Of a stretch of 64,000 nt of DNA, positions 1-64,000 are shown in pieces. Location of the stretch: assembly GCA_012845835.1 (NCBI GenBank), contig JABAKD010000027.1:15224073-15288072 (forward strand), in the 5' to 3' direction. Made by a program: the position numbers and the translations under genes. The notes under the pieces are model-generated. The model saw nothing but the letters and a program-made list of their open reading frames with translations. It did not search any database and had not been told where the DNA came from. Source of the stretch: Undaria pinnatifida (taxonomy: Eukaryota; Sar; Phaeophyceae; Laminariales; Alariaceae). The first letter of the stretch is position 1. Every line of letters starts with the position of its first letter.

Positions 1-591
1 TGGGCTTCCAACCATATTGGGTGTAGTATATTTTGTTGATTAGTGTCATACCGCCAGCCAGAAATATTTAGGCCGCCAAAAAGTGCCACCTCTATCCTAA
101 CGCGTGAAATCGCTCACGCAAGAGCAACCAGAGCAACCGGTCCGAGCGCCGAGAGACCACTGATATACGTCCTCCAGAACATGCGCGCTGTGTCGACCGC
201 ACGAAACAACCCTCATCTGGGCTATAAATCGTCGTTGAGGTGGTTGCTCCGCGCCCTGAATGGACACTCCCCGATGGAGGGAGAAGCGAAGATGTCCCCG
301 AGAAGAGAAAAGAAGCTATTACCAAGTATAACCGTCTCATTCCCAGTGAGGGGTGGGGGGGGGACGAAAATGTATCCATGGAAACAGAAGATCAAAATCT
401 ACCGCTAAAAACCCAGCCAAGGAGGGAGCCACAGGGTGAAAAAGCATGCAAAAAACGACCACAAACTACTGACATATCCCCAGCGAGGGGGTGGAGGCGA
501 GGGGTGCAGTCATTGCCACGCATAGCCGTATTCTCAAGACCTTAGACCCTGGTTTAGGGGGGGGGGGGGGTCATCACAGTGGTTGCAGTCA
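1..591. other. No gene seen
   Basis: Open frames here are short, overlap on both strands and show no recognisable domain or splice pattern. Two G runs occur, near 353-361 and 557-571. I see nothing else to annotate. Confidence 0.5.
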
Positions 592-718
592 ATGTCGGTA
601 CGGAGCAAGTCGGGTTTTATTGACCCGGCAGGCTTTAATAACGTGCACCAAGCGCGAAGCGCCGTGGGTGTGTTTGGGGAGTTGCATGAAGAGTGAGCTG
701 CGTCCTATTGGGGTAGGG
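592..718 (+). repeat. Dispersed repeat, inverted match at 35372-35490
   Basis: The stretch contains GCACCAAGCGCGAAGCGCCG followed by a GTGTTTGG-like block and a CATGAAG block. The reverse complement of 35372-35490 carries the same blocks in the same order with scattered substitutions. The arrangement suggests two old copies of one mobile or repetitive sequence. No terminal repeats or coding domain could be recognised. Confidence 0.5.
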
Positions 719-735
719 AGTTCTTCGACAAAATG

Positions 736-2084
736 TACAGTTATGAGCCTCGGTATGTGCGGCCACATGATGGCGCAAATCATCCCCGGCAATAGGCGGA
801 GCTACGAGGTTGATAGTCTAGATCCACACCATGTGCAAACACGAATAAAAGCCTTTTTCCTTTGGAGCAGTGATAACGAGGGCGACGCAAGAAATAGGGT
901 TATCTCGGCAGCAGCAGAGCAGCAATGCAGTGCACGTTGTCCTCGAATTCTACCAGAGTTGGTTCTGGAGTTCGAATATCACGTTGGTCGGAGTTTTGAG
1001 TTTATTTGAAAAAATAAAAAATAAAAGGAATAACTGCTGAGAACGCGTAGCAGCGTGGGTAGGCGCAATTCGATACGAGTCGACGAGGGAAGACAGGGTT
1101 GAAGACTAGTCTTTCGAGATAAAAATCAAGGCATGTACAGTCGAGGGAAGGGGGAAGTAGAGCCTGCTTAATGACCCTGGAGCTGAGTTACGTCTAGCGA
1201 GGGAGAAAGAAAAAGAAAACGTGCGAAGATGATAAGACGGGATGAGAAAAACAACCCAAAACGAAAACAGGAGCAGCAGCAGCAGCAGGAACGACAGACG
1301 CTCAAGTATACACTGTAGAAGGTTCCCCTCCGGGAAGTTCGTAGGGGAGTGGCGCAAGGACACATTGTTTTATCACGACCGGGGACGCGATGATCATTGC
1401 ATTTGTTGTTATTGTGCATACATGAAAAAAAAAAACTTGCCCCGAAAAAATAACGATGTCGCATTTAACCGACACTTTCTTGGGTGTACTGAATAGCAGT
1501 ACTGTTTACATTTTTCGGGTACTCGATAGACGTGCCCATGACCGCGATATGTTATAATATCGTTATTATTGAGAAAACACTCACTCTCAAAACACAAGCA
1601 CAACATTTATTTGTAGACCGTTTTTGCTACCGGACGTGTGGATACTTCCGAGGAGAGGGCCACGCTTCGAACTCCAGCTACCTAGTGATTGCCAGGAAGC
1701 GGCACGTGTTGTTGGGGGGGTACGACAGACCCACACCGATGGCGTGGGATGCGGCTTGTAAATACTGTAGAAAATAATTAAAAGAGCACATATTGAGAAC
1801 AAGGGAGCAAGAGAACAATACATGTATGACAGATTAGCTATGACAACAGAAACTTGCCGCAGTATGGAGAGGGTGCGGCACGGCCCTGCCTGCTGCTGCT
1901 GTTGCTGGGCGGCAGGGCGCACGGCGTCGAGCTTCCCGCATTTTGTTTGGTGCCTTGTCATCATCTGTGGCGTAGGCAATAACTCTCCGTAAAAATTGAT
2001 GCACATAACAAAACTGCCTCTGTGGACTAAAATGTAAGGATTGGTTTGTATCTAACTACTTTTCCAAAGGTCCCTGTATTTCCG
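736..2084. other. No gene seen
   Basis: AT-rich and mixed sequence without a convincing exon. A GCTGCTGCTGTTGCTG tract lies near 1889. Open frames on both strands overlap and have no domain signature. Confidence 0.45.
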
Positions 2085-2590
2085 TCCCAAGTGAGGCGTC
2101 CAAGGAGGTACAGCACACCCACGCAGCGGCAGCGCAGCAGAAAGATGCGGTATGGTGGAGTGACAGATGACAAGCTCCGACAAAAGCAACTCACCGCAGC
2201 ATAGCGAGGACTCGCCACGCACACGTACATTGGCAGGGTTGTACACGTAGCGTTGTGCTGTCCTCATGTTGTCTGATGCCTGTTATCTATGGTGTGGGCA
2301 AAATCTCCGACACAAAACACGTGGACGTAAACGCAAGGATGGCTTGGTATACCATGGTATAAATTATCATAAGGTTCCTATACTGCCGCCCAAATTGGCG
2401 CCATCTATGGACATGCTATGGACATGCGCACGCAGCGGCAGCACAGCAGAAATGTGGGGTATGGTGGGGCGACAAATGGCACGCTCCAATCAAAGCAATC
2501 AACTACTACGCAGCAACCACACGCACATAGAGTTGCAGACTGCTGCTGCTAGGGAGCTGGACTGCTGCTGGGCGGCAGGTTCACAGCGTG
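2085..2590 (+). repeat. Local duplication, two units offset by about 300 bp
   Basis: Unit 1 (about 2085-2230) and unit 2 (about 2395-2535) share the string ACGCAGCGGCAGC, then GCAGAAA, a GGTATGGTGG block and an ACGCACA block in the same order. Each is associated with a CTGCTGGGCGGCAGG motif (near 1893 and 2565). This is a diverged tandem duplication with no coding content seen. Confidence 0.45.
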
Positions 2591-2782
2591 GTGCTCTGTG
2601 AAAAAATAGGGAAATGTGCGTGTACCCTCTACGAGCAGAAAACCCCGGTTTTCATCCAAACCTTATGTGCGTACACGGGGATAGGGGAGATGAAGAAAGC
2701 TAATCCCCGGGGGGATGCAGAAAAACCATCCCCGGGGATGTTGCGGAAACCCGGGGATTTGCCTCAAGTATGCCCAAGGCTG

Positions 2783-3095
2783 CCGGTCGCCCCGGTGGCG
2801 TATTAGGTTAACCTCGAGCCTGGTATAGGTCAGTTTCGTGAGTTCGAGCCCCGCCGAGTGCATGCTCGTATACATTCGTTGGGAATTTTTCATGTGCACA
2901 AATTGACTTGCGGAAAGCGCGAGAGCGTGAGTTAGCAACACTCGATGAAAAATCGACGAGCAGTGGGAGTGCTGAACCCCATGCGCGATGAAAATTGAAG
3001 GCAAGAACCGGGGGGGAGAAGGGACGACACCTGTGACCACGGCTTGTCCAGAAGCTGGAGAGTAGAAGTGTGCGAAAAAAAAAAAAAAAAAAAAA
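2783..3095 (+). mobile_element. tRNA-derived SINE, family A, copy 1
   Basis: About 310 bp. The head carries a Pol III A-box-like GGTGGCGTATTAGG and a B-box-like GAGTTCGAGCC about 45 bp later, as in tRNA-derived SINEs. The tRNA-unrelated body includes the motifs GACTTGCGGAAAGCGCGAGAG, split by small changes between copies, and ends CTTGTCCAGAAGCTGG followed by a 22 bp A run. Three further copies lie at 54849, 60983 and 62401, all in the same orientation. Possible but inexact target duplication: GCCCAAGG upstream and GCCCAAAAGG after the A tail. Confidence 0.8.
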
Positions 3096-3559
3096 GGCCC
3101 AAAAGGTTTAAAAGGCTTGCCATGTGCGACACACTGCACGGATTGCGCCCAAACCTCCGGCAACGTGACCCCAACGGTCGAATTGTGCCCACCCAATCTG
3201 ACGTTTTAGATAAAGGTGCAAGCACGAAGAGGTGTGCCCGAAAAAAAAAGGACAATTATACGTATACCTATGCTCACCCGAAACAGAGGAGTGGAAAACT
3301 CAGACGGGTGTAGGATGTCAAGCTAAACGTACAAAGGTACGTTTAGGTGTGTTTGTTTTGTTTCGTGTTTCGCTTCTTGAGCCATACTACTGGTATGTCT
3401 ATTTCCGGTGCTTGGGGCCAGTTTTAACGATTAAAAAACAATCCAATTGGGCGAACCATGATCCAATTTGGATTTGATTTCGCGAAAAAAACGGATTTGA
3501 TTGATATCGGAAAGGGCGGATTGTTCTTCAAATGTGTAGGAAATCGGAATAACACAGCA
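3096..3559. other. No gene seen
   Basis: Mixed sequence with an A9 run near 3240 and near-repeated CCAATTGGG/CCAATTTGGATTTG strings at about 3440-3480. No exon could be defended. Confidence 0.4.
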
Positions 3560-3589
3560 AGTCACACAACGTCTTGCTGACGAACACCG

Positions 3590-4150
3590 ACGAGAGTAGA
3601 CAAGAGGGACGACTTGCGTCGTTGCGGGTGCGCCGCCACCAGCCCCTCCTCTCTTTTGGCGGCCCAGCCTAGGAAGCCATCACTCCCAGGGTCTCTTGGG
3701 TGGGCGGAAGGAGCCTCAAAACGCCGCGCGTGGAGCAGCGACGGCGACGAAGCTATCGAACTCTTGAGCGAGTACTCTTTTTTTGTCTCGTTGGGTCGGT
3801 TGTCGTGCGGCTTGGCCGAGCGAGCTGGTAAAAAAATTGGGATCGCGGCCGCAATGATATTTTTGTAGGTGCTACTGCCGGGGTACGATGTCCTATGGTC
3901 TGTAGGCGTGGGCGCGGCTATTGCTCCGTTCGCCTCTCGCTTAGGTTCGCGTTTTATCGCCTCAATCGTGGTCGTCGACGCGGCGAAAAATCGTGCCAGA
4001 TTGCCTCGGGTGTATTCTGCCACCGCAACATGCCAACATGCCACGTCAATTTGGCCCAACTCCCACAATAGATTTGGACTTCACCCCAAAAAGATATTTC
4101 AAAATAACATTTTTTTTCGTTCAATTCAAATTTCAATTACCCCGAAATCA
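3590..4150 (+). mobile_element. Diverged relative of the 14.3-15.9 kb inverted-repeat element
   Basis: The order TTTTGGC..GGC-AGC-CTAGGA-GCCAT..GTCTCTTGG, then GCAGCGACGGCGA..GCTATCGAACT(C/T)(T/C)TGAGCGA, then CGCCTC..AATC..GACGACG matches one arm of the large inverted repeat at 14463-14860. It is followed by AT-rich sequence like the AT-rich inner part of that arm. Only one arm is present here. Boundaries are approximate and no transposase is visible. Confidence 0.5.
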
Positions 4151-4199
4151 GATTATTCAATGATTTTGCGCGTCTAGACCAATCCAAGCTATTTCCATT

Positions 4200-5327
4200 T
4201 CTCCCATTTTGGACGTAAATCGAAATTGCGGGAGATGGGAGACGACAAGTAGAATAGAAGAGAGGAGAGGAGAAAAGAAGGTGTTCAGGTATTCGGTAGG
4301 ACAAATCCCAATTAGATTAACATGTTTTCCAAAGTGGATTTTTTATACTTAAAACTGACTCTTGGAGCTCGTCGGCCTGGTCGACTGTGCCAAGTTATTT
4401 TATCGATCCTTTGTTTGGAATATTGTTGGAAAGAAAATTTTCCGTACATTCAACCATTCCATTCGACGTCTTCATTTTCTGACCAAACGAAACCGAAAAA
4501 CTAAGTAAAAATATGGGCTTAGACCTTCAAACAGAATCGAAATACAGGGGGGTTGGGGACTTGGAATTACCTTCGTGACAAAGCCCAGCAACTGAAGTCA
4601 CTGACGGGAAAAGATCGCGCGCTGAAGATGATCGTCACTGCTGCTTTAGACAGCAATAAAAACAGCTGTGCGGTTCTCTTGCAGCCAGCCAAGAGGGTAC
4701 TACGTGCTTGATGTCGTCGTGCATGCCCTCACCACGCGAGTCTGTGCTTTATTAAGAGCTATGCTACCGGCAGTGTGTATTTCCACTATGCGCACCAATC
4801 TCGCATCCAAACAAGATAATGCCGCGCGCTGAAGAGATTAGCCTCGGCGATCCATCGAGCACACGAGAGCACCAGAACGCAGCGAGCAGCACATTGCCCA
4901 GGGGAAAAACAGGGTGAAATTAAAATCGAGGCTGGGGCTAACCGAGGCGATTATGTTATTTTGCAAAAAAACGTGTTGTTTTTGTATGTTGTTATGTGCA
5001 TTGCGTTTTGTTATTGCGTCATTTGAACTAGCCCTCACTCATACAACTATATACCTAGACCTCGCCCCCTTCGGACGTCTCGCTCGGCATATCCTCCCCC
5101 CTCTCAGCCCTTCTCAGCCCGTAATTGCCGAAAAGAAAATTAGTTGCTGGGGAAAAGAACCGTCCCGAAGTTCCTTGCCTTCCTTGCTTTCCCTAGTCTC
5201 ATTCTTACTTACTTTTTAGCTCTCATTCTCTGATCTTTACTGCTTGCTCTCTGATATTTTTATTTTGCTTTTTCAGCAACTTCTTTTTTGTACTTTTATT
5301 TGAAGTTGGCCAATTGCTGGCTGTTGA
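4200..5327. other. No gene seen, AT-rich
   Basis: Contains short open frames but none with a domain, start context and splice sites that fit together. An acceptor-like tract ending TTTTTCAG at 5276 is followed by in-frame stops in the frame used by the next exon, so it does not obviously serve it. Confidence 0.4.
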
Positions 5328-5393
5328 GAGGGAATTGCCGTTGACGGCTGCAAACAATTTGAATTTGAAATTTGCCGGATCGGCAATAACAAT

Positions 5394-5784
5394 TTGAAGT
5401 TGAAATTTGCGAAGCGGACCAAGGCTAGTGCGGGAGGAGGCTCCGCCAACAGTGGGGGTGGTGGAGGTTCAGGATCAGGCGTGTGGAAGCTGGTCGGGCA
5501 AGAACGGGACTCAGCTTCTTCTGGCAATCCTGATTGGCCGTGCCCGAGCAAGGGTTGTGACGGCTTCCTCATCGCACGAAATAGGAGAAACAGGAGTTCC
5601 CAGTACGCTGTCTGCGACACCTGCAGGAGTGACGAGCCTTCCACGTGCCAAGCTTTTCATAACCTTAACAAGAAGCACTGGGGAAGCGGCGCAAACCCTC
5701 GTGTGTGTGACTGGTGTGACGCGGACACCTGTGATTCACCTTCGATCGGCGTCCCTAACGAAGGAGCTGAGAGCTTGACGAAAC
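5394..5784 (+). CDS. Candidate exon: cysteine-rich zinc-ribbon-like protein (start unresolved)
   Basis: Not recognised as a known family. The frame is open from about 5328 to the donor AAAC|GTGAGT at 5784 and encodes a Gly/Ser-rich linker, then WPCPSKGCDGFL, then a CDTC pair, a CQAFHNLNKKHW segment and CDWCDADTC. The order C-x4-C, C-x2-C, C, C-x2-C with a KKHW block is reminiscent of zinc-binding ribbons such as IBR-like domains, but this is only a resemblance. No in-frame ATG occurs upstream, so either an earlier exon joins here or the gene is damaged. The exon ends in phase 1. The next exon I can see (7543) needs phase 0, so at least one intermediate exon is missing from this model. The intron begins with a tandem repeat. 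Confidence 0.45.
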
Positions 5785-5794
5785 GTGAGTTACA

Positions 5795-6372
5795 TTTCTG
5801 TTGTTGTGCTGTGATTTCTTTTTCATGCGTACAAACACAATTTTGCATGTACGAGTATGATACGTGTACGGGGCAGTCCCGTCATCGCGGTGTAAGCGGG
5901 AATTGTACAAGTACTCAGGTCTACGAGTAGACCTTTGCAGTGACGCTGTGTGATGCGATTTCTTTTTCATACGTACAGCCAAACACACTTACTTCATGTA
6001 CTGTATGTACGACTACGAGTACGGGGCAGTCCCGTCATCGGGGTAAGCGGGGGTTGAACAAGTGGTTCATGCAGTGACGCTTTGTGCTGTGATATAAACA
6101 CACGTTTTGGATGTACGACTACGACTACGTGGTATCTATACAATGTAAGACGCAATGAAAACGGGCAAGTCTCATCACGGGGGTCAGCCAGGGTTGTAAA
6201 AATGGTCCATGCAGTAATAAATAACACAGCAGCATGATACCTCAGCACCAGTCGCAGTACACACTGGAGGTTGATATATAGCAGTAAACAGAAGCTGAAG
6301 TTAACCTGGGTGATGCTGGAGAGCAGTCCCGTGATTGGGGTTAGCGAGTTGTTCATGTAGTGACGCGGTGTA
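5795..6372 (+). repeat. Tandem repeat, about 140 bp period, four diverged units
   Basis: Units share GGGGCAGTCCCGTCATCG or close variants (about 5870, 6024, 6160, 6320), then a GTAAGCGGG..TTG block, then CATGCAGTGACGC and a TGTGATTTCTTTTTCAT-like block. The array starts within the donor region of the preceding exon and occupies the first 580 bp of the inferred intron. Confidence 0.65.
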
Positions 6373-6386
6373 CTACTACTGTTATA

Positions 6387-7085
6387 GACCTACTATTATG
6401 GAAAATTTTGAGCGATTATTTCTGGCGATTATTTTTGTAGTTTTGAGGCTCCAGAAATAACTGCATCAGAAATAAGGAGCGTCCATTATGGCTTCTGATT
6501 TTTGGAAAGTGGTTTTATTTTGAATTGGTAGGTCTTGTTTTGCCGTTTGCCTTTATTTTTGAAATCTGGCACGTACACTGTCGCCGGCGACGTTAGGTCA
6601 CCACCGCCTCTGCTGCGGTCTCTTCTGCTGCGCTGCTGCTGTGGTGCTGGTGTGGTGTGCCTGTGGTGGTTTCGATGGTGGTGGTGCTGCTGCTGTCGCG
6701 TTGTGTGTGGGGATGAAGCTCTGTCTCGCACACAACAAGCGCAGTATGCTGTCGTAGGTGTGTTTGTGATTCTTTGTTGTGGGTGATGCGTGACGTGTAC
6801 AGCAGACAAGTATCATACCAGGTACAGTATGAGCAGTGATGACATGTGATACTTGGTACGAGGTAGTATCCAAAAGTCAAATAATCCCAGTTCTGAGAGG
6901 TTGGAAGAGCTGTTATTTCTGGGCTCAGAAATCACCAGATCCGCTGATTTCTGGCCTCGATTATTTCTGAACCCAGAAATAACGATGATTTCTGGTCCCA
7001 TAGTGGAAGGTTTTTATTTTTGTCGTCGGAGATCCCGGTTAAAGAGAGAAATAATCGATGAAAATATTCGCCATAATAGTAGGTC
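6387..7085. mobile_element. Nonautonomous TIR element (MITE-like), 0.7 kb
   Basis: The left end reads GACCTACTATTATGG and the right end is its reverse complement, CCATAATAGTAGGTC at 7071-7085. Inside both ends the motif TTATTTCTGG/CCAGAAATAA is repeated in inverted orientation. The centre has a GGTGGTGCTGCTGCTG-type tract (about 6600-6710). No transposase frame is visible and no clean target duplication was found. It sits in the inferred intron of the cysteine-rich gene. Confidence 0.6.
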
Positions 7086-7542
7086 TTACTCATTTTTCAT
7101 ACAACCACATGAACTCTTTGTATTAACGAGTACAAGTAGGGTGCGCAACCTCTTCAGGAATCGCAGTACACGTCGGTCGTAATAGTGTTGATAGCAGCAG
7201 TAATAGAGTAGTACCCAACAATATATATAGCAGGTACTGTCTCTTACCCTTCGTTGTCGGTATTCCGCCGGTAGGCCTTATATAGCAGTATACCGGGGCT
7301 TACGCTTACCAGTTGCGACTGTGAATCCCGTTCGTTCCTGTCCCAGTGGTGGTTTCATAGGTGTTAGCAACGTTGTGGTACCAGGCAGGGCTTTGCCCAT
7401 AAACGACCGCTTTCATTACAACAGCAGTGTTAAATTGTACGACTTCCTTTCCAACTTTGGAAATCGACGACAGCTACGTGGCCTTACTATTTTGAACATT
7501 CACTGAACGCAAGGTATTCCCATCCGTTGTTGTCGTTTGCAG

Positions 7543-7710
7543 AATCCCTGCGAAGCAGCCGCCGAGGGCCGCCAAGTCGGCGAGGACATAAACACGAAGT
7601 GCACCGGCGACATCAAGGTCGGTGACCTCCTGAAGAAGGCAGGCGACCACTTGCTCGATATACATCCCGCATTCCATTCCCACGGTGCCACGAGGGCGTT
7701 CGACATCGAG
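7543..7710 (+). CDS. Candidate internal exon, cysteine-containing protein of unknown function
   Basis: Bounded by acceptor TGTCGTTTGCAG and donor GAG|GTACGT. The 56 codons are open with no stop and encode a mixed acidic/basic stretch beginning NPCEAAAEGRQVGED and ending THE-like RAFDIE. The exon is GC-rich compared with its flanks and is in phase 0 at both ends, matching the downstream exon at 8361. Family not recognised. It may belong to the same gene as the exon at 5394-5784, but the phases do not join directly. Confidence 0.5.
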
Positions 7711-7947
7711 GTACGTTCTACTCTTATCTTGCGTCCTGTGTGTCACGAGTCGAGACATCCATGTCTCTTGCTCAAGACTAGGGGATGGCGTGCGGATATA
7801 GTCTATGAAGTGCGGCTCTTTTTCCAAGTACCAAGAGCAAGTACAACAATACCACAACAATTACTAACAGCGTAAGGAGCTCCAATAATTTGGATGGTTA
7901 CGACGTCTGCTGGAGAGAAGTACGAATACTTTTTTACACATACTTAT

Positions 7948-8236
7948 GTTATAAGGCTTAGTTTGGGTAAGCTATTGGTTAACCTGTGCAAGTGGTCAAA
8001 CGGACTAAAAGTACCCCACTAATACCTTAACAAATGGCGTCGTCGACAGACCATGGGTTTTTGGGTCGTGGGTTCGATCCCCACATCCACCATAATAAAC
8101 TTTTTCAGATTTTCCCATGGCGAACTTGAAAAATACTCTCCCCGGCTTACCCAGGAAATGAAACGGCTTGGATAAATGACAGGTCCGCCGGTATATACGG
8201 CCGACCTTCTATCCCGCCGTTTAAGGGGGGGAGAGT
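7948..8236 (+). mobile_element. tRNA-derived SINE, family B, full unit
   Basis: Starts TGTTATAAGGCTTAG, then a type II tRNA-like head: A-box-like GTGGTCAAACGGAC, a long variable region and B-box GGTTCGATCCC, ending CATCCACCA near 8091. A non-tRNA body of about 140 bp follows. The head most resembles a Leu/Ser-type tRNA, but the 5' and 3' acceptor strands do not pair, so this is not a functional tRNA gene. It lies in the intron between the two candidate exons. Confidence 0.65.
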
Positions 8237-8312
8237 GTTATAAGGCTTAGTTTGGGTAAGCTATTGGTTAACCTGTGCAAGTGGTCAAACGGACTAATAC
8301 CCCACTAATTCC
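8237..8312 (+). mobile_element. SINE family B, truncated second unit
   Basis: Repeats the first ~75 bp of the preceding unit almost exactly, from TGTTATAAGGCTTAG to the CCCCACTAAT(A/T)CCTT block, and then stops. It makes a head-to-tail partial dimer that ends about 50 bp before the acceptor of the last candidate exon. The reverse complement of the start motif recurs near 16150-16172. Confidence 0.6.
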
Positions 8313-8360
8313 TTGACACTTATCGACGTTCTCCCGCCCTGCTTCAACGTTTGTGGACAG

Positions 8361-8465
8361 ATCCACAAGACCATCGACAAAAAACAAGAGTGCAAGGTGC
8401 TGGGTACCTCCGCTGAGGAGGAAGAGTCCAAGCAAGCCTGCATGCTCCTTCGGAAGCAATGTTGA
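8361..8465 (+). CDS. Candidate terminal exon of the cysteine-rich gene
   Basis: Acceptor tract TTCTCCCGCCCTGCTTC..GGACAG precedes 34 codons and a TGA. The peptide is lysine/glutamate-rich with three cysteines and ends in MLLRKQC. Phase 0 fits the donor at 7710, giving a combined 90-residue C-terminal part. Function is unknown. The frame also stays open upstream of the acceptor for some codons, so the exact boundary is uncertain. Confidence 0.45.
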   Translation: MHKTIDKKQECKVLGTSAEEEESKQACMLLRKQC

Positions 8466-8904
8466 CAGCACGTTCTTTATAGAACGTTAAGTTGTGGTTT
8501 ATTATACCAGCATCGTTTTTTGAGAACTATGCCTAAATGCGTGCTCTTCGTCTTTCAGGAATACAAATGTACTTCACATGTTTGCGGTGTGTGCGTTCAA
8601 GTTCCTGCTTCCAGCATGTTTTTTTTGGCACTGCGCTCCTTTACATCTTAAGTTGTAGTTTTCCTGTCTCTATCCTTGACAAGCGCGTGCCTGGTGTTTA
8701 TGCACTGCGATAATTTATTGTTGATGATCGACTTAGAGAGAGAGCTATTGAAGTGTACAGGACCTACATAGGCGCTACCTGAGAGGTGGAAGGATATGCC
8801 AAGGAAGTCCTCCGACTTGCCCATCATGGATTGGGCGAATGGATGATAATAACAAACTCATAATCATAATCGTCTCTATCCTGTACCGTTGTACTATATA
8901 TGGA

Positions 8905-9050
8905 CCTCTTGGCATTTTCAAGTCGCCAGTTGCGCCATTTGTGCTTCTTTTCCGCCTTTCTACTGAATGTCTATTCCTCCTTCCGCAAGCGTAGCGGGCG
9001 GCGCCCAGCCGCCCGCGAGCGAAGCCCTTGTATATTTTATATTTGCAATA
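8905..9050 (+). repeat. Hairpin repeat family H, copy 1
   Basis: Begins CTCTTGGCATTTTCAAGT, then about 65 bp later CTTCCGCAAGCGTAGC, a hairpin with arms GCGGGCGGC (8994-9002) and GCCGCCCGC (9008-9016), then GAGCGAAGCCCTTGTATA. The same order occurs at 11858, 18835 and (3' half only) 19250. Confidence 0.65.
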
Positions 9051-11857
9051 CAGTACGGGCCCTCAAACAAGAAACGGCTATTTTGGCCCCAGCCTCAATA
9101 CCAAGTTTGCGTGGCCGAACCAACAGTGTTTCTAATACACAGTACTCGCATTTATGTTGTTTGCTCCAATTAATTACGCCTGCTCGGCGGTATACCTGAA
9201 ATGTTTCTTATTTCGCAGTTTATTGTCTGTGTGGAGAATATGAACACCGTTTCCAACGCCGAATTTCTAAACCAAACTGCTTGAAAAAAAACGAGCTACA
9301 AAATATATTTCGAAGATTTCTTATTGTTAGGGGGGGCGTACTGTACCCGCCCCCGGCTTCGCCTCACAATAAGTGCGGTATTAACAAAAGACTGTTCGTG
9401 CGCCCCGGTGGCACGCCTTCTATACAGTTTAAGGCAAGGGAAGGACTGAGGTAGATGGGATGTCCAAGCTCCTGCACGGCTCGGCGAGGCGGAGCGCGAT
9501 GCCTTGATAAAGAACCAGCTCGCGGACTTTGATGGTTCACAGCACACGCCACGGAGCAGCTCGGCCGGGGCTCAAGCGTGCGATGTAAATTCTGACGGAC
9601 CCCCTGCGTGCCTTGTAGCCAGCCAATAGCACTACAACACCCAGAGGCTCACATCTGGCAAATCCCCAAGAGGGCACCTGACCGCTTATTCGAAAAAGTA
9701 TTGGCTGGCTGTGTGGCCGACCCTCGATTCGCTGCGATTTCACACGGGGGATGACGGTTCGCGCTTCGTGCTCTCGGCTTCCGGCAGCTCCTGGGGGGGG
9801 CTGGTTATATTTCTACTTGTGTTAAATGGGATCAGTTCCGGTTGGGATCAAGCCCCGGGTGGGATCGGGTTCGGGTGGCATAAGCGTGCCATTGCAACGT
9901 ATTGTGTGTGCATGTGTTCACCAATGAAACGTCCCGAAACCTGAATAGTTGACCAATCAAGGAATTTCTCGGAAATAAAGTGGCAAGCTCTACTGCGAAC
10001 AACTCAACAGGCCAGATTCTGGAAGCTCCTACGGACTGTCACATTTAACCAATAAAAAGTATTCATCCGGATGCCTCTCGGTCATTCAAATGTAGCCCCG
10101 TTTGCGAACTGGTGAGCTGTTTTGAAGAGCTGTCACCCGAATGCACACGTATTTACTGGCATTTTTTACGGACTCGTATTATTGCTGCTGCCGACGGTAC
10201 GGCCTACCTGGTATACCCAACGCAATCTACGAGTAGCCACAACAGTGAACCAGGTGCGCGTGTTCTTCTCGGACTGTTCGTTAAAAGGAACATATGTCAG
10301 TTGGGCGTCCGTTGGGCTGCTTGAAAAGCTTTCTATCAACCAGTTGGGCTGTTTTCAGAGCTGTCTAATAGCCACGAAGGGCTGTCAAGAACTATTATAA
10401 CATTGACCTGAGCTTTGTAGTCCTTGTGAGGTCTATCCACCATAGAGACTTTATTAAATTACTTGTCTCAGCACATATTTTGTGCCGATGGTACACTTAT
10501 TAAAAAGACCTTGATACGTTCTCAGAAATCCCGCCCGGAACACGCTTGCCACTCCTCTACTCGCAGAACCTCGCTGGCTTTCTTTGCGTGCCTTGCTTTT
10601 TTTGCTTTCGTCATGTTCTGTTACTCTCTTCTCTTTGTTTTCCCTTCATTTCGTCGTTATTTTGCGTCTTTCTTTATTATCTCGCTCAGCTTCGACTGAT
10701 TTTCGATTTTGAGTTGAGTTCAGAAAGTCGTCTTTAGTTGTTTCTTTCACGAGTTTTTTCGAGTTTCCCCTCCCCCCCTCCCCCGATTTTCGTTATATTT
10801 TTCGTCTTTTTTGTCGACGTGTTTTCGTGCCTTTTCGATGATCTCCCTCGTTTTCGACTCTTTTTTCGATTCTGACTCAAGTTTCGATAAGTCGTTATTT
10901 TTGTTGTTTTCCAATGCGTTTTTCCCCACGTTTTGTTTCCCGATGTTATCCGATATTTGGATGTTTTTGTGCCGATATCTCTTACGTTGCGGGCGTTTGG
11001 GTACAACAAACTTCGTACGAATAAAAACGTGCACGTTTATTTTGAAATTATATCACATCATATTATTCGTTGTTCGTAGACTTCACGTTTAATTTGCACC
11101 TGCTGCAGGATAGTAGCATGTTGTCGTCGAGTATCTACCATGAAGATATAACTGAATACAGCACAGTGCACTCAGTCCTCGAAGCATCAAAGCACACGTA
11201 GTAGCTGGTGCGCGGCAGCAAAAGTAGCTTATGTGCGAGTGGTCAGAGTTGTCGAGGTCCAGCATGGTGTTTATGTCATCGAACATTTATTTACAGCTCG
11301 ATATTTTCCCCGATTTCTTTCATGTGTCCCTTTTTTATACGTACCAGCACGAGGTAGGTTTAGGTTCGTGTGTGCAATACACGTTTGTTTTCTATGCATC
11401 TATCTGCTTCTGCTCACATCACACAACAAGCGCACCCAGCTCCTGAGCTGGCTCATTTTTTCGTAGACCATCTACCAGGTAGTGCAAACACAGCACAGCG
11501 CAGCGCAATCAGTCTAGCACAACGGAGCAAAGCACGTAGTACGTGCCGATCATAGCGCGACAATGCAAGCAAAAAAACAGACATAGCTGCCGAGACTTAT
11601 CAGGTCGTCGAGCTTCTCCTACGGCTCGCTGTGTTTTCAAAGCAAACGATTACTACATCGAAACCTGCCCGGTAAAATAACGTGTACAATCACAAGCAGC
11701 AGCAGCTAGCTGGTGATGCACAAAGGTCTTCCCTTCATTTCCAACTCACTAGGACACAACACTACTACTACGCTTCTCTCCGCGTCCTTTCTCTTTCGGA
11801 CGTATGATGTGATCCATGCGTGAATGCAACGCCCGGGTCACTTTCGTGGAGTGTGGA
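9051..11857. other. No gene seen; T-rich TTTCG-repetitive stretch 10560-11060
   Basis: The segment 10560-11060 is a strand-asymmetric run of TTTTCG, TTTCGA and TTTTTCG words that produces long artefactual open frames on both strands. A C-rich patch lies near 10768. Elsewhere I see only short unsupported frames. Confidence 0.45.
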
Positions 11858-11990
11858 GCTCTTGGCACTTGCAAGTTGTAAGTTGCACCAAAACATGGAC
11901 CTCTGTCCTCTTCACATTTTGTTATATTTGAGCCAGCGCAGCGGGCGGATGCCGCCTGCGGAAGGAAGCCCCTTGCACTATATACTATGA
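11858..11990 (+). repeat. Hairpin repeat family H, copy 2
   Basis: CTCTTGGCACTTGCAAGT opening, then CAGCGCAGCGGGCGGAT..GCCGCC, then GAAGGAAGCCCCTTGCAC. The hairpin arms are slightly mismatched compared with copy 1. Confidence 0.6.
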
Positions 11991-12030
11991 ATAATACTAC
12001 TATCAATACCATTACCGCTACAAACAACAG

Positions 12031-12311
12031 AGGGTGTTTGCGATTTCCAAACTCTGTTGGATTGGAAACAAATGTAAAACTACTATTGAAACCGACGAAT
12101 TTCACAACCCAAGGTTCCCCAACCCATGAAAAAAAATGGGTTAGAAAATAAAAACGGTAGGAAAAAAACGTATTTCTTAACCAATTGTTTCGCTGATTGG
12201 TCTGGGTTGGGTTGAACTTGGGTTGTAACGTTCGACGATTTCAATACTATTTTTTGAATGTTTTCCTACCCAGATCCTACCCAACCAAAGTTGGTACATC
12301 GCAAACACCCT
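12031..12311. mobile_element. MITE-like element, 281 bp, 14 bp TIRs
   Basis: Left end AGGGTGTTTGCGAT and right end ATCGCAAACACCCT are exact inverted repeats. Inside are a perfect hairpin around ACCCATGAAAAAAAATGGGT (12123-12142) and TGGGTTGGGTT runs. No coding capacity and no clear target duplication. Confidence 0.5.
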
Positions 12312-12402
12312 AATACGATATAACTTATTTGCGTGTTTGCCATCTGTCGGTAAGTAGTACACACAGCTCACCCACTCATTCGCTTACTCATTAGGCTTAC
12401 TG

Positions 12403-12832
12403 GGCGCCGGCCTGGAGAACATCAATTGTCCGATGACCAACGCCCGAATGGGCGGGGTGGACCGTTACTGGATCAAGTCCGGCAGAAGGCTTTTTTCTCA
12501 TGGCCGGGGTTTTTGTTACAGGGTGAGCTTATGCAAGTCCCATACTACCCGGAGGGATGATTTTTCGGGTGGCTAGCTGCACCGAAACTGATCCTCAGGG
12601 ATCAAGTCGGGTCGACATACTCACGCGTCCGTACACAACGATAGCTTGAGCTGCTGGGGTAGCGACGGTGACCGCCGGTAGGGACAGCTCACGCTGTCGT
12701 CACCTCACGGGAACCGAAGGTTACGCCAGCTAGCGCTGGATTACGAATACAATTAAATTGACACACGGCATATGAAAATACGTGGAAGTGTGGTGAGCAC
12801 AAGCGTTAGTTTTCCCCGGCGGCCGAACGATA
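12403..12832 (+). mobile_element. Retroelement 3' unit, copy 1 of a tandem pair
   Basis: About 430 bp, alignable over its length with 12838-13258. Shared blocks are CCAACGCCCGAATGGG, GTCCGGC..GAAGG, GGGTGAGCTT.TGCAAGTCCCA, CCGAAACTGA, CGCCAGCTAGCG and TACGTGGAAGTGTGGTGAGC. This copy lacks the final TCCGCCGGAGGAT plus poly(A). It looks like the noncoding 3' end of a non-LTR element or an associated SINE, but no reverse transcriptase is attached. Confidence 0.5.
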
Positions 12833-12837
12833 ATTTC

Positions 12838-13258
12838 CCAGACCAACGCCCGAATGGGTAGGGTGGACCGTAACTGGACCAAGTCCGGCGGAAGGCCATC
12901 TCCCATGGCCAGGGGCTTTGTTAGTGGGTGAGCTTGCGCAAGTCCCACACTACCCGGAAAAATGACATTCCGGGTGGCTATCTCCACCGAAACTGACCCT
13001 CAGGGGACAGGCCGGGTCGACATACACACGCATCCGTATACAACGGCAGCTTGCGCTGCCGGGGTTGTAACGAAGACCACTGATAGGGACAGTTTACGCT
13101 ATACCTACAATGGGACCCGAAGGGTGCGCCAGCTAGCGTTGGGCTGCGAAAGCAACTGAGTTAAATCGACACACGACGCGTATAAAAATACGTGGAAGTG
13201 TGGTGAGCTAAAGCTTTATTTTTCCCCATCCGCCGGAGGATGAAAAAAAAAAAAAAAA
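12838..13258 (+). mobile_element. Retroelement 3' unit, copy 2, with poly(A)
   Basis: Same blocks as the preceding unit, ending TTTTTCCCCATCCGCCGGAGGATG and an A18 run. The small inverted pair TCCGCCGGA just before the A tail forms a tight stem. Related 3' ends occur at 13439, 47305 (- strand) and 49944, so the tail is a hallmark of a dispersed family. Confidence 0.6.
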
Positions 13259-13309
13259 AATGAAAAAATTGAAAAAAAACAACGATAAAAAAAAGAGGAA
13301 AAAAACAGA

Positions 13310-13382
13310 AGCTCGAGGTGAGAATCGAACTCACGATCTCCTCTTTACAAGAGAGGTGCATTAACCACTGTGCTACACGAGC
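13310..13382 (-). tRNA. tRNA-Thr (anticodon UGU)
   Basis: The reverse strand folds as a cloverleaf. The acceptor stem is GCTCGTG/CTCGAGC with one U-U mismatch, followed by a D arm with GCA/TGC. The anticodon stem CCTCT/AGAGG has loop CTTGTAA, giving anticodon TGT with U33 present. The T arm is GTGAG-TTCGATT-CTCAC. The A box and B box are intact. The 3' flank on this strand has a T7 run suitable as a Pol III terminator. A CCA end is not encoded. The sequence is identical to the copy at 16293. Confidence 0.9.
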
Positions 13383-13438
13383 TGTTCACGCCATAAGGAC
13401 GTGAAACACGAATGACGCGACGACGACGGGGGGGGAGA

Positions 13439-13482
13439 AATATCCGCCGGAGGATAAAAAAAAAAAAAAAAAAAAAAAAAAG
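13439..13482 (+). mobile_element. Short retroelement 3' tail
   Basis: The sequence TATCCGCCGGAGGAT followed by an A26 run matches only the last bases of the 12838 unit. This is a severely 5'-truncated insertion or a relic. Confidence 0.45.
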
Positions 13483-14290
13483 AGTGTTGTTGCGCTTCTC
13501 CACTGAACAACAATCCTGTATACCGCAACTATAAACCTCCAAGTGCAATAAATAAAGTTCTGTGGGGGAAAAAAAAGTTGTGATATTTCGCCTTCACTGC
13601 ATACTGCATACTACCGCTGTAAACAGCTGTAAAGGCTCGTCCAAACGAGGAAAAAAAACAAAAAAAAACAACAACAAACAACAACAACAACAACAACAAC
13701 GAAAAAAAAAAAAAAAAATCAACAAAATGCATGTTCATTCCAAACGACATGAAAAAAAACTGAAAAAAAAAACTGAAAAATTGTTGATCTTCCACGGTAA
13801 AACTCGCGGTGCAACTTGACAGAATAATTCAACCGCCACAGCACCTCGATTCGCGGCGAATGCCCCCAACGACGCAGCTAGCTATTAAGATACGGCCTCG
13901 ATGAACACACCCAACTCGCACACCCGAGGCACCCCTGAGAGTAGGCAGTGCTCGTGGCCCAACCCGCTCCCCCGGGAGTGTTCTAGAGGTTGTGTTTTGG
14001 TCATGATTGTTTGTCGGCAGCCGTTGGATTACTGGGTGGCACCCTCATCGAAAAATATATCGCCACAGCCACGTCCTGGCCCTCTGATTTCTTGGATAGC
14101 CATCCCTTGGTCATACTCTACCCGTACATGCTGGCTTCGACGGCGGGGGCAAGCACCGTGGCAGCCTCACGCACTACCCCACCCACCGTGCGCCTGCGAA
14201 CCGGTCAGCCTACTATGTTCCTCTTTGCGCTGTTTATCCCATAACAAGTCTTTTTTTTTACCCCATTTCGTTTATTTTCAAAGGTTTTGG
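13483..14290. other. No gene seen; A-rich and CAA-rich low complexity
   Basis: 13650-13790 is A-rich with an ACAACAACAACAACAAC tract near 13677. A 131-codon open frame at 13901-14296 has no recognisable domain, so I do not call it. Confidence 0.4.
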
Positions 14291-14296
14291 GGTTAG

Positions 14297-15916
14297 CGCC
14301 CAGATTAACGAAAAGCACGGTAAATCGTAATTCCATTTTTTTTTTTTTTATTTCATCAAAAACACACGAAAAATTAAACTCTGCTTCTTATCAAGGAACG
14401 ACGTAGTGCGTTCTAGAATAAAAAAAACGCAAAGGGTTAACGAACACCCGTGGGCAACGACCGAGGCGAGCGATGGCTCGCGTCCTCCCCGGAGCGCCGC
14501 GGCTAGCGGCAGATTGTTTTGGCCGGCAGCGGCTAGGAGGCTATGGCTCTAGGCGTCTCTTGGATAAGGTGGCGCCACCCCGCCGCCCGACACGGGCAGC
14601 AACGACGGGGATATAGCGGTCGAACTTCTGAGCGAAGTCATCATGTGGTAGTTGGTCGTGTAACTTTCGAGGTGCAGGGCGACGAAAAACTGGGTTTGCG
14701 GCGGTCTCGATTATTTTCGAAGCGTTGCAGGCGGTCTACGCTGTGCTAAGGACCTTCGGAGGCCGCGCTGCGGCTGCTCCGGTGGTTCTACCTCTCGCAA
14801 TGGTGACTTCTCGCCTCTCAATCAGCCGACGACATGGCACCAATTCGCGTGGCCGGCTTCGGTTACACAGAACATGCCATGTCTAGGTGGACAAACTCCC
14901 TAAATTGAATTTCGATTTCGACTAGATTCGACCGAGAAATTAATTTTTTACTTCTTTGTTGAATTTGATTTTTCGTAATAATTCTGAGAATGCCTGCTTG
15001 GTGATTCATTTTTTCACCAATCAAATGCAAATTGAATTCAATTCTATAAAAAAAAAAAATCCAAATTCGATTTGGCAAGTTCCTCGTTAATCCGGGCCCA
15101 GATTAACGAGGAACTTGCCAAATCGAATTAAATCCAAATCGAATTTGGATTTTTTTTATAGAATTGAATTCAATTTGCATCTGATTGTTCAAGAAATGAA
15201 TCACCAAGCAGGCATTCTCAGAATTATTACGAAAAATCAAATTCAACAAAGAAGTAAAAAAGACTTTCTCGGTCGAATTTAGTCGAAAATCGAAATTCAA
15301 TTTAGGGAGTTTGTCCACCTAGACATGGCTTGTTCTGTGTAACCGAAGCCGGCCACGCGAATTGGTGCCATGTCTTCGGCTGATTGAGAGGCGAGAAGTC
15401 ACCATTGCGAGAGGTAGGACCACCGGAGCAGCCGCATCGCGGCCTCCGAAGGTCCTTAGCACAGCGTAGACCGCCTGTGACGCTTCGAAAACAACCGAAA
15501 CTGCCGCAAACCCAGTTTTTCGTCGCCCTGCACCTCGAAAGTTACACGACCAACTACCACATGATGAGTTCGCTCAGAAGTTCGACCGCTATATCCCCGT
15601 CGTTGCTGCCCGTGTCGGGCGGAGGGGTGGCGCCAGCCCATCCAGGAGACGCCTAGAGCCATAGCCTCCAAGCCGCTGCCGGCCAAAAGAATCTGCCGCA
15701 AGCCGCGGCGCTCCGGGGAGGACGCGAGCCATCGCTCGCCTCGGTCGTTGCCCACGGGTGTTCGTTGACCCTTTTGCGTTTTTTTATTTTTTTTATTTCC
15801 TAGAACACACTGCGCCGTTCCTTGATAAGAACCAAAGTTGAATTTTTCGTGAACTTTTCATGAAATTAAAAAAAAAAATCGAAATTCGATTTGGCAAGTT
15901 CCTCGTTAATTCGGGC
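14297..15916. mobile_element. 1.6 kb inverted-repeat (fold-back) element
   Basis: Two arms of about 800 bp meet at 15096/15097 and read as near-identical reverse complements. Outer ends are GCCCAGATTAACGA at 14297 and the complement of GCCCGAATTAACGAGGAAC at 15916. The centre is TTAATCCGGGCCCAGATTAA. The inner parts are AT-rich (GATTTGGCAAGTTCC type) and the outer parts GC-rich. Each arm has the same terminal motif at both of its ends, so the structure may be two copies of an ~800 bp TIR element inserted head to head rather than one fold-back element. Each arm contains a short matching open frame (MALGVSW start), of unknown meaning. A diverged single arm is at 3590-4150. Confidence 0.8.
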
Positions 15917-16292
15917 CCTTCCGTGAAGAAAACGACGAATCAAAACGATTTTTGCACTCTAACCAAGATGAATCTCGGCTATTCTTGAATTCTGCTTTTT
16001 TTTTTTTTTCCTCGTTTGGACGGCCCTTTTTAATACTGCATAAACAAAAAAATCGCTTGATGCGCAAGTCGTTAAGATCGCAGTTAGCAGCTTGCAACTG
16101 GGTACCTGGCAGTGCATACAACACACACTCATATTGGCTTACTTGTAGAGGTACCCAACTAAGCCTTATAACATAGTGCACACAACACACAATCACTCAT
16201 ATTATTGGCTTGTAGAGAGGCCGTGCACACAACGCACCATCACACATATTGGCTTATAGAGACCGCCCGCCAAAAAGAAAAAAACGAAAAAA

Positions 16293-16365
16293 AGCTCGAG
16301 GTGAGAATCGAACTCACGATCTCCTCTTTACAAGAGAGGTGCATTAACCACTGTGCTACACGAGC
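16293..16365 (-). tRNA. tRNA-Thr (anticodon UGU), second copy
   Basis: Identical over all 73 bases to the gene at 13310-13382. The flanks differ except for an A-rich left flank, which on this strand gives T6 and T7 runs right after the gene, a Pol III terminator. The two genes are about 2.9 kb apart, in the same orientation, on either side of the inverted-repeat element. Confidence 0.9.
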
Positions 16366-17809
16366 AGTCGATGGCCGTATGGAAAATTTTATGTTTTTGA
16401 ATCACCAAAAACTTTATACCTCCGGTATTTTTTTTCTACTCTAAGCAATGTGATATCTGGTACCTGGTACGTCATTCTCTCACTAGAACCTCCCCACGCG
16501 GCATGTCAGTCGTTATGGCTGTACGTGTTCATCCTTGCTGGTTGGATATTTGTCGTACTGCACTGCTTCGTCTCCCCCTCTTTCCTGAACTTGCACGTCT
16601 TGTTCATGATGGAACAATCAAAAGGTCAAATAAAAAATGGTGCCCCCTTTCCCCGGATTTTCACAATTTGGACGCTTTATGTGGAAACCCCCTTTTCCGG
16701 TAAACCGGTGTGGACTTGAGCTTGAGTTTACGCCGCAACCTCAACCTCAACGTGTTCGGCCTACGACCCCAACCAGAACGTCATAAGCAGCACCGCGTAC
16801 GTGAGGAGGCGGTGAGTAGGAGTTTTACGTCATGCGGGCGAAGATGCCGATGTAAGGACGCTAAACTCTGTTGTCCCCTGAGTGTTGCTGTACCTGCTTG
16901 CTGCATTGACTCTACACTACCGCGACGAGAAGGGCATCACCCTTCGGACGATTTTCGAAGCTTGTGCCCTCGACTACGGGGAGCTTGTAAACGCCGAACG
17001 ATGCGCCTATGGACAAGCATCGACAAGATGTTTCCCCAAGGCGCCATTTTTGTTGTGCGCGTCTTCCTTGTAGTCGAGAAAATCGGCTTGGAAAGTCGTC
17101 CCAGCAAGGGGTTGCGTCACCTAATCTTGTTGTCACAGCTGCCTGCCAGATGCAGATACAGCAGCACTGGTGCTGCTCTATTACTAATAATAGATCGTAC
17201 CCGTGGTTAAGTTATATCGTAACGATATAACGCCGATTGAGTGCCGGTTGCCCGCTATAGCGCCTGTGAAATCGCTTTGCGCATGATGGGGACCCCGGTA
17301 GTGGCAGTACGTGGAGTAGCGCCGGTTGCCGCTATAGTGCTACCGGCATTTGCGGCTGGCACATGTACGAACGCTATAATACTCGTAGGGGAACCACTAC
17401 CCTGTGTCATTCATGATATCATTATTTAGAAAGAAAAAAAAAATGAAAACATCAGCTGTGAGTACGACCGATGGGTGGTTGAAACTCAACTCTGCAAGCT
17501 GCGTGATACGGCAAACACACTCATTGGGCGTGCTTGTGCGGTGTTTCATTTGCCATACAGTACAAGTGTGGTGTTTGCGAAGGGCGCGACGTACGGATAG
17601 CGTATGATACCTTTCGTGCCACAAGATATCATAATCTTATCATACCAGGTAGACAGAAAGCAATTTGAAGTTCCTCGAGCCTTGCCCCCTGTGTATGCTC
17701 GATCCCTTCCCCTGAACTAACAGCTGCATGTATACCTGCTCGCCCTTCTTGGTGCAACAGGAAGGAATAGTCGAAGCGTGATCGCGAGCTTGACAGTAGT
17801 GAGGAGAAT
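16366..17809. other. No gene seen upstream of ECHS1
   Basis: Frames on the + strand between 16500 and 17210 are moderately long (up to 166 codons) but lack domains, and three overlapping frames compete. One member of the CAGCTGTGAG repeat family lies at 17451-17525. No core promoter motif stands out before 17810. Confidence 0.4.
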
Positions 17810-18004
17810 ATGATGCTCCGCGCCAGGAAACCGCTCGTCGTGGGCGCGTCGCACGGATACAACATGATGAAAGGACTGGCATTTGCATCGTCTTCTCGCT
17901 GCGCCGCCGCCAGTAACAGCGCTAGTATCAATGAGCTTGAGCTTGAGAATGTTCTCGTGGAACAGAGGGAGAGAGTCGGCATCATCACCTTCAACCGTCC
18001 CAAG
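17810..18004 (+). CDS. ECHS1: ECHS1 exon 1
   Basis: 65 codons: presequence, then the first beta strand of the crotonase fold ending [10 protein letters not shown]. Donor CCCAAG|GTGGGC, phase 0. A second ATG follows immediately at 17813. Confidence 0.9.
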
Positions 18005-21000
18005 GTGGGCGCTGAGCGATGCTATCAATATAGAACTACTTGTGTGTGTCTTTTTCCCGAAGGGGTCCGGTTGGTACATTCCTGGACTCTCGAGACCTCC
18101 CACTTGGACACCGCCTCCTTCCATTACTTGCGGAACGGTCCAACTTCTTTGATTTCTTCCTTCACCTTTTTTTCGTTGTTGCGCGAAGTATCATCAAGCC
18201 ATAAGGTCCCAGCTGAACTCAGCTTGGCTCATCAGCCCAGCTCAGCTCAGCAGCGCACCGCAGCGCTAGATCAGCAGCGCAGCGCCGTGCGGTGCCGTGA
18301 GTAGCCGTGCCCTGCTGTGCACTGCGGTGCGGTGCGGTGCGGTACTGTGCGGTGCTGTGTCGTGTTTTGCCGTGCTGCGTGCTTTGCTGTACTTGTTATT
18401 TCGTGCATACCAGATGTCATTCGAAGTATCATACCACTACCGGTACTACCACACCCGGTTTGTACGTACTACATTGATGGCTGAATCGTTAAAAATGCAC
18501 TCCCAGCTCAGCTCAGCTCAGCCCACCTATAGCTCAGCGGCACAGCGCAGCGTCCGTGCGGTGCCGTGCGGTTCCGTTCCTTGCCCTACGGTGCGGTGCT
18601 GGGCCATGCTGCGCTGTGCTTTCTTTCGAACATACCGCAGTACCAGGTATCTTGCGAAGCAGTAACAAGTACCGTTGTACGTGTGTACTCGTCTTTTTGC
18701 TTTCTTCGTTTGATTGTCCTCTCTCGGCCCTCTTGTGTTTTTTTCTTCGCATATTAGACCCCCTACTGCCGATCAGAACGTGACATATCCAGCATGCACA
18801 CAGCAAAGCACGGGACAATCAGCTCTTCACAAGCAGCTCTTGGCATTATCAAATCGCTAGTTGCACTAAATAATGGGCCTCTTCTTTCTGCCCCCTTTAC
18901 AGTTTTTTGTGGCATTCTTCCTTGCGCGAGCGTAGCAGAGCCCTCGTAGAGGCATTTTTTTCGTGTTTTTTTCCGAGAGGGCTCGTTTGGTACATCCCTG
19001 GCCTCTCAAGACCTCCCACTTGGACACTGCCTCCTTCCATTGCTTGCGGAACGGTCCAGCTTTTCTTTGGTTTCTTCGTTCACCTGTTTATTTTGTAGTT
19101 GCACGAACTATCATCATACAAGGTCTCAACTAAGCTCCGCTTGGCTCATCAGCTCAGCTCAGCTCAGAAGCGCACGGCAGCTCTACCTCAGCAGCGCAGC
19201 GCCGTGCCTTGCCGTGCCCTGCCGTGCTGTGTTCTTCCCCATTCGCATTCAGTTGTATCTTCCTTGCGCGAGCGTAGCTGGCGGCGGACGCCGCCCGCGG
19301 AACCGAGCCCTGATATATATATATATATGGTGTATGAGTTTTTAGGTCTTCATGGAGATCTACAACCAGCAGCCAGCACGAGCGCGAAAAAACTACCATG
19401 ATTACTGATCATATACGCCTCCTGTACCACAAGAAGCCGCAAACTCGAAGAAAGTGTCCCTGGGCTCCGCGTGCAGAACACCCACTCTGAACGCAATGGT
19501 ATGTACGTGTTGCTTTGATTGCGTCCCCCTTCCCTTAGATTCAGGTATTAAAAAGATATATTCGTCCACTACGCTTTCATTCGCGTGTATATATCGGTAT
19601 TTGCCCCTCTACATACAGAACACAGGCTTGACTCCTTTAGAAGTGCGCCCAATCTTTTCGGGATAAGCTTTGTGTGGGATGTTTTTGCAGTGGTACCGGG
19701 TACCTGGTATGCGTTAAGGTTGTTTCGAAAAAAATAAATCTGGTAGTAATGATTAATAGGACCAAATGTGCTTAGTGAAAACAGGGTAATACTATAGGGA
19801 AGTGTCACTACTACCGTGTATGACAGTGTGAGTGTTAGTGTTAGTGTTAGTGTTAGTGTATAACACCCCCCCTGGGATGAAATGCTGAGCCGGTTTCCTC
19901 CAAAACCAGCGCGGCACGACTAACGACGGTGGCGGCTTTGGGGGGATGTCGTCCAGATCTTTCCATAGGCGTGTCGCTCGGCGTTTAGAATCTACCGGTC
20001 GTCGAGAAATCGGCATACGAAACTCGTCCGAGGGGGTGTGCTATACACCGTCGTTATACGGTGTGGTCCTCCGTAATATTACGGAGGAGAGTTGTTATCT
20101 CGACGAAATGCGCATAACATTTTTATTTCATTTAAAAAAAAAATGACGTCCTGTTTTTTTTTAGCCTCGCCATTAGAGGTGTTTTATCACAGGCTTCCAA
20201 CAACCTGTACGTGTCAACACTGATCTGATCATGACGGTAAATACCTTGTCTGACAAGACTGCAGCTTTGATGTGGTGATAGTTTCATGCTCAAGTACAAA
20301 GTCCAGCGTACAGGAGGGCGAGATCAAAATGGCTCAAAGTTGTCGTTGAAATTGATTTGCCGATTCCTAGTGCCAGTAATTCGCAAAGAAGCGCGGCAAA
20401 CCTAGTATTTACAAAAAGCTTGGGATGTCGTGGTCCTGGCCATCGTAACAGTTTTAACTTTTTGAGTTTCCAGCCAGGTTTTACGGCGTATTTGAGCGAA
20501 ATTTAATTTCGCTGTACGCTAGGCTTTGTGATTGGGTACGAACTAACACCATATGAACGCTAAACACCTCTTAAATCAGTCAGGGCCTTTAGAGTCATGA
20601 GGTTATTAGGATGTGCGCCTGTGCGTTGTTGCAACTAAGGACACACTGTTGTTGTTCTCATATTAACTCGCATAATCAAGTCCATGGACAGGCTCCAGTC
20701 ACTCTGGAGCTGAGGAATACCCCAGGGAAAAACACAAACAAACCAAAGGTGGTCCACGCATATATCACAGCTGACGCAATTCATGCCACCACCAGAAACA
20801 TATAAAAAGTGAAACCGGGAGTCAGCCTACTATGTGCCAGGTCCATACTGGTGCATACGTCTCACTACTCTCGCCTGGAAAACCGACTTTACCGCTTGCT
20901 ACCCAGGAAAGCCTGCCACGTATATATTACACGTAGTACCTATCACTACGCATACGCACGTCAGACGCACTATTACCAGGTGCGCTAGAACGAAGGAAAA

Positions 21001-24000
21001 ACCGGTGAAGCAAAATGAACGTTCGATTTCAGTCGTGATAACAACCTTCCTCCGTAACGCGTAATAGTATTGCCTGAACGTTTCGGCCTTTCTGCGACCC
21101 TAGTCTGCTTGCTCCCAGAATTGCCCCCCTTAGTAGTGCACCCACGTTTTTTTCATGCAGACTATTTGGATTTTGTGTGGGATACGTTTTCCGGTAGTGG
21201 GAGTTATTGTTGTCGCTTTGACGTTTTTGGCCCCGCTACCGCTCGCTGTCTGCTGCTCGATGCTGTGTGATGTCTTGCTTTAGTATTTTCCTCGCGGGAT
21301 GTCTTTTGAAAGAGGGGGCGAGTAAATCCTCAACGAGGCAGGCGACAACGCCTGCCAGGTATGACGGAGGGACACTTGTTGTGAATCATGTCGCCGCCAC
21401 AGGGAGAGGGGACATCGTGCGATGAAGGGACACCTAATTTATTCCGCCGCAAGGGGGAGAGAGGATACGATAGCATCGATATTTGCTGCTCGCTCTCTGC
21501 TCCTCGCTTTCTACGACTCTTGTCTTGTTTGTTTTGTCACGCCTCACAAGAAAATTCGTGTCGACTTTTTGGCACTTTTCAGTGAAAGCCGTTTTTGACA
21601 TGTTGGCCCTTGCTGCGCGCTCGCCCTCTGCTGCTCCCTGTCTCTGCTGCTGCTGCTCCCGCTCTGCGGCTGCTGATCGCTCCCTGCCGCTCGCTCTGTG
21701 CCGCTGGCATCTGCGCCTGGTTTCTCTACTGCTCGCGCTCTGCTGCTCTCTCGCGTAACCCCGTCAGAGCTGCGCCCACGTTTTTTATACAAACTACTGG
21801 ATTTGTGCGGGATATTGGTGGCGGTGGTATGCCAGGAAAGTTTAACATCTAACATGAATTTTCACGTTTTTGTCGTCGCTGATGCGTGCTCTCTGCGACT
21901 CCCGTCTGTCTCTTGCTCGCTCTCTGCTCCTCGATATCTGCTGCTCGCTCTCTGCGGCTTCCGCCTGCTGCTTTCTCTCTGTGACCCGCGTCTGATGCTC
22001 GCTCTGTGCTGCTCGCTTTTTTGTGACCTCGCGTCTGTCTGCTTCGGACGTCTGTCTGCGACCGGCTCGCGTTTTTTTTCTTTTTCGGCGGGTGTTCCCC
22101 CAGGCTTTGAACGCGTTAAACAGCGGTCTGATCTTGGACATTTGCACGGCTGCGGAGGCGTTCGAAGCGGACCCGTCGGTGGCGGCTTTAGTCCTGACCG
22201 GCAACGAGAAAGCGTTTGCTGGTGAGCGGTGGACCCGTGCCACGCTAGGGGATAGCAACTTCGGGCAAAAATCTGACACGTCCTATGATAGATGTGCACC
22301 ATTTTTTTTATAGATTTCTTCTGGTACCCCTCACTTGGGCAGCTACCTGTATGGACACTGTCCACAGTAGAGGGAGCCCACTGTTTTTCTTGGGGCTCTT
22401 AACCTGTTAAGGAGTTTTTTTTTGTTTTTTTTTGCCATCTGAGGCAAAAACTGAGTTTGATCACGACCATAACGACCACAGTGCAACCCGACGAGCAATA
22501 TCATGTGGCCTATGTATAAAAAATATTAATATTGCGAAACAGTAATGTCAGATTCCGTCGATTTTTGGGTTAATGTTGGTGGTTAAGGAGTCCCGCCACC
22601 CAGAAAAAAAAGGACGAAAAAGTGCTACCTGCTATCGTAGCAAGCGTCCTATGTCTCACCCCAAAGAGTTGAGTTATTGTGAGTATGGAGTAAACTGAAA
22701 GTTCCACCTGATGAACGAACGCGTGGCCGAGATGTACAAGAAACAGTCATATGCCACAACAAGAATAACAGCAGCAGTATTCCGACGATGTGTGGTTAAG
22801 AGGGGTTAAGGGCCCCCCTCCCCCGTCATTCAGCAAAATAATATGTGTAAAAAAAAGGCTACTTCTATCGTATCACGCGTCATGTGTCCGGACTGAAAGG
22901 ACTCCTCCACTGGAGCAGTGGGCAATATCGTTGGAATGCTGCTGTTTGGTGTGTTTTTTCGACGCACATCTAGTGCCGTGAGATACAGTAGTTCGTCGGA
23001 TGGAGGTTTCGTTGCTGCTCTCAACGCTGTGTTTTGAGTGAGATATAGGGCTTACGTGAGGATAGAATGCCTCGGAGAGATTTGGTTCATCGCCACCCAT
23101 AGCGTGCATGCCTTGAATGTCGCGGGAGAGTGCTCCAAAACGTACCGGTACTATGATGCGTACGCGTTGCCTTCTTCGACAGCGGGCGCGGATATCAAGC
23201 AGTTGGCGAAATTAACCTACGCCGAGGCCTACGGACAAGACGTGTTCAAGGAATGGACCAGGCTCACTAACATCAGAAAACCGGTGAGGTATTGAGACAT
23301 CATAACCCTTTTACTGCATTGCCCATATTTTAGTTTTTAACGCCTTTTATGCTAATGGAAACGGTATCTTTACCTTCAAAAATCTCTTTTTGTACGCCGC
23401 TTCAGCGGCTGTATCTCGAGGGGAACTTGAAACAATCTTGTTTTTGGGTAACTAAAAACTGCAAATACAGTACCGCTGTGAGATCGAGGATTTCGCCGAA
23501 AGTCATCTTTGCAAGCTGTGTGCGATACTCCGATCGCGCGTGTCACGGTGTGTGTGTGTGTGTCCTTTTTTTTGCCAGGCGTAATCCATCCTTGTTGCGA
23601 GAGCTTTTTATTGTGCTCGGCAGTTCACACAGGGCTGGGTTCGAAGTTTTTTCGTTACAAGGGTGCAATATTTTGGCAGGGATCCAAATAGATATGTTTG
23701 CCGAAAATCGGCTTGCTAAAACGGGGACACTACGTGCTTTGACTCAGGGACTGCGTGCTTTGGAGTAGGGACTGCGTTATGTGGCGTATAAACGACGTGC
23801 TTTGAAACATGGACTGCGTGCTTTGACATAAGGATTACGTTCTTTGAAGTCTGGGCAAACATGTTTACGACACGCCCGGGAAGCTACGAATGAACCAAAG
23901 CACTTTCAGGGTAGCCAAACCTAACGCTTGTTGCCGTTCTTTTTTTGTCTTTCGTGTCCTCTCTCAAATAACCGCTTGTTGCCATTCTTTCGCCTGTGTT

Positions 24001-24828
24001 TGTTTTCGCGTCCCCGATGAAAGTTTGCTGCCCCTCTTTTCTTTGCGCTTTGTTTTTCGTCTCAAATAAAAATGTTGGTTGCGGATGTTTGCTATATTTT
24101 TGTTTCTCGTCTCAGATAATCGCTGCTGTCAATGGATACGCCTTGGGTGGGGGCTGCGAGTTGGCGATGATGTGTGACATAATCTTGGCCGGAGAGAAGG
24201 CGGTCTTTGGCCAGCCCGAGATAAGCCTTGGCCTGATACCTGGTGAGGAGGATGTCCCAACACAGCGGTACAGCAGGAAATAGGAAATGGCAATGCAACT
24301 TTTCCACGGCAATAGTAGTTCAGGAGAATTCCTAATGAAAAAAAAAATGAATGTCACGAACACTGATAAATAAAAACGTGGCATGTTTGCGAATCGTAGT
24401 ATTCTGTCACGAATGGTGACATTCAAAAAAATGCTATAAAACATTAGACTATAGATTTGTTATATTTATGTTGACAAAAGACATGATCTTGTTTAGAGAA
24501 CATGACGTAACGCCATTTAAAAAAATGTCGCGGATCGTAACTGTTTGCGTTCGTTGGTCATAATGATCCTTGTACGTGATAACGTTTTATTGGCTAAGTC
24601 CACTGCTGCATCTGTTTCGACTCTGTCACTCGCTGTACGAGTCGTTGCCGATCTCATATCAGTTGATTGCCCTGATCTAGTCTGTTGCCACGGAAAGGCA
24701 CAAGTCTACAGGTAGGTAGGAAAACCTAACCAAACAAAAAAGTATCTCCACGTCTTCGATGCCGCGGCTGTCGATTACAAGGCAAAGTATCGCTGCTCCT
24801 GAGGAAAACGTGCTGCTGCTGCTGCTGC

Positions 24829-24877
<49 letters not shown>

Positions 24878-24942
24878 CTTGTTCTTGTTCTTGTTCTTGT
24901 TGTTGTTGTTGTTGTTGTTGCTGTTGCTGTTGTTGTTGTTGC

Positions 24943-24986
<44 letters not shown>

Positions 24987-27900
24987 TTGTTGTTGTTATT
25001 GTTATTGTTGTTGTTGTTGTTCTTGTTGATATCACACTAGGCGATTGCCCTAATCCAACCTGTAGTCACGAAAAGGCGCAAGAAGTCTACTACAAGTAGG
25101 TAGGAGAACAAAACCAACCCTAGTACTAGCACTCAAGGGAATCACTGGCCGATATCCTTTCTGAGGACATACACACCCCGTTAACACGCGCGATCGAACT
25201 TTCACACACAGCGCAAAGATGAGTTATATCGACGAAATCCTCGCTCTCACAGCTGGAGTGTATCAATATCAAGTATCAGCTATTTTTAGTTTTTATAAAC
25301 AATGAGTCGAGCTACCAGGACGATAGCCAGCTCCGCGATCTATGGTACAGACACCTAATTAGAGATACTGAACCAATACGTTGGCTACTCATGTTTATCT
25401 CCTGCCGCGTCTGGTGTTGGCTTGCATCTGATGTTGGCTACCATATATGACAGAGTATACCACACCTCGCCTTGTATACGGCACCCCAACAGTATACCCA
25501 CCCGGGTGGTAATTATTAAGAAATCTTACACGACCACCCGATTTATCACCCGAGGTAAATTCTTTACCGCGTCCTATCCTCGATATAATGCCTCATAAAT
25601 CTGTATCACACCCCGGACTGCCTGTAATGTATCGGCAAGAGTCCTTTGTAACCACTGCTATCACCCCCCCTGTTATAATACTCGTACAGTAAACACCCGC
25701 GTGGCTCATATTCTAGAATCCCAAACGACCATCCGCTTTATCACCCGGGGTACGTTGTGCATCACCCCCCCCCCAGCATACCACCCCGGGTGATAAAAAT
25801 CGATAACCGAAATTATGATCATTGTTATACTCCTGTCATATACCGTAAACTTCTGCCGCATCTGCTGTAGGGTACTCTCCTGCTGCGTCTGATATTGGTT
25901 ATTTGTCTGGTGCTGTATCTGATGTTGGCTTGGGCAGGGTGGGGGGGCACGCAGCGGCTGGTTCGAGCGGTCGGGAAATCCAAGGCGATGCAAATGGTCC
26001 TAACCGGAAGCCGACTCGACGCAAAACAAGCAGAGAGAGATGGTAAGTCGACTCGGCTAATACATGGCAAACCGATCAGAGAGATGGTACGTCGATTCCT
26101 CTATTATACACAGCAAACCGAAACCGAGAGAGGGTAAGTCGATTCCGCGATTACATAACTAGGGCTATTTTACGACTTGGTCCAGCTTAGTTAAAATGGT
26201 TGTGTATATATATGTACCTGATTTTATATGTGCCTGATTTTACCCCTTGTGCCCGCTGCGAAAACAACTCCCTCATTATTTTCAAGTAGTTTTTCCGGAA
26301 AACGTGGATGCAAGTGGTCCTGACCAGAAGCCGAATGGACGCAAACTAAACAGAGAGAGGCGGTAGTCCTGGTGGTGACTACGTATTCCGTAAAACATAT
26401 TCTAAAAGCGTCAGCTGTGAGTTCGATAAATTTTTAGAATCGATTCTCGTCTTTCCAAGCTGCATAATACACCGGTCACCGGTTTTTAGAAAATGAATTC
26501 ATGAGTCAAAGCCTGTCCTGTAATGAACCCTGATGGAGACATCAACGTGTGAGGTGACATGGACATTAATGTTTATGTATTACGTCGAAGATATAATAAA
26601 GCGTCCTTTGTTATTATCACAATTAATCTGTATGTTACGATCGTGAGGTATGTACACCATTTAACAAGTGTAACGATACTGCCTTTTTCACATACCAGGT
26701 ATTATACTTTTTTTTTACCCTACTTAGTCACGTGACACAACAGTTTCATCTTTTGTTCCTCTCCATACGGGTTATATGGTATCAGCGCACAGAATTATTA
26801 GATTATAGACCGAAATCGCACTTGATGAAAACGTCCTCTGTGGACCCTGGCAGCATCAGGGGACTCACGTATGTTCAAAGAGGACTACATCTGTAAAAAC
26901 GCGCGACCGGCGTATCACGCAGCTTGAAACGAGGAGCGTCGACCCGTACATTGATCGAACTCGCAGCTGACCTACTAGAAACCATTTTATAAAACAGGCC
27001 AGTGGGGGTAGTGCTATTAAGAGCTACCGGTAGCTAACAAAGTAGACTCCGTAGCGAGGGCTGTTCCCGACTTAGTACAGCTAAAATAAGGTGGTTGAAA
27101 CCCCACGGAAAAGAGAGACGTTACGTCGACTCTGCTAGCGAGCGCTGTATATGACTTAGCTCAGCTTTCGGTAAAGTGTTGACGGTAGGTATACCTCATT
27201 TTAACCCTTCTGCCGCTGCAAAAAAAAAGGTGACCATTTTCAAGTAGGTTGTACCTGAAAGCGTGGACGTAAATGGTCCTCACCGGATTTCGACTGGGCA
27301 CAAACCAAGCAGAGAGAGACGGTAGGTCGACTCAGCTACTCGTGGTATGCCTTCGAGGCTTCATATTACTTAATCCAGCTTCGACGAAATTGTTGAGATG
27401 TGCTTGGTATTGGATAGGAAATTTCTTGGAATGAAGATGTAATGAGAGGCGGTAAGCTGGTCCGGCCACCTACGGGCTCGGCTAGGAACAGTCGTCAGTC
27501 CGCCTGTTTAATAAGGCATTGATATATTGCAAAACATACGACGGGTACCTGATCCCCCACTCTGTGAAGAGTATCATCCAAAAAGTCTTTCCATGGACAA
27601 TGTTCCGGCTGTCCCCCCATGTCTATACTCTGTAAGCACTGGTATTGTGTCACACCTAAAGCTCTTCCACGGAGAAAGTTCCTGCTGCCTATGGTCAAAG
27701 GCGTAGATGCCCACTCAGCTCCAGGCCAGAATCGCTGTAGTACCCGGGGTAGATGATCACGAAGAGGTCATTCAGGAAATATTGCGAATTGGTGACAGAA
27801 AAGAGCATATCAACTGGAAAGAGAGAACGACCACCGTCACACGTGTGGTGTTGTACAGCAGGGCCAACATCCGTTGTACCCGCCACAAGATTCGCGTACG

Positions 27901-29885
27901 TATCCGTCCATCTACGAAACCGGAAGATTAACCAAGATGTCCCCTGTCGACTGTATTTCCTGTCAATGTCACTGTTCTCTTGAAGCATTTGTCCAGTATC
28001 AAATCGGTCCCGCCGATCGTTCTCGTGCAACGATTATCGTTGCCGTGGACAGTATTCCCGCTGTTCCTTCCCGTGTAAATTTTCTCCTGGCCATGGACAG
28101 TATTCCTTCTTTTCCACCCTTTGTTTCATTCTTCTCGTTGTCGTGTGCTTCTTCTCGTGGAGGAATCGTATCACATCATAGAAAATGCTAATGTTCCTAC
28201 CAGTGTAGTTGTTATCCTTCCCGTGGACAATAGTGTTCCTGTTTTCCCTCCTCATGCTGCTCTTGTCCTTCTCGTGTGATTCTTCTCCTTCTCATGCTGT
28301 TCTTTTCCTTCTCGTGTGATTCGTCTCCTTCTCGTGTGATTCTTCTTCTTCTTCTGGTGTGATTCTTCTCCTTCTCGTTGATTCTTCTCTCCAAGGGACC
28401 GTATCACGTCGCTGGTCTTTCCATGAACAATGTCGACGTTCCTTCCGATGTAATTCTTCTCCTTCTATTGTACAGTTTTGTTCCTGTTTTTCCTTCCCAT
28501 GCCATTCTTCTCCTTATCATCATGTGATTATTTTATTAAAGAACCCGTATCACATGAAAGAGTATTTTCATGGACAATGCTCCTGCCTTTCTGTGTTCCC
28601 GTTTGACTATTCTCCTTCCCATGGACTATGATCGTGCGTTTCCTTTCCGTGTCTGACAATGCTAATTTTCTTTATGCTCCTTCCCATACGATTGTTCTCC
28701 TTTGTAGTCACTCTTCTCTCGAAGGACAGGTATAGCTGACACCTGGTACATCACGCCGAAAGAGTGTTTGCACGGACTGCTGTGTTCATGTTCCTGTTGT
28801 GCATGTTCCTGTTGTTGTGCCTTATGATGTGATTCTTCTCCTTCCCAGATGAACCTCCTCTGGAATAACTGGTATCCGCAATCTACCCGACCGCAAATCT
28901 GGCCGAAGAAGCGGTCAAAAGTGATATCTAACAATCACGCCAGGAGTGTTACCATGGACCGCTAACGCCCTTGATGCTCCTTCCCATGCGATCCTTCGCC
29001 TTCCTATGCACAATACTCCTGCTTGCCCTTCCCATGTCAGACAATGTCAAATCCCCTGCATTTTTTTTCCCATGTGACTGTGCTGTTGAAGGACTGGTAT
29101 CCGCAGTGTAACCGATCGGATATCTGGTTGAAGAGGCCGCAAAACATGATGTCCACAATCATGTCAGGCGTATGTCCATGGACAATGTTAATGTCAATTA
29201 TTGTTCCTGATGTTATTTCCCATGTCAGAGAATCTTGGTGTTCTTGCTGTTGCTTCCCTTGTCGCTCTTCTCTTGTAGGATTGGTATCCGCAGTCTACCC
29301 GGTCGAAGATCTGGTCGAAGAAGCGGTGAAAGTGGCGGCGAAGATCGGATCCATGTCAATGCCGATCGCCCTAATGGCGAAGGAGGCGGTCAACGCAGCG
29401 TTCGAGGGAAACCTAACAGAAGGCGTTCGCTTGGAGCGTAGGATCTTCCATGCTACGTTTGCGTTGGTGAGCGTCTTATGTTTGCCGGATGTGTTTATGT
29501 GCAGTTATTGTTTTTGTTCTTGTTCTTGTTTTTGTTTTTGTTCTTGTTCTTGCTCTCACGTTCATTCGTAGCCAAAATCTAGTCCGGAAATATATTCCAT
29601 GCTACTCTTTCCTTGGTGAGCATGCCCGCATCCTATTCGTAAGGTTTTGACCAGCCTGCGAGTTGATTTTGTTTGTCATGTTTCGTGACAGCTTGTCACG
29701 AATGACGATTTTTTATGTTGGCGTGAAATGACCTTTCGTGGTTCACGGTGCATCTGACCAGCCTGAATGACCCGCGTTTTTGCGCTTGCTCTATGATGTG
29801 ACGACACTGTCATTTGCAGGACGACCAGAAGGAAGGCACGTCAGCCTTCGCCGAGAAGCGCACGCCGAACTGGACCCACAAGTAA
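17810..29885 (+). CDS. ECHS1: Short-chain enoyl-CoA hydratase, mitochondrial type (7 exons)
   Basis: Crotonase-fold enzyme that hydrates trans-2-enoyl-CoA to 3-hydroxyacyl-CoA in fatty-acid and branched-chain amino-acid breakdown. Exons 17810-18004, 22104-22221, 23183-23283, 24116-24242, 25938-26042, 29279-29466 and 29820-29885 sum to 900 nt and join in frame to 299 aa. Human ECHS1 is 290 aa. Residues 1-35 are rich in Arg, Lys, Ser and Ala with no acid, which fits a mitochondrial presequence. Oxyanion-hole segment AGADIK is at 105-110 and [13 protein letters not shown] at 144-156. The two catalytic glutamates of the family correspond to E153 and E173 ([12 protein letters not shown]). All introns are GT-AG. 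The start is the first of two adjacent ATGs. Introns are large and repeat-filled and contain decayed copies of exons 4-6. Assignment to the ECHS1 group rather than another crotonase rests on the whole-length pattern, including [15 protein letters not shown] and the C-terminal SAFAEKR. Confidence 0.95.
18047..19230 (+). repeat. Two ~260 bp direct repeats in ECHS1 intron 1, offset ~910 bp
   Basis: 18047-18300 and about 18966-19220 share GGTACATTCCTGG/GGTACATCCCTGG, GACCTCCCACTTGGACAC, GCCTCCTTCCATT, TTGCGGAACGGTCCA, then a TCAGCTCAGCTCAG tract and GCAGCGCAGCGCCGTGC. A partial third copy of the last part lies at 18497-18600. The ends grade into GTGCGGTGCC minisatellite. These repeats make spurious open frames inside the intron. 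Confidence 0.75.
18835..18955 (+). repeat. Hairpin repeat family H, copy 3 (hairpin deleted)
   Basis: CTCTTGGCATTATCAAATCG opening and CTTGCGCGAGCGTAGC then AGAGCCCTCG. The GC hairpin between these blocks is missing, as if the stem had been excised or slipped during replication. Confidence 0.55.
19250..19320 (+). repeat. Hairpin repeat family H, copy 4 (3' half)
   Basis: CTTGCGCGAGCGTAGC, stem GGCGGCG/CGCCGCC, then GAACCGAGCCCTGATATATA. It directly abuts the second of the intron 1 direct repeats. Confidence 0.6.
19827..19860 (+). repeat. Hexanucleotide repeat (TTAGTG)n
   Basis: About five units of GTGTTA/TTAGTG, within ECHS1 intron 1. It resembles a telomere-type hexamer by composition only. 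Confidence 0.6.
20647..20975 (-). mobile_element. LINE 3' end, family with (AAC)n tail, copy 1
   Basis: Reading on the - strand it ends TTGATTATGCGAGTTAATATGAGAAC followed by AAC repeats (here split over 20647-20670). The upstream part matches the 3' UTR of the copy at 43139 over about 300 bp (blocks CATACGTCTCACTA, CAGGTCCATACTGGTGCA, CACGTAGTACCTATCACTACGC in + orientation). It is 5'-truncated with no coding part and lies in ECHS1 intron 1, antisense to the gene. Confidence 0.65.
21470..22060 (+). repeat. CT-rich degenerate minisatellite in ECHS1 intron 1
   Basis: Many variants of GCTGCTCGCTCTCTGC and CGTCTGATGCTCGCTCTGTGCTG. The array reaches to within 45 bp of the exon 2 acceptor and supplies pyrimidine-rich sequence upstream of it. 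It contains a duplicated CCCACGTTTTTT..AAACTA..TGGATTT block also seen at 21147. Confidence 0.6.
22104..22221 (+). CDS. ECHS1: ECHS1 exon 2
   Basis: Acceptor TGTTCCCCCAG, donor GCTG|GTGAGC, ending in phase 1. Encodes [13 protein letters not shown] through [10 protein letters not shown], the strand leading to the oxyanion-hole loop. Confidence 0.93.
22395..22960 (+). repeat. Diverged duplication in ECHS1 intron 2
   Basis: Two units (about 22565-22690 and 22795-22920) share a GGTTAAG opening, an A-rich run, GGCTACTTCTATCGTA-like/GTGCTACCTGCTATCGTA blocks, then GCGTC.TATGTC. They are about 230 bp apart and fill most of intron 2. Confidence 0.45.
23183..23283 (+). CDS. ECHS1: ECHS1 exon 3
   Basis: Acceptor CTTCTTCGACAG completes the split Ala codon and gives GADIKQL. 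Donor AAACCG|GTGAGG, phase 0. Encodes the helix after the oxyanion-hole loop. Confidence 0.93.
23728..23852 (+). repeat. Minisatellite, ~23 bp period, ECHS1 intron 3
   Basis: About five diverged units of GGACTGCGTGCTTTGA(A/C)(A/T), spacing 20-25 bp apart from one longer spacer. Confidence 0.7.
23925..24100 (+). pseudogene. Decayed copies of the exon 4 acceptor boundary
   Basis: The true boundary reads TTTCTCGTCTCAG|ATAATCGCTGCTGTC. Upstream in the same intron are CCTCTCTCAAATAACCGCTTGTTGCC (from about 23960) and TTTTCGTCTCAAATAAAAATGTTGG (from about 24054), where the splice AG has become AA. They read as two earlier tandem copies of the end of intron 3 plus the start of exon 4, now unable to splice at that site. 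Confidence 0.5.
24116..24242 (+). CDS. ECHS1: ECHS1 exon 4 (catalytic core)
   Basis: Encodes [17 protein letters not shown] and [12 protein letters not shown], thus both catalytic glutamates (E153, E173) and the oxyanion-hole glycine (G150). Donor CCTG|GTGAGG, phase 1. Confidence 0.96.
24815..25027 (+). repeat. (TTG)n microsatellite, about 210 bp
   Basis: Near-pure TTG with short GCTG, TTCTTG and TTATTG interruptions, in ECHS1 intron 4. It produces a poly-Leu frame on + and a poly-Thr frame on -, both artefacts. A (TTG)n tract on + is what an antisense (AAC)n LINE tail would seed, but no LINE body adjoins it. Confidence 0.9.
25395..25805 (+). repeat. Direct duplication in ECHS1 intron 4
   Basis: The blocks CGACCACCCGATTTATCACCCG(A)GGTA (about 25530) and CGACCATCCGCTTTATCACCCGGGGTA (about 25728) recur ~200 bp apart. 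The acceptor-proximal phrase CTGATGTTGGCTT before exon 5 also recurs at 25429 (CTGATGTTGGCTA). Confidence 0.5.
25938..26042 (+). CDS. ECHS1: ECHS1 exon 5
   Basis: Acceptor GGCTTGGGCAG, donor GATG|GTAAGT, phases 1 and 1. Encodes [20 protein letters not shown], the GGTQRL signature after the second catalytic glutamate. A tryptophan occupies a position often held by a small residue, which is tolerated in some crotonases. Confidence 0.94.
26297..26372 (+). pseudogene. Decayed copy of ECHS1 exon 5 (first)
   Basis: ATGCAAGTGGTCCTGACCAG, AAGCCGA.TGGACGCAAA and CAGAGAGAG match exon 5 (ATGCAAATGGTCCTAACCGG, AAGCCGACTCGACGCAAA, GCAGAGAGAG) in order. The end has GGCGGTAGTC where the true exon has GATGGTAAGT. 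The copy has no acceptor at the matching place and a damaged donor. Confidence 0.75.
27255..27335 (+). pseudogene. Decayed copy of ECHS1 exon 5 (second)
   Basis: GTAAATGGTCCTCACCGG, CGACTGGGCACAAACCAAGC and AGAGAGAGACGGTAGGTCGA parallel exon 5 and its donor, including the intronic GTCGACTC(A/G)GCTA that follows. Small shifts break the frame. Upstream text (CTGCCGCTGCAAA..TTTTCAAGTAG) is shared with the first copy (26255-26290), so the duplicated unit was larger than the exon. Confidence 0.75.
28200..28420 (+). repeat. CT-rich minisatellite, ~25 bp period, ECHS1 intron 5
   Basis: Repeats of TTCTCCTTCTCGTGTGATTC. Related phrases (CTTCCCATG, CATGGACAATGTT) recur from 27580 to 29240, so most of the 3' half of intron 5 is degenerate tandem sequence in which the exon 6 copies are embedded. 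Confidence 0.65.
28866..28927 (+). pseudogene. Decayed copy of ECHS1 exon 6 (first)
   Basis: CTGGTATCCGCAATCTACCC then CTGGCCGAAGAAGCGGTCAAA parallels exon 6. It is still open for about 20 codons ([17 protein letters not shown]) before a TAA, but no acceptor AG precedes it in frame. Confidence 0.8.
29090..29152 (+). pseudogene. Decayed copy of ECHS1 exon 6 (second)
   Basis: GGACTGGTATCCGCAGTGTAACCG..ATCTGGTTGAAGAGG matches the first ~50 bp of exon 6, with a stop (TAA) at the sixth codon. Confidence 0.8.
29279..29466 (+). CDS. ECHS1: ECHS1 exon 6
   Basis: Acceptor CTTCTCTTGTAG, donor GCGTTG|GTGAGC, phase 0. Encodes [20 protein letters not shown] through [16 protein letters not shown], the C-terminal helical part used in oligomer contacts in the family. 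Confidence 0.95.
29588..29621 (+). pseudogene. Decayed copy of the end of ECHS1 exon 6 with donor
   Basis: ATTCCATGCTAC.CTTT.CCTTGGTGAGCATG parallels the true ATCTTCCATGCTACGTTTGCGTTGGTGAGCG boundary 150 bp upstream. The GTGAG donor itself is preserved. Confidence 0.7.
29820..29885 (+). CDS. ECHS1: ECHS1 exon 7 (terminal)
   Basis: Acceptor CATTTGCAG. Encodes [18 protein letters not shown] and a TAA. The KEG-SAFAEKR ending is typical of the family C terminus. Confidence 0.95.
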   Translation, partial: DDQKEGTSAFAEKRTPNWTHK

Positions 29886-29960
29886 ACCAGAGCCGATCAG
29901 CGGAGCGGAGACTTGAGCCTCACGAAGGGTTTGCAAGGACGTAGCGCTGTGCTCAGTATT

Positions 29961-30262
29961 GCCCTGCTGCTGGTGCTGGTGCTGCTTCTGCTTCTAATAC
30001 TCCTGCTGGTGCAGATGGTGATGTGCTGATGCTGCTCCTACAGCTGCTGCTGGTGCTGCCGGTGCTTCTGAGGATGCGGATGCTGGTGCTGATGCTAATG
30101 CTGCTGCTGGTACTGCTGCTGTTGTTGCTGCTGGTGGTGCTGCTGCTGCTGTTGCTGATACTGGTGCTGCTGATGCGGATGCTGGTGCTGAGACTAATGC
30201 TTCTGCTCCTGCTGGTGCTGCAGCTGTTGTTGATGCTGCTGGTGGTATGCTGATTATGGTGT
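29961..30262 (+). repeat. CTG/GCTGGT-rich trinucleotide tract
   Basis: Interrupted CTG, GGTGCT and GATGCT units just 3' of ECHS1. It gives long Ala/Pro- and Leu-rich frames on both strands, which I treat as artefacts because no splice or start context supports them. Confidence 0.7.
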
Positions 30263-33200
30263 GCTGCTGCCTAACGCCTTTAGCACCGCACCCACAATTT
30301 GGGGACAAAGTACTTGGAGTTTATGTGGGATCAGTTTGCAATGGTACAAAGGTTAAGGCAAGGGGATGTTTCCGTGAAGCCACGGTATCATCGTCCTAGG
30401 CTCGTGGGGTCTGGTGCTGTACGTGCTGCGTGTGTACGTTTGTTTTGCCGAACCTTGGTTGTGTTGAGTGATGTCAGTAGTAGAAGAAGTGTTGTTGGGC
30501 GTCGTTCGATGATCGGCTGGTTTGATCGGCTGTTTTGTTGTTGTTCTGCTGTCGTTGCCGCGGCAACATACCGTCCAATCCTTGCCACGGCTTATGTATG
30601 GGTTTGTTCCGCATGCATTCAAAATGAGCGTCCGCGTGGTTGGTGTGTCGGTATTTGGTGAGATGGTGTGTGTTGTATAAAATTTGGTAAGACCTCTCAG
30701 CCGTAAGATCGAGAATTCCTTCGAAAGTTAACTTTGTAAGCTGCGTGTGATGCTTCGATCGCGCGTGCTACGGAGCTTACTTCGAAGCATGACCTCGTGA
30801 TGAATATAAAGGGTAGGCGAGTCCCCCGGGTGTTATTTTAGAAAAGTGAAAAATAATTCGGCCGTGATGATCGAAATTGTTTTAATCAAAACTCGTTGTT
30901 GCAAGCTGCATGTGATACTTCGATCGCGCGTGTACGAGGTGTTTATACCCTGATGAAGGATGATAGGTCGGTTACTCCCCTGCTGATACCAGAGTCAACA
31001 GGACTAAGACGTTTATTATGGGACCAAGTGTGTGTTTCAGGGGGGCCGACTAACCAATACAGCTGTGCTGTAGCATGGTAGGTACCATGGTGCAGCTGTT
31101 GTGGAGTATATGCGATGCAATCGACAGGTTCTTCGAACTCGCACGGTGGAGAAGGACGAGCTCGTCTCTCTATGAAGCATCAGCACGGATGCTGGTTCTG
31201 CTGGATGTAGATAAAGTGGAGAGATCTCTTTCATGCGTCGGGTCCGGTTTCGCAAGAGCAGGCCCTCCTCCTCCCCTCGTGCTGCGGTGCGTGCCCTTAC
31301 ATGAAAAGAAGACGGAAGAATGCCAAAACTAAACATGCTTTTGAGGAGATTGAGTCGCTACTCATATAGGGAAAGCGCGACATCTACCCTCGTATCGTAA
31401 GGTATCAGGTTTCACTATTACGGCTACTACTGCTGCTGCTGCTACTACTACGACTACTGCCACTACTAACTACTACTATCTGAAGCATGTTATGGAGTGG
31501 TCACATAGCCCACATCCCCACATAATCCTACTCAATTATTTCTTCCTCTCGCGCTGTGTCTTAACCCCTTTAGAGCCCCCGAACCCCTCCCTATACTAAA
31601 TCCAAGTAATTTTGTCCCCAAAAACGGGTTTCCAGTTGTAAAGGGGTTAAGAGCGTCCCTGGAGTCAATCTACGAAAAAAACTTTGAAAGAAGACCGTGC
31701 CGTTTGCAAGCATTGACACCCATCCCTGTGCCCCTCATCTCTAGCTCCTTCGTAGCGTACTGCTGCTGAATCAACTCAGCCCACCCGATGGACCGGGAAT
31801 TTTCTTCTACTGTGTCACCATATTTTTGTGTGTTTACCTCCCCTCCGACTCCGGCGGGCTCGCTTGTAATATATGTAGATATCTTGAATTACATTTTTTG
31901 TTACTCTTGTCTTCTCCCCCCCCCCCGCCCCCCCCCCCAACTCCTATCTCTCCCTCACCCCTCCCCATACCCCCTCCCTGCTAGAAAATGGCATGTTGCG
32001 TATGTTATGGTATAAACTATATATAATATGTAGGGAACATCCGCCACAGAAGACGCCTCACTATGTCGGCAGCGCTCGTCGAGCAAGGCACCGCTGTACC
32101 GTCATCTCGTCTCAACCGCACGGCGCACCTGCTCCTAACTACTCAGGTTGGTTGCAAGCGCTGTATGGTCAACGGTACACCGTTTTATGGCGTACAGGAC
32201 ACCGGCGGATACGCCCCTCAGACCTCAGCAATGTCAACCCCGTCAGTTTTGGAATTAAACAAGGCAAATAACAGCGCACGAGTCACGTCTCACGGAGCAA
32301 CAGCATACAACCAACAGAGCACTGTCGGAGGAACCAAAAGAGCACTCTGCTATTATGCTGCTACACATGCGAGGTCAGAACATGCGCTATTAATAGCTGT
32401 GGATGGGTCCTCTGGGGCATGCAGTATGTCAACATGTCGGGGCGCTTTGGATCTGGGTCATGTATGCCGACATGTCGGAGCCCTTCGGTTGCTTTGGCTC
32501 ACCGTACTCGACCCTGCCCGCAACTACTACGCTGTATGTACGTCCACTAACGAACCGAGCGCATAGGGCGATAGCGAAAAATTGGTATACATATGCCCTT
32601 TGATACATGAGAATTTCGGGATAGGTTATTATGCTGTGATATAGATTTGGTGCGGGCATGACCAAAATGTTTCAAGGCTCCTCCATTTTTAGTTTTTTAT
32701 TTTTGTTTGCTCATTCCTTCTATTATTACCTGTGCGTTGCACTTTTTTTTTTTCTCCTTTTCCCTCCCTGGGTATAACTCAGATCCGGGGTCACCAAGCA
32801 TGCTCTTCATCCCCCCTCCCCACTACGGTAGGCGCGTTCATTTTTATCACGAAAAGACGCCAAGCCACAGCCCTTTCTTCCCTCCTCGTCGACTCGCATC
32901 GAATCGGGGGAGCTCTTTATACCTCAATTTTCGATATCTGACGTGTCATTTTGATCGTGTTTGTCAAATACTACGTACCTCTTACGCGACAGCTGAGTTT
33001 CAGAAAAAAAACGAGAAACCGCAACCGAATAAATATAATCCCCATGAACCTACTGCACACAACGCATCCTATCCATGATATCTAGAACAAAGAAGCGGAC
33101 TCCAATTCCAACGATACTGCGTGCGTTGATTGGGCAGTTGAGGAGCTCCGCCTTTTCAGAAACGTTTTGGCCAAAAAAGCGCTGTACGTACACACAACAG

Positions 33201-33780
33201 TTGCTTAAACAGCGAAAACACCTGTCTGTCGTAGAACGACTTCGCATTTCCGAGCTTTTCGGCTCCATGCTACGCCCGCCCCTTCCCCCCCCCGCAACCG
33301 TTTTAACAACCGCTTTATTCTAAGCTCGTCAAAAGCCCCTCACCAACCTTTTTTGTGTGTTCGGCGGAGCAACGCGGGTGGTCGGAACGCCCGAACACGC
33401 TATGAGAACAATCTCTATGCACTACCGGCTCTTTCCACAACAACGAGCCCCACTAGTAACCCAGCCAGAGATTTACAGGGAAGGAAACAATACATGTTGG
33501 AGCGGATATACTAAATAAAGTCTGTGTGGGACACACCCTTTCTCAACACAGATACTAGGTATCTAACCAGTATCATCCCCGTTTCTTGTTAGAGAGCTGG
33601 TACCGTGTGTATATGCGCATGTATGTATGCAGTGTGCAATCACCATGTGAGTGAGTGAATATCATTAATTAATTGCCAATTCCTATTTATCCGAAGTAAC
33701 CTCTCTCCAAGGAGGGAGGGAGGAGGGGGAAGGGGGGGGGGGCATCGTAGCACGTCGTGGCTCTTTGGAGATCGGCCGCG
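30263..33780. other. Gene-poor; two CAGCTG-family repeats, no gene seen
   Basis: Members of the GCAAGCTG..CGATCGCGCG repeat lie at about 30689-30770 and 30850-30945. A CTGCTGCTGCTACTACTACGACTACTGC tract is near 31430 (interrupted trinucleotides). A C-rich block lies at 31915-31940. Frames at 32063-32566 and 32707-33078 have no domain or splice support. Confidence 0.4.
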
Positions 33781-34159
33781 CTGGATTCCTGGGACCCACC
33801 GTTTACTGACGGTGTCCGCAACGAGTCACACCAAGCCATCCAGATGACCCGAACACATTGACGCATTGACAAAGGCTGCCATAGGAGGGGTGCCTGCTAT
33901 TATAGTATCCCGGTTTCCCCTCCATTCGTTGCTGAGGCGTTATTATTCCATGCCTTCTCTCAGAAGTCACGTGACGGCGCAAGCTATGAACAATACCATC
34001 AACACGCAAGTGTGAGTGATCAAGTATAACTGCAGAGAACAACCTGAACAGTATAGTCGGGCGCCTGCTCCATACCTCCCGTTTGTAACCATGGTACCGC
34101 TAGCGTAGTAGTACCTTGATATATCCCGATTTTCATGGCTTCATTATTTGCAGTATACC

Positions 34160-34460
34160 CCCATTTTCCCGGTATTATAGCATTATACCTCCATTTTCAC
34201 GGCATTTTAGCATTTTACCCCCATTTTCACCGTAGGGGGGGGGTACCCCCGTTTTCACCGGAGGGGGGGGGTACCCCCGTTTTCACCGTAGAGGAGGGGT
34301 ACCCCATTTTCACGGTACGGGGGGGGGTACCCCCGTTTTCACGGTGGGGGGGGGGGTACCCCCATTTCACGGTACAGGGGGGGGGGTACCCCCGTCTTCA
34401 CGTTATTTTAGCATTATACCCCCATTTTCACGGTAGGGGGGGGTACCCCCATTTTCACTA
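34160..34460 (+). repeat. GC-palindromic minisatellite, ~27-32 bp period
   Basis: About nine units of GGTACCCCC(G/A)TTTTCAC(G/C)GTA followed by G7-G10. Each junction GGGGGTACCCCC is self-complementary, and the G runs (7-11 nt) could form G-quadruplexes. Confidence 0.9.
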
Positions 34461-34461
34461 C

Positions 34462-36690
34462 CAACGAGTATAGGTCACTAGCGCGAGAGTCGTTCTGTGT
34501 AATTCCTCAGTCCATGGCGGCGGCGGCGGTGGATACTGGGAAACCGAAAGGCACAACAACAAAAACTCAAGCATCGCCAAGCAATAGGTAGGGTAGCCAC
34601 GTCTAAGATCGCAATGCAACAATAGGTAACACAGTAGAGGTATTCCTAAGACTAAAAGAACGGCCCCCCTACCCCCTACCATACAGTACAGCCTCGGTCA
34701 GTGCTCTGTAGGTTGCTTTTGGTAGCAAGCCGCCTGTTGCTCTGTGGGACGTGTGCTGCTTTTGTCGACCTTGTCCCTTAATTAAAAAGTAGACATATAT
34801 TGGGTCGCCGTTGCCCGGGTCTGATGGGCGTATCCTCTGCTCTGTACACCTTAATACGGTGTGTACCGTACACCATCAAACAGTGAAAAACAACTTGAGC
34901 AGTTAGGAACCGGTAAACCATAAATAGGAGGTGCGGCCAGATCACGGCGGTACATTGGTGCCCTGGTCAATGAGCGTTGCGAAAATATGGTGATTTATGC
35001 GGCGGATTTTCCTTCTATACCGTAAAATGGCGCACGCACCTCAATTTTACCCCGTCTTCTGGTCAAATCCCTTATAACTCTACCGGCATTCGCGCACACC
35101 ACGAGATATATCCCATGTACGTGAGCTTTAAGAGGAAACATCGATTGATAGTGAAAAAAATGTTACGGTAGTCTGTGTGGCTCTACGAACACAGGTCAAC
35201 AAAACCAAAAAAAAAAAAACGAAAGCGAAGAAAACTAACACTATTTGGTAAATGTTTGATCAATCAAGTGCAAGTATGAGCGTATAATGAGGCTTGTACA
35301 TTCTCAACTAGCAACCGAGAATACTGCTTTACATCCCCCCCCCCCCTGAAACCTTACGAGCGGTTCTTCGAAGGATGCAGTCTACCCTTCATGCGACCCG
35401 CCAAACACCTCACGGCGCTTCGCGCTTGGTGCAAGCAACGTCTGCCTGGTTGGTGAAAGCCCGACGTGCTCCGTCCCGGCGTAGTATGGATGCGAGGGTC
35501 TATGGTCATGCGACTACGGCCATGCACAAACTGAGTGCACCCCTCCCCTTGGAACCCTTTCGAACCTAACCGGCGCCAGTTTGGACTCACGCCTGGCGTA
35601 CTCGATTTAATTTCCGATTACAACAATTGAATTACAAACTCACGGCAAGCAACAAGAAAAATGGCTTACAGCAAGCAAGCGGCCATAAAAACCAACATGA
35701 AAGTATTTTGTAGTTACCGACAATGGAAATTGACTGAAGAACATGCAGCAATAAGAAATTTGATTTAACAGCATGGATCAACACATAAATCGACCTCGAG
35801 CAAGCAGTTGAAAAAACCACAAGCAGAGAAAGCCAGGGCACGCGATGGTACCCCCTTCGCCAGGAAAACAGAGGTAATTAATCGACCTCGAGCAAGCAGT
35901 TAAAAAAAACACAAGCAGAGAAGGCCAGGGCACGCGATGGTACCCCCTTCGCCAGGGAAACAGAGGTAATAGTGATGGTGGCGGCGGTGCTCACGCCTGG
36001 CAATAGTGAATGCTTGTGGACGTCACCATGCCATCATCGCGAACACATAACATATGTCGTTCGCCATTTCCGCCCCCCCCCCTTCGGTATTAGTAAAATT
36101 AATAATATTTTTGATGGTCGAACTTGAGTGAAAAACATGGTCCTCTGACCAGCTTAAACTGCCAACGCGTTACTTTAACCATGCAGACAGCATAAAAAAC
36201 GAACACAACAAGGCCTACAGGTATCTATGATTGGAGCAGCCAAAGGGGGAAAGGTCAGAGCCTGCAGCTTTTCGATTGGTATGAATCTTTCAACGGGTAA
36301 TCTGATTGCTCGAAAAAGCTTTGGCTTCACCCGTAACGTAGTGGCTACTGCGTTTGTCTTTCAAAATCCAAGGAAAAATGATACGCTCCCCCACCTCGCT
36401 ATATTGTACATTACAATCACAAAAAAAATAAATAAAGCACTTTCTGTCAACTCTACGTCGTCACTACGCTTCAATGCATCTCGGTAAACAAAAACAAAAA
36501 GCAAAACACTGCTACGTAGTGACAAATCATTACTTCGTGCTTGGCTGTAAATCACCTAAAATAAAAATAGCTCACACAACGGCTACCACTAGTAATAGTA
36601 AAAAAAGGGGTACATCATACACATCCGGCAACGTTTTGTCACGACCCCCCTCGATAGACCGACTCATCATCACCCACCACCGTCGAACAC
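34462..36690. other. No gene seen; local ~100 bp duplication at 35785-35970
   Basis: The phrase ATCGACCTCGAGCAAGCAGTT..AAAA.CACAAGCAGAGAA(A/G)GCCAGGGCACGCGATGGTACC occurs at about 35786 and 35880, a clean tandem duplication broken only by a few substitutions. 35372-35490 is the inverted relative of 592-718. No exon is supported. Confidence 0.5.
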
Positions 36691-36694
36691 ACCA

Positions 36695-36890
36695 CAATAG
36701 TGAGAAAGGTTCGCCCGGACTTTTCTATCCACCCATCAATCCACTCAAGCCCAGACTTTTCGGACAAGCAGAGACTCATCCACACGTCCATCCATCCAAG
36801 CCCAGACTTTTCGAACAAAACAGATTCATCAGCTGGTCATTAATCAATTTATGCCCAAACTTTTCCAACAGACTCATCCATCCATCTCAC
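36695..36890 (+). repeat. Degenerate minisatellite, ~60 bp period
   Basis: Units of CCCAGACTTTTCG.ACAA.CAGA(G)(A)CTCATCCATCCA at about 36750, 36810 and 36860, with a shorter related start near 36718. Confidence 0.55.
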
Positions 36891-37414
36891 GAAAGGGGGA
36901 ACAGAGCCGGGCCAGGGTAAGCCTTCCGTGGAGGTACATCGTAGACGGCGGCCCCCAACCCCCTACAAAGGGGCAATGAATCCAGTCTACCCGCCACAAA
37001 AGAAAGAGTTATCCACACACCAACGTGACACTACCATCGCCGAACCATAACAAATACAAGATACGCAGAACAATTCAAAGTTGAAAAAACGACAAAAAAA
37101 AACAGCCATAAACCGCGCCCCTTATCACATTCACATCTCCAAAAAACAAACCGAGCGCGACAAACTGGGGGGAGGGCAACCTCAAACGAAGCCCCCTCTA
37201 CAACAGCCCACAACGGTGTGGGGCAAATCACTGCACCCACTATTTTCTGGGGCAAATCACTTCGAAATAGAGTGGGCACATTTTTGCCGTGCTGTAAGGG
37301 CTAATGACCTCCAAAATAACACGACAAAGACGATCGCTGTGGTCGCTTGCCGGGAGGGAAGCTCCCGCGCGCGCACGACCCTACAGGACACCTACGATTA
37401 CCGACTACGGCGCG

Positions 37415-38175
37415 TCTTGCTACGCGCTCGCGCGTCGATTACATCTACACAGACGGCTCTTGCCATTACGAGAGAACGGTGCACACGAGAGAGACTCAAA
37501 GCGAGTCACAGTCGTTCGACACACCTACACAAAACAGCTCTTTGCCATGACGAGCTAAACCGAGAGCCTCAAAGCCAATCACAGCGAAACACCTACACAA
37601 GCGGCTCTGCCTGCCGATAAGAGCGAAGGGCGCACACGCGAGAGGCTCAAAACGAGTCACAGCAGTAGTGCGATACACCTAGACTCTCAGCGCGCAAAAC
37701 GAGTCACAGCAGTAGTGCGATACACCTAGACTCTCAGCGCGAAGTCACAAGAGCGTCGACTACACCTACACAGACGAGTCTTGCCGTGGCTAGGACAGGG
37801 TCTACACGGGAGAGCCTCAAACGCGAGCCACAGAGCCATACACCTACACAGGCGGCTCTGCCTGCCGCAATGAGCAAAGGTCCACGCCCCAAAGCATGTC
37901 ACTGAGTGACACACCTCCACAGGCGTCTCTGCCTGCCAGAAGGAGCCATTGGTCCGCACGGGAAATCTTCAAAGCGAGTCACACCTACACACCCGGCTCT
38001 TGCCACGACGAGCATAGGGTCTACACGGGAGACCTCAAAGCGTCAAAGAGAGACGTGTAACAAGCTGAAGGCCCTGTCACCCTTCGCGCGGACTCCACTG
38101 GAGAGACCCAAAAGCCGGTCGCAGAGCGGCACACCTCTTGCTTCAAAGCGTATAGCTTCAAAGCGAGTCACAGAG
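37415..38175 (+). repeat. Minisatellite, ~60-100 bp units, at the 3' end of the zinc-cluster gene
   Basis: Units combine CTCAAAGCGAGTCACAG, CACACCTACACA(G/A), GCGGCTCTGCCTGCC and GGTCTACACGGGAGA. Two adjacent 53 bp units at 37640-37745 are nearly identical (ACGAGTCACAGCAGTAGTGCG). The last unit contains TCAAAGCGAGTCACAGAGGG at 38158, whose complement supplies the final codons and stop of the minus-strand gene model. Confidence 0.8.
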
Positions 38176-38529
38176 GGATGCCGGCGGCCACTTCTCAAGC
38201 AGCAGATCCCTTAGGGAAGGGGTGGCCGAAGCTCCCACCGATGCCTCAAAAGGCATCAAGCCGGTCGCAGAAGCGAGTGGCAAAGGGGGTGGCATCGCGG
38301 AACCCTGTTGCGGCTCCACCACCCCCCCCCCAGCAGCCTGGGACAGGCTGGTCATACAGGGCGAAGGGAAAGGGTCGGACACCCTGTTACACCCTCTCTG
38401 CTGCTCCATCATGCCCCCCCCCCCCCCGTCGGTTCCCTCGGAATGCAACTCGGGGTTCCACAGCAAACCGACCACGTCTTTTCCGCCGCACTCCCATGTT
38501 TGAGGCTGAGGGTGCAACGGCAAAGGAGC
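38158..38529 (-). CDS. Zinc-cluster gene exon 5 (terminal, tentative)
   Basis: Acceptor tract TTTTCTTCCCTCCCCCCCTCTTCAG (written in + as its complement) is strongly pyrimidine-rich, and phase 0 matches exon 4. It encodes 123 residues, Gly/Pro/Met-rich, ending SLRDLLLEKWPPASLCDSL. The final residues lie in the flanking minisatellite. A competing open frame exists on the + strand, so support is moderate. Confidence 0.5.
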   Translation of the reverse strand, partial: APLPLHPQPQTWECGGKDVVGLLWNPELHSEGTDGGGGGMMEQQRGCNRVSDPFPSPCMTSLSQAAGGGVVEPQQGSAMPPPLPLASATGLMPFEASVGASATPSLRDLLLEKWPPASLCDSL

Positions 38530-41500
38530 CTGAAGAGGGGGGGAGGGAAGAAAAGGGGAGGGAGGGTTAATACGGCTTAATAGTTAATACGCACAGGTCA
38601 GTTAGACGAGGTGGGAGGGTGTAATCCTATCATGCATGGCCGTTATTCTTAGGATTATATAAACCCTTGCATCCCTACAAAAACGGGACGTAGCACACCG
38701 GACGGGAGGGGGGCGGGGTCAACATTGGGAGCTACGTGTTTTGTCGAACAGAGGGGGGGGCGGGGGAAGGGGCTAGGAGGGGGGGGGGGAGGCGTACATT
38801 GGCGAGGGGGAAAGAGGGGAACTCGTTTGCTGCTTGCCTCAGTCATTCAACAATTGACCACGCAAACCTTTCGAGACGGAGCACGGTTAATACAAGCTGC
38901 CACACGTTGCTTCGTTCTACACAGCTCGGGGTGATTCAGCTTTGAGGTACACCGGAAACTGCCCCGAAAATCTCCTCCAATCAATATTGGGGCTGTGAGC
39001 CGTGTGAGCCGGCTGGGCTTGACGGGTAGTTCTTACTTGAGTGCAGCATAAAGCCAACAAATTGACTTTGGTCTTTCTCGATATTGCACAGAACACGTGC
39101 CGAGCCACAAACGCGCCAGTGAGATACGAAAAAGGCAGAACTAAGAACCACAGGCAAGCAACTGCTGTAGCACCTACAGTAGCCAACTTACAGCCCCAAC
39201 CAACATCCGATCCGCACCTTCTATCCCTACAACGGTAGTGCGCGCTATTAATAGTATTATTACGGAGGACGATAGTAAATAGGACCAAATATTTCTTTTA
39301 AAAGTAGATGAATATATAGGTTTTTGTGTCCACCGTAGGTCCTATTTACTGGGGTCCCCCGTAATAATAGTATTAATAGTATTATTAGTACGTGCAACTT
39401 CACCACGACTTGGGTATGACCCTACCCACTACTGCTGTGGCACTATTAATAGGAACATGTGATGACGTTTTTATGGAGGGCGATTCAAAAAAAAACTAAG
39501 TTATAATACTTGTATTATAGTTGACCATGTACGCGTCGACGGCTGACATAAAATGTACCACGCAGCTTGCAAAAAAGTTGAGATTCAATGTCTCAATCGG
39601 TCGTACCCACAGCTGACGTTTTTCAATTTCTTATAAAAAAAAGAACAAAAAAAAACAATTCAGCTGATATCGACCAAGATGTATTTAGATCAAAACTAAT
39701 ACCTGGTACTTCGTATTTGCAAGCTGCGTGTGCGACTTCGATATTATACTCCTACCTTTTTCACAACAACATGAGTAGTGTCAATGGAAAACGAGCTATC
39801 ACACCGTTGGCCAGACAGGCATCAACCATCAAGCTGAATTTCAATCGTCACGGGTTACTGAGTGACAGGCTATGTTGTTGTCACATTAACTCGCATAATC
39901 AAGTCCGTGGTCACAGGACAGGCTCCATTCACTCTGGAGCTGAGGAACACGCCAGTGAAAAAACACAAACCAAAGGTGGTACACGCATATCACAGGTGAT
40001 GCAATTCATGCCTCCACCAGAAACATATAAAAGTGAAATCGGGAGTCAGCCTACGATGCGCCAGGTCCATACTGGTGCATACGTCTCATTACCCGAAAAA
40101 CCGACTATGCCGCTTGCCACCCAAGATTGACTACCACGTATATATTGCACGTAGTACCTATCACTACGCATACGCTCGACAGACGCAAGTCAAATTGGAA
40201 AAAAGAAACAAAGAAAAGAAAAGAAGATAAAGGAAAGGAAAGAAAGGACATGAAATCGAAACAAACGAAAAAGGAAAGGAAAGAAAAGAAAAGACAAGAA
40301 AAGCAATAAAAGAGAAGACCAGAAGAGGAAGCAAGGAAAGGAAAAGAAAAAAAAATGTCAATACTAGCAGACCCTCGTAGGAACTGACTAAAGACGGCAT
40401 TGGGCTCATACAAGGTATCAAGTGCATCATAAATGGCACTGGGGAGAGAACGCATGTATGTATGCATGATGACTGTATGATGACTCAGGGAAACTAATAC
40501 ATACTTCGAAGTACCAGGTACACACGGGTACACACAACGTGCACAACACCAACCTCACCAAAAGAGGACCCTGCAGTACACTGGGTTCCCAACCCGATTT
40601 AAAAGTCCGTTGCAACAGACCAATGTTTTCTGCTCTATATATCTCCATGTCGGTCGTATCTCAGATTGGAAATATCATACTTCGAAGTATCGGTTGTCGA
40701 ATAGGCGTCAAAAGGCGTGACAAGCCGATTTGACCGCTCTTAAGTCCGTTGTCTCTTGTCATCGCCGTCCTTGATTTCGGGTACTCCACTGTACACGACA
40801 CGAAGACACGAGCATATTCGCATATACTCGTAACACCTACGTATCGCTATGAAAATGCGCGCAGCAGAACATTTAGAACTGCTGTGGTCAAATTGTGTGG
40901 ATTGATTGGTTTGCAAAGGAAATTCACGCATTGCACACATCGGATACCTAGTTATGACGTACGTCTGTCAGGGCAGGCACACCCCTGGTCTACCTCATCT
41001 CCAAGGCCTTGTAGATCACGCTAGCGGGTGAGAGCCGAATGATCTGAATCATCTAGCACCTGTTTCCTGAGGTGGATCTGTGCCACACAAATCCGGCACA
41101 ACACACCATGACCACAGATACAGGACCTATAGATGATCTAAGTGATGTAGATCGTGATCTGTCCGATGTTCGAATTCGGAGAATCGAATTTGGATAATCG
41201 AATACATGATCCATATATCTTCGATCTCACAGCTGGGGTGTATTTACAATAATCCACGTCCGAATTCGGAGAATCGAAGTTGTAGAATCGAATACATAAT
41301 ATATTCGACGAAATCTTCGATCTCACAGCTGGAGTGTATTTTAATTTTTATAATAATACATGAATCTCGGTCGACGGTCGGTCGTAGAACTCGGCTTCAG
41401 CCATCTCGAAAAGGGGTCCTCTGTTCCTACCGGTATTATTTTCGGCGTGGTGTAAATTATACACTCGCCTTTACTCGTAACCATAGCATAAGTATCGCTC

Positions 41501-42806
41501 CTAATAGGACCTCGTGCGCCAGGATACTTTGTAAACTGCTGTCGTCATGTTCAGTGCGTCGGTGGAGCTTAAATTTCGACAGGCGGTCGTACCAGCGATG
41601 GCGCAAGGGGTGTCAAATTTCGGCCGCGGCGGAAATAAAAAACTGTCATGCCGCTCGTGAGAGAATCGCCGCAATCTCTGAAAAAAAACAAACAACGCTC
41701 TCCTATCGCAGCGTCAATATGAAACTCGATACGCGAACCAAACAACGATGCTCACTCACCCACGAGTTGAAGCTAGGTCGCTTCAAGCAGGACCCGTACA
41801 GGGCCTCCTCCAAGCTGCTACGCCTGGAGGCCATCGTCCTCGCGGCATAGTGCGCCTCCTCGATGCTACCCGCCCCTCCCCCACCAGACCCAAAAGCGAC
41901 CCCCCCTTGCCCCCCCCCGTCGCCCGTCATTATCTCGTTGGGGGCGAAATAAAACGGGAGCAAGCTACCACTGCAGGCATCCGTCTCAAAACTGCGATTG
42001 TCGCTGATGCTGTTGTTACCGGGACCGTCCCCTGTCCCCCCGCCGCTGTTGGCCACTTTAAGCCGGTTCTCTCGCCACCGCGACCCCTCAGGAGCAGGGC
42101 CAGTGGCGGCTGCAGCCGCTACCACCGCCGCCGCTGCTGTTGCTGCTGCAGCTGCAGCTTTCCTGTCAGCTGCGCGGAGCTTGGCAGGCGTCATCACAGC
42201 GGGAGGGGGTTCCATCACAGCGGGCGTTGTCACCCTATCGGGGGCAATGATCGCGCTCGCTGGGGCCGGCACCCGAGGGAGCTCGTGCTTAGTGTCGACC
42301 TTGGACATTCGCACTGAAGGCGAGGATCTCGCCCTGCTGCACGACGAAAGAAGCGGGGAGGGGAGGGGGGTGGAGGGGGAGGAGAGGGGAGGAGGGACAG
42401 AAACGGCGTTACAAAAGGGAACGAGACATACATTGAGGAAACAACGAACGGTTGATAAGACAATACATGGTTAATGATTGAAGATTGGTGACGGATCATG
42501 ACGTAACATGTAGAGACGGAGAGCAAGTGGGCGAAAATGAAAAACGAAGAAACCGAAAAAAACGAAAACACCAATTCTGAAATGAACTTGTAAAAAAAGA
42601 AGAATTGTGCTATGATGATGACCGTTTTGTGCTACGATCATGACCGCCAGATAGGTAACAAACGGTTGATAAGAGGAATGATTGACTGAAGATTGGTCAT
42701 CGTACACGACGTCATAAATATGTAGACAGGGAGCAAGTGGGCGAAAAATAAAAAATCGAAGAAAACGAAACTTCCAATTTCGGAAATAAATAATAATAAT
42801 AATAAT

Positions 42807-42898
<92 letters not shown>

Positions 42899-45800
42899 AG
42901 ACTTGTGCTCAGTAGCATGATGACCGCCAAATATATCAATTTTCTAAATTGTTCACGTTCAATATTACCATTAATAATGACGAATCATGACAAATTACTA
43001 GCTAAAAATCACCAACTAAAAGAAGGCGGCCGGTGTAGAACGCAGCTTGCAAAGATGAGTATCGACCCTGAATTCGTCGAACTCGCAGATGACGTTGGAA
43101 AATATAAAATAGGCAATGCTTGTGTTGCGGAACGAGGGACCGTTGTTGTTGTCGTTGTTGTTGTTCTCACATTAACTCGCATAATCAAGTCTGTGGTCAC
43201 AGGACAGGCTCCAGTCACTCTGGAGCTGAGGAATACCCCAGGGAAAAACACAAACCAACCAAAAGGTGGTACACGCATTTATCACAGCTGATGCGATTCA
43301 TGCCTCCACCAGAAACATATAAAAGTGAAATCGGGAGTCAGCCTACAATGTGCCAGGTCCATACTGGTGCATACGTCTCACTTCCCGCGCCTGGAAGAAC
43401 CGACTATACCGCTTGCCACCCAAGAAAGACTAGTACGTATATATTGCACGTAGTACTTATCACTATGCATGCGCACGACAGACGCAAGTCAATTGGAAAA
43501 AAGAAACAAAGAAAAGAAAAGAAAATAAGATAAAGGAAACGAAAGAAAAGACAAGAAAGAGAAAACGAAGGAGAGAAAAGAACAGACAAGAAAAGAACAG
43601 ACAAGAAAAGCAAGACAAGACAAGACAAGAGGAAGCACGGAAAGGAACAGAGGAAAAAATGTCATACAAGTACTAGCAGACCCTAGGAACTGACTAAAGA
43701 CGACATTGGGCTCATAAGAGGGTATCAAGTGCATCATCAATGGCACTGGGGAGAGAACGCAGCATGGAGAAGAAGTCAGGGCGATCTTGCGCTATCTTGT
43801 GACGGCCATTGGAAGGCCCACAAATTTCAAGACGATGATGGCCAGACCCAGACTTCAGTCTCTTGGGCATGACGCCCCCCCTTCCCCCCCCCCTCTTCCT
43901 CCCTCTTCCCCCCTCCCCCTCCTCCCTCCACCCCCCCCCCCCCGCCCCCCCTCCCTCCGCCAGTCTCTTGGGCATGACGCCCCCCCTTCCCCCCTCGCCC
44001 CCTCCCTCCCCCCCCTCCCTCCCCCCCCCCCCCGGTCGCTTAGAGATGCCGGTGGCGCTGCCGCAGCCTTTGCGCGTCGCTCTGCAGCTTTGCGTCTCTC
44101 CGTTTCATGCCAATTCCGCATCAACAACTCTGCTCCCTCTTCTACTCGTCGAAACCATCTGCCGCCTTGTGAGCAGCCTTTCGCCACCCTTCGAATTCCA
44201 ATCCAAAGACCGACATATCCTCCTTCAGATGAGCCATCCAGTCCTTCTCTTGCCCCCCTGAGTAGCCCTTACCCCCAACAAGCTCCCCAAACATCACCCT
44301 CTGTGGCAGAAGCTCCTCCCCCATACGTGCAACGAATCCCGCAAACAATATCCTCCGTTTGCTTACTATCGACTCTATGCTCTCGGAAGCTGTCTTGGCA
44401 AGCGCGTCGGCGTACGACAGGGTGTGGTCGTCGCGCTTCCGTTTCCGCTATCCGAGGCATCGGAGGAGCATGGAATGGTGAACCCGTCGTAGCCTGTCAT
44501 AGTCAGGCTTGTTCGGGCTCCACGTCATGCAACCGTAAAGCAGTTATTACAACTACAAGAGATGAGGCGGAAAGTCCACAACGACATGAACTCACCGATT
44601 GCTTGTCTTCGGCCGTTGCTGCTGGGTAGAGGTTGGCAGTGGCCTGCGCGCAGCCGATGATGCCGTCGCCGCTTTTGCAGGTGCGGCAGTAGCAGCAGCA
44701 GACGCAGCTGCAGCGGCAGCAGCGGGAGCAGACGCAGGTCGTCCTGTGGCTGCCCTCGGCGTGGACGTCGACTGCTGCTTGGAAGTTCTCGATATTTTGA
44801 GGGCTCTCCTTTTGCAGTACTTGGTCCCCTGCAGACAGAGGGAAAGTTCAACGTGGAGGATGGAGAAGCTCGTCAGATTACTCTCCTCTTCCAAGTGCGC
44901 TATTGAGCGGGTGAGGTCAAGTAAGAAGTGTACTTCGGGTATAGCATTAAAAAATGCCAGGAATGCACTTGTATATTTTGGCATGCTGTTTTCTGGCGGT
45001 CGATATTTTTTTCTCGCGCTTTCGGCTGTGGGGCAAGCAAGGGGTCCGTCGGCACATTACAACGCATGTCTGGATCCTTTCCGTGACGCGTGCTCTGAGC
45101 ATTCACTGTCGCTGAGCTGGCTCTTTTGTGATGGGTTAAGTTCCGCCTCGCTGAGCCGAGCAGGTGCTTGGAAAACCTGACAATTTATTGGTATTTTCCT
45201 TCGATCTATTTTTTATCCGCTCCGCTCTCCCGCCCGCTATCCAAGTCAATCCTATCGTTTTACATTCACATCTGCTGTCGGCTATGTCGCTTTGACACAG
45301 CTATAATACGTATAGCCAGCAGCAACAGCGGCACCAGCACCGACAGCAGCAGTAGCACATCTCTCAAACATCATACGTACCTGCTGCATCTAACACTCTG
45401 CTGCTGTCCTACTCGTATTCTTTTGTATCACACGTGGCTCTCCATGCTCTGTTCTTACTCGTGAGTGTCACGGTACAGCAGCAGCATAACAGCAGCAGCG
45501 CTGTGAGCTCTCTCCTTTCTGACAGCCAAAGGCGCTTCTGCTTGTGCGCGCTTCTGTGTGTACCAGATATGTGTGAGCGAAGTGTGTGCTGTCACAAAAT
45601 CATTTACAGGAGCACACGAGCAGCTACATCGGCAGCCGTGTTTCAAGCTCTTGCCTTTGTGCCAGTGTTACCAGGGCTTTTCATGGATCAGGTCAACCGC
45701 GCGGGTCGGGTCGGGTCGGATCGGGTCAGGTGACCCAACCCGACCCGACCCGCCAGGCTCCGAATGACCAATGATAGAAGGTCATGTCGTAGGTCGGGTC

Positions 45801-48800
45801 ACCCTGACCCGCGAGATTTTTCTCCCGATCCACGGATAGCATCCGACCCACGTGCTGATTTCAAAATTTTATTCAAGCTGTGCTTTGGTGTCCCGAACTG
45901 ATACCCGGTATGTGATTTTGATGTAATGGGCGTAATCGGCATGGATAGATCTGGACATGAATATACACAATTAGGCGTACGATACGATCAAAAAGAGTAT
46001 CAGCACCACAGAGCCACAGAGGCCCTCGGAAATATACTGGAAACGGAAATATCCTGGAAATATTATTAACAGAAAAATTAAAACAGTAAGGATTGAATGC
46101 ATTGAATCCGCGGGTCAGATCTACCGGTCCTACACACGGGTCAAGATAAACAAACTCTCGGTCAAAGTGGTCCGACCCGTGACATGATCCGCATCTCGCG
46201 GGTTATCACCCCACCCGACCCACGAGTTTTCCAATCCTCTTGACCCGACCCGACCCGCGAGGAGATTAGAAAACCTGATGACGCGACCGGACCCGACCCG
46301 TGAGACTTCAAAACCTCTTGACCCGACCCGACCCGTCAGATTTCAGAAGCGCTTGACCCGGCCTGACCCGACCCGGGTGTCGGGTCATGACCCCATCAAA
46401 AGCCATGGTCTTAATGGTGTATGTGTGTGTGCTTGGTGACATCAGGAGATTGAACCACAACAGCAACATTTTCACGTCCAACGCAACAACCCCACACACA
46501 TCGTCGGACCTCATACCAAACGTAAACGGTGCATACAACAGCAGTAGCAGAAAAAGCAGTAGTTAATACGTAACAGGTGCAAATCATTGGAATGCCTGTG
46601 TTCCCCCTTTTCGACTTGCGACACCCCGAGGATATGAAGTACATCAAGTCAACCCCATCTCGAAGGGCAACCTTGTACTACTTCGATGGGCGATCCGAAT
46701 AAACCGTCAGTTGTTGGTTCACAATGAGTCGCCGGCTGATGCTATAGACTATATCTTCCCCTCATACGGTGACCATATGCATGTGCACCGCAACCAATCT
46801 AATAATTACCATCTTTACAAATAGGAGCTACGGCAGCACGAACAAGTAGTTCTGCTATTAATACCAGTTATTAGACTGTTGTGATATCAATATACGATAA
46901 CACAGCAAGGAGCAGAAGAAGCAACAGGCAGAAGCAGCCGCAGCAGCAGCAAAAGGCTTACCAGGTACAGTAGATGCCTCTGACGACGGCCTTCAATTCA
47001 AGCAACTGCCCAACACCAAATAATTAGTGTGTTCAGTCTAGACGGTCAGGCGGCAATGGCTACGGCCAGACGACAACAGACCGCATATACAAGGTACCAG
47101 GCATACATCAGCATTCTGTTTTACACCAGGTATTGGTACAAAGATAATTGGTACCTGGCACATAGGTACAGCAGCAATACCTGTACTACCTGGTATACCA
47201 GATCATCGTGGCCATTGTTGCAGGCATGCTATTGTTACAGGCAGGTATTGAGTCACCGTTGATTAGACTACCACCCACCCACCTTACAACCATTTGGCAC
47301 ATTTCATCCTCCGGCGCATGGGGAAAAATAAAGCTCAAGCTCGCCTACTCTTCCACGTATTTTTATGCACGTCGTGTGTTGATTTAACTCAATTGCACCC
47401 ATCAAGAGTTAGTCTGCTGACACCTGACATGAGACGACATCTTCTACAACACCATACGTACCGGCTTAGCCCGTATACGAGGAGACGTATCATACCGACC
47501 GGTAGCCGATATGGCGCAACCGGTATGATATGGTGTTGCTGCTGTACCTGGGGTACTGCTGTGTACGAGTACTTGTACCGGTATATTGATGTCAAGATAG
47601 TAAGTGTTTATTTATGGCGCATGAGAGGTGCATGGTTAATAAAACCAGCATATTTTTTTACGAGTAATTATTTTGCAAAAGACCACAACCTGCAACATCA
47701 CCCACAACCTCAGGACCCCCTCCCCCGAACTACCATCCCAAGCGGGAAACTCTCACGGACAGGCGGGGAAATAGCATCGTATCAGGGCCTCCGGAAGCTA
47801 GATCTGCGTCACGAGCCACGACTCATCTTCACTGCTGTTCAGTCTTCCTTAAATCCTAATTTTCTGTGAATAAGCTTTTACGAAAAATATGCCGAGACAG
47901 TTCAAACTCCTAATTTTTATACTTGTACCAGTACCAGCATACGTCGATAGGAAATTGCCCGCCCCCCTGTCCGAGGCCCTAGGTGGTCGGTGTGTCACCT
48001 AATAGTCTAAAGGGGGGAAATATATTCGTACATAAATATCCAATCCATTGACACACGCCAGCTCGCCAAGACAGCACTAGCACGAGCAGCGACAGCAGCC
48101 GCAGCAGGCAGCACAAACTGTGCCGACCTGTGCCGGACTCATGCGATTTGATGCTACTCTGTGCATACGTACGAGGGTCGGCAGGGGTGCTAATGATTTG
48201 CACCGAAAATAATCATGCACGAAGAAAAAAGGGGAAAAAGTGGCCGCGTGTGTTGTGTGTGCGGTGCCCAAAAAAAGCTCTGCAACACCAGCAAGCAATC
48301 AATCAAAAATGCTAAAAAAACACAACGATTTGATCTGATGATGGTTTGGAATGATATGTGATGCTGGTTTCGGGCTTTCTCCAAATTTCTCTAGACCCCA
48401 GGAAATCCAGCAGCTTTGTGATCTACGAGCTGGAGGCAGAGGGAACAGCCCGTTCCTCCGGGCAAAGCGGTGAGAGCGACAATGAAATACGCTATGACCA
48501 GCCCTCAGCCCTGGTGTGTGTTTGCGAGAGAGGTCTGACGTGTGTGGGGTGATGCAAACCAGATGGCCGGCGAACTCATAAAATCATTTGGCGAGTAGAC
48601 CCAAACTTTCCAACTTCGGCTTGTTGAAATTATACGCGTGATGAAACAACACCCAAAAGAGGCTTTAGTTGATAGAAAACGACGGCCCGTCTCGGTAGCA
48701 GCACATACCTTTGCAGGCCCGCTTCTCTTCTTCACGGAGCGGATGCATTGCTTGTTGCGCCTCTTGCATAGTTCGCAGGGGGTCCCTCCGTCACACCCTC

Positions 48801-49462
48801 TCTTCATGCGAACGCAGTAGTCACAGCTTTTCCGAAGCTGGGGCATGTCATCCCCGGCCTGATGGCATCACAGCGCAACGGCGATATTAGCAATCGAATT
48901 AAATAACGAAGACTCCAAAAAGCGAACATACGACGAAAAAATACGAAAATTAAATAGTTTTTGGAGTCTACACACGCACGGCAGTCGGTCAGCAAGTGCA
49001 AAAGATTGGTGCGTGCAGTCAATCGTCCTGTTGTACTGCTGTGATGATGTGCTGTGCACTGAATGAGATAAAAAGCAAAACCAAGCAGTGGTAGCTCCGG
49101 CGTTGCCCTCCCGACTACGCAGGCGGTCGGCGGTGGGGTCGATCCCAGGCATTCATGTACGGGGCGATACCTGATTTGCTTTTGCTATCTCTACACTTTG
49201 CTTGTGGTGGATGACGAATCAACGAATAGTGCCCTCTGTGATAAAAGTAAACGTCTCAATTTCGGTTTGCCGCCCCGAGTGCTACTACTACCCCACACCG
49301 ACCACGCGGCGAGGTCGCCGCACGTCAGATCGGCAGTCAAGCGTACTCGGGTACCTTCCTAGATGGAAGCGGGTCACACTAGGAGGGCGATGCTATACGC
49401 CTTGCACAAACCTGCTCCGTCTCGAGGCTGGGGTCGTACTTGTCCTCCTGCACCGATGCCAT
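38158..49462 (-). CDS. Zn(II)2Cys6 zinc-cluster protein, putative transcription factor (5 exons)
   Basis: Likely nuclear DNA-binding regulator. Exons on the minus strand: 49412-49462, 48709-48858, 44596-44828, 41760-42333 and 38158-38529, total 1380 nt, 459 aa, phases 0,0,2,0 all compatible. Residues 29-55 hold C-DY-C-VRMKRG-C-DGGTP-C-EL-C-KRRNKQ-C, an exact C-x2-C-x6-C-x5-C-x2-C-x6-C cluster that in the GAL4-type family binds two zinc ions. A basic tail (KKRSGPAKGTKYCKRRALK) follows and may extend DNA contact or act as a nuclear signal. The remainder is low-complexity: Ala-rich tracts in exons 3 and 4, Gly-rich stretches, and a conserved-looking RRSSLEEALYG segment. No fungal middle-homology domain was seen. 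Extra exons inside the 2-4 kb introns cannot be excluded, and the last exon is least certain. Confidence 0.75.
38700..39245. other. Intron 4 sequence, G-rich patch, no gene seen
   Basis: 38750-38800 has runs of 7-10 G on +. No exon is supported, and the region is within the long intron between exons 4 and 5 of the minus-strand gene. Confidence 0.4.
39246..39378. mobile_element. MITE, 133 bp, ~40 bp TIRs
   Basis: The left arm TATTAATAGTATTATTACGG then AGTAAATAGGACC is mirrored by GGTCCTATTTACT then CCGTAATAATAGTATTAATA at the right end. The core is only about 50 bp and AT-rich. It sits in intron 4 of the zinc-cluster gene. Confidence 0.7.
39873..40453 (-). mobile_element. LINE 3' end, (AAC)n family, copy 2
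   Basis: Ends with GAGTTAATGTGACAACAAC on the - strand. It contains the characteristic purine-rich tract on + (GAAAAGAAAAGAAG-type, 40198-40350) and the upstream block matching CATTTATGATGCACTTGATACC. It is 5'-truncated and noncoding. It lies on the same strand as the zinc-cluster gene, in its intron 4. Confidence 0.75.
41165..41345 (-). repeat. CAGCTG-family repeat, two tandem units
   Basis: ATTCGGAGAATCGAA..TCTTCGATCTCACAGCTGG(G/A)GTGTATTT occurs at about 41171-41243 and 41262-41340. On the - strand each starts ACACTCCAGCTGTGAGATCGA. Confidence 0.7.
41760..42333 (-). CDS. Zinc-cluster gene exon 4
   Basis: Acceptor TTTCGTCGTGCAGCAG, donor TCGTGG|GTGAGT. One base completes the Arg codon split with exon 3, then 191 codons. 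The peptide is Pro/Ala-rich with an Ala-dominated block near residues 190-215, a Gly-rich block, and SLEEALYGSCLKRPSFNSW before the donor. Confidence 0.75.
42783..42897 (+). repeat. (AAT)n-(AAC)n-(AAT)n microsatellite
   Basis: A central CAA tract of about 20 units is flanked by AAT units on both sides. It lies in intron 3 of the zinc-cluster gene and yields artefactual poly-Leu/Cys/Tyr frames. Confidence 0.9.
43139..44545 (-). mobile_element. LINE fragment with reverse-transcriptase C-terminal region, copy 3
   Basis: On the - strand the coding part runs from about 44540 to 44145: LYGCMTWSPNKPDYDRLRR, then SYADALAKTASESIES, then GGQEKDWMAHLKEDMSVFG and EFEGWRKAA. This is the post-polymerase C-terminal type of a non-LTR retrotransposon ORF. 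One internal TAG interrupts the frame near 44453, and the frame degenerates after ADGFDE. A G-rich tract (43870-44030), a 3' UTR with a pyrimidine-rich stretch and a terminal AAC run at 43139-43167 follow. It lies within intron 3, ends about 50 bp from exon 3 and is on the same strand as the gene. Confidence 0.8.
44596..44828 (-). CDS. Zinc-cluster gene exon 3
   Basis: Acceptor CTGTCTGCAG, donor AATCG|GTGAGT, phases 0 and 2. Encodes GTKYCKRRALKISRTSKQQ, then an Ala-rich low-complexity segment built on GCN codons, then Gln/Arg-rich residues. Confidence 0.75.
45672..46407. mobile_element. hAT-like MITE with GACCC repeats, copy 1
   Basis: Left end CAGGGCTTTTCATGGATCAGG, right end complement of CATGGCTTTTGATGGGGTC. 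Both subterminal zones are built from GGGTC (left) and GACCC (right) pentamers, so the ends can pair over a long distance. The middle is unrelated AT-rich DNA. Target duplication not clear. It lies in intron 2 of the zinc-cluster gene. Confidence 0.65.
47305..47397 (-). mobile_element. Retroelement 3' end (12838-type), minus strand
   Basis: The complement reads GAGTTAAATCAACACACGACG, a TAAAAATACGTGGAAG block, and GCTTTATTTTTCCCCATGCGCCGGAGGATGAAA, matching 13160-13245. The A tail is almost lost. Confidence 0.65.
48709..48858 (-). CDS. Zinc-cluster gene exon 2 (DNA-binding domain)
   Basis: Acceptor GCCATCAG, donor GCAAAG|GTATGT, phase 0 at both ends, 50 codons. It carries all six cluster cysteines and the Lys/Arg residues between the second and third Cys that contact DNA in the family. 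Confidence 0.88.
49412..49462 (-). CDS. Zinc-cluster gene exon 1
   Basis: ATG start then MASVQEDKYDPSLETEQ, donor GAGCAG|GTTTGT, phase 0. This is the only nearby ATG-led segment with a donor that joins exon 2 in frame. The 51-nt exon is short, so an alternative start in exon 2 (the Met before PQLRKSC) is possible. Confidence 0.6.
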
Positions 49463-49953
49463 GTCACGCTCAGAGGGGATGAGGAAAGCCAGCAACGGCT
49501 CATGCAGAGAAGGTCAACGTTGAGCGCGATGATTGCTGCCTTCGCCCGTGAGCCACGTGCCTCGTCACACGGCCAGACGGTTGATGGGGCGCCTGAGGGG
49601 GTGGCTGCTGTGCCCGGGGACCTTGTGCAATTAGAGCTTATGTGAGTGGTGCGACGAACTGACTGACTACCAGAGCGTTCGATTCTCTAAAAACAGTTTT
49701 GAGAAAAGAAAGTGGTAATATTTCCCAGTTTCGCTCCAGTTCTGTTAATATTAATATTGGGCATTCTGCATTCTGAGTCTCTTTATATTCGGATTTTGCG
49801 GGTCTAATCACCTCTATTTATGCGAAAGTGCTCCCAAAAACAATTTCTGTGAGGCCATCCATGGCATATTTTGCGAATTATTTCTATTCTTGCTATCTGA
49901 TGCTGCTATATTATCATGACAACACGAATTACTGTAAAAGGTCCGCCGGAGGA

Positions 49954-49984
<31 letters not shown>

Positions 49985-50820
49985 TGCAGCCGTATTGTTT
50001 ATCGCAGGTAGCCATGCCGTCGTGCTCGCGCTGCGGCAAACAAGAGGAGACAAGAGGTCAAGATGTCGACTACCAGGTAGTCTCCACTCGTGATCCACGC
50101 AAGCTGGGCAGATATCACCACACGCAGAGCATTTCGAACCCTGATGGCTTGTACAACCAGAATGAATCTCACAACTACCTGGTAGAGATTTTTACTAGCA
50201 GACACAACAGAAAAAGGAATGTAAAGTTCGAGCCGGAATGTGAAATCTGGAGCTTCTGATCTAAATTTTAGTACTAAAAAGTTCATCATACGGTACAGAT
50301 TTCTTACGAGTATGAAAGCAAACGTGCACGTGCATTTCACATCACCATACACGCATACACTTCGATTTCCCCTTCATTTTGTTTGTTTCATTTTTTGTTT
50401 TATTTTTATCTTTGTTTTTATTTGTTTTCTTATTTTGTTTTTTGTTTTTTGTTTTTGTTTTTGTTTTTGTTTTTGTTTATTTCGTATTTCTCTCTTCCAA
50501 TGTATTTCTGTTGCTGACGTATGTATGTTGTGCCTGTCGTACCCAGTACTAGGGCATGACATTGCGTTGTCGAATGCATTACGATGCATTATCTCTGTGT
50601 CGTGGCTTGTGACCACAGAGCTGATCTTTCTAGGGTGAAGAATCAGTACGGACACTGGGTGTGCTGGATGTCGACGAGTAGAAGAACGGTTTAATGTGAA
50701 GAACACACACACACACTTGTAATACGTGTGCCATACACGTGCGTCGTAGCGAAGGTTGAAAGAGTCCCCTGCTATGTGAGCTGGTACCCCAAGGGTACCA
50801 CCGTGGTATGATCGCCTGGG
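49463..50820. other. Upstream region of the zinc-cluster gene; repeats, no gene seen
   Basis: Contains a retroelement tail TCCGCCGGAGGAT plus A29 at 49944-49982 and two TACCWGGTA sites (50071, 50175). A T-rich (TTTTTG)n tract lies at 50385-50480. A + frame at 49984-50259 with one C-x2-C pair lacks further support. Confidence 0.45.
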
Positions 50821-50821
50821 T

Positions 50822-51757
50822 GTGCGCTTACGGTTGAAGGCGTGGTTGCTGAAAGCTGAGGCGGTCGAGACACTTCTTTATGGTTGCATGGCGTGGAGCC
50901 CGAACAAGCCTGGTTGTGACGGGCAAAAGAAGGACTGGATGGCTCATCTGAAGGAGGATATGTCGGTCTTTGGAATGAAATTCGAAGGGTGGCGGAAGGC
51001 TGCTCAGAAGGCTGGCAGATGGTTTCGACGAGTAGAGGAGGGAGCCGAGTTGTTGATGCGGAATTGGCATGAAACGGAGAGACGCAAAGCTGCAGATCGA
51101 CGCGCAAAGGCTGCGGCAGCGCCATCCACCGTCGGCATCTATCTCTAAGCGGCCGGGGGGGGGGGGGAAGGGGGGGGGCGGGGTAGGGGGGGCGTCATGC
51201 CCAAGAGACTGAAATATGGGTTTGGCCATCATCGTCTTGAAATTTGTGGGCATTCCAATGGCCGTCACAAGATAGCGTAAGACCGCCCTGACTTCTTCGC
51301 CATGTTGCGTTCTCTCCCCAGTGCCATTGATGATGCACTTGACACCCTCTATGAGCCCAACGCCGTCTGTAGTCAGTTCCTGTTTTTTATAATAATAATA
51401 GGGTCTGCTGTATGACATTTTTTTTCTTTTCCTTTCCTTGCTTCCTCTTCTTGTCTTTTCTTTTCTTTCTTTTCTTGTCTATTATTTTCTTTCGTTTCCT
51501 TCATCTTATTTTCTTTTCTTTGTTTCTTTTTTCCAATTGACTTGCGTCTGTCGTGCGTATGCGTAGTGATAGGTACTACGTGTAGTATATACGTGGTAGT
51601 CTTTCTTGGGTGGCAAGCGGTATAGTCGGTTTTTCCAGGCGCGAGTAATGAGACGTATGCACCAGTGTAGTATGGACCTGGCACATCGTAGGCTGACTCC
51701 CGATTTCACTTTTATATGTTTCTGGTGGAGGCATGAATTGCGTCAGCTGTGATATTT
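50822..51757 (+). mobile_element. LINE fragment with reverse-transcriptase C-terminal region, copy 4
   Basis: The + frame 50822-51148 encodes RLKAWLLKAEAVETLLYGC and MAWSPNKPG, then jumps to QKKDWMAHLKEDMSVFGMKF. Compared with copy 3, about 270 bp between these segments is deleted, but the frame stays open. A G-rich tract (51150-51190), MPKRLK-like remnant, CT-rich tract (51420-51535) and 3' UTR match copy 3. The sequence stops before the AAC tail, at the GCGTCAGCTGTGATA block. Confidence 0.8.
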
Positions 51758-51834
51758 TGTAAAAATTCACAGCCGAAGTGTATTTGAATATTATTTGTGA
51801 CCTAAACCTCCTAAAAAATCTCCCCCCCCCCCCC

Positions 51835-53410
51835 CTCTTGCTCTCCCTTACTCAAACGCCCCACCAAATATCGAAATCCGCCACATTAATGAACACTTGA
51901 CACACAGGATATCACCTCATTATCTTTCGAGAGCCATCCATGCCGCTGTGTCCCCCCCCCCCCGCCTCGAACGCCCCCTTCTTCCCCATCACCCGCACCT
52001 TCGCCTAGACCTAGCACCACACGTATAACAAACCCCTCACCTAAAGCCCTCCCCCCCCCCCCCCCCCCCACCCTCACCCCCCAACCCATCCCAACCCCAC
52101 CCCCTCGAACACTCCACCCTCTCTTTACTCACTGATTGTACGACTTACCCCAGGATATACATGATAAACTGATGTATTATTTCCAAAAATGTCACATTTA
52201 TCCCCTCGAAATGATGTATAGTTTCCAGGCACATATTGAACTGCCCCGCCCCCCCCCCCCCCCCCCGCCCCCCCGCCCCAACCCCCCCCCCCCCCCCCCC
52301 CGCCCCCAATAATATACTGGTGCCAAAACCGTCAGATTTATCCCCTCGAAAGGATTTATAGCTTACATGCACAAATTGCCCCTCCCCCCCCCCCCCCCGC
52401 CCCCCCTCCAAACCCGCTCGCTTTTGATCAAAACCAGGCCCCCCTTTCCCTTCACAGCTGTCAGATTTTGTCCCCCTCAGAAACGGGTTTTATAGTTTCC
52501 GCGCACAGACTGACTAAAATCATCCTGTTGACCCTGATAGCTACACTGTAGTTGTAAGGGGAGTCGCCGACCTATATCCTTAATGAGGACACACAACTCG
52601 TAATGCGCGCGATCGGAGTATCACACACAGCTTGCAAAGATGAGTTTCGACGAAATCTTCGATCTCACAGCTGGAGTGTATTTTAATTTTTATAATATTG
52701 TAAAAATAAAAATACACTCCAGCTGTGAGATCGAATATTTTGTCGAAACTCATCTTTGAAAGCTGTGTGTGATGCTCCGATCGCGTGTATTACGGGTTGT
52801 GTGTCATCAAGGATATAGGTCGGCGACTCCCCTTGCAACTACAGTGTAGCTATCAGGGTCAACAAGGTGATGTTAGGCAGTCTGTGCGCGGAAACTATAA
52901 AACCCGTTTCTGAGGGGGACAAAATCTGACAGCTGTTGAAGGAAATGCATCAGTTTATCAAGTGAATACTGTAAGTCGAATAACCGGTGAGGGGAGGGCG
53001 GAGTTTTTAAGGACGTGGGGGCCTGATTTTGATCAAAAGGGGGGCGGGAGGGGGGGAGGGGGGGGAGGGGACGGGTGGAGCAGGTCAATTTGTGCGTGGA
53101 AACTATAAATCCTTCTTGTGGGGGAGGGGAGGAGAAATGTGCCGGGGGGGGGCGGGGGGCGGGGGGGGAGGGCTTTAGGTCGCATAGATGTAGGGGTTTG
53201 CTATACGCGTGGTGCTAGGTCTAGGCGATGGTGCGGGTGGTGGGGAAGGAGGGGGCGTTGGGGGCGGGGGTGGGTGGGAATTGCAGCAGCGGCATGGACG
53301 GCTCTAAAACGATAACGAGGCTATATCCAGGGCGTGGAAGTGTTTATTACTCTGACGGATTTCGATAATAGGTGGGGCGTTTGAGCAAGAGAAAGCGAGG
53401 AGAAAAGAAA
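51835..53410. mobile_element. Fold-back complex with C-rich left and G-rich right arms
   Basis: The centre of symmetry is at about 52691, where CACAGCTGGAGTGTATTTT..ATAATA meets AAAAATACACTCCAGCTGTG. Moving outward, both arms show the same landmarks: CGATCGGAGTATCACACACA, GGTCGGCGACTCC, GCGCGGAAACTATAAAACC, a poly-C or poly-G tract, CATGGACGGCT/AGCCATCCATG, and GGGGCGTTTGAG/CTCAAACGCCCC. Arms are about 0.75-0.85 kb. C runs on the left (up to 18) pair with G runs on the right. No transposase is seen. Confidence 0.75.
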
Positions 53411-54075
53411 ATAAAAACAAGAAAAGGCGGGGGTGGGGGGGGGTGGGGGGGGGGGGGGGGGGGAGGGGGGGGAGGGTTTTCAAGAGGATTAGGTCACATA
53501 TAATATTAAAATACACTCCAGCTATGAGATCAAGGATTTGTTCGACACTGATCTTCGCAACATTTTGCGTGATCCTCCGATCGCGCGTATTAATCATATA
53601 TGTAAGGGCTTGCTATACGCGCGGTGCTGGGTCAACGCGATCGTGCGGGATGTGGGAAAGGAGGGGGCGTTGGAGGGGGGGAGGGGGGATGAATGAAAGC
53701 TACGTCATGGATGGCTAGAAAGATATTGACGTGATACCAATTGCTTAGAAGTGTTTATTACTCTGGCCGATTTCGATTGTTAGTGGGGCGTTTGAACGAA
53801 CTGGGCGGGAACAAAAGGGGGTGGGGGGGGCGGAGGGCGGAGATGAGTTGGAGCTACGGCATGGATGGCTAAATGGATATTGAGATGATATCAGCTGGCT
53901 GGTAGTGTTTATTCCTCTGGTAGATTTTGATTTCAGCTGGGGCGTTTGAACAACAGGGATTGGGGGGGGCGGGGGGGGGGGGCGAGCATTTCAATATGTG
54001 CGCGGAAACTATAAACCCTTAAAGGGGGCGAATGTGACGGTTGCAGCAAGAAGACACCCCTTTTTATCACCCGCC
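53411..54075 (+). repeat. Further same-strand units of the fold-back family
   Basis: GTGTTTATTACTCTG.C(G)GATTTCGAT..T.GTGGGGCGTTTGA recurs at about 53339, 53750 and 53905, each followed by G-rich sequence. A CAGCTG-family core is at 53510-53592. These are tandem partial units extending the right arm. Confidence 0.65.
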
Positions 54076-54404
54076 TGGTAATGTTCATTTTTCTAGAAGG
54101 TTTGATGTTACATGTAGTATGCAACCCAGTTCTTAGGTGTAAAGTAGTAAACAACGTGTTAAAAGCTTCATAATTCGTTATTATTGTACATGGATCGAAA
54201 GATAGAATATTTCAATCGATAGGTACAATCATGTAGATACCATTATTTTGTGACATCGCTATTTATAAGAAAGAGATACATATTGCCAAATACAACAGGC
54301 GAGGTGATGTGGTCATCCGATGTCACCGCCATTGAGAACGAAAGGGAGAAATGTGAATCGTTATTGTTTTGAAAGGAACGCTTAGTGTACACGCGCTCAA
54401 TTAT

Positions 54405-54535
54405 GCGTGTACCACCTTGGGTGGTTTGTATTTTTTCCGTGGGGTATTCCTCAGAGTGACTGGAGCCTGTCCTGTGACCACGGACTTGATTATGCGAGTT
54501 AATGTGAGAACAACAACAACAACAACAACAACATT
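54405..54535 (+). mobile_element. LINE 3' terminus with clean (AAC)n tail, copy 5
   Basis: GTGTACCACCTTGGGTGGTTTG, then GGGGTATTCCTCAGAGTGACTGG and CACGGACTTGATTATGCGAG, ending GTGAGAAC and about eight AAC units. It is the shortest copy, and it defines the 3' end of the family. Confidence 0.8.
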
Positions 54536-54574
54536 TTATAAAAAAAATTGAAAAATATTATAGAGCGTTATTTT

Positions 54575-54789
54575 GGGCTTTTCATGGATCGGATCATTTC
54601 TCCCGCGGGTCGGATCGAGTCACGGTGACCCGGCCCGACGAGTCATACTTGAAAATCTCCCGACCCGACCCGACCCGACCCGTGACATTCGAATAACTCT
54701 TGATTGACCCGGCCCGACTAGATCTGCGGTATTTTTTAAAACCTCCTAGTCCGACCCGCGGGCCGGATCATGACCCGTGAAAAGCCCTG
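54575..54789. mobile_element. hAT-like MITE with GACCC repeats, copy 2, 8 bp TSD
   Basis: The ends GGGCTTTTCATGG and CCGTGAAAAGCCCTG are inverted repeats. The exact octamer GTTATTTT flanks both sides (54567-54574 and 54790-54797), the target-site length expected for hAT transposons. The interior has repeated CCCGACCCGACCCG. Confidence 0.85.
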
Positions 54790-54848
54790 GTTATTTTGTA
54801 CCTGGTACACAGTATGATTCCAGAGACGAATGCTGCTGTGTTGCAAAG

Positions 54849-55152
54849 CTGGTCGCCGCGGTGGCGTATCAGGTTATCCACGAGCCTGGTATAGGTCAGT
54901 TTCGTGAGTTCGAATCCCCCCAAGTGCATACTCGTATACATTCGTCGGGACTTTTCTTGTGCCCAAATTGGCTTGCGGAAAGCGCGAGGGCGTGAGTTAG
55001 CAAGAACACTCGATGAAAAATCGACGAGCATTGGGATTGCTGAACCCTATGCGCGATAAAAATTGAAGGCAAGAACCGGGCGGCAGAAGGGACGACATCT
55101 GTGACCACGGCTTGTCCAGAAGCTGGAAGGTACAAGTGTAAAATAAAAAATG
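54849..55152 (+). mobile_element. tRNA-derived SINE, family A, copy 2
   Basis: A box GGTGGCGTATCAGG, B box GAGTTCGAATCCC, body and CTTGTCCAGAAGCTGGAAGG end as in copy 1. The tail is AAAATAAAAAATG rather than a pure A run. It lies between the hAT-like MITE and a half copy of the fold-back family. Confidence 0.8.
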
Positions 55153-55189
55153 ATGATACTGGATTCTGTAGACTAAATATATTATAAAA

Positions 55190-55695
55190 ATAAAAATACA
55201 CTCCATACCAGCTGTGAGATCATGGATTTTGTCGAAACTCATCTTTGCAAGCTGTGTGTGATACTCCGATCGCGCGTATTACTGGGTGTGTGTCCTTATT
55301 AAGGATATAGGTCGGCGACTCCTCTTGGAACTGCAGTGTAGCTTGTACCAGGGTCAACAGGGTGATCTTAATCAGTCTGTGCGCGGAAACTATAAAACCC
55401 GTTTTCGAGGGGGACAAAATCTGAACTCTAGCTGTGGAAGGAAATTCATCATCAGTTTATCAAGTGTATCCTGTAAGTCGTAAATAATTGGTGAGGGAAG
55501 GGCGGAGTTTTTAGGGGCGTGGGGGCCTGGGGGGGGTGACGGGCGGGGCAGCTCAATCTGTGGGCGGAAACTATGAATAAATCCTGTAAAGGGACAAATC
55601 TGACGGTTGTGGAACGAATGCATCATCAGTTTATTATGTATATCCTGTCAGTCGTGCAACCAGTGAGGAGAGGGCGGAGTGTTCGAAGGGGTGCG
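55190..55695 (+). repeat. Half copy of the fold-back family
   Basis: Matches the right arm of the 52691-centred complex: CCAGCTGTGAGATCATGG, GATACTCCGATCGCGCG, GATATAGGTCGGCGACTCC, GTGCGCGGAAACTATAAAACC, then two GGCGGAGTTTTTAGGGGCGTGGG-type units. Only the right-arm orientation is present. Confidence 0.7.
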
Positions 55696-55899
55696 GTATG
55701 TTGCACTCGCACGTCATAACAGTCCCCGAGGGGGACGCAGGGTTCCCTGTGTTGGGAAGCGCTCTACTTATGGTTCATGGTGTCTCATTTATCTCTCCTT
55801 TGTTTGGCTCGCTGCTTAGACATGAGAAGAAGGCTGACAACATTACCATATATATGTCGAAAAGTGAAAAACAGAGCGAACGATGTGGGGATGCTCTCC

Positions 55900-56740
55900 C
55901 CCAGCGCATCACGGTCACTCACTACATCATCGCCCATCTACAGCCTTGCCGTGACTGTGACACATCTACTATCACCTGGTTTCACCCCAATCATGGCATG
56001 GTTTCGAGTCGAATCTATAGACACACCATCTACGTAGATCACTCCATACCAACATTAGCCCACCCTGATTAGCCGTAGATGCAGATCACAAGACCATCAG
56101 AGAGAGGATGTCAACAAAACATCCGGAAATTGGAGAGGGGGTCGAAGATAGATGCGGCTATTCGATTCAAACGAAAATGACGCTATAGATTCCCCGATAC
56201 CTCGTATTGAGGATAAGACAGACGCCTCATTGCAAGAGATGCAACCCTGTGATAGAGACCCGTAGATGTACCCTGAGACGATGGCCACACGATCGAGGAA
56301 GATACCAAACGCAGTAGTAGTGCTCGAAGTTTCCAAGTGCCACAACACACCTGTCCCACGTGAAATCTGCAGATTTATTGGGAACTGATGGGGTTTGATC
56401 AAACCCAATTTGTGATATGATCACCCAATAAAGGATAGTTGACACCAGAGAAAACGTGGATTACCTGTCAGCCCACAACCCCGGGGAGACAAACCACCAC
56501 GGTCAACCCGAAGCTGACCGACGACCCGCAGCCGCGAGGAGACCCTTTTCCACAGACCGACCTACTGTGCACGATGATCTCAGGGCAAGCTGCAGCAGTA
56601 TCCGTTTTACCATCAAGATGCAAAGTTAAATAATGCGAAACCCGGGGATGTATCCCGTACATCCCCTGACGGCCACAGAGACGTCTCGAGATCGGAAATG
56701 TACGTACGTTCAACCAGTCAGTAGCAATCGGCCTACGAAA
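55900..56740 (+). repeat. Tandem family T, most diverged unit
   Basis: Shares with the next two units ATCACGTGGTTTCAC-type sequence (55975), CATGGTTTCGAGTCGAATCTATA, the GTAGATGCAGATCACA block and GAAAATGA.GCTATAGATTCCCC, but with more substitutions. Confidence 0.55.
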
Positions 56741-56974
56741 ACACAGGGGCGAGACCACTGAGCGCTAGGGTACGAACGGGAAAGACGTATAGACAAACAC
56801 GGAAACAAAGTCAAAAGGGAAAACAGGAACAGATGACACGCTGTGAAGGCCAGACTACTGTAGCAGGGCCTACAACGCGGGGCCAGAGGGGCGGGTGGTC
56901 GGGCCATTGGCTGAAAGACAAGAGAGAAAGTAAGGCACACTGCCTAAAACACTCTCGTCAGGGCCCGCAACATT

Positions 56975-57600
56975 GTGTAGTGGTACTCTGAGTGGGGGAT
57001 GCGTGGTTGGTCGGTGGTGGGAATCGTGCTCCTCATGGGTTCCGGTGCCCTTGTTTGGTCTCTCCTCGTGGCTCGCTGGATAGAATCAATGGCTTATACA
57101 TTTTTCCCTCTACATTGAACACTAAAAGACAGACATAACAGGGCTGCAGGGTGGCGCAGGGTAGAGCAAGTAGTGAGGTGTGGGGCGTCCTGCTTATCCC
57201 ATCATCGTCACCTACATTATTACCGCCCATCTGTGATGGCCTTGACGTGAGTGTGATATCATCTAATAATATTACGTGGTTTCACATCAACCATGACATG
57301 GTTTCACGCCGAATCTATAAACTATCCTTCTACGGAGGGCACTCCATTACGTTAGGCCCCCCTGAATAGTCGTAGATGCAGATCACATGGCAATCAAAGG
57401 ATGTCAACAAAACATCCAGAATTGGAAAGGGGATCCAAGATGCGGCTATTCGAAACAAACGAAAATGAGGCTATAGATTCCCCCACACCTCGCGATTATG
57501 AGGCTTAAAGGCCTCATTGCAAGATATACAACCCTATGATGACCGAGAAAGGGTATGTACCAACTGTATACCAGTAGCAATCGGCCTACGAAAACACGAA
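56975..57600 (+). repeat. Tandem family T, unit 2 (~670 bp period)
   Basis: Starts GTAGTGGTACTC.GAGTGGGGG and GCGTGGTTGGTCGGTGGTGGG, includes CTCATGGGTTCCGGTGCCC and TTTGGTCTCTCCTC. The same text recurs at 57648, giving a period of 673 bp. Confidence 0.75.
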
Positions 57601-57647
57601 GGGCGCGGCCACTGAGCGCTAGGATGCGAAGTCCTGCCGCCGACGCA

Positions 57648-58035
57648 AATTGTAGTGGTACTCCGAGTGGGGGATGCGTGGTTGGTCGGTGGTGGGAAGC
57701 ATGCTCCTCATGGGTTCCGGTGCCCTTGTTTGGTCTCTCCTCATGGCTCGCTGGATAGACTCAAAAGCTCATACATTATTTCCTCTACATTGCACACTAA
57801 AAGACAGACATAACAGGGCTGCAGGGTAGCGCAGGGTAGAGCAGGCAGTGAGATTGTGGGGCGTCCTGCTTGTCCCATCATCGGAACCTACATTACCGCC
57901 CATCTATGATGGCCTTGACGTGAGTGTGACATCATCTACTTTCACGTGGTTTCACCTCAACCATGACATGGTTTCACGTCGAATCTATAAACTATCCTTC
58001 TACGGAGGGCACTCCATTACAATTGGACCTGGAAG
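57648..58035 (+). repeat. Tandem family T, unit 3 (truncated)
   Basis: Nearly identical to 56975-57355 through GGAGGGCACTCCATTAC, then leaves the family and passes into short GGAAGGCTGACGTGG repeats (58030, 58207). Confidence 0.75.
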
Positions 58036-59550
58036 GCTGACGTGGAGTCATTGATCGAAAGGCAATAGAAATAACCAAGTGCGCTGAGAAGTAGGCTAGC
58101 GTGGGACCATTCGTCGAAAGGCAGACGAGAAAGAACCAGCAAACAAGCAAGGCACACTGCCGAGAACAATGTGCTGGGCTGCCGAAAACGATGTCAGGGT
58201 TCGCCACGTTGAACCTGGAAGGCTGACGTGGGGCCATTAATTAGTCGAAAGACAAAATAAAAATAACCAACACGCTGAGATGTAACGGAATCAGAAGCAG
58301 TAACGTGGAACCGGGGAGGTTAGCGTACACGGCCCTTGGCCGCACTGCAAAACGGAAACCCGAGTCTACCAAAACAAAGTCGCGAGGACGCGAAGAAGGA
58401 CAACAACACCGAAACAGTGGCACTGGGATAACCGAAACGGTGGTACTGGAGGCATGAGATACGTCGGAAAGCTGAAACGGGGCCTTAGAAGTTAGCTGGG
58501 TATAGTACTACCAGGAAAACAACAAAAACGCGGTGATTTCACCTGACCAAAGCAAGACGTAAGCAGAGACGAACAAACTGGATTATTGACACAGAAATGT
58601 GGATGATACTATCGGAAGCCAGATAGAGAGTCGATATCATGACACCTTGAGAGGCTAGATTATAAGGGGGAAAATGCCAGCAAACGTAGCAAGGCTATTC
58701 GACCATAATAATTAAGCAAGCCAAAATGGGGTCCACACGAAGATACTCGTGCACTGCAGCTTGAAGAAACTCTGGAAGTGTCTAGTTCCAGAAATAATGT
58801 AGGGAACAGATAAGACAACAAGAAGAAAGCCGTCGTAGCTATGCGCTGTACGTCGGAAACACGGGGTCGACAGCGTGGAGCAGCCCTGGGAGAGCAACCG
58901 GAAAAAAGTAGGGAAGAACAGAAAGTTTAGGCAAGTCGTGTCATAAGCACGTGCGGCAGCCTGAAAAAAGACATAGGGTCCGTATTAGCAAGAGACCTTG
59001 AGAGGGTATAGCTTGAAAAAAGCGAGCAGCATAGGTAGTAAATGGCAAAGTCATTCGTTTTAAATCGAGTGCGCTAAAAAAAAAAACATGAAAGGGGGTC
59101 GGCAGGAAACGACCTATTATTATGGTCTACGTGTATCAAATGGGAGTTATTCCACTTTTTGGGCCAAAGCAAGGTGGTTTCTGAGCTGTTCATCGACTGT
59201 ATGTAGTACAGTAGTAGTGTAATAGCAACATCTTGACCTCTCCAAGTGAGGTATCAATTCTGATAATAATTTGAGGTAGGAGCGTCGTAGGTGCATCAGG
59301 AATGGCGCGTAGATTTGTTGGTCGGATTGCGCGAGCGAATGCCTCCGAAGTCACGTTTCGGGGAGGAGGTAACTCTGTTATTAATAGGCGCTTTGAAACA
59401 TCCCCTCCACCCCTCTTGCCGCGTGATGGCTCCTGGGCTGTGAAGCCAAACTGGGGTCAAAACGTAGGACGCATGCGACAGGTACAAGGTATCATATGCC
59501 AAAAAGACAAGAGAAGATCGGAGGGCCAAGAAGGGACGGCATGACAGCTG
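58036..59550. other. No gene seen; short degenerate repeats
   Basis: The phrases CCTGGAAGGCTGACGTGG(A/G)G and CGAAAG.CAA.A.AAATAACCAA recur at 58028-58080 and 58206-58275. An ATG-led 80-codon + frame at 59302-59544 has no domain or context and is not called. Confidence 0.4.
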
Positions 59551-59554
59551 TGAG

Positions 59555-59975
59555 CTGCACAGTCAGGACAGGCTGCAAAGCCAGGATGGAGGCCGGGTAC
59601 GTTGAATCCTAGGGCCAGGCATACATGCCGAAACAAACCAAGACAAACTGGTCGAGAGGAACAAGACCTGTTAGCTGCTAAGCCAGGAGGGAGGTCAGTG
59701 TCGTTGGACCCCAGGGGCAGGTACGACGACAAATAGAAAGCCAGAATGGAGGTACTAGGTACTTACTGTTGGACCGTTGGGACATGTGCGCCGAAAAAAG
59801 TAAAAAAAAAAAAAACAGTTGACAGGAACAAGACATGTTGACCACAAAGAAATCTAGAATGGAGGTCGGTACTGCTGAACCGCTGGGGCATGTACGCCAA
59901 AAATAGAGAAAAAAATTATAGTCCAGAGGAGGAACAGATCCCTCGGCTACAAAGCTAGAACGGGTCCGACAAGTA
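59555..59975 (+). repeat. Minisatellite, ~95 bp period, about five units
   Basis: Each unit has CTGC.AAGCCAGGATGGAGG, GTTG(A/G)A(C/T)C..GGG(C/A)CA(T)GTACGCCG, an A-rich stretch, then GAGAGGAACAAGACCTGTT. Period is 85-105 bp with indels. Confidence 0.75.
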
Positions 59976-60982
59976 GGGGGGGGGGCTTGAGGGGGGGTAC
60001 AATCAATCATACAATTATAATAAGCGGCGTCAAGCAAAACCGAAAAAAATGGGCTGGAGAGCCAGCACGGGACCGCTAACATGGGACTTACGGGGACTCT
60101 CGACGTGAAGCCAGTGCAATGAGTGGTCGACAACGTGCGACCTCATCACGGTAGTAATAGCTGGAACGCCCCACTGGCTGGGGCTAATGTGCAACAAAGG
60201 TCTTTGTGGAAAAACGAATACGCCAAGACGAAAGAGGGAAGGACGACAACAAAAAAGAACTCGTGGCTCGCGAAAACAAAGAAAAACAACGCGGGAAGCA
60301 CCTATCCTATGCTATGTTGCCACCAAGCACATGGGATGAGGTGAAAACGAGATGATGGAAGACCATAGCATGGATGGATGGTAAGAAAACCATGGTCCGC
60401 CGGAGAAGCAAAAACACAAAGAAAGGCGAATATTCGTCGTGCTGTAGAAAAAAAAAAAAATGAAAGCATTCAAGTTGAACTTCAAAGCGAAAACGCGGTG
60501 GTGGTGATGATCATCAACAAAGGAACCAATAAATGCCGTATCTTGAACGCGATAAACAAGACAGAACTCATACTGTAATACTACGCGTAGCGCCAACAAC
60601 AATAAAGCGTTTTTGGATCCACGAGGATACAGGCAGACTTCTTGGGGGGTATATACGTATTGGAGGGCCACGAGATGATAATACTGACTCTACTGGTAGA
60701 TAGTTTGAGACAGCAGTACGGTCCAAAGCTAATACGCGCACTCTAACAGGAACAATTCACTAGCAATTTTCCCCCAGAAAATAAAGAAAAACACCTCGAG
60801 CAACGGTCGATAGCTGCGCGCATCTTTAACGGTCAAGGAACAAGCGTGCGTGCCCAGAAATGGTAACAAAAATAACAATAAAATAATGCCCTCGTGACAT
60901 GAAGAACACGCGAATACAAAAGGAAGGGCATACGTTTCAAGCATGCCCATACTGCTGTAGAGCAGAGAGACGGGACGGTATA
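59976..60982. other. No gene seen
   Basis: A G9 run near 59982-59996 and mixed purine-rich sequence. Open frames (for example 60378-60578 on +) have no recognisable domain. Confidence 0.4.
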
Positions 60983-61294
60983 CGGTCGCTCCGGTGGCGA
61001 ATCAGGTTATCCACGAGCCATAGGTCAGTTTCGTGAGTTCGAATCCCCCCGAGTGCATACCCGTATGTATAAATTCTTGGGGATTTTTCTTGTATTGTGC
61101 ACTAATTCGACTTGCGGAAAGCGCGAGAGCGTGAGTTAGCAACACTCGACGAAAAATCGACGAGCAGTGGGATTGCTGAACCCTATGCGCCATAAAAATT
61201 GAAGACAAGAACCGGGGGGGAGAAGGGACGACACCTGTGACTACGGCTTGTCCAGAAGCTGGAAAGTAAACGTGTGTGAAAAAAGAAAAAAAAA
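60983..61294 (+). mobile_element. tRNA-derived SINE, family A, copy 3
   Basis: A box GGTGGCGAATCAGG, B box GAGTTCGAATCCC, body and CTTGTCCAGAAGCTGG as in the other copies, tail AAAAAAGAAAAAAAAA. A short deletion near the head removes the GAGCCTGGTATAGG block. Confidence 0.8.
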
Positions 61295-61485
61295 CGTTCC
61301 CATCCGGCACACGGTGCCGGGGGAAGAAAATTCAAGAAATAAATCATGTGACTGACACGAAGTTGCCAGGATATTGTGCTGTGATAAAAGCGAAAAGAGG
61401 ATTGGTTGTGGAGCAACGTAGGACTCAGGAATGCCACCAAACAGCAACAATATGGTGCAGGCAATATCATCTCTGCTAAAATAAA

Positions 61486-62205
61486 TGGGCCGTTCTTATC
61501 GGAGATATGAATTTCCTAAATTTCCTCTTTTTTTTCTTCAAGATTTCCATGAGAAAACGTCTGCATTATCATCGAGCGCGGGATTGTTTGCCTTTTTGCC
61601 CCTGATTTTTGAAAGCCGAGCCATAAAGCAAGACCGCCACCACCCACACCAGCAGTCACGCGCGTCGTCACACAGCAAGCATGAGCAAACATCCCGGAAG
61701 ACCGCAGAGGAAATCACCCAGGCCAAGTAGATTCGTGCAATCCGGCGACAGCAGCCCCTCCCTGGTGTCAGGAACATGCCGAGCACGACGAGGACACCAG
61801 CGATAGCCTTCTTCATGTTTTTGCGCCTCGTGTCTGGATAATTGGGAAGGCTGAATCGTTGTTTCGTCCGACTCGAGGATGAGTCCTCCAGAGGCCCAGG
61901 CCGCTTCCTTCCCTCGGCCATAATGTTGGACCACCCTGGTCAACGTTTAAATTAAACCCCATGGTCCCAGTGTTGAACCACGGCGCTTGTCGGATCACTA
62001 TTATTAATACCTTCGAAATATGGAAATCGACGACAGGATTTCCTAATTTTGTTATTGTTAACTTTTCCATTTTTTAGGGGGGGCTGAAGAATTTCACAAA
62101 TTATGACAGAACGCCTCCGTATTTTAAGACACATTTCACAAATATGGAAATTTAGGAAATTCAGGAAATTTACGACAAAAAAAGGTCTCCGATAAGAACG
62201 GCCCG
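61486..62205. mobile_element. TIR element, 0.72 kb, with a short minus-strand ORF
   Basis: The ends are inverted repeats GGGCCGTTCTTATCGGAGA (61487) and TCTCCGATAAGAACGGCCC (62187-62205). Next to each end is AATTTCCTAAATTTCC in opposite orientation. A minus-strand frame from 61921 starts MAEGRKRPGPLEDSSSSRTK and contains a hydrophobic AIAGVLVVLGMFL segment. It could be a deleted transposon gene, but no DDE motif is visible. The superfamily is not assigned, and a target duplication is not obvious. Confidence 0.6.
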
Positions 62206-62400
62206 ATATACCTGGTATATATTTTCATACGAAAACTAGCATAATTTCATTGGCTAGTGCCATAATCCAGATAGAGGGGGGGTATCAGCTAACGTTTACC
62301 CCAAAAATGCTAGTGGGGCGCATGCACACGGTGGAAGCGAAGCTCAGGCTAAGCAAGGATCATGCGAAGCTACAACGGTTTCGCGGGTTGATATGTACTA

Positions 62401-62710
62401 CCGGTCGCCCCGGTGGCGTATCAGGTTATCCTCGAGCCTGGTATGGGTCAGTTTCGTGAGTTCGAGCCCCGCCGAGTGCATACCCGTATAAATTCGTTGG
62501 GATTTTTTCTTGTGCACAAATTGACTTGCGGAAAGCGCGAGAGCGTGAGTTAGCAACACTCGATGAAAAAATCGACGAGCAGTGGGGTTGCTGAACCTAT
62601 GCGCGATAAAAATTGAAGGCAAGAACCGGGGGGGAAGAACGGACGACACCTGTGACCACGGCCTGTCCAGAAGCTGGAAAGTAAAAGTGTGAGAAGAAAG
62701 AAAGAAGAAG
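62401..62710 (+). mobile_element. tRNA-derived SINE, family A, copy 4, with 8 bp TSD
   Basis: This is the most complete copy. It starts CCGGTCGCCCCGGTGGCG, carries both Pol III boxes and ends CTGTCCAGAAGCTGG plus an AGAAAGAAAG tail. The exact octamer ATGTACTA lies at 62393-62400 and 62711-62718, a target-site duplication that fixes both ends and supports retroposition. Confidence 0.88.
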
Positions 62711-62718
62711 ATGTACTA

Positions 62719-63007
62719 AAAGTAAGCCTAGAGGGGGGTCGTAAGCAAACGTTGGACCAGGAGATACTGGCAAAAAGTTGATGGTGCCAGACCCTGGAAA
62801 GCTGTCTGGATAATTGGGAAGGCTGAATAGAGGAAAGAGTCGTTCCTATTATTGGAATCTAAGATACGAAAAAAAAAACATATGGTCCGTCCGGGACTAT
62901 TTTTCCAAAACAATCCCTGCAGCTAGGTAACATACATACGGGAAATTGAAATGAAAGAAAATGAACGCCCAACCGAGAAAGGGGGACTTGTGCAATGCGA
63001 TTAGGCG
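62719..63007. other. No gene seen; short match to the 61.8 kb element
   Basis: GTCTGGATAATTGGGAAGGCTGAAT at 62806-62831 (read in two halves) repeats the sequence at 61832-61857 inside the TIR element, so a fragment of a related element is present here. Confidence 0.45.
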
Positions 63008-63305
63008 GAAAGAAGACAAACACAACGCCTCAAATAAACACCTGTGACATGCGTAGTGCAGAAAGCAGAAGAAACGCCAATGCAGATAACATATACCGGC
63101 ATACCACAGCAGTGAGAAGACGAACACAATATCTCAAATAAGCACCTATAAAGTACGTAGTGTAAAAGCAGAGGGAAAGCCAAGATAGATATACCACAGC
63201 GGTTTAAGAAACACACACGACGCCTGAATAAGCACCTACAGTATAACATACGTAGTGCAGAAAACAGGGCAAGGACCAAGACGGGTATACCACAGCGATT
63301 TGGTG
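63008..63305 (+). repeat. Minisatellite, ~100 bp period, three units
   Basis: Units share GAAGACAAACACAACGCCTC, AATAA(G/A)CACCT, TACGTAGTG.A(A)AAGCAG and TATACCACAGC.GT, with phase preserved through three copies. Confidence 0.75.
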
Positions 63306-63319
63306 GGCTGCAAAACAAG

Positions 63320-63478
63320 GCAGACTAAACCGGCGGAAAGAAGACGGAAATACAGCAGGTTTGCGGCGTAGTCACGAAAACGGGGTGAGCTAAACCGGCG
63401 GGAAGAAGGCGGAAATATCACAATATTTCGGCCTTGTTACGAAAGTGGGGCGAGCTAAACCGATGGCTGGAAGGCCAG
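63320..63478 (+). repeat. Minisatellite, ~75 bp period, 2.5 units
   Basis: GAGCTAAACCGGCGGGAAGA, AGGCGGAAATA and GT(A/T)(G/A)C(A)ACGAAA..GGGG recur at 63325, 63387 and 63450. Confidence 0.7.
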
Positions 63479-63807
63479 AGTAGCACCCAGAAACAATCAC
63501 GCATATATGCATGCTGTTCAAAAGCGGGTCAAACGGAAACGTCAAGGCGAAGAAGAGGAACTTTGGAACTATCTGAAGAACAAAAAGGAAGCAAGACGCA
63601 CACCAAGCTTAAGAAACAAAGGGGAGGGGCAGCAGAACGAAAGGGTGGGTGCGACTGAACGCCAAAATACCCTGGCTGCAAATCTCCCTGTCGCGTGGCG
63701 TTGCAGACACGCCGATCCGAAGTTGATGCTCCGCAGGAGCCATCCCACGGTAGGGCCCCAGCATATTCTAAGAAATTTCTGAGCCCTAACAAGAGGAGCT
63801 CAATATC

Positions 63808-63858
63808 AACATCATCATGATCATCATGATCATCACCATCATCATCACCATCATCACC
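63808..63858 (+). repeat. (ATC)n microsatellite with ATGATC interruptions
   Basis: ATCATC and ATGATC units followed by ACCATC units. No coding significance seen. Confidence 0.85.
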
Positions 63859-64000
63859 CCAAAAATGACTTCGAAGGCATTTGTTCGCGCAACCCGGCCA
63901 AGCGTCTATGCCCTATTAATAGTCCTAAAAACACATTACACTCGTAAATATATTGGACTAACCGTTAGTTCCTCGCTTGAAGGACTCAACCGCACTCCAG

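What the first reader, a model, noticed from the sequence alone, without database searches (positions are those of the whole stretch)
23925..29621. Serial decayed copies of ECHS1 exons 4, 5 and 6 inside its own introns
Exon 5 has two damaged downstream copies (26297, 27255). Exon 6 has two damaged upstream copies (28866, 29090) and a copied 3' end with intact GTGAG (29588). The exon 4 acceptor has two upstream look-alikes with AG changed to AA (23960, 24054). The copies include intronic flanks, so the unit duplicated was larger than the exons. The gene seems to have lengthened its introns by repeated local tandem duplication, leaving one functional version of each exon. One exon 6 copy is still open for ~20 codons, so it may be young or recently spliced. 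Inclusion of a copy would normally break the protein.
Basis: seen in the sequence. Interest (0 to 1): 0.82.

Follow-up and report, generated by a model that had tools for sequence, protein, structure and literature searches.

The report
Decayed partial exon copies, kelp introns
Beside three exons of one kelp metabolic gene lie broken copies of the exon edges, left behind by short local DNA duplications of a kind that is common in this seaweed's genome, so the find is real but mostly ordinary.

Summary
The window is the kelp Undaria pinnatifida and the gene a seven-exon ECHS1 whose splice product equals the catalogued 299-aa protein. Exon 5 has two decayed copies of its 3' half plus donor downstream. 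Exon 6 has two clear copies, and a fainter third, of its acceptor plus first ~50 nt upstream, and one copy of its 3' end plus donor downstream. Exon 4's acceptor ends a faint array of ~48-nt units; of the two look-alikes listed, only 24049-24069 is significant alone.

The interpretation needs correcting. No copy is a whole exon. Each is a fragment straddling a splice junction. The copies look neutral: stops, no codon-position bias, the true exon least changed. ECHS1 is also not special. Local direct repeats cover 11.6% of the window, exons are not enriched for them, and 20 other 10-kb stretches of the genome give 11.8%, with 124 direct against 11 inverted pairs under 1 kb. Enoyl-CoA hydratase-family matches elsewhere show the same in 4 of 14. 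A dispersed inverted-repeat element separates the two exon 5 copies.

Best reading: widespread local tandem duplication. Where a unit spans a splice junction it leaves a spare junction inside the intron, which then decays.

The parts
17810..29885 (+). ECHS1 (enoyl-CoA hydratase, mitochondrial), 7 exons, 299 aa, Undaria pinnatifida
   Evidence: model, (mitochondrial enoyl-CoA hydratase in the PDB, E=5e-96; 100% identical to Undpi1 protein P0001)
24116..24242 (+). true exon 4
23924..24119 (+). faint array of four ~48-nt units (pyrimidine tract) ending in the true exon 4 acceptor; 24049-24069 is the clear copy, AG->AA
25938..26042 (+). true exon 5
26035..26156 (+). repeats of exon 5 donor plus ~25 nt of intron (26035 true, 26079, 26126); TRF 26034-26153, 2.6 x 47 nt
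26307..26365 (+). decayed copy of exon 5 3' half plus donor GT (49/59 identical), in-frame stop; likeness to the true flank ends 3 nt into the intron
26400..26980 (.). dispersed MITE-like element with ~89-nt terminal inverted repeats (26400-26488/26894-26980, 75%), lying between the two exon 5 copies
27040..27137 (+). further degraded copies of the exon 5 donor-side unit (27040-27095, 27112-27137)
27271..27338 (+). second decayed copy of exon 5 3' half plus donor and 17 nt of intron (57/68 identical)
28062..28561 (+). degraded overlapping direct repeats in the acceptor-side half of intron 5
28647..28733 (+). third, probably oldest copy of the exon 6 acceptor region/head
   Evidence: nhmmer E=1.6e-7
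28842..28959 (+). decayed copy of exon 6 acceptor region plus head (core 28870-28919, 43/50), acceptor AG lost (AT), 20 codons open
29029..29183 (+). decayed copy of exon 6 acceptor region plus head (core 29067-29137, 56/71), acceptor AG intact, stop after 5 complete codons
29279..29466 (+). true exon 6
29592..29621 (+). copy of exon 6 last 24 nt plus intact GTGAGC donor (25/30)

Best explanation
The copies are neutral fossils of short local tandem duplications (units of about 48 to 400 nt) that are common in the Undaria genome. When a unit spans a splice junction, it leaves a second junction, with its piece of exon, inside the intron. Only the junction contiguous with the rest of the exon can give a normal protein, so that one is kept and the intronic one decays by stops, substitutions and loss or weakening of its splice site. 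Repetition lengthened intron 5, and a MITE-like element now lies between the two exon 5 copies. Shown: homology, direct orientation, fragmentary units, stops, the same background elsewhere in the window and in 20 sampled stretches. Inferred: the molecular step (slippage, unequal crossing-over or microhomology repair), the order of events with the element, and silence in mRNA.
For: Direct copies: in the both-strand search the minus-strand hits were to the GTT-rich tract or marginal and far away (E=0.016 and 0.058). Two exon 5-derived stretches share intron as well as exon: 26233-26366 and 27194-27325 at 76%, E=6e-19, extending to 160 of 225 aligned positions over 26113-26366 / 27100-27325. Window-wide: 39 direct against 10 inverted repeat pairs under 2 kb (pairs within one array are not independent); exon bases under repeat arms 109 of 900 against 104 expected from circular shifts. 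Junctions with a local direct copy at E<=0.01: 3 of 12, random points 267 of 1500; at E<=1e-5: 2 of 12 and 206 of 1500. Twenty 10-kb stretches at round coordinates on 7 of the 68 contigs: 124 direct against 11 inverted under 1 kb, 25 against 7 at 1-3 kb, 11.8% coverage (range 1.6% to 31.9%), at least one local direct pair in each, none in locally shuffled sequence. Enoyl-CoA hydratase-family matches outside ECHS1: 4 of 14 with a direct copy overlapping the match, none inverted. Differences spread evenly over codon positions, 21/82, 18/82, 24/82, and in-frame stops in all four main copies, two of them at or just beyond the edge of the clear core. True exon changed least: 1 private change against 3 and 6 (exon 6), 3 against 6 and 5 (exon 5). 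The catalogued protein P0001 and the relative P0002 (298 aa, longest contig 1001 nt) contain no copy. The MITE-like element.
Against: No RNA data were available, so silence of the copies is not shown. The background was measured in one genome, in 264 kb of 511 Mb; whether it is unusual among eukaryotes is not known from these calls. In the point test inverted copies are also frequent (161 of 1500 at E<=0.01; 0 of 12 junctions), so not all local repeats there come from tandem duplication. Nine of 12 junctions have no copy at that threshold, so the clustering in introns 3, 5 and 6 could still have a local cause. The codon-position counts include stretches of exon 6 copies beyond the clearly aligned core. 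Just past the donor, the 26307 copy differs alone from the other two at 10 of 17 sites, so its downstream intron flank is not shown to be homologous.
Confidence: 0.87

Rival explanations
1. The copies are retained because they act as decoy or regulatory splice sites: use of a copy gives a premature stop and nonsense-mediated decay, tuning ECHS1 output.
For: Several copies keep a usable dinucleotide: donor GT in 5 of 6 donor copies examined, acceptor AG in the 29090 copy.
Against: Decay without visible constraint; acceptors of the 28866 copy and both exon 4 look-alikes are lost; the same density of such repeats outside the gene and elsewhere in the genome.
Confidence: 0.05
2. The copies are remnants of once complete, alternatively spliced (mutually exclusive) exons that died.
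For: Exon sequence with flanking splice-site remnants is present, one copy open for 20 codons.
Against: No copy shows both ends of an exon; likeness to exon 6 stops about 50 nt in, and the exon 5 copies begin mid-exon.
Confidence: 0.03
3. A transposable element carried exon pieces into the introns.
For: Intron 5 does contain a dispersed MITE-like element, 26400-26980, parts of which match 9 of 20 sampled 10-kb stretches.
Against: The exon copies lie outside the element; exon 6 matches one place only in the 511-Mb genome at E<=0.001 (which however did not report the weak local copies either); the copies lie within 1.3 kb of their source and in direct orientation.
Confidence: 0.03
4. Chance resemblance or assembly error.
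For: The 23960 exon 4 look-alike alone is at background level.
Against: E-values to 1e-15, p at the floor of 2000 shuffles in eight of nine tests, cores 79-90% identical, too far apart to be duplicated reads or haplotypes (inference).
Confidence: 0.02

Closest known systems
Internal gene duplication / intron change by tandem genomic duplication (Rogers 1989, Gao and Lynch 2009; as cited in PMC4974935, passages seen)
   Same: Short tandem duplication inside a gene, covering exon-intron structure and duplicating splice sites; PMC4974935 also mentions an 83-bp tandem duplication inside an intron that does not change the exon-intron structure.
   Different: Here no new intron is seen; existing introns grow and the spare junctions decay. 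Several rounds are visible in one gene.
Tandem exon duplication leading to mutually exclusive exons (PMC9013439, search listing and start of abstract only)
   Same: Local direct duplication of exon plus flanks.
   Different: Here the units are fragments of exons and none can serve as an alternative exon.
Intragenic LRR exon duplication in brown algal ROCO genes (PMC11378527, passages seen)
   Same: Brown algal genes with intragenic exon duplication.
   Different: There exons are kept and alternatively spliced; here the products look non-functional. The same mutational supply could serve both (inference).

Membership tests
Local tandem duplication fossils (close direct repeats) | direct orientation, short distance, excess over inverted repeats | tested here: met
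Local tandem duplication fossils (close direct repeats) | unit crosses functional boundaries without regard to them (no enrichment at junctions) | tested here: met
   (3 of 12 junctions vs 267 of 1500 points); only 12 junctions
Local tandem duplication fossils (close direct repeats) | neutral decay of the copy | tested here: met
   small numbers
Tandem/mutually exclusive exons | complete exon with acceptor, donor and open frame | tested here: not met
   the copies found are partial, the four main ones with stops
Tandem/mutually exclusive exons | inclusion in mRNA | not testable with these tools
   no RNA-seq reads; the catalogued protein lacks them
Intron gain by tandem duplication | new intron position absent in relatives | not tested
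   no relative's genomic DNA was obtained
MITE (26400-26980) | terminal inverted repeats, short, dispersed | tested here: met
MITE (26400-26980) | target-site duplication | not tested
   ends only roughly placed

The most novel reading that the evidence does not exclude
In this kelp, and perhaps in kelps in general, repeated small tandem duplication is a leading route of intron growth, and boundary-spanning units leave fossil half-exons with spare splice sites beside a sizeable fraction of all exons (4 of 14 matches in the one family sampled). This would be a steady supply of raw material for new splice forms and for the repeated exons of brown algal immune receptors.
Probability: 0.25. Interest if true: 0.55.

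Novelty: new member of a known kind. Interest (0 to 1): 0.33.

Why it matters
Because true exons stay conserved, their intronic fossils are a sensitive clock and detector of a duplication process that is otherwise hard to see in fast-decaying introns. If the rate seen here is general, kelp introns (average 1,057 bp in Saccharina japonica against 703 bp in Ectocarpus, PMC4421812, passage seen) could be dated and explained piece by piece, and gene predictors in kelps should expect false half-exons.

Tried and rejected
Pfam scan of two 15-kb stretches, one forward frame each, found only an ECHS1 exon, so other genes in the window were not modelled and the junction test rests on ECHS1's 12 junctions. 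One viral contigs pattern scan found nothing. Splice-site loss as a sign of selection against upstream acceptors was considered: acceptors are lost in the 28866 copy and both exon 4 look-alikes and kept in the 29090 copy, donor GT is kept in 5 of 6 copies. The numbers are too small and the idea came after looking, so it is not claimed. Tandem arrays with units of 30 nt or more number 68 in 264 kb, with a spread of identities (67 of the 68 fall between 50% and 100%; 2 at 95% or more); loose settings were used and no shuffled control was run for that count, so I use it only as a hint of a continuing process. In the enoyl-CoA hydratase survey 17 matches were examined; L006, L014 and L018 are ECHS1's own, leaving 14, of which L003, L005, L012 and L016 have a direct copy within 1.5 kb overlapping the Pfam match (gene models not checked). 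L003 is weak (E=0.001 and 0.005) and L012's match has stops, so it may be a pseudogene; at E<=1e-5 the count is 3 of 14 (L005, L012, L016). One search did not report the local copies of exon 6, so it would miss other copies as weak as these. P0010 was fetched but left out of the nine-protein alignment; by eye it too lacks the two Undaria-only residues. A wider survey with PF00225, PF00171 and PF00063 and a genome search for intron 5 did not complete. Nine literature searches listed no report of exon fossils in kelp introns; only named algae or kelp, and listings were capped, so this is a statement about those searches only.

Full report
What the window is. The gene at 17810-29885 is ECHS1: seven exons, GT-AG introns, 299 aa, closest in the PDB to mitochondrial enoyl-CoA hydratase. 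It is letter-for-letter the protein catalogued as jgi/Undpi1 HiC_scaffold_27.g12261, so the organism is the kelp Undaria pinnatifida. That Undpi1 means Undaria pinnatifida is my reading of the label; several of the nearest named relatives are brown algae, and the held genome has 511 Mb, as does the published assembly (511 Mb of contigs, PMC7058681, passages seen). Introns 1-6 are 4099, 961, 832, 1695, 3236 and 353 nt (from the coordinates).

The copies. Each exon +-100 nt was compared with the whole window on both strands. Exon 5 has copies at 27271-27338 (E=1e-15) and 26307-26365 (E=3e-12). Exon 6's head has copies at 29029-29137 (E=3e-12) and 28870-28919 (E=4e-11), and its tail has one at 29592-29621 (E=0.006). 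The other hits that are not simple sequence were intronic or marginal. Nine pairings were tested against 2000 shuffles each: eight reach the floor of the test (p=0.0005), and the 23962 exon 4 look-alike reaches only p=0.05. The stretch before exon 4 is periodic at about 49 nt (p=0.006), whereas the same test before exons 2, 3, 5, 6 and 7 gives p from 0.13 to 0.88. A profile of the exon 6 head finds a third copy at 28647-28733 (E=1.6e-7), and weak hits further up intron 5, E 0.05 to 0.4.

The unit. Copies straddle a junction: donor copies lie downstream of exons 5 and 6, acceptor copies upstream of exons 4 and 6. Two exon 5-derived units share intron as well as exon sequence: 26233-26366 with 27194-27325 by BLAST (76%, E=6e-19), and over 26113-26366 / 27100-27325 in a pairwise alignment of the two stretches (160 of 225 identical); a profile of them also finds 27315-27402, 27040-27095 and 26072-26108. 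So the duplicated unit was exon fragment plus intron, not a whole exon. Between the two exon 5 copies sits a dispersed element with 89-nt terminal inverted repeats (26400-26488 and 26894-26980), parts of which match 9 of 20 sampled 10-kb stretches. Within-gene direct repeats cover 1387 of the 3236 nt of intron 5.

Decay and age. The four main copies contain in-frame stops, two of them at or just beyond the edge of the clear core, and differences fall on codon positions 1, 2 and 3 in 21/82, 18/82 and 24/82 sites (the exon 6 comparison includes sequence beyond the clear core). In three-way comparisons of coding sites the true exon has the fewest private changes: 1 against 3 and 6 in exon 6, 3 against 6 and 5 in exon 5; in the 17 intron sites after the exon 5 donor the 26307 copy stands alone at 10, so its likeness ends there. 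Both exon 6 copies carry two residues seen only in Undaria among the nine proteins aligned: Ala where two others (P0002, P0006) have Lys and six have Arg, and Lys where the eight others have Ala. Both exon 5 copies carry an Arg (SR in the true exon) found in Undaria and P0002 but not in the other seven. Gene conversion could blur this dating, and it rests on very few sites.

Is ECHS1 special? It does not look so. After masking simple repeats, the window has 39 direct and 10 inverted repeat pairs less than 2 kb apart. The direct arms cover 11.6% of the window, 10.3% of the gene from intron 1 on and 11.9% outside it; 109 of 900 exon bases lie under an arm against 104 expected from circular shifts. 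Three of 12 junctions have a direct copy within 3.3 kb at E<=0.01, as do 267 of 1500 random non-exonic points; for inverted copies the numbers are 0 of 12 and 161 of 1500. In 20 other 10-kb stretches, taken at round coordinates on 7 of 68 contigs, the density is the same: 11.8% coverage (1.6% to 31.9% by stretch), 124 direct against 11 inverted pairs within 1 kb, 25 against 7 at 1-3 kb, 13 against 12 beyond, none in locally shuffled sequence. Tandem arrays of units of 30 nt or more show a wide spread of identities (no shuffled control), and the window holds one 47-nt duplication at 100%, which suggests a continuing process. Of 14 enoyl-CoA hydratase-family matches outside ECHS1, four have a direct copy within 1.5 kb overlapping the match (three at E<=1e-5), and none an inverted one.

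Mechanism. The simplest account is neutral: short tandem duplications arise widely, those inside exons are mostly removed by selection, and those crossing a junction survive because the splice site next to the intact exon still works. The spare junction then decays. This is inference from anatomy; RNA data were not available. A regulatory use of the spare sites is not excluded but has no support here.

Relation to what is known. Tandem duplication within genes, with duplicated splice sites, is well known (PMC4974935, passages seen, and the works it cites). Brown algal ROCO genes are reported to shuffle and duplicate LRR exons (PMC11378527, passages seen). Nine searches listed no description of half-exon fossils in kelp introns; four of them named algae or kelp. 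The single case is therefore a member of a known kind; its abundance in a kelp genome is the part worth following.

Noticed in passing
26400-26980: MITE-like element with ~89-nt terminal inverted repeats in intron 5; parts match 9 of 20 sampled 10-kb stretches of the genome and 43016-43094 of the window.
   Followed up: partly
24829-25028: 200-nt TTG-rich trinucleotide tract in intron 4, flanked by a direct repeat (24665-24733 and 25043-25117, 75% identical).
   Followed up: no
18046-18196 and 18963-19116: 155-nt direct repeat, 85% identical, inside ECHS1 intron 1, starting 42 nt after the end of exon 1.
   Followed up: no
23453-23548, 25182-25263, 30678-30773, 30889-30933: A dispersed motif (around GATCGCGCGTG) in both orientations in and after ECHS1, probably another repeat family or the end of an element.
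   Followed up: no
37648-37741 and 35788-35970: Young-looking tandem duplications (47 nt x 2, 100%; 92 nt x 2, 95%).
   Followed up: no
L016 1652-1727 / 1875-1950: An enoyl-CoA hydratase-family match elsewhere (C31) with an 88%-identical 76-nt direct copy beside it.
   Followed up: partly
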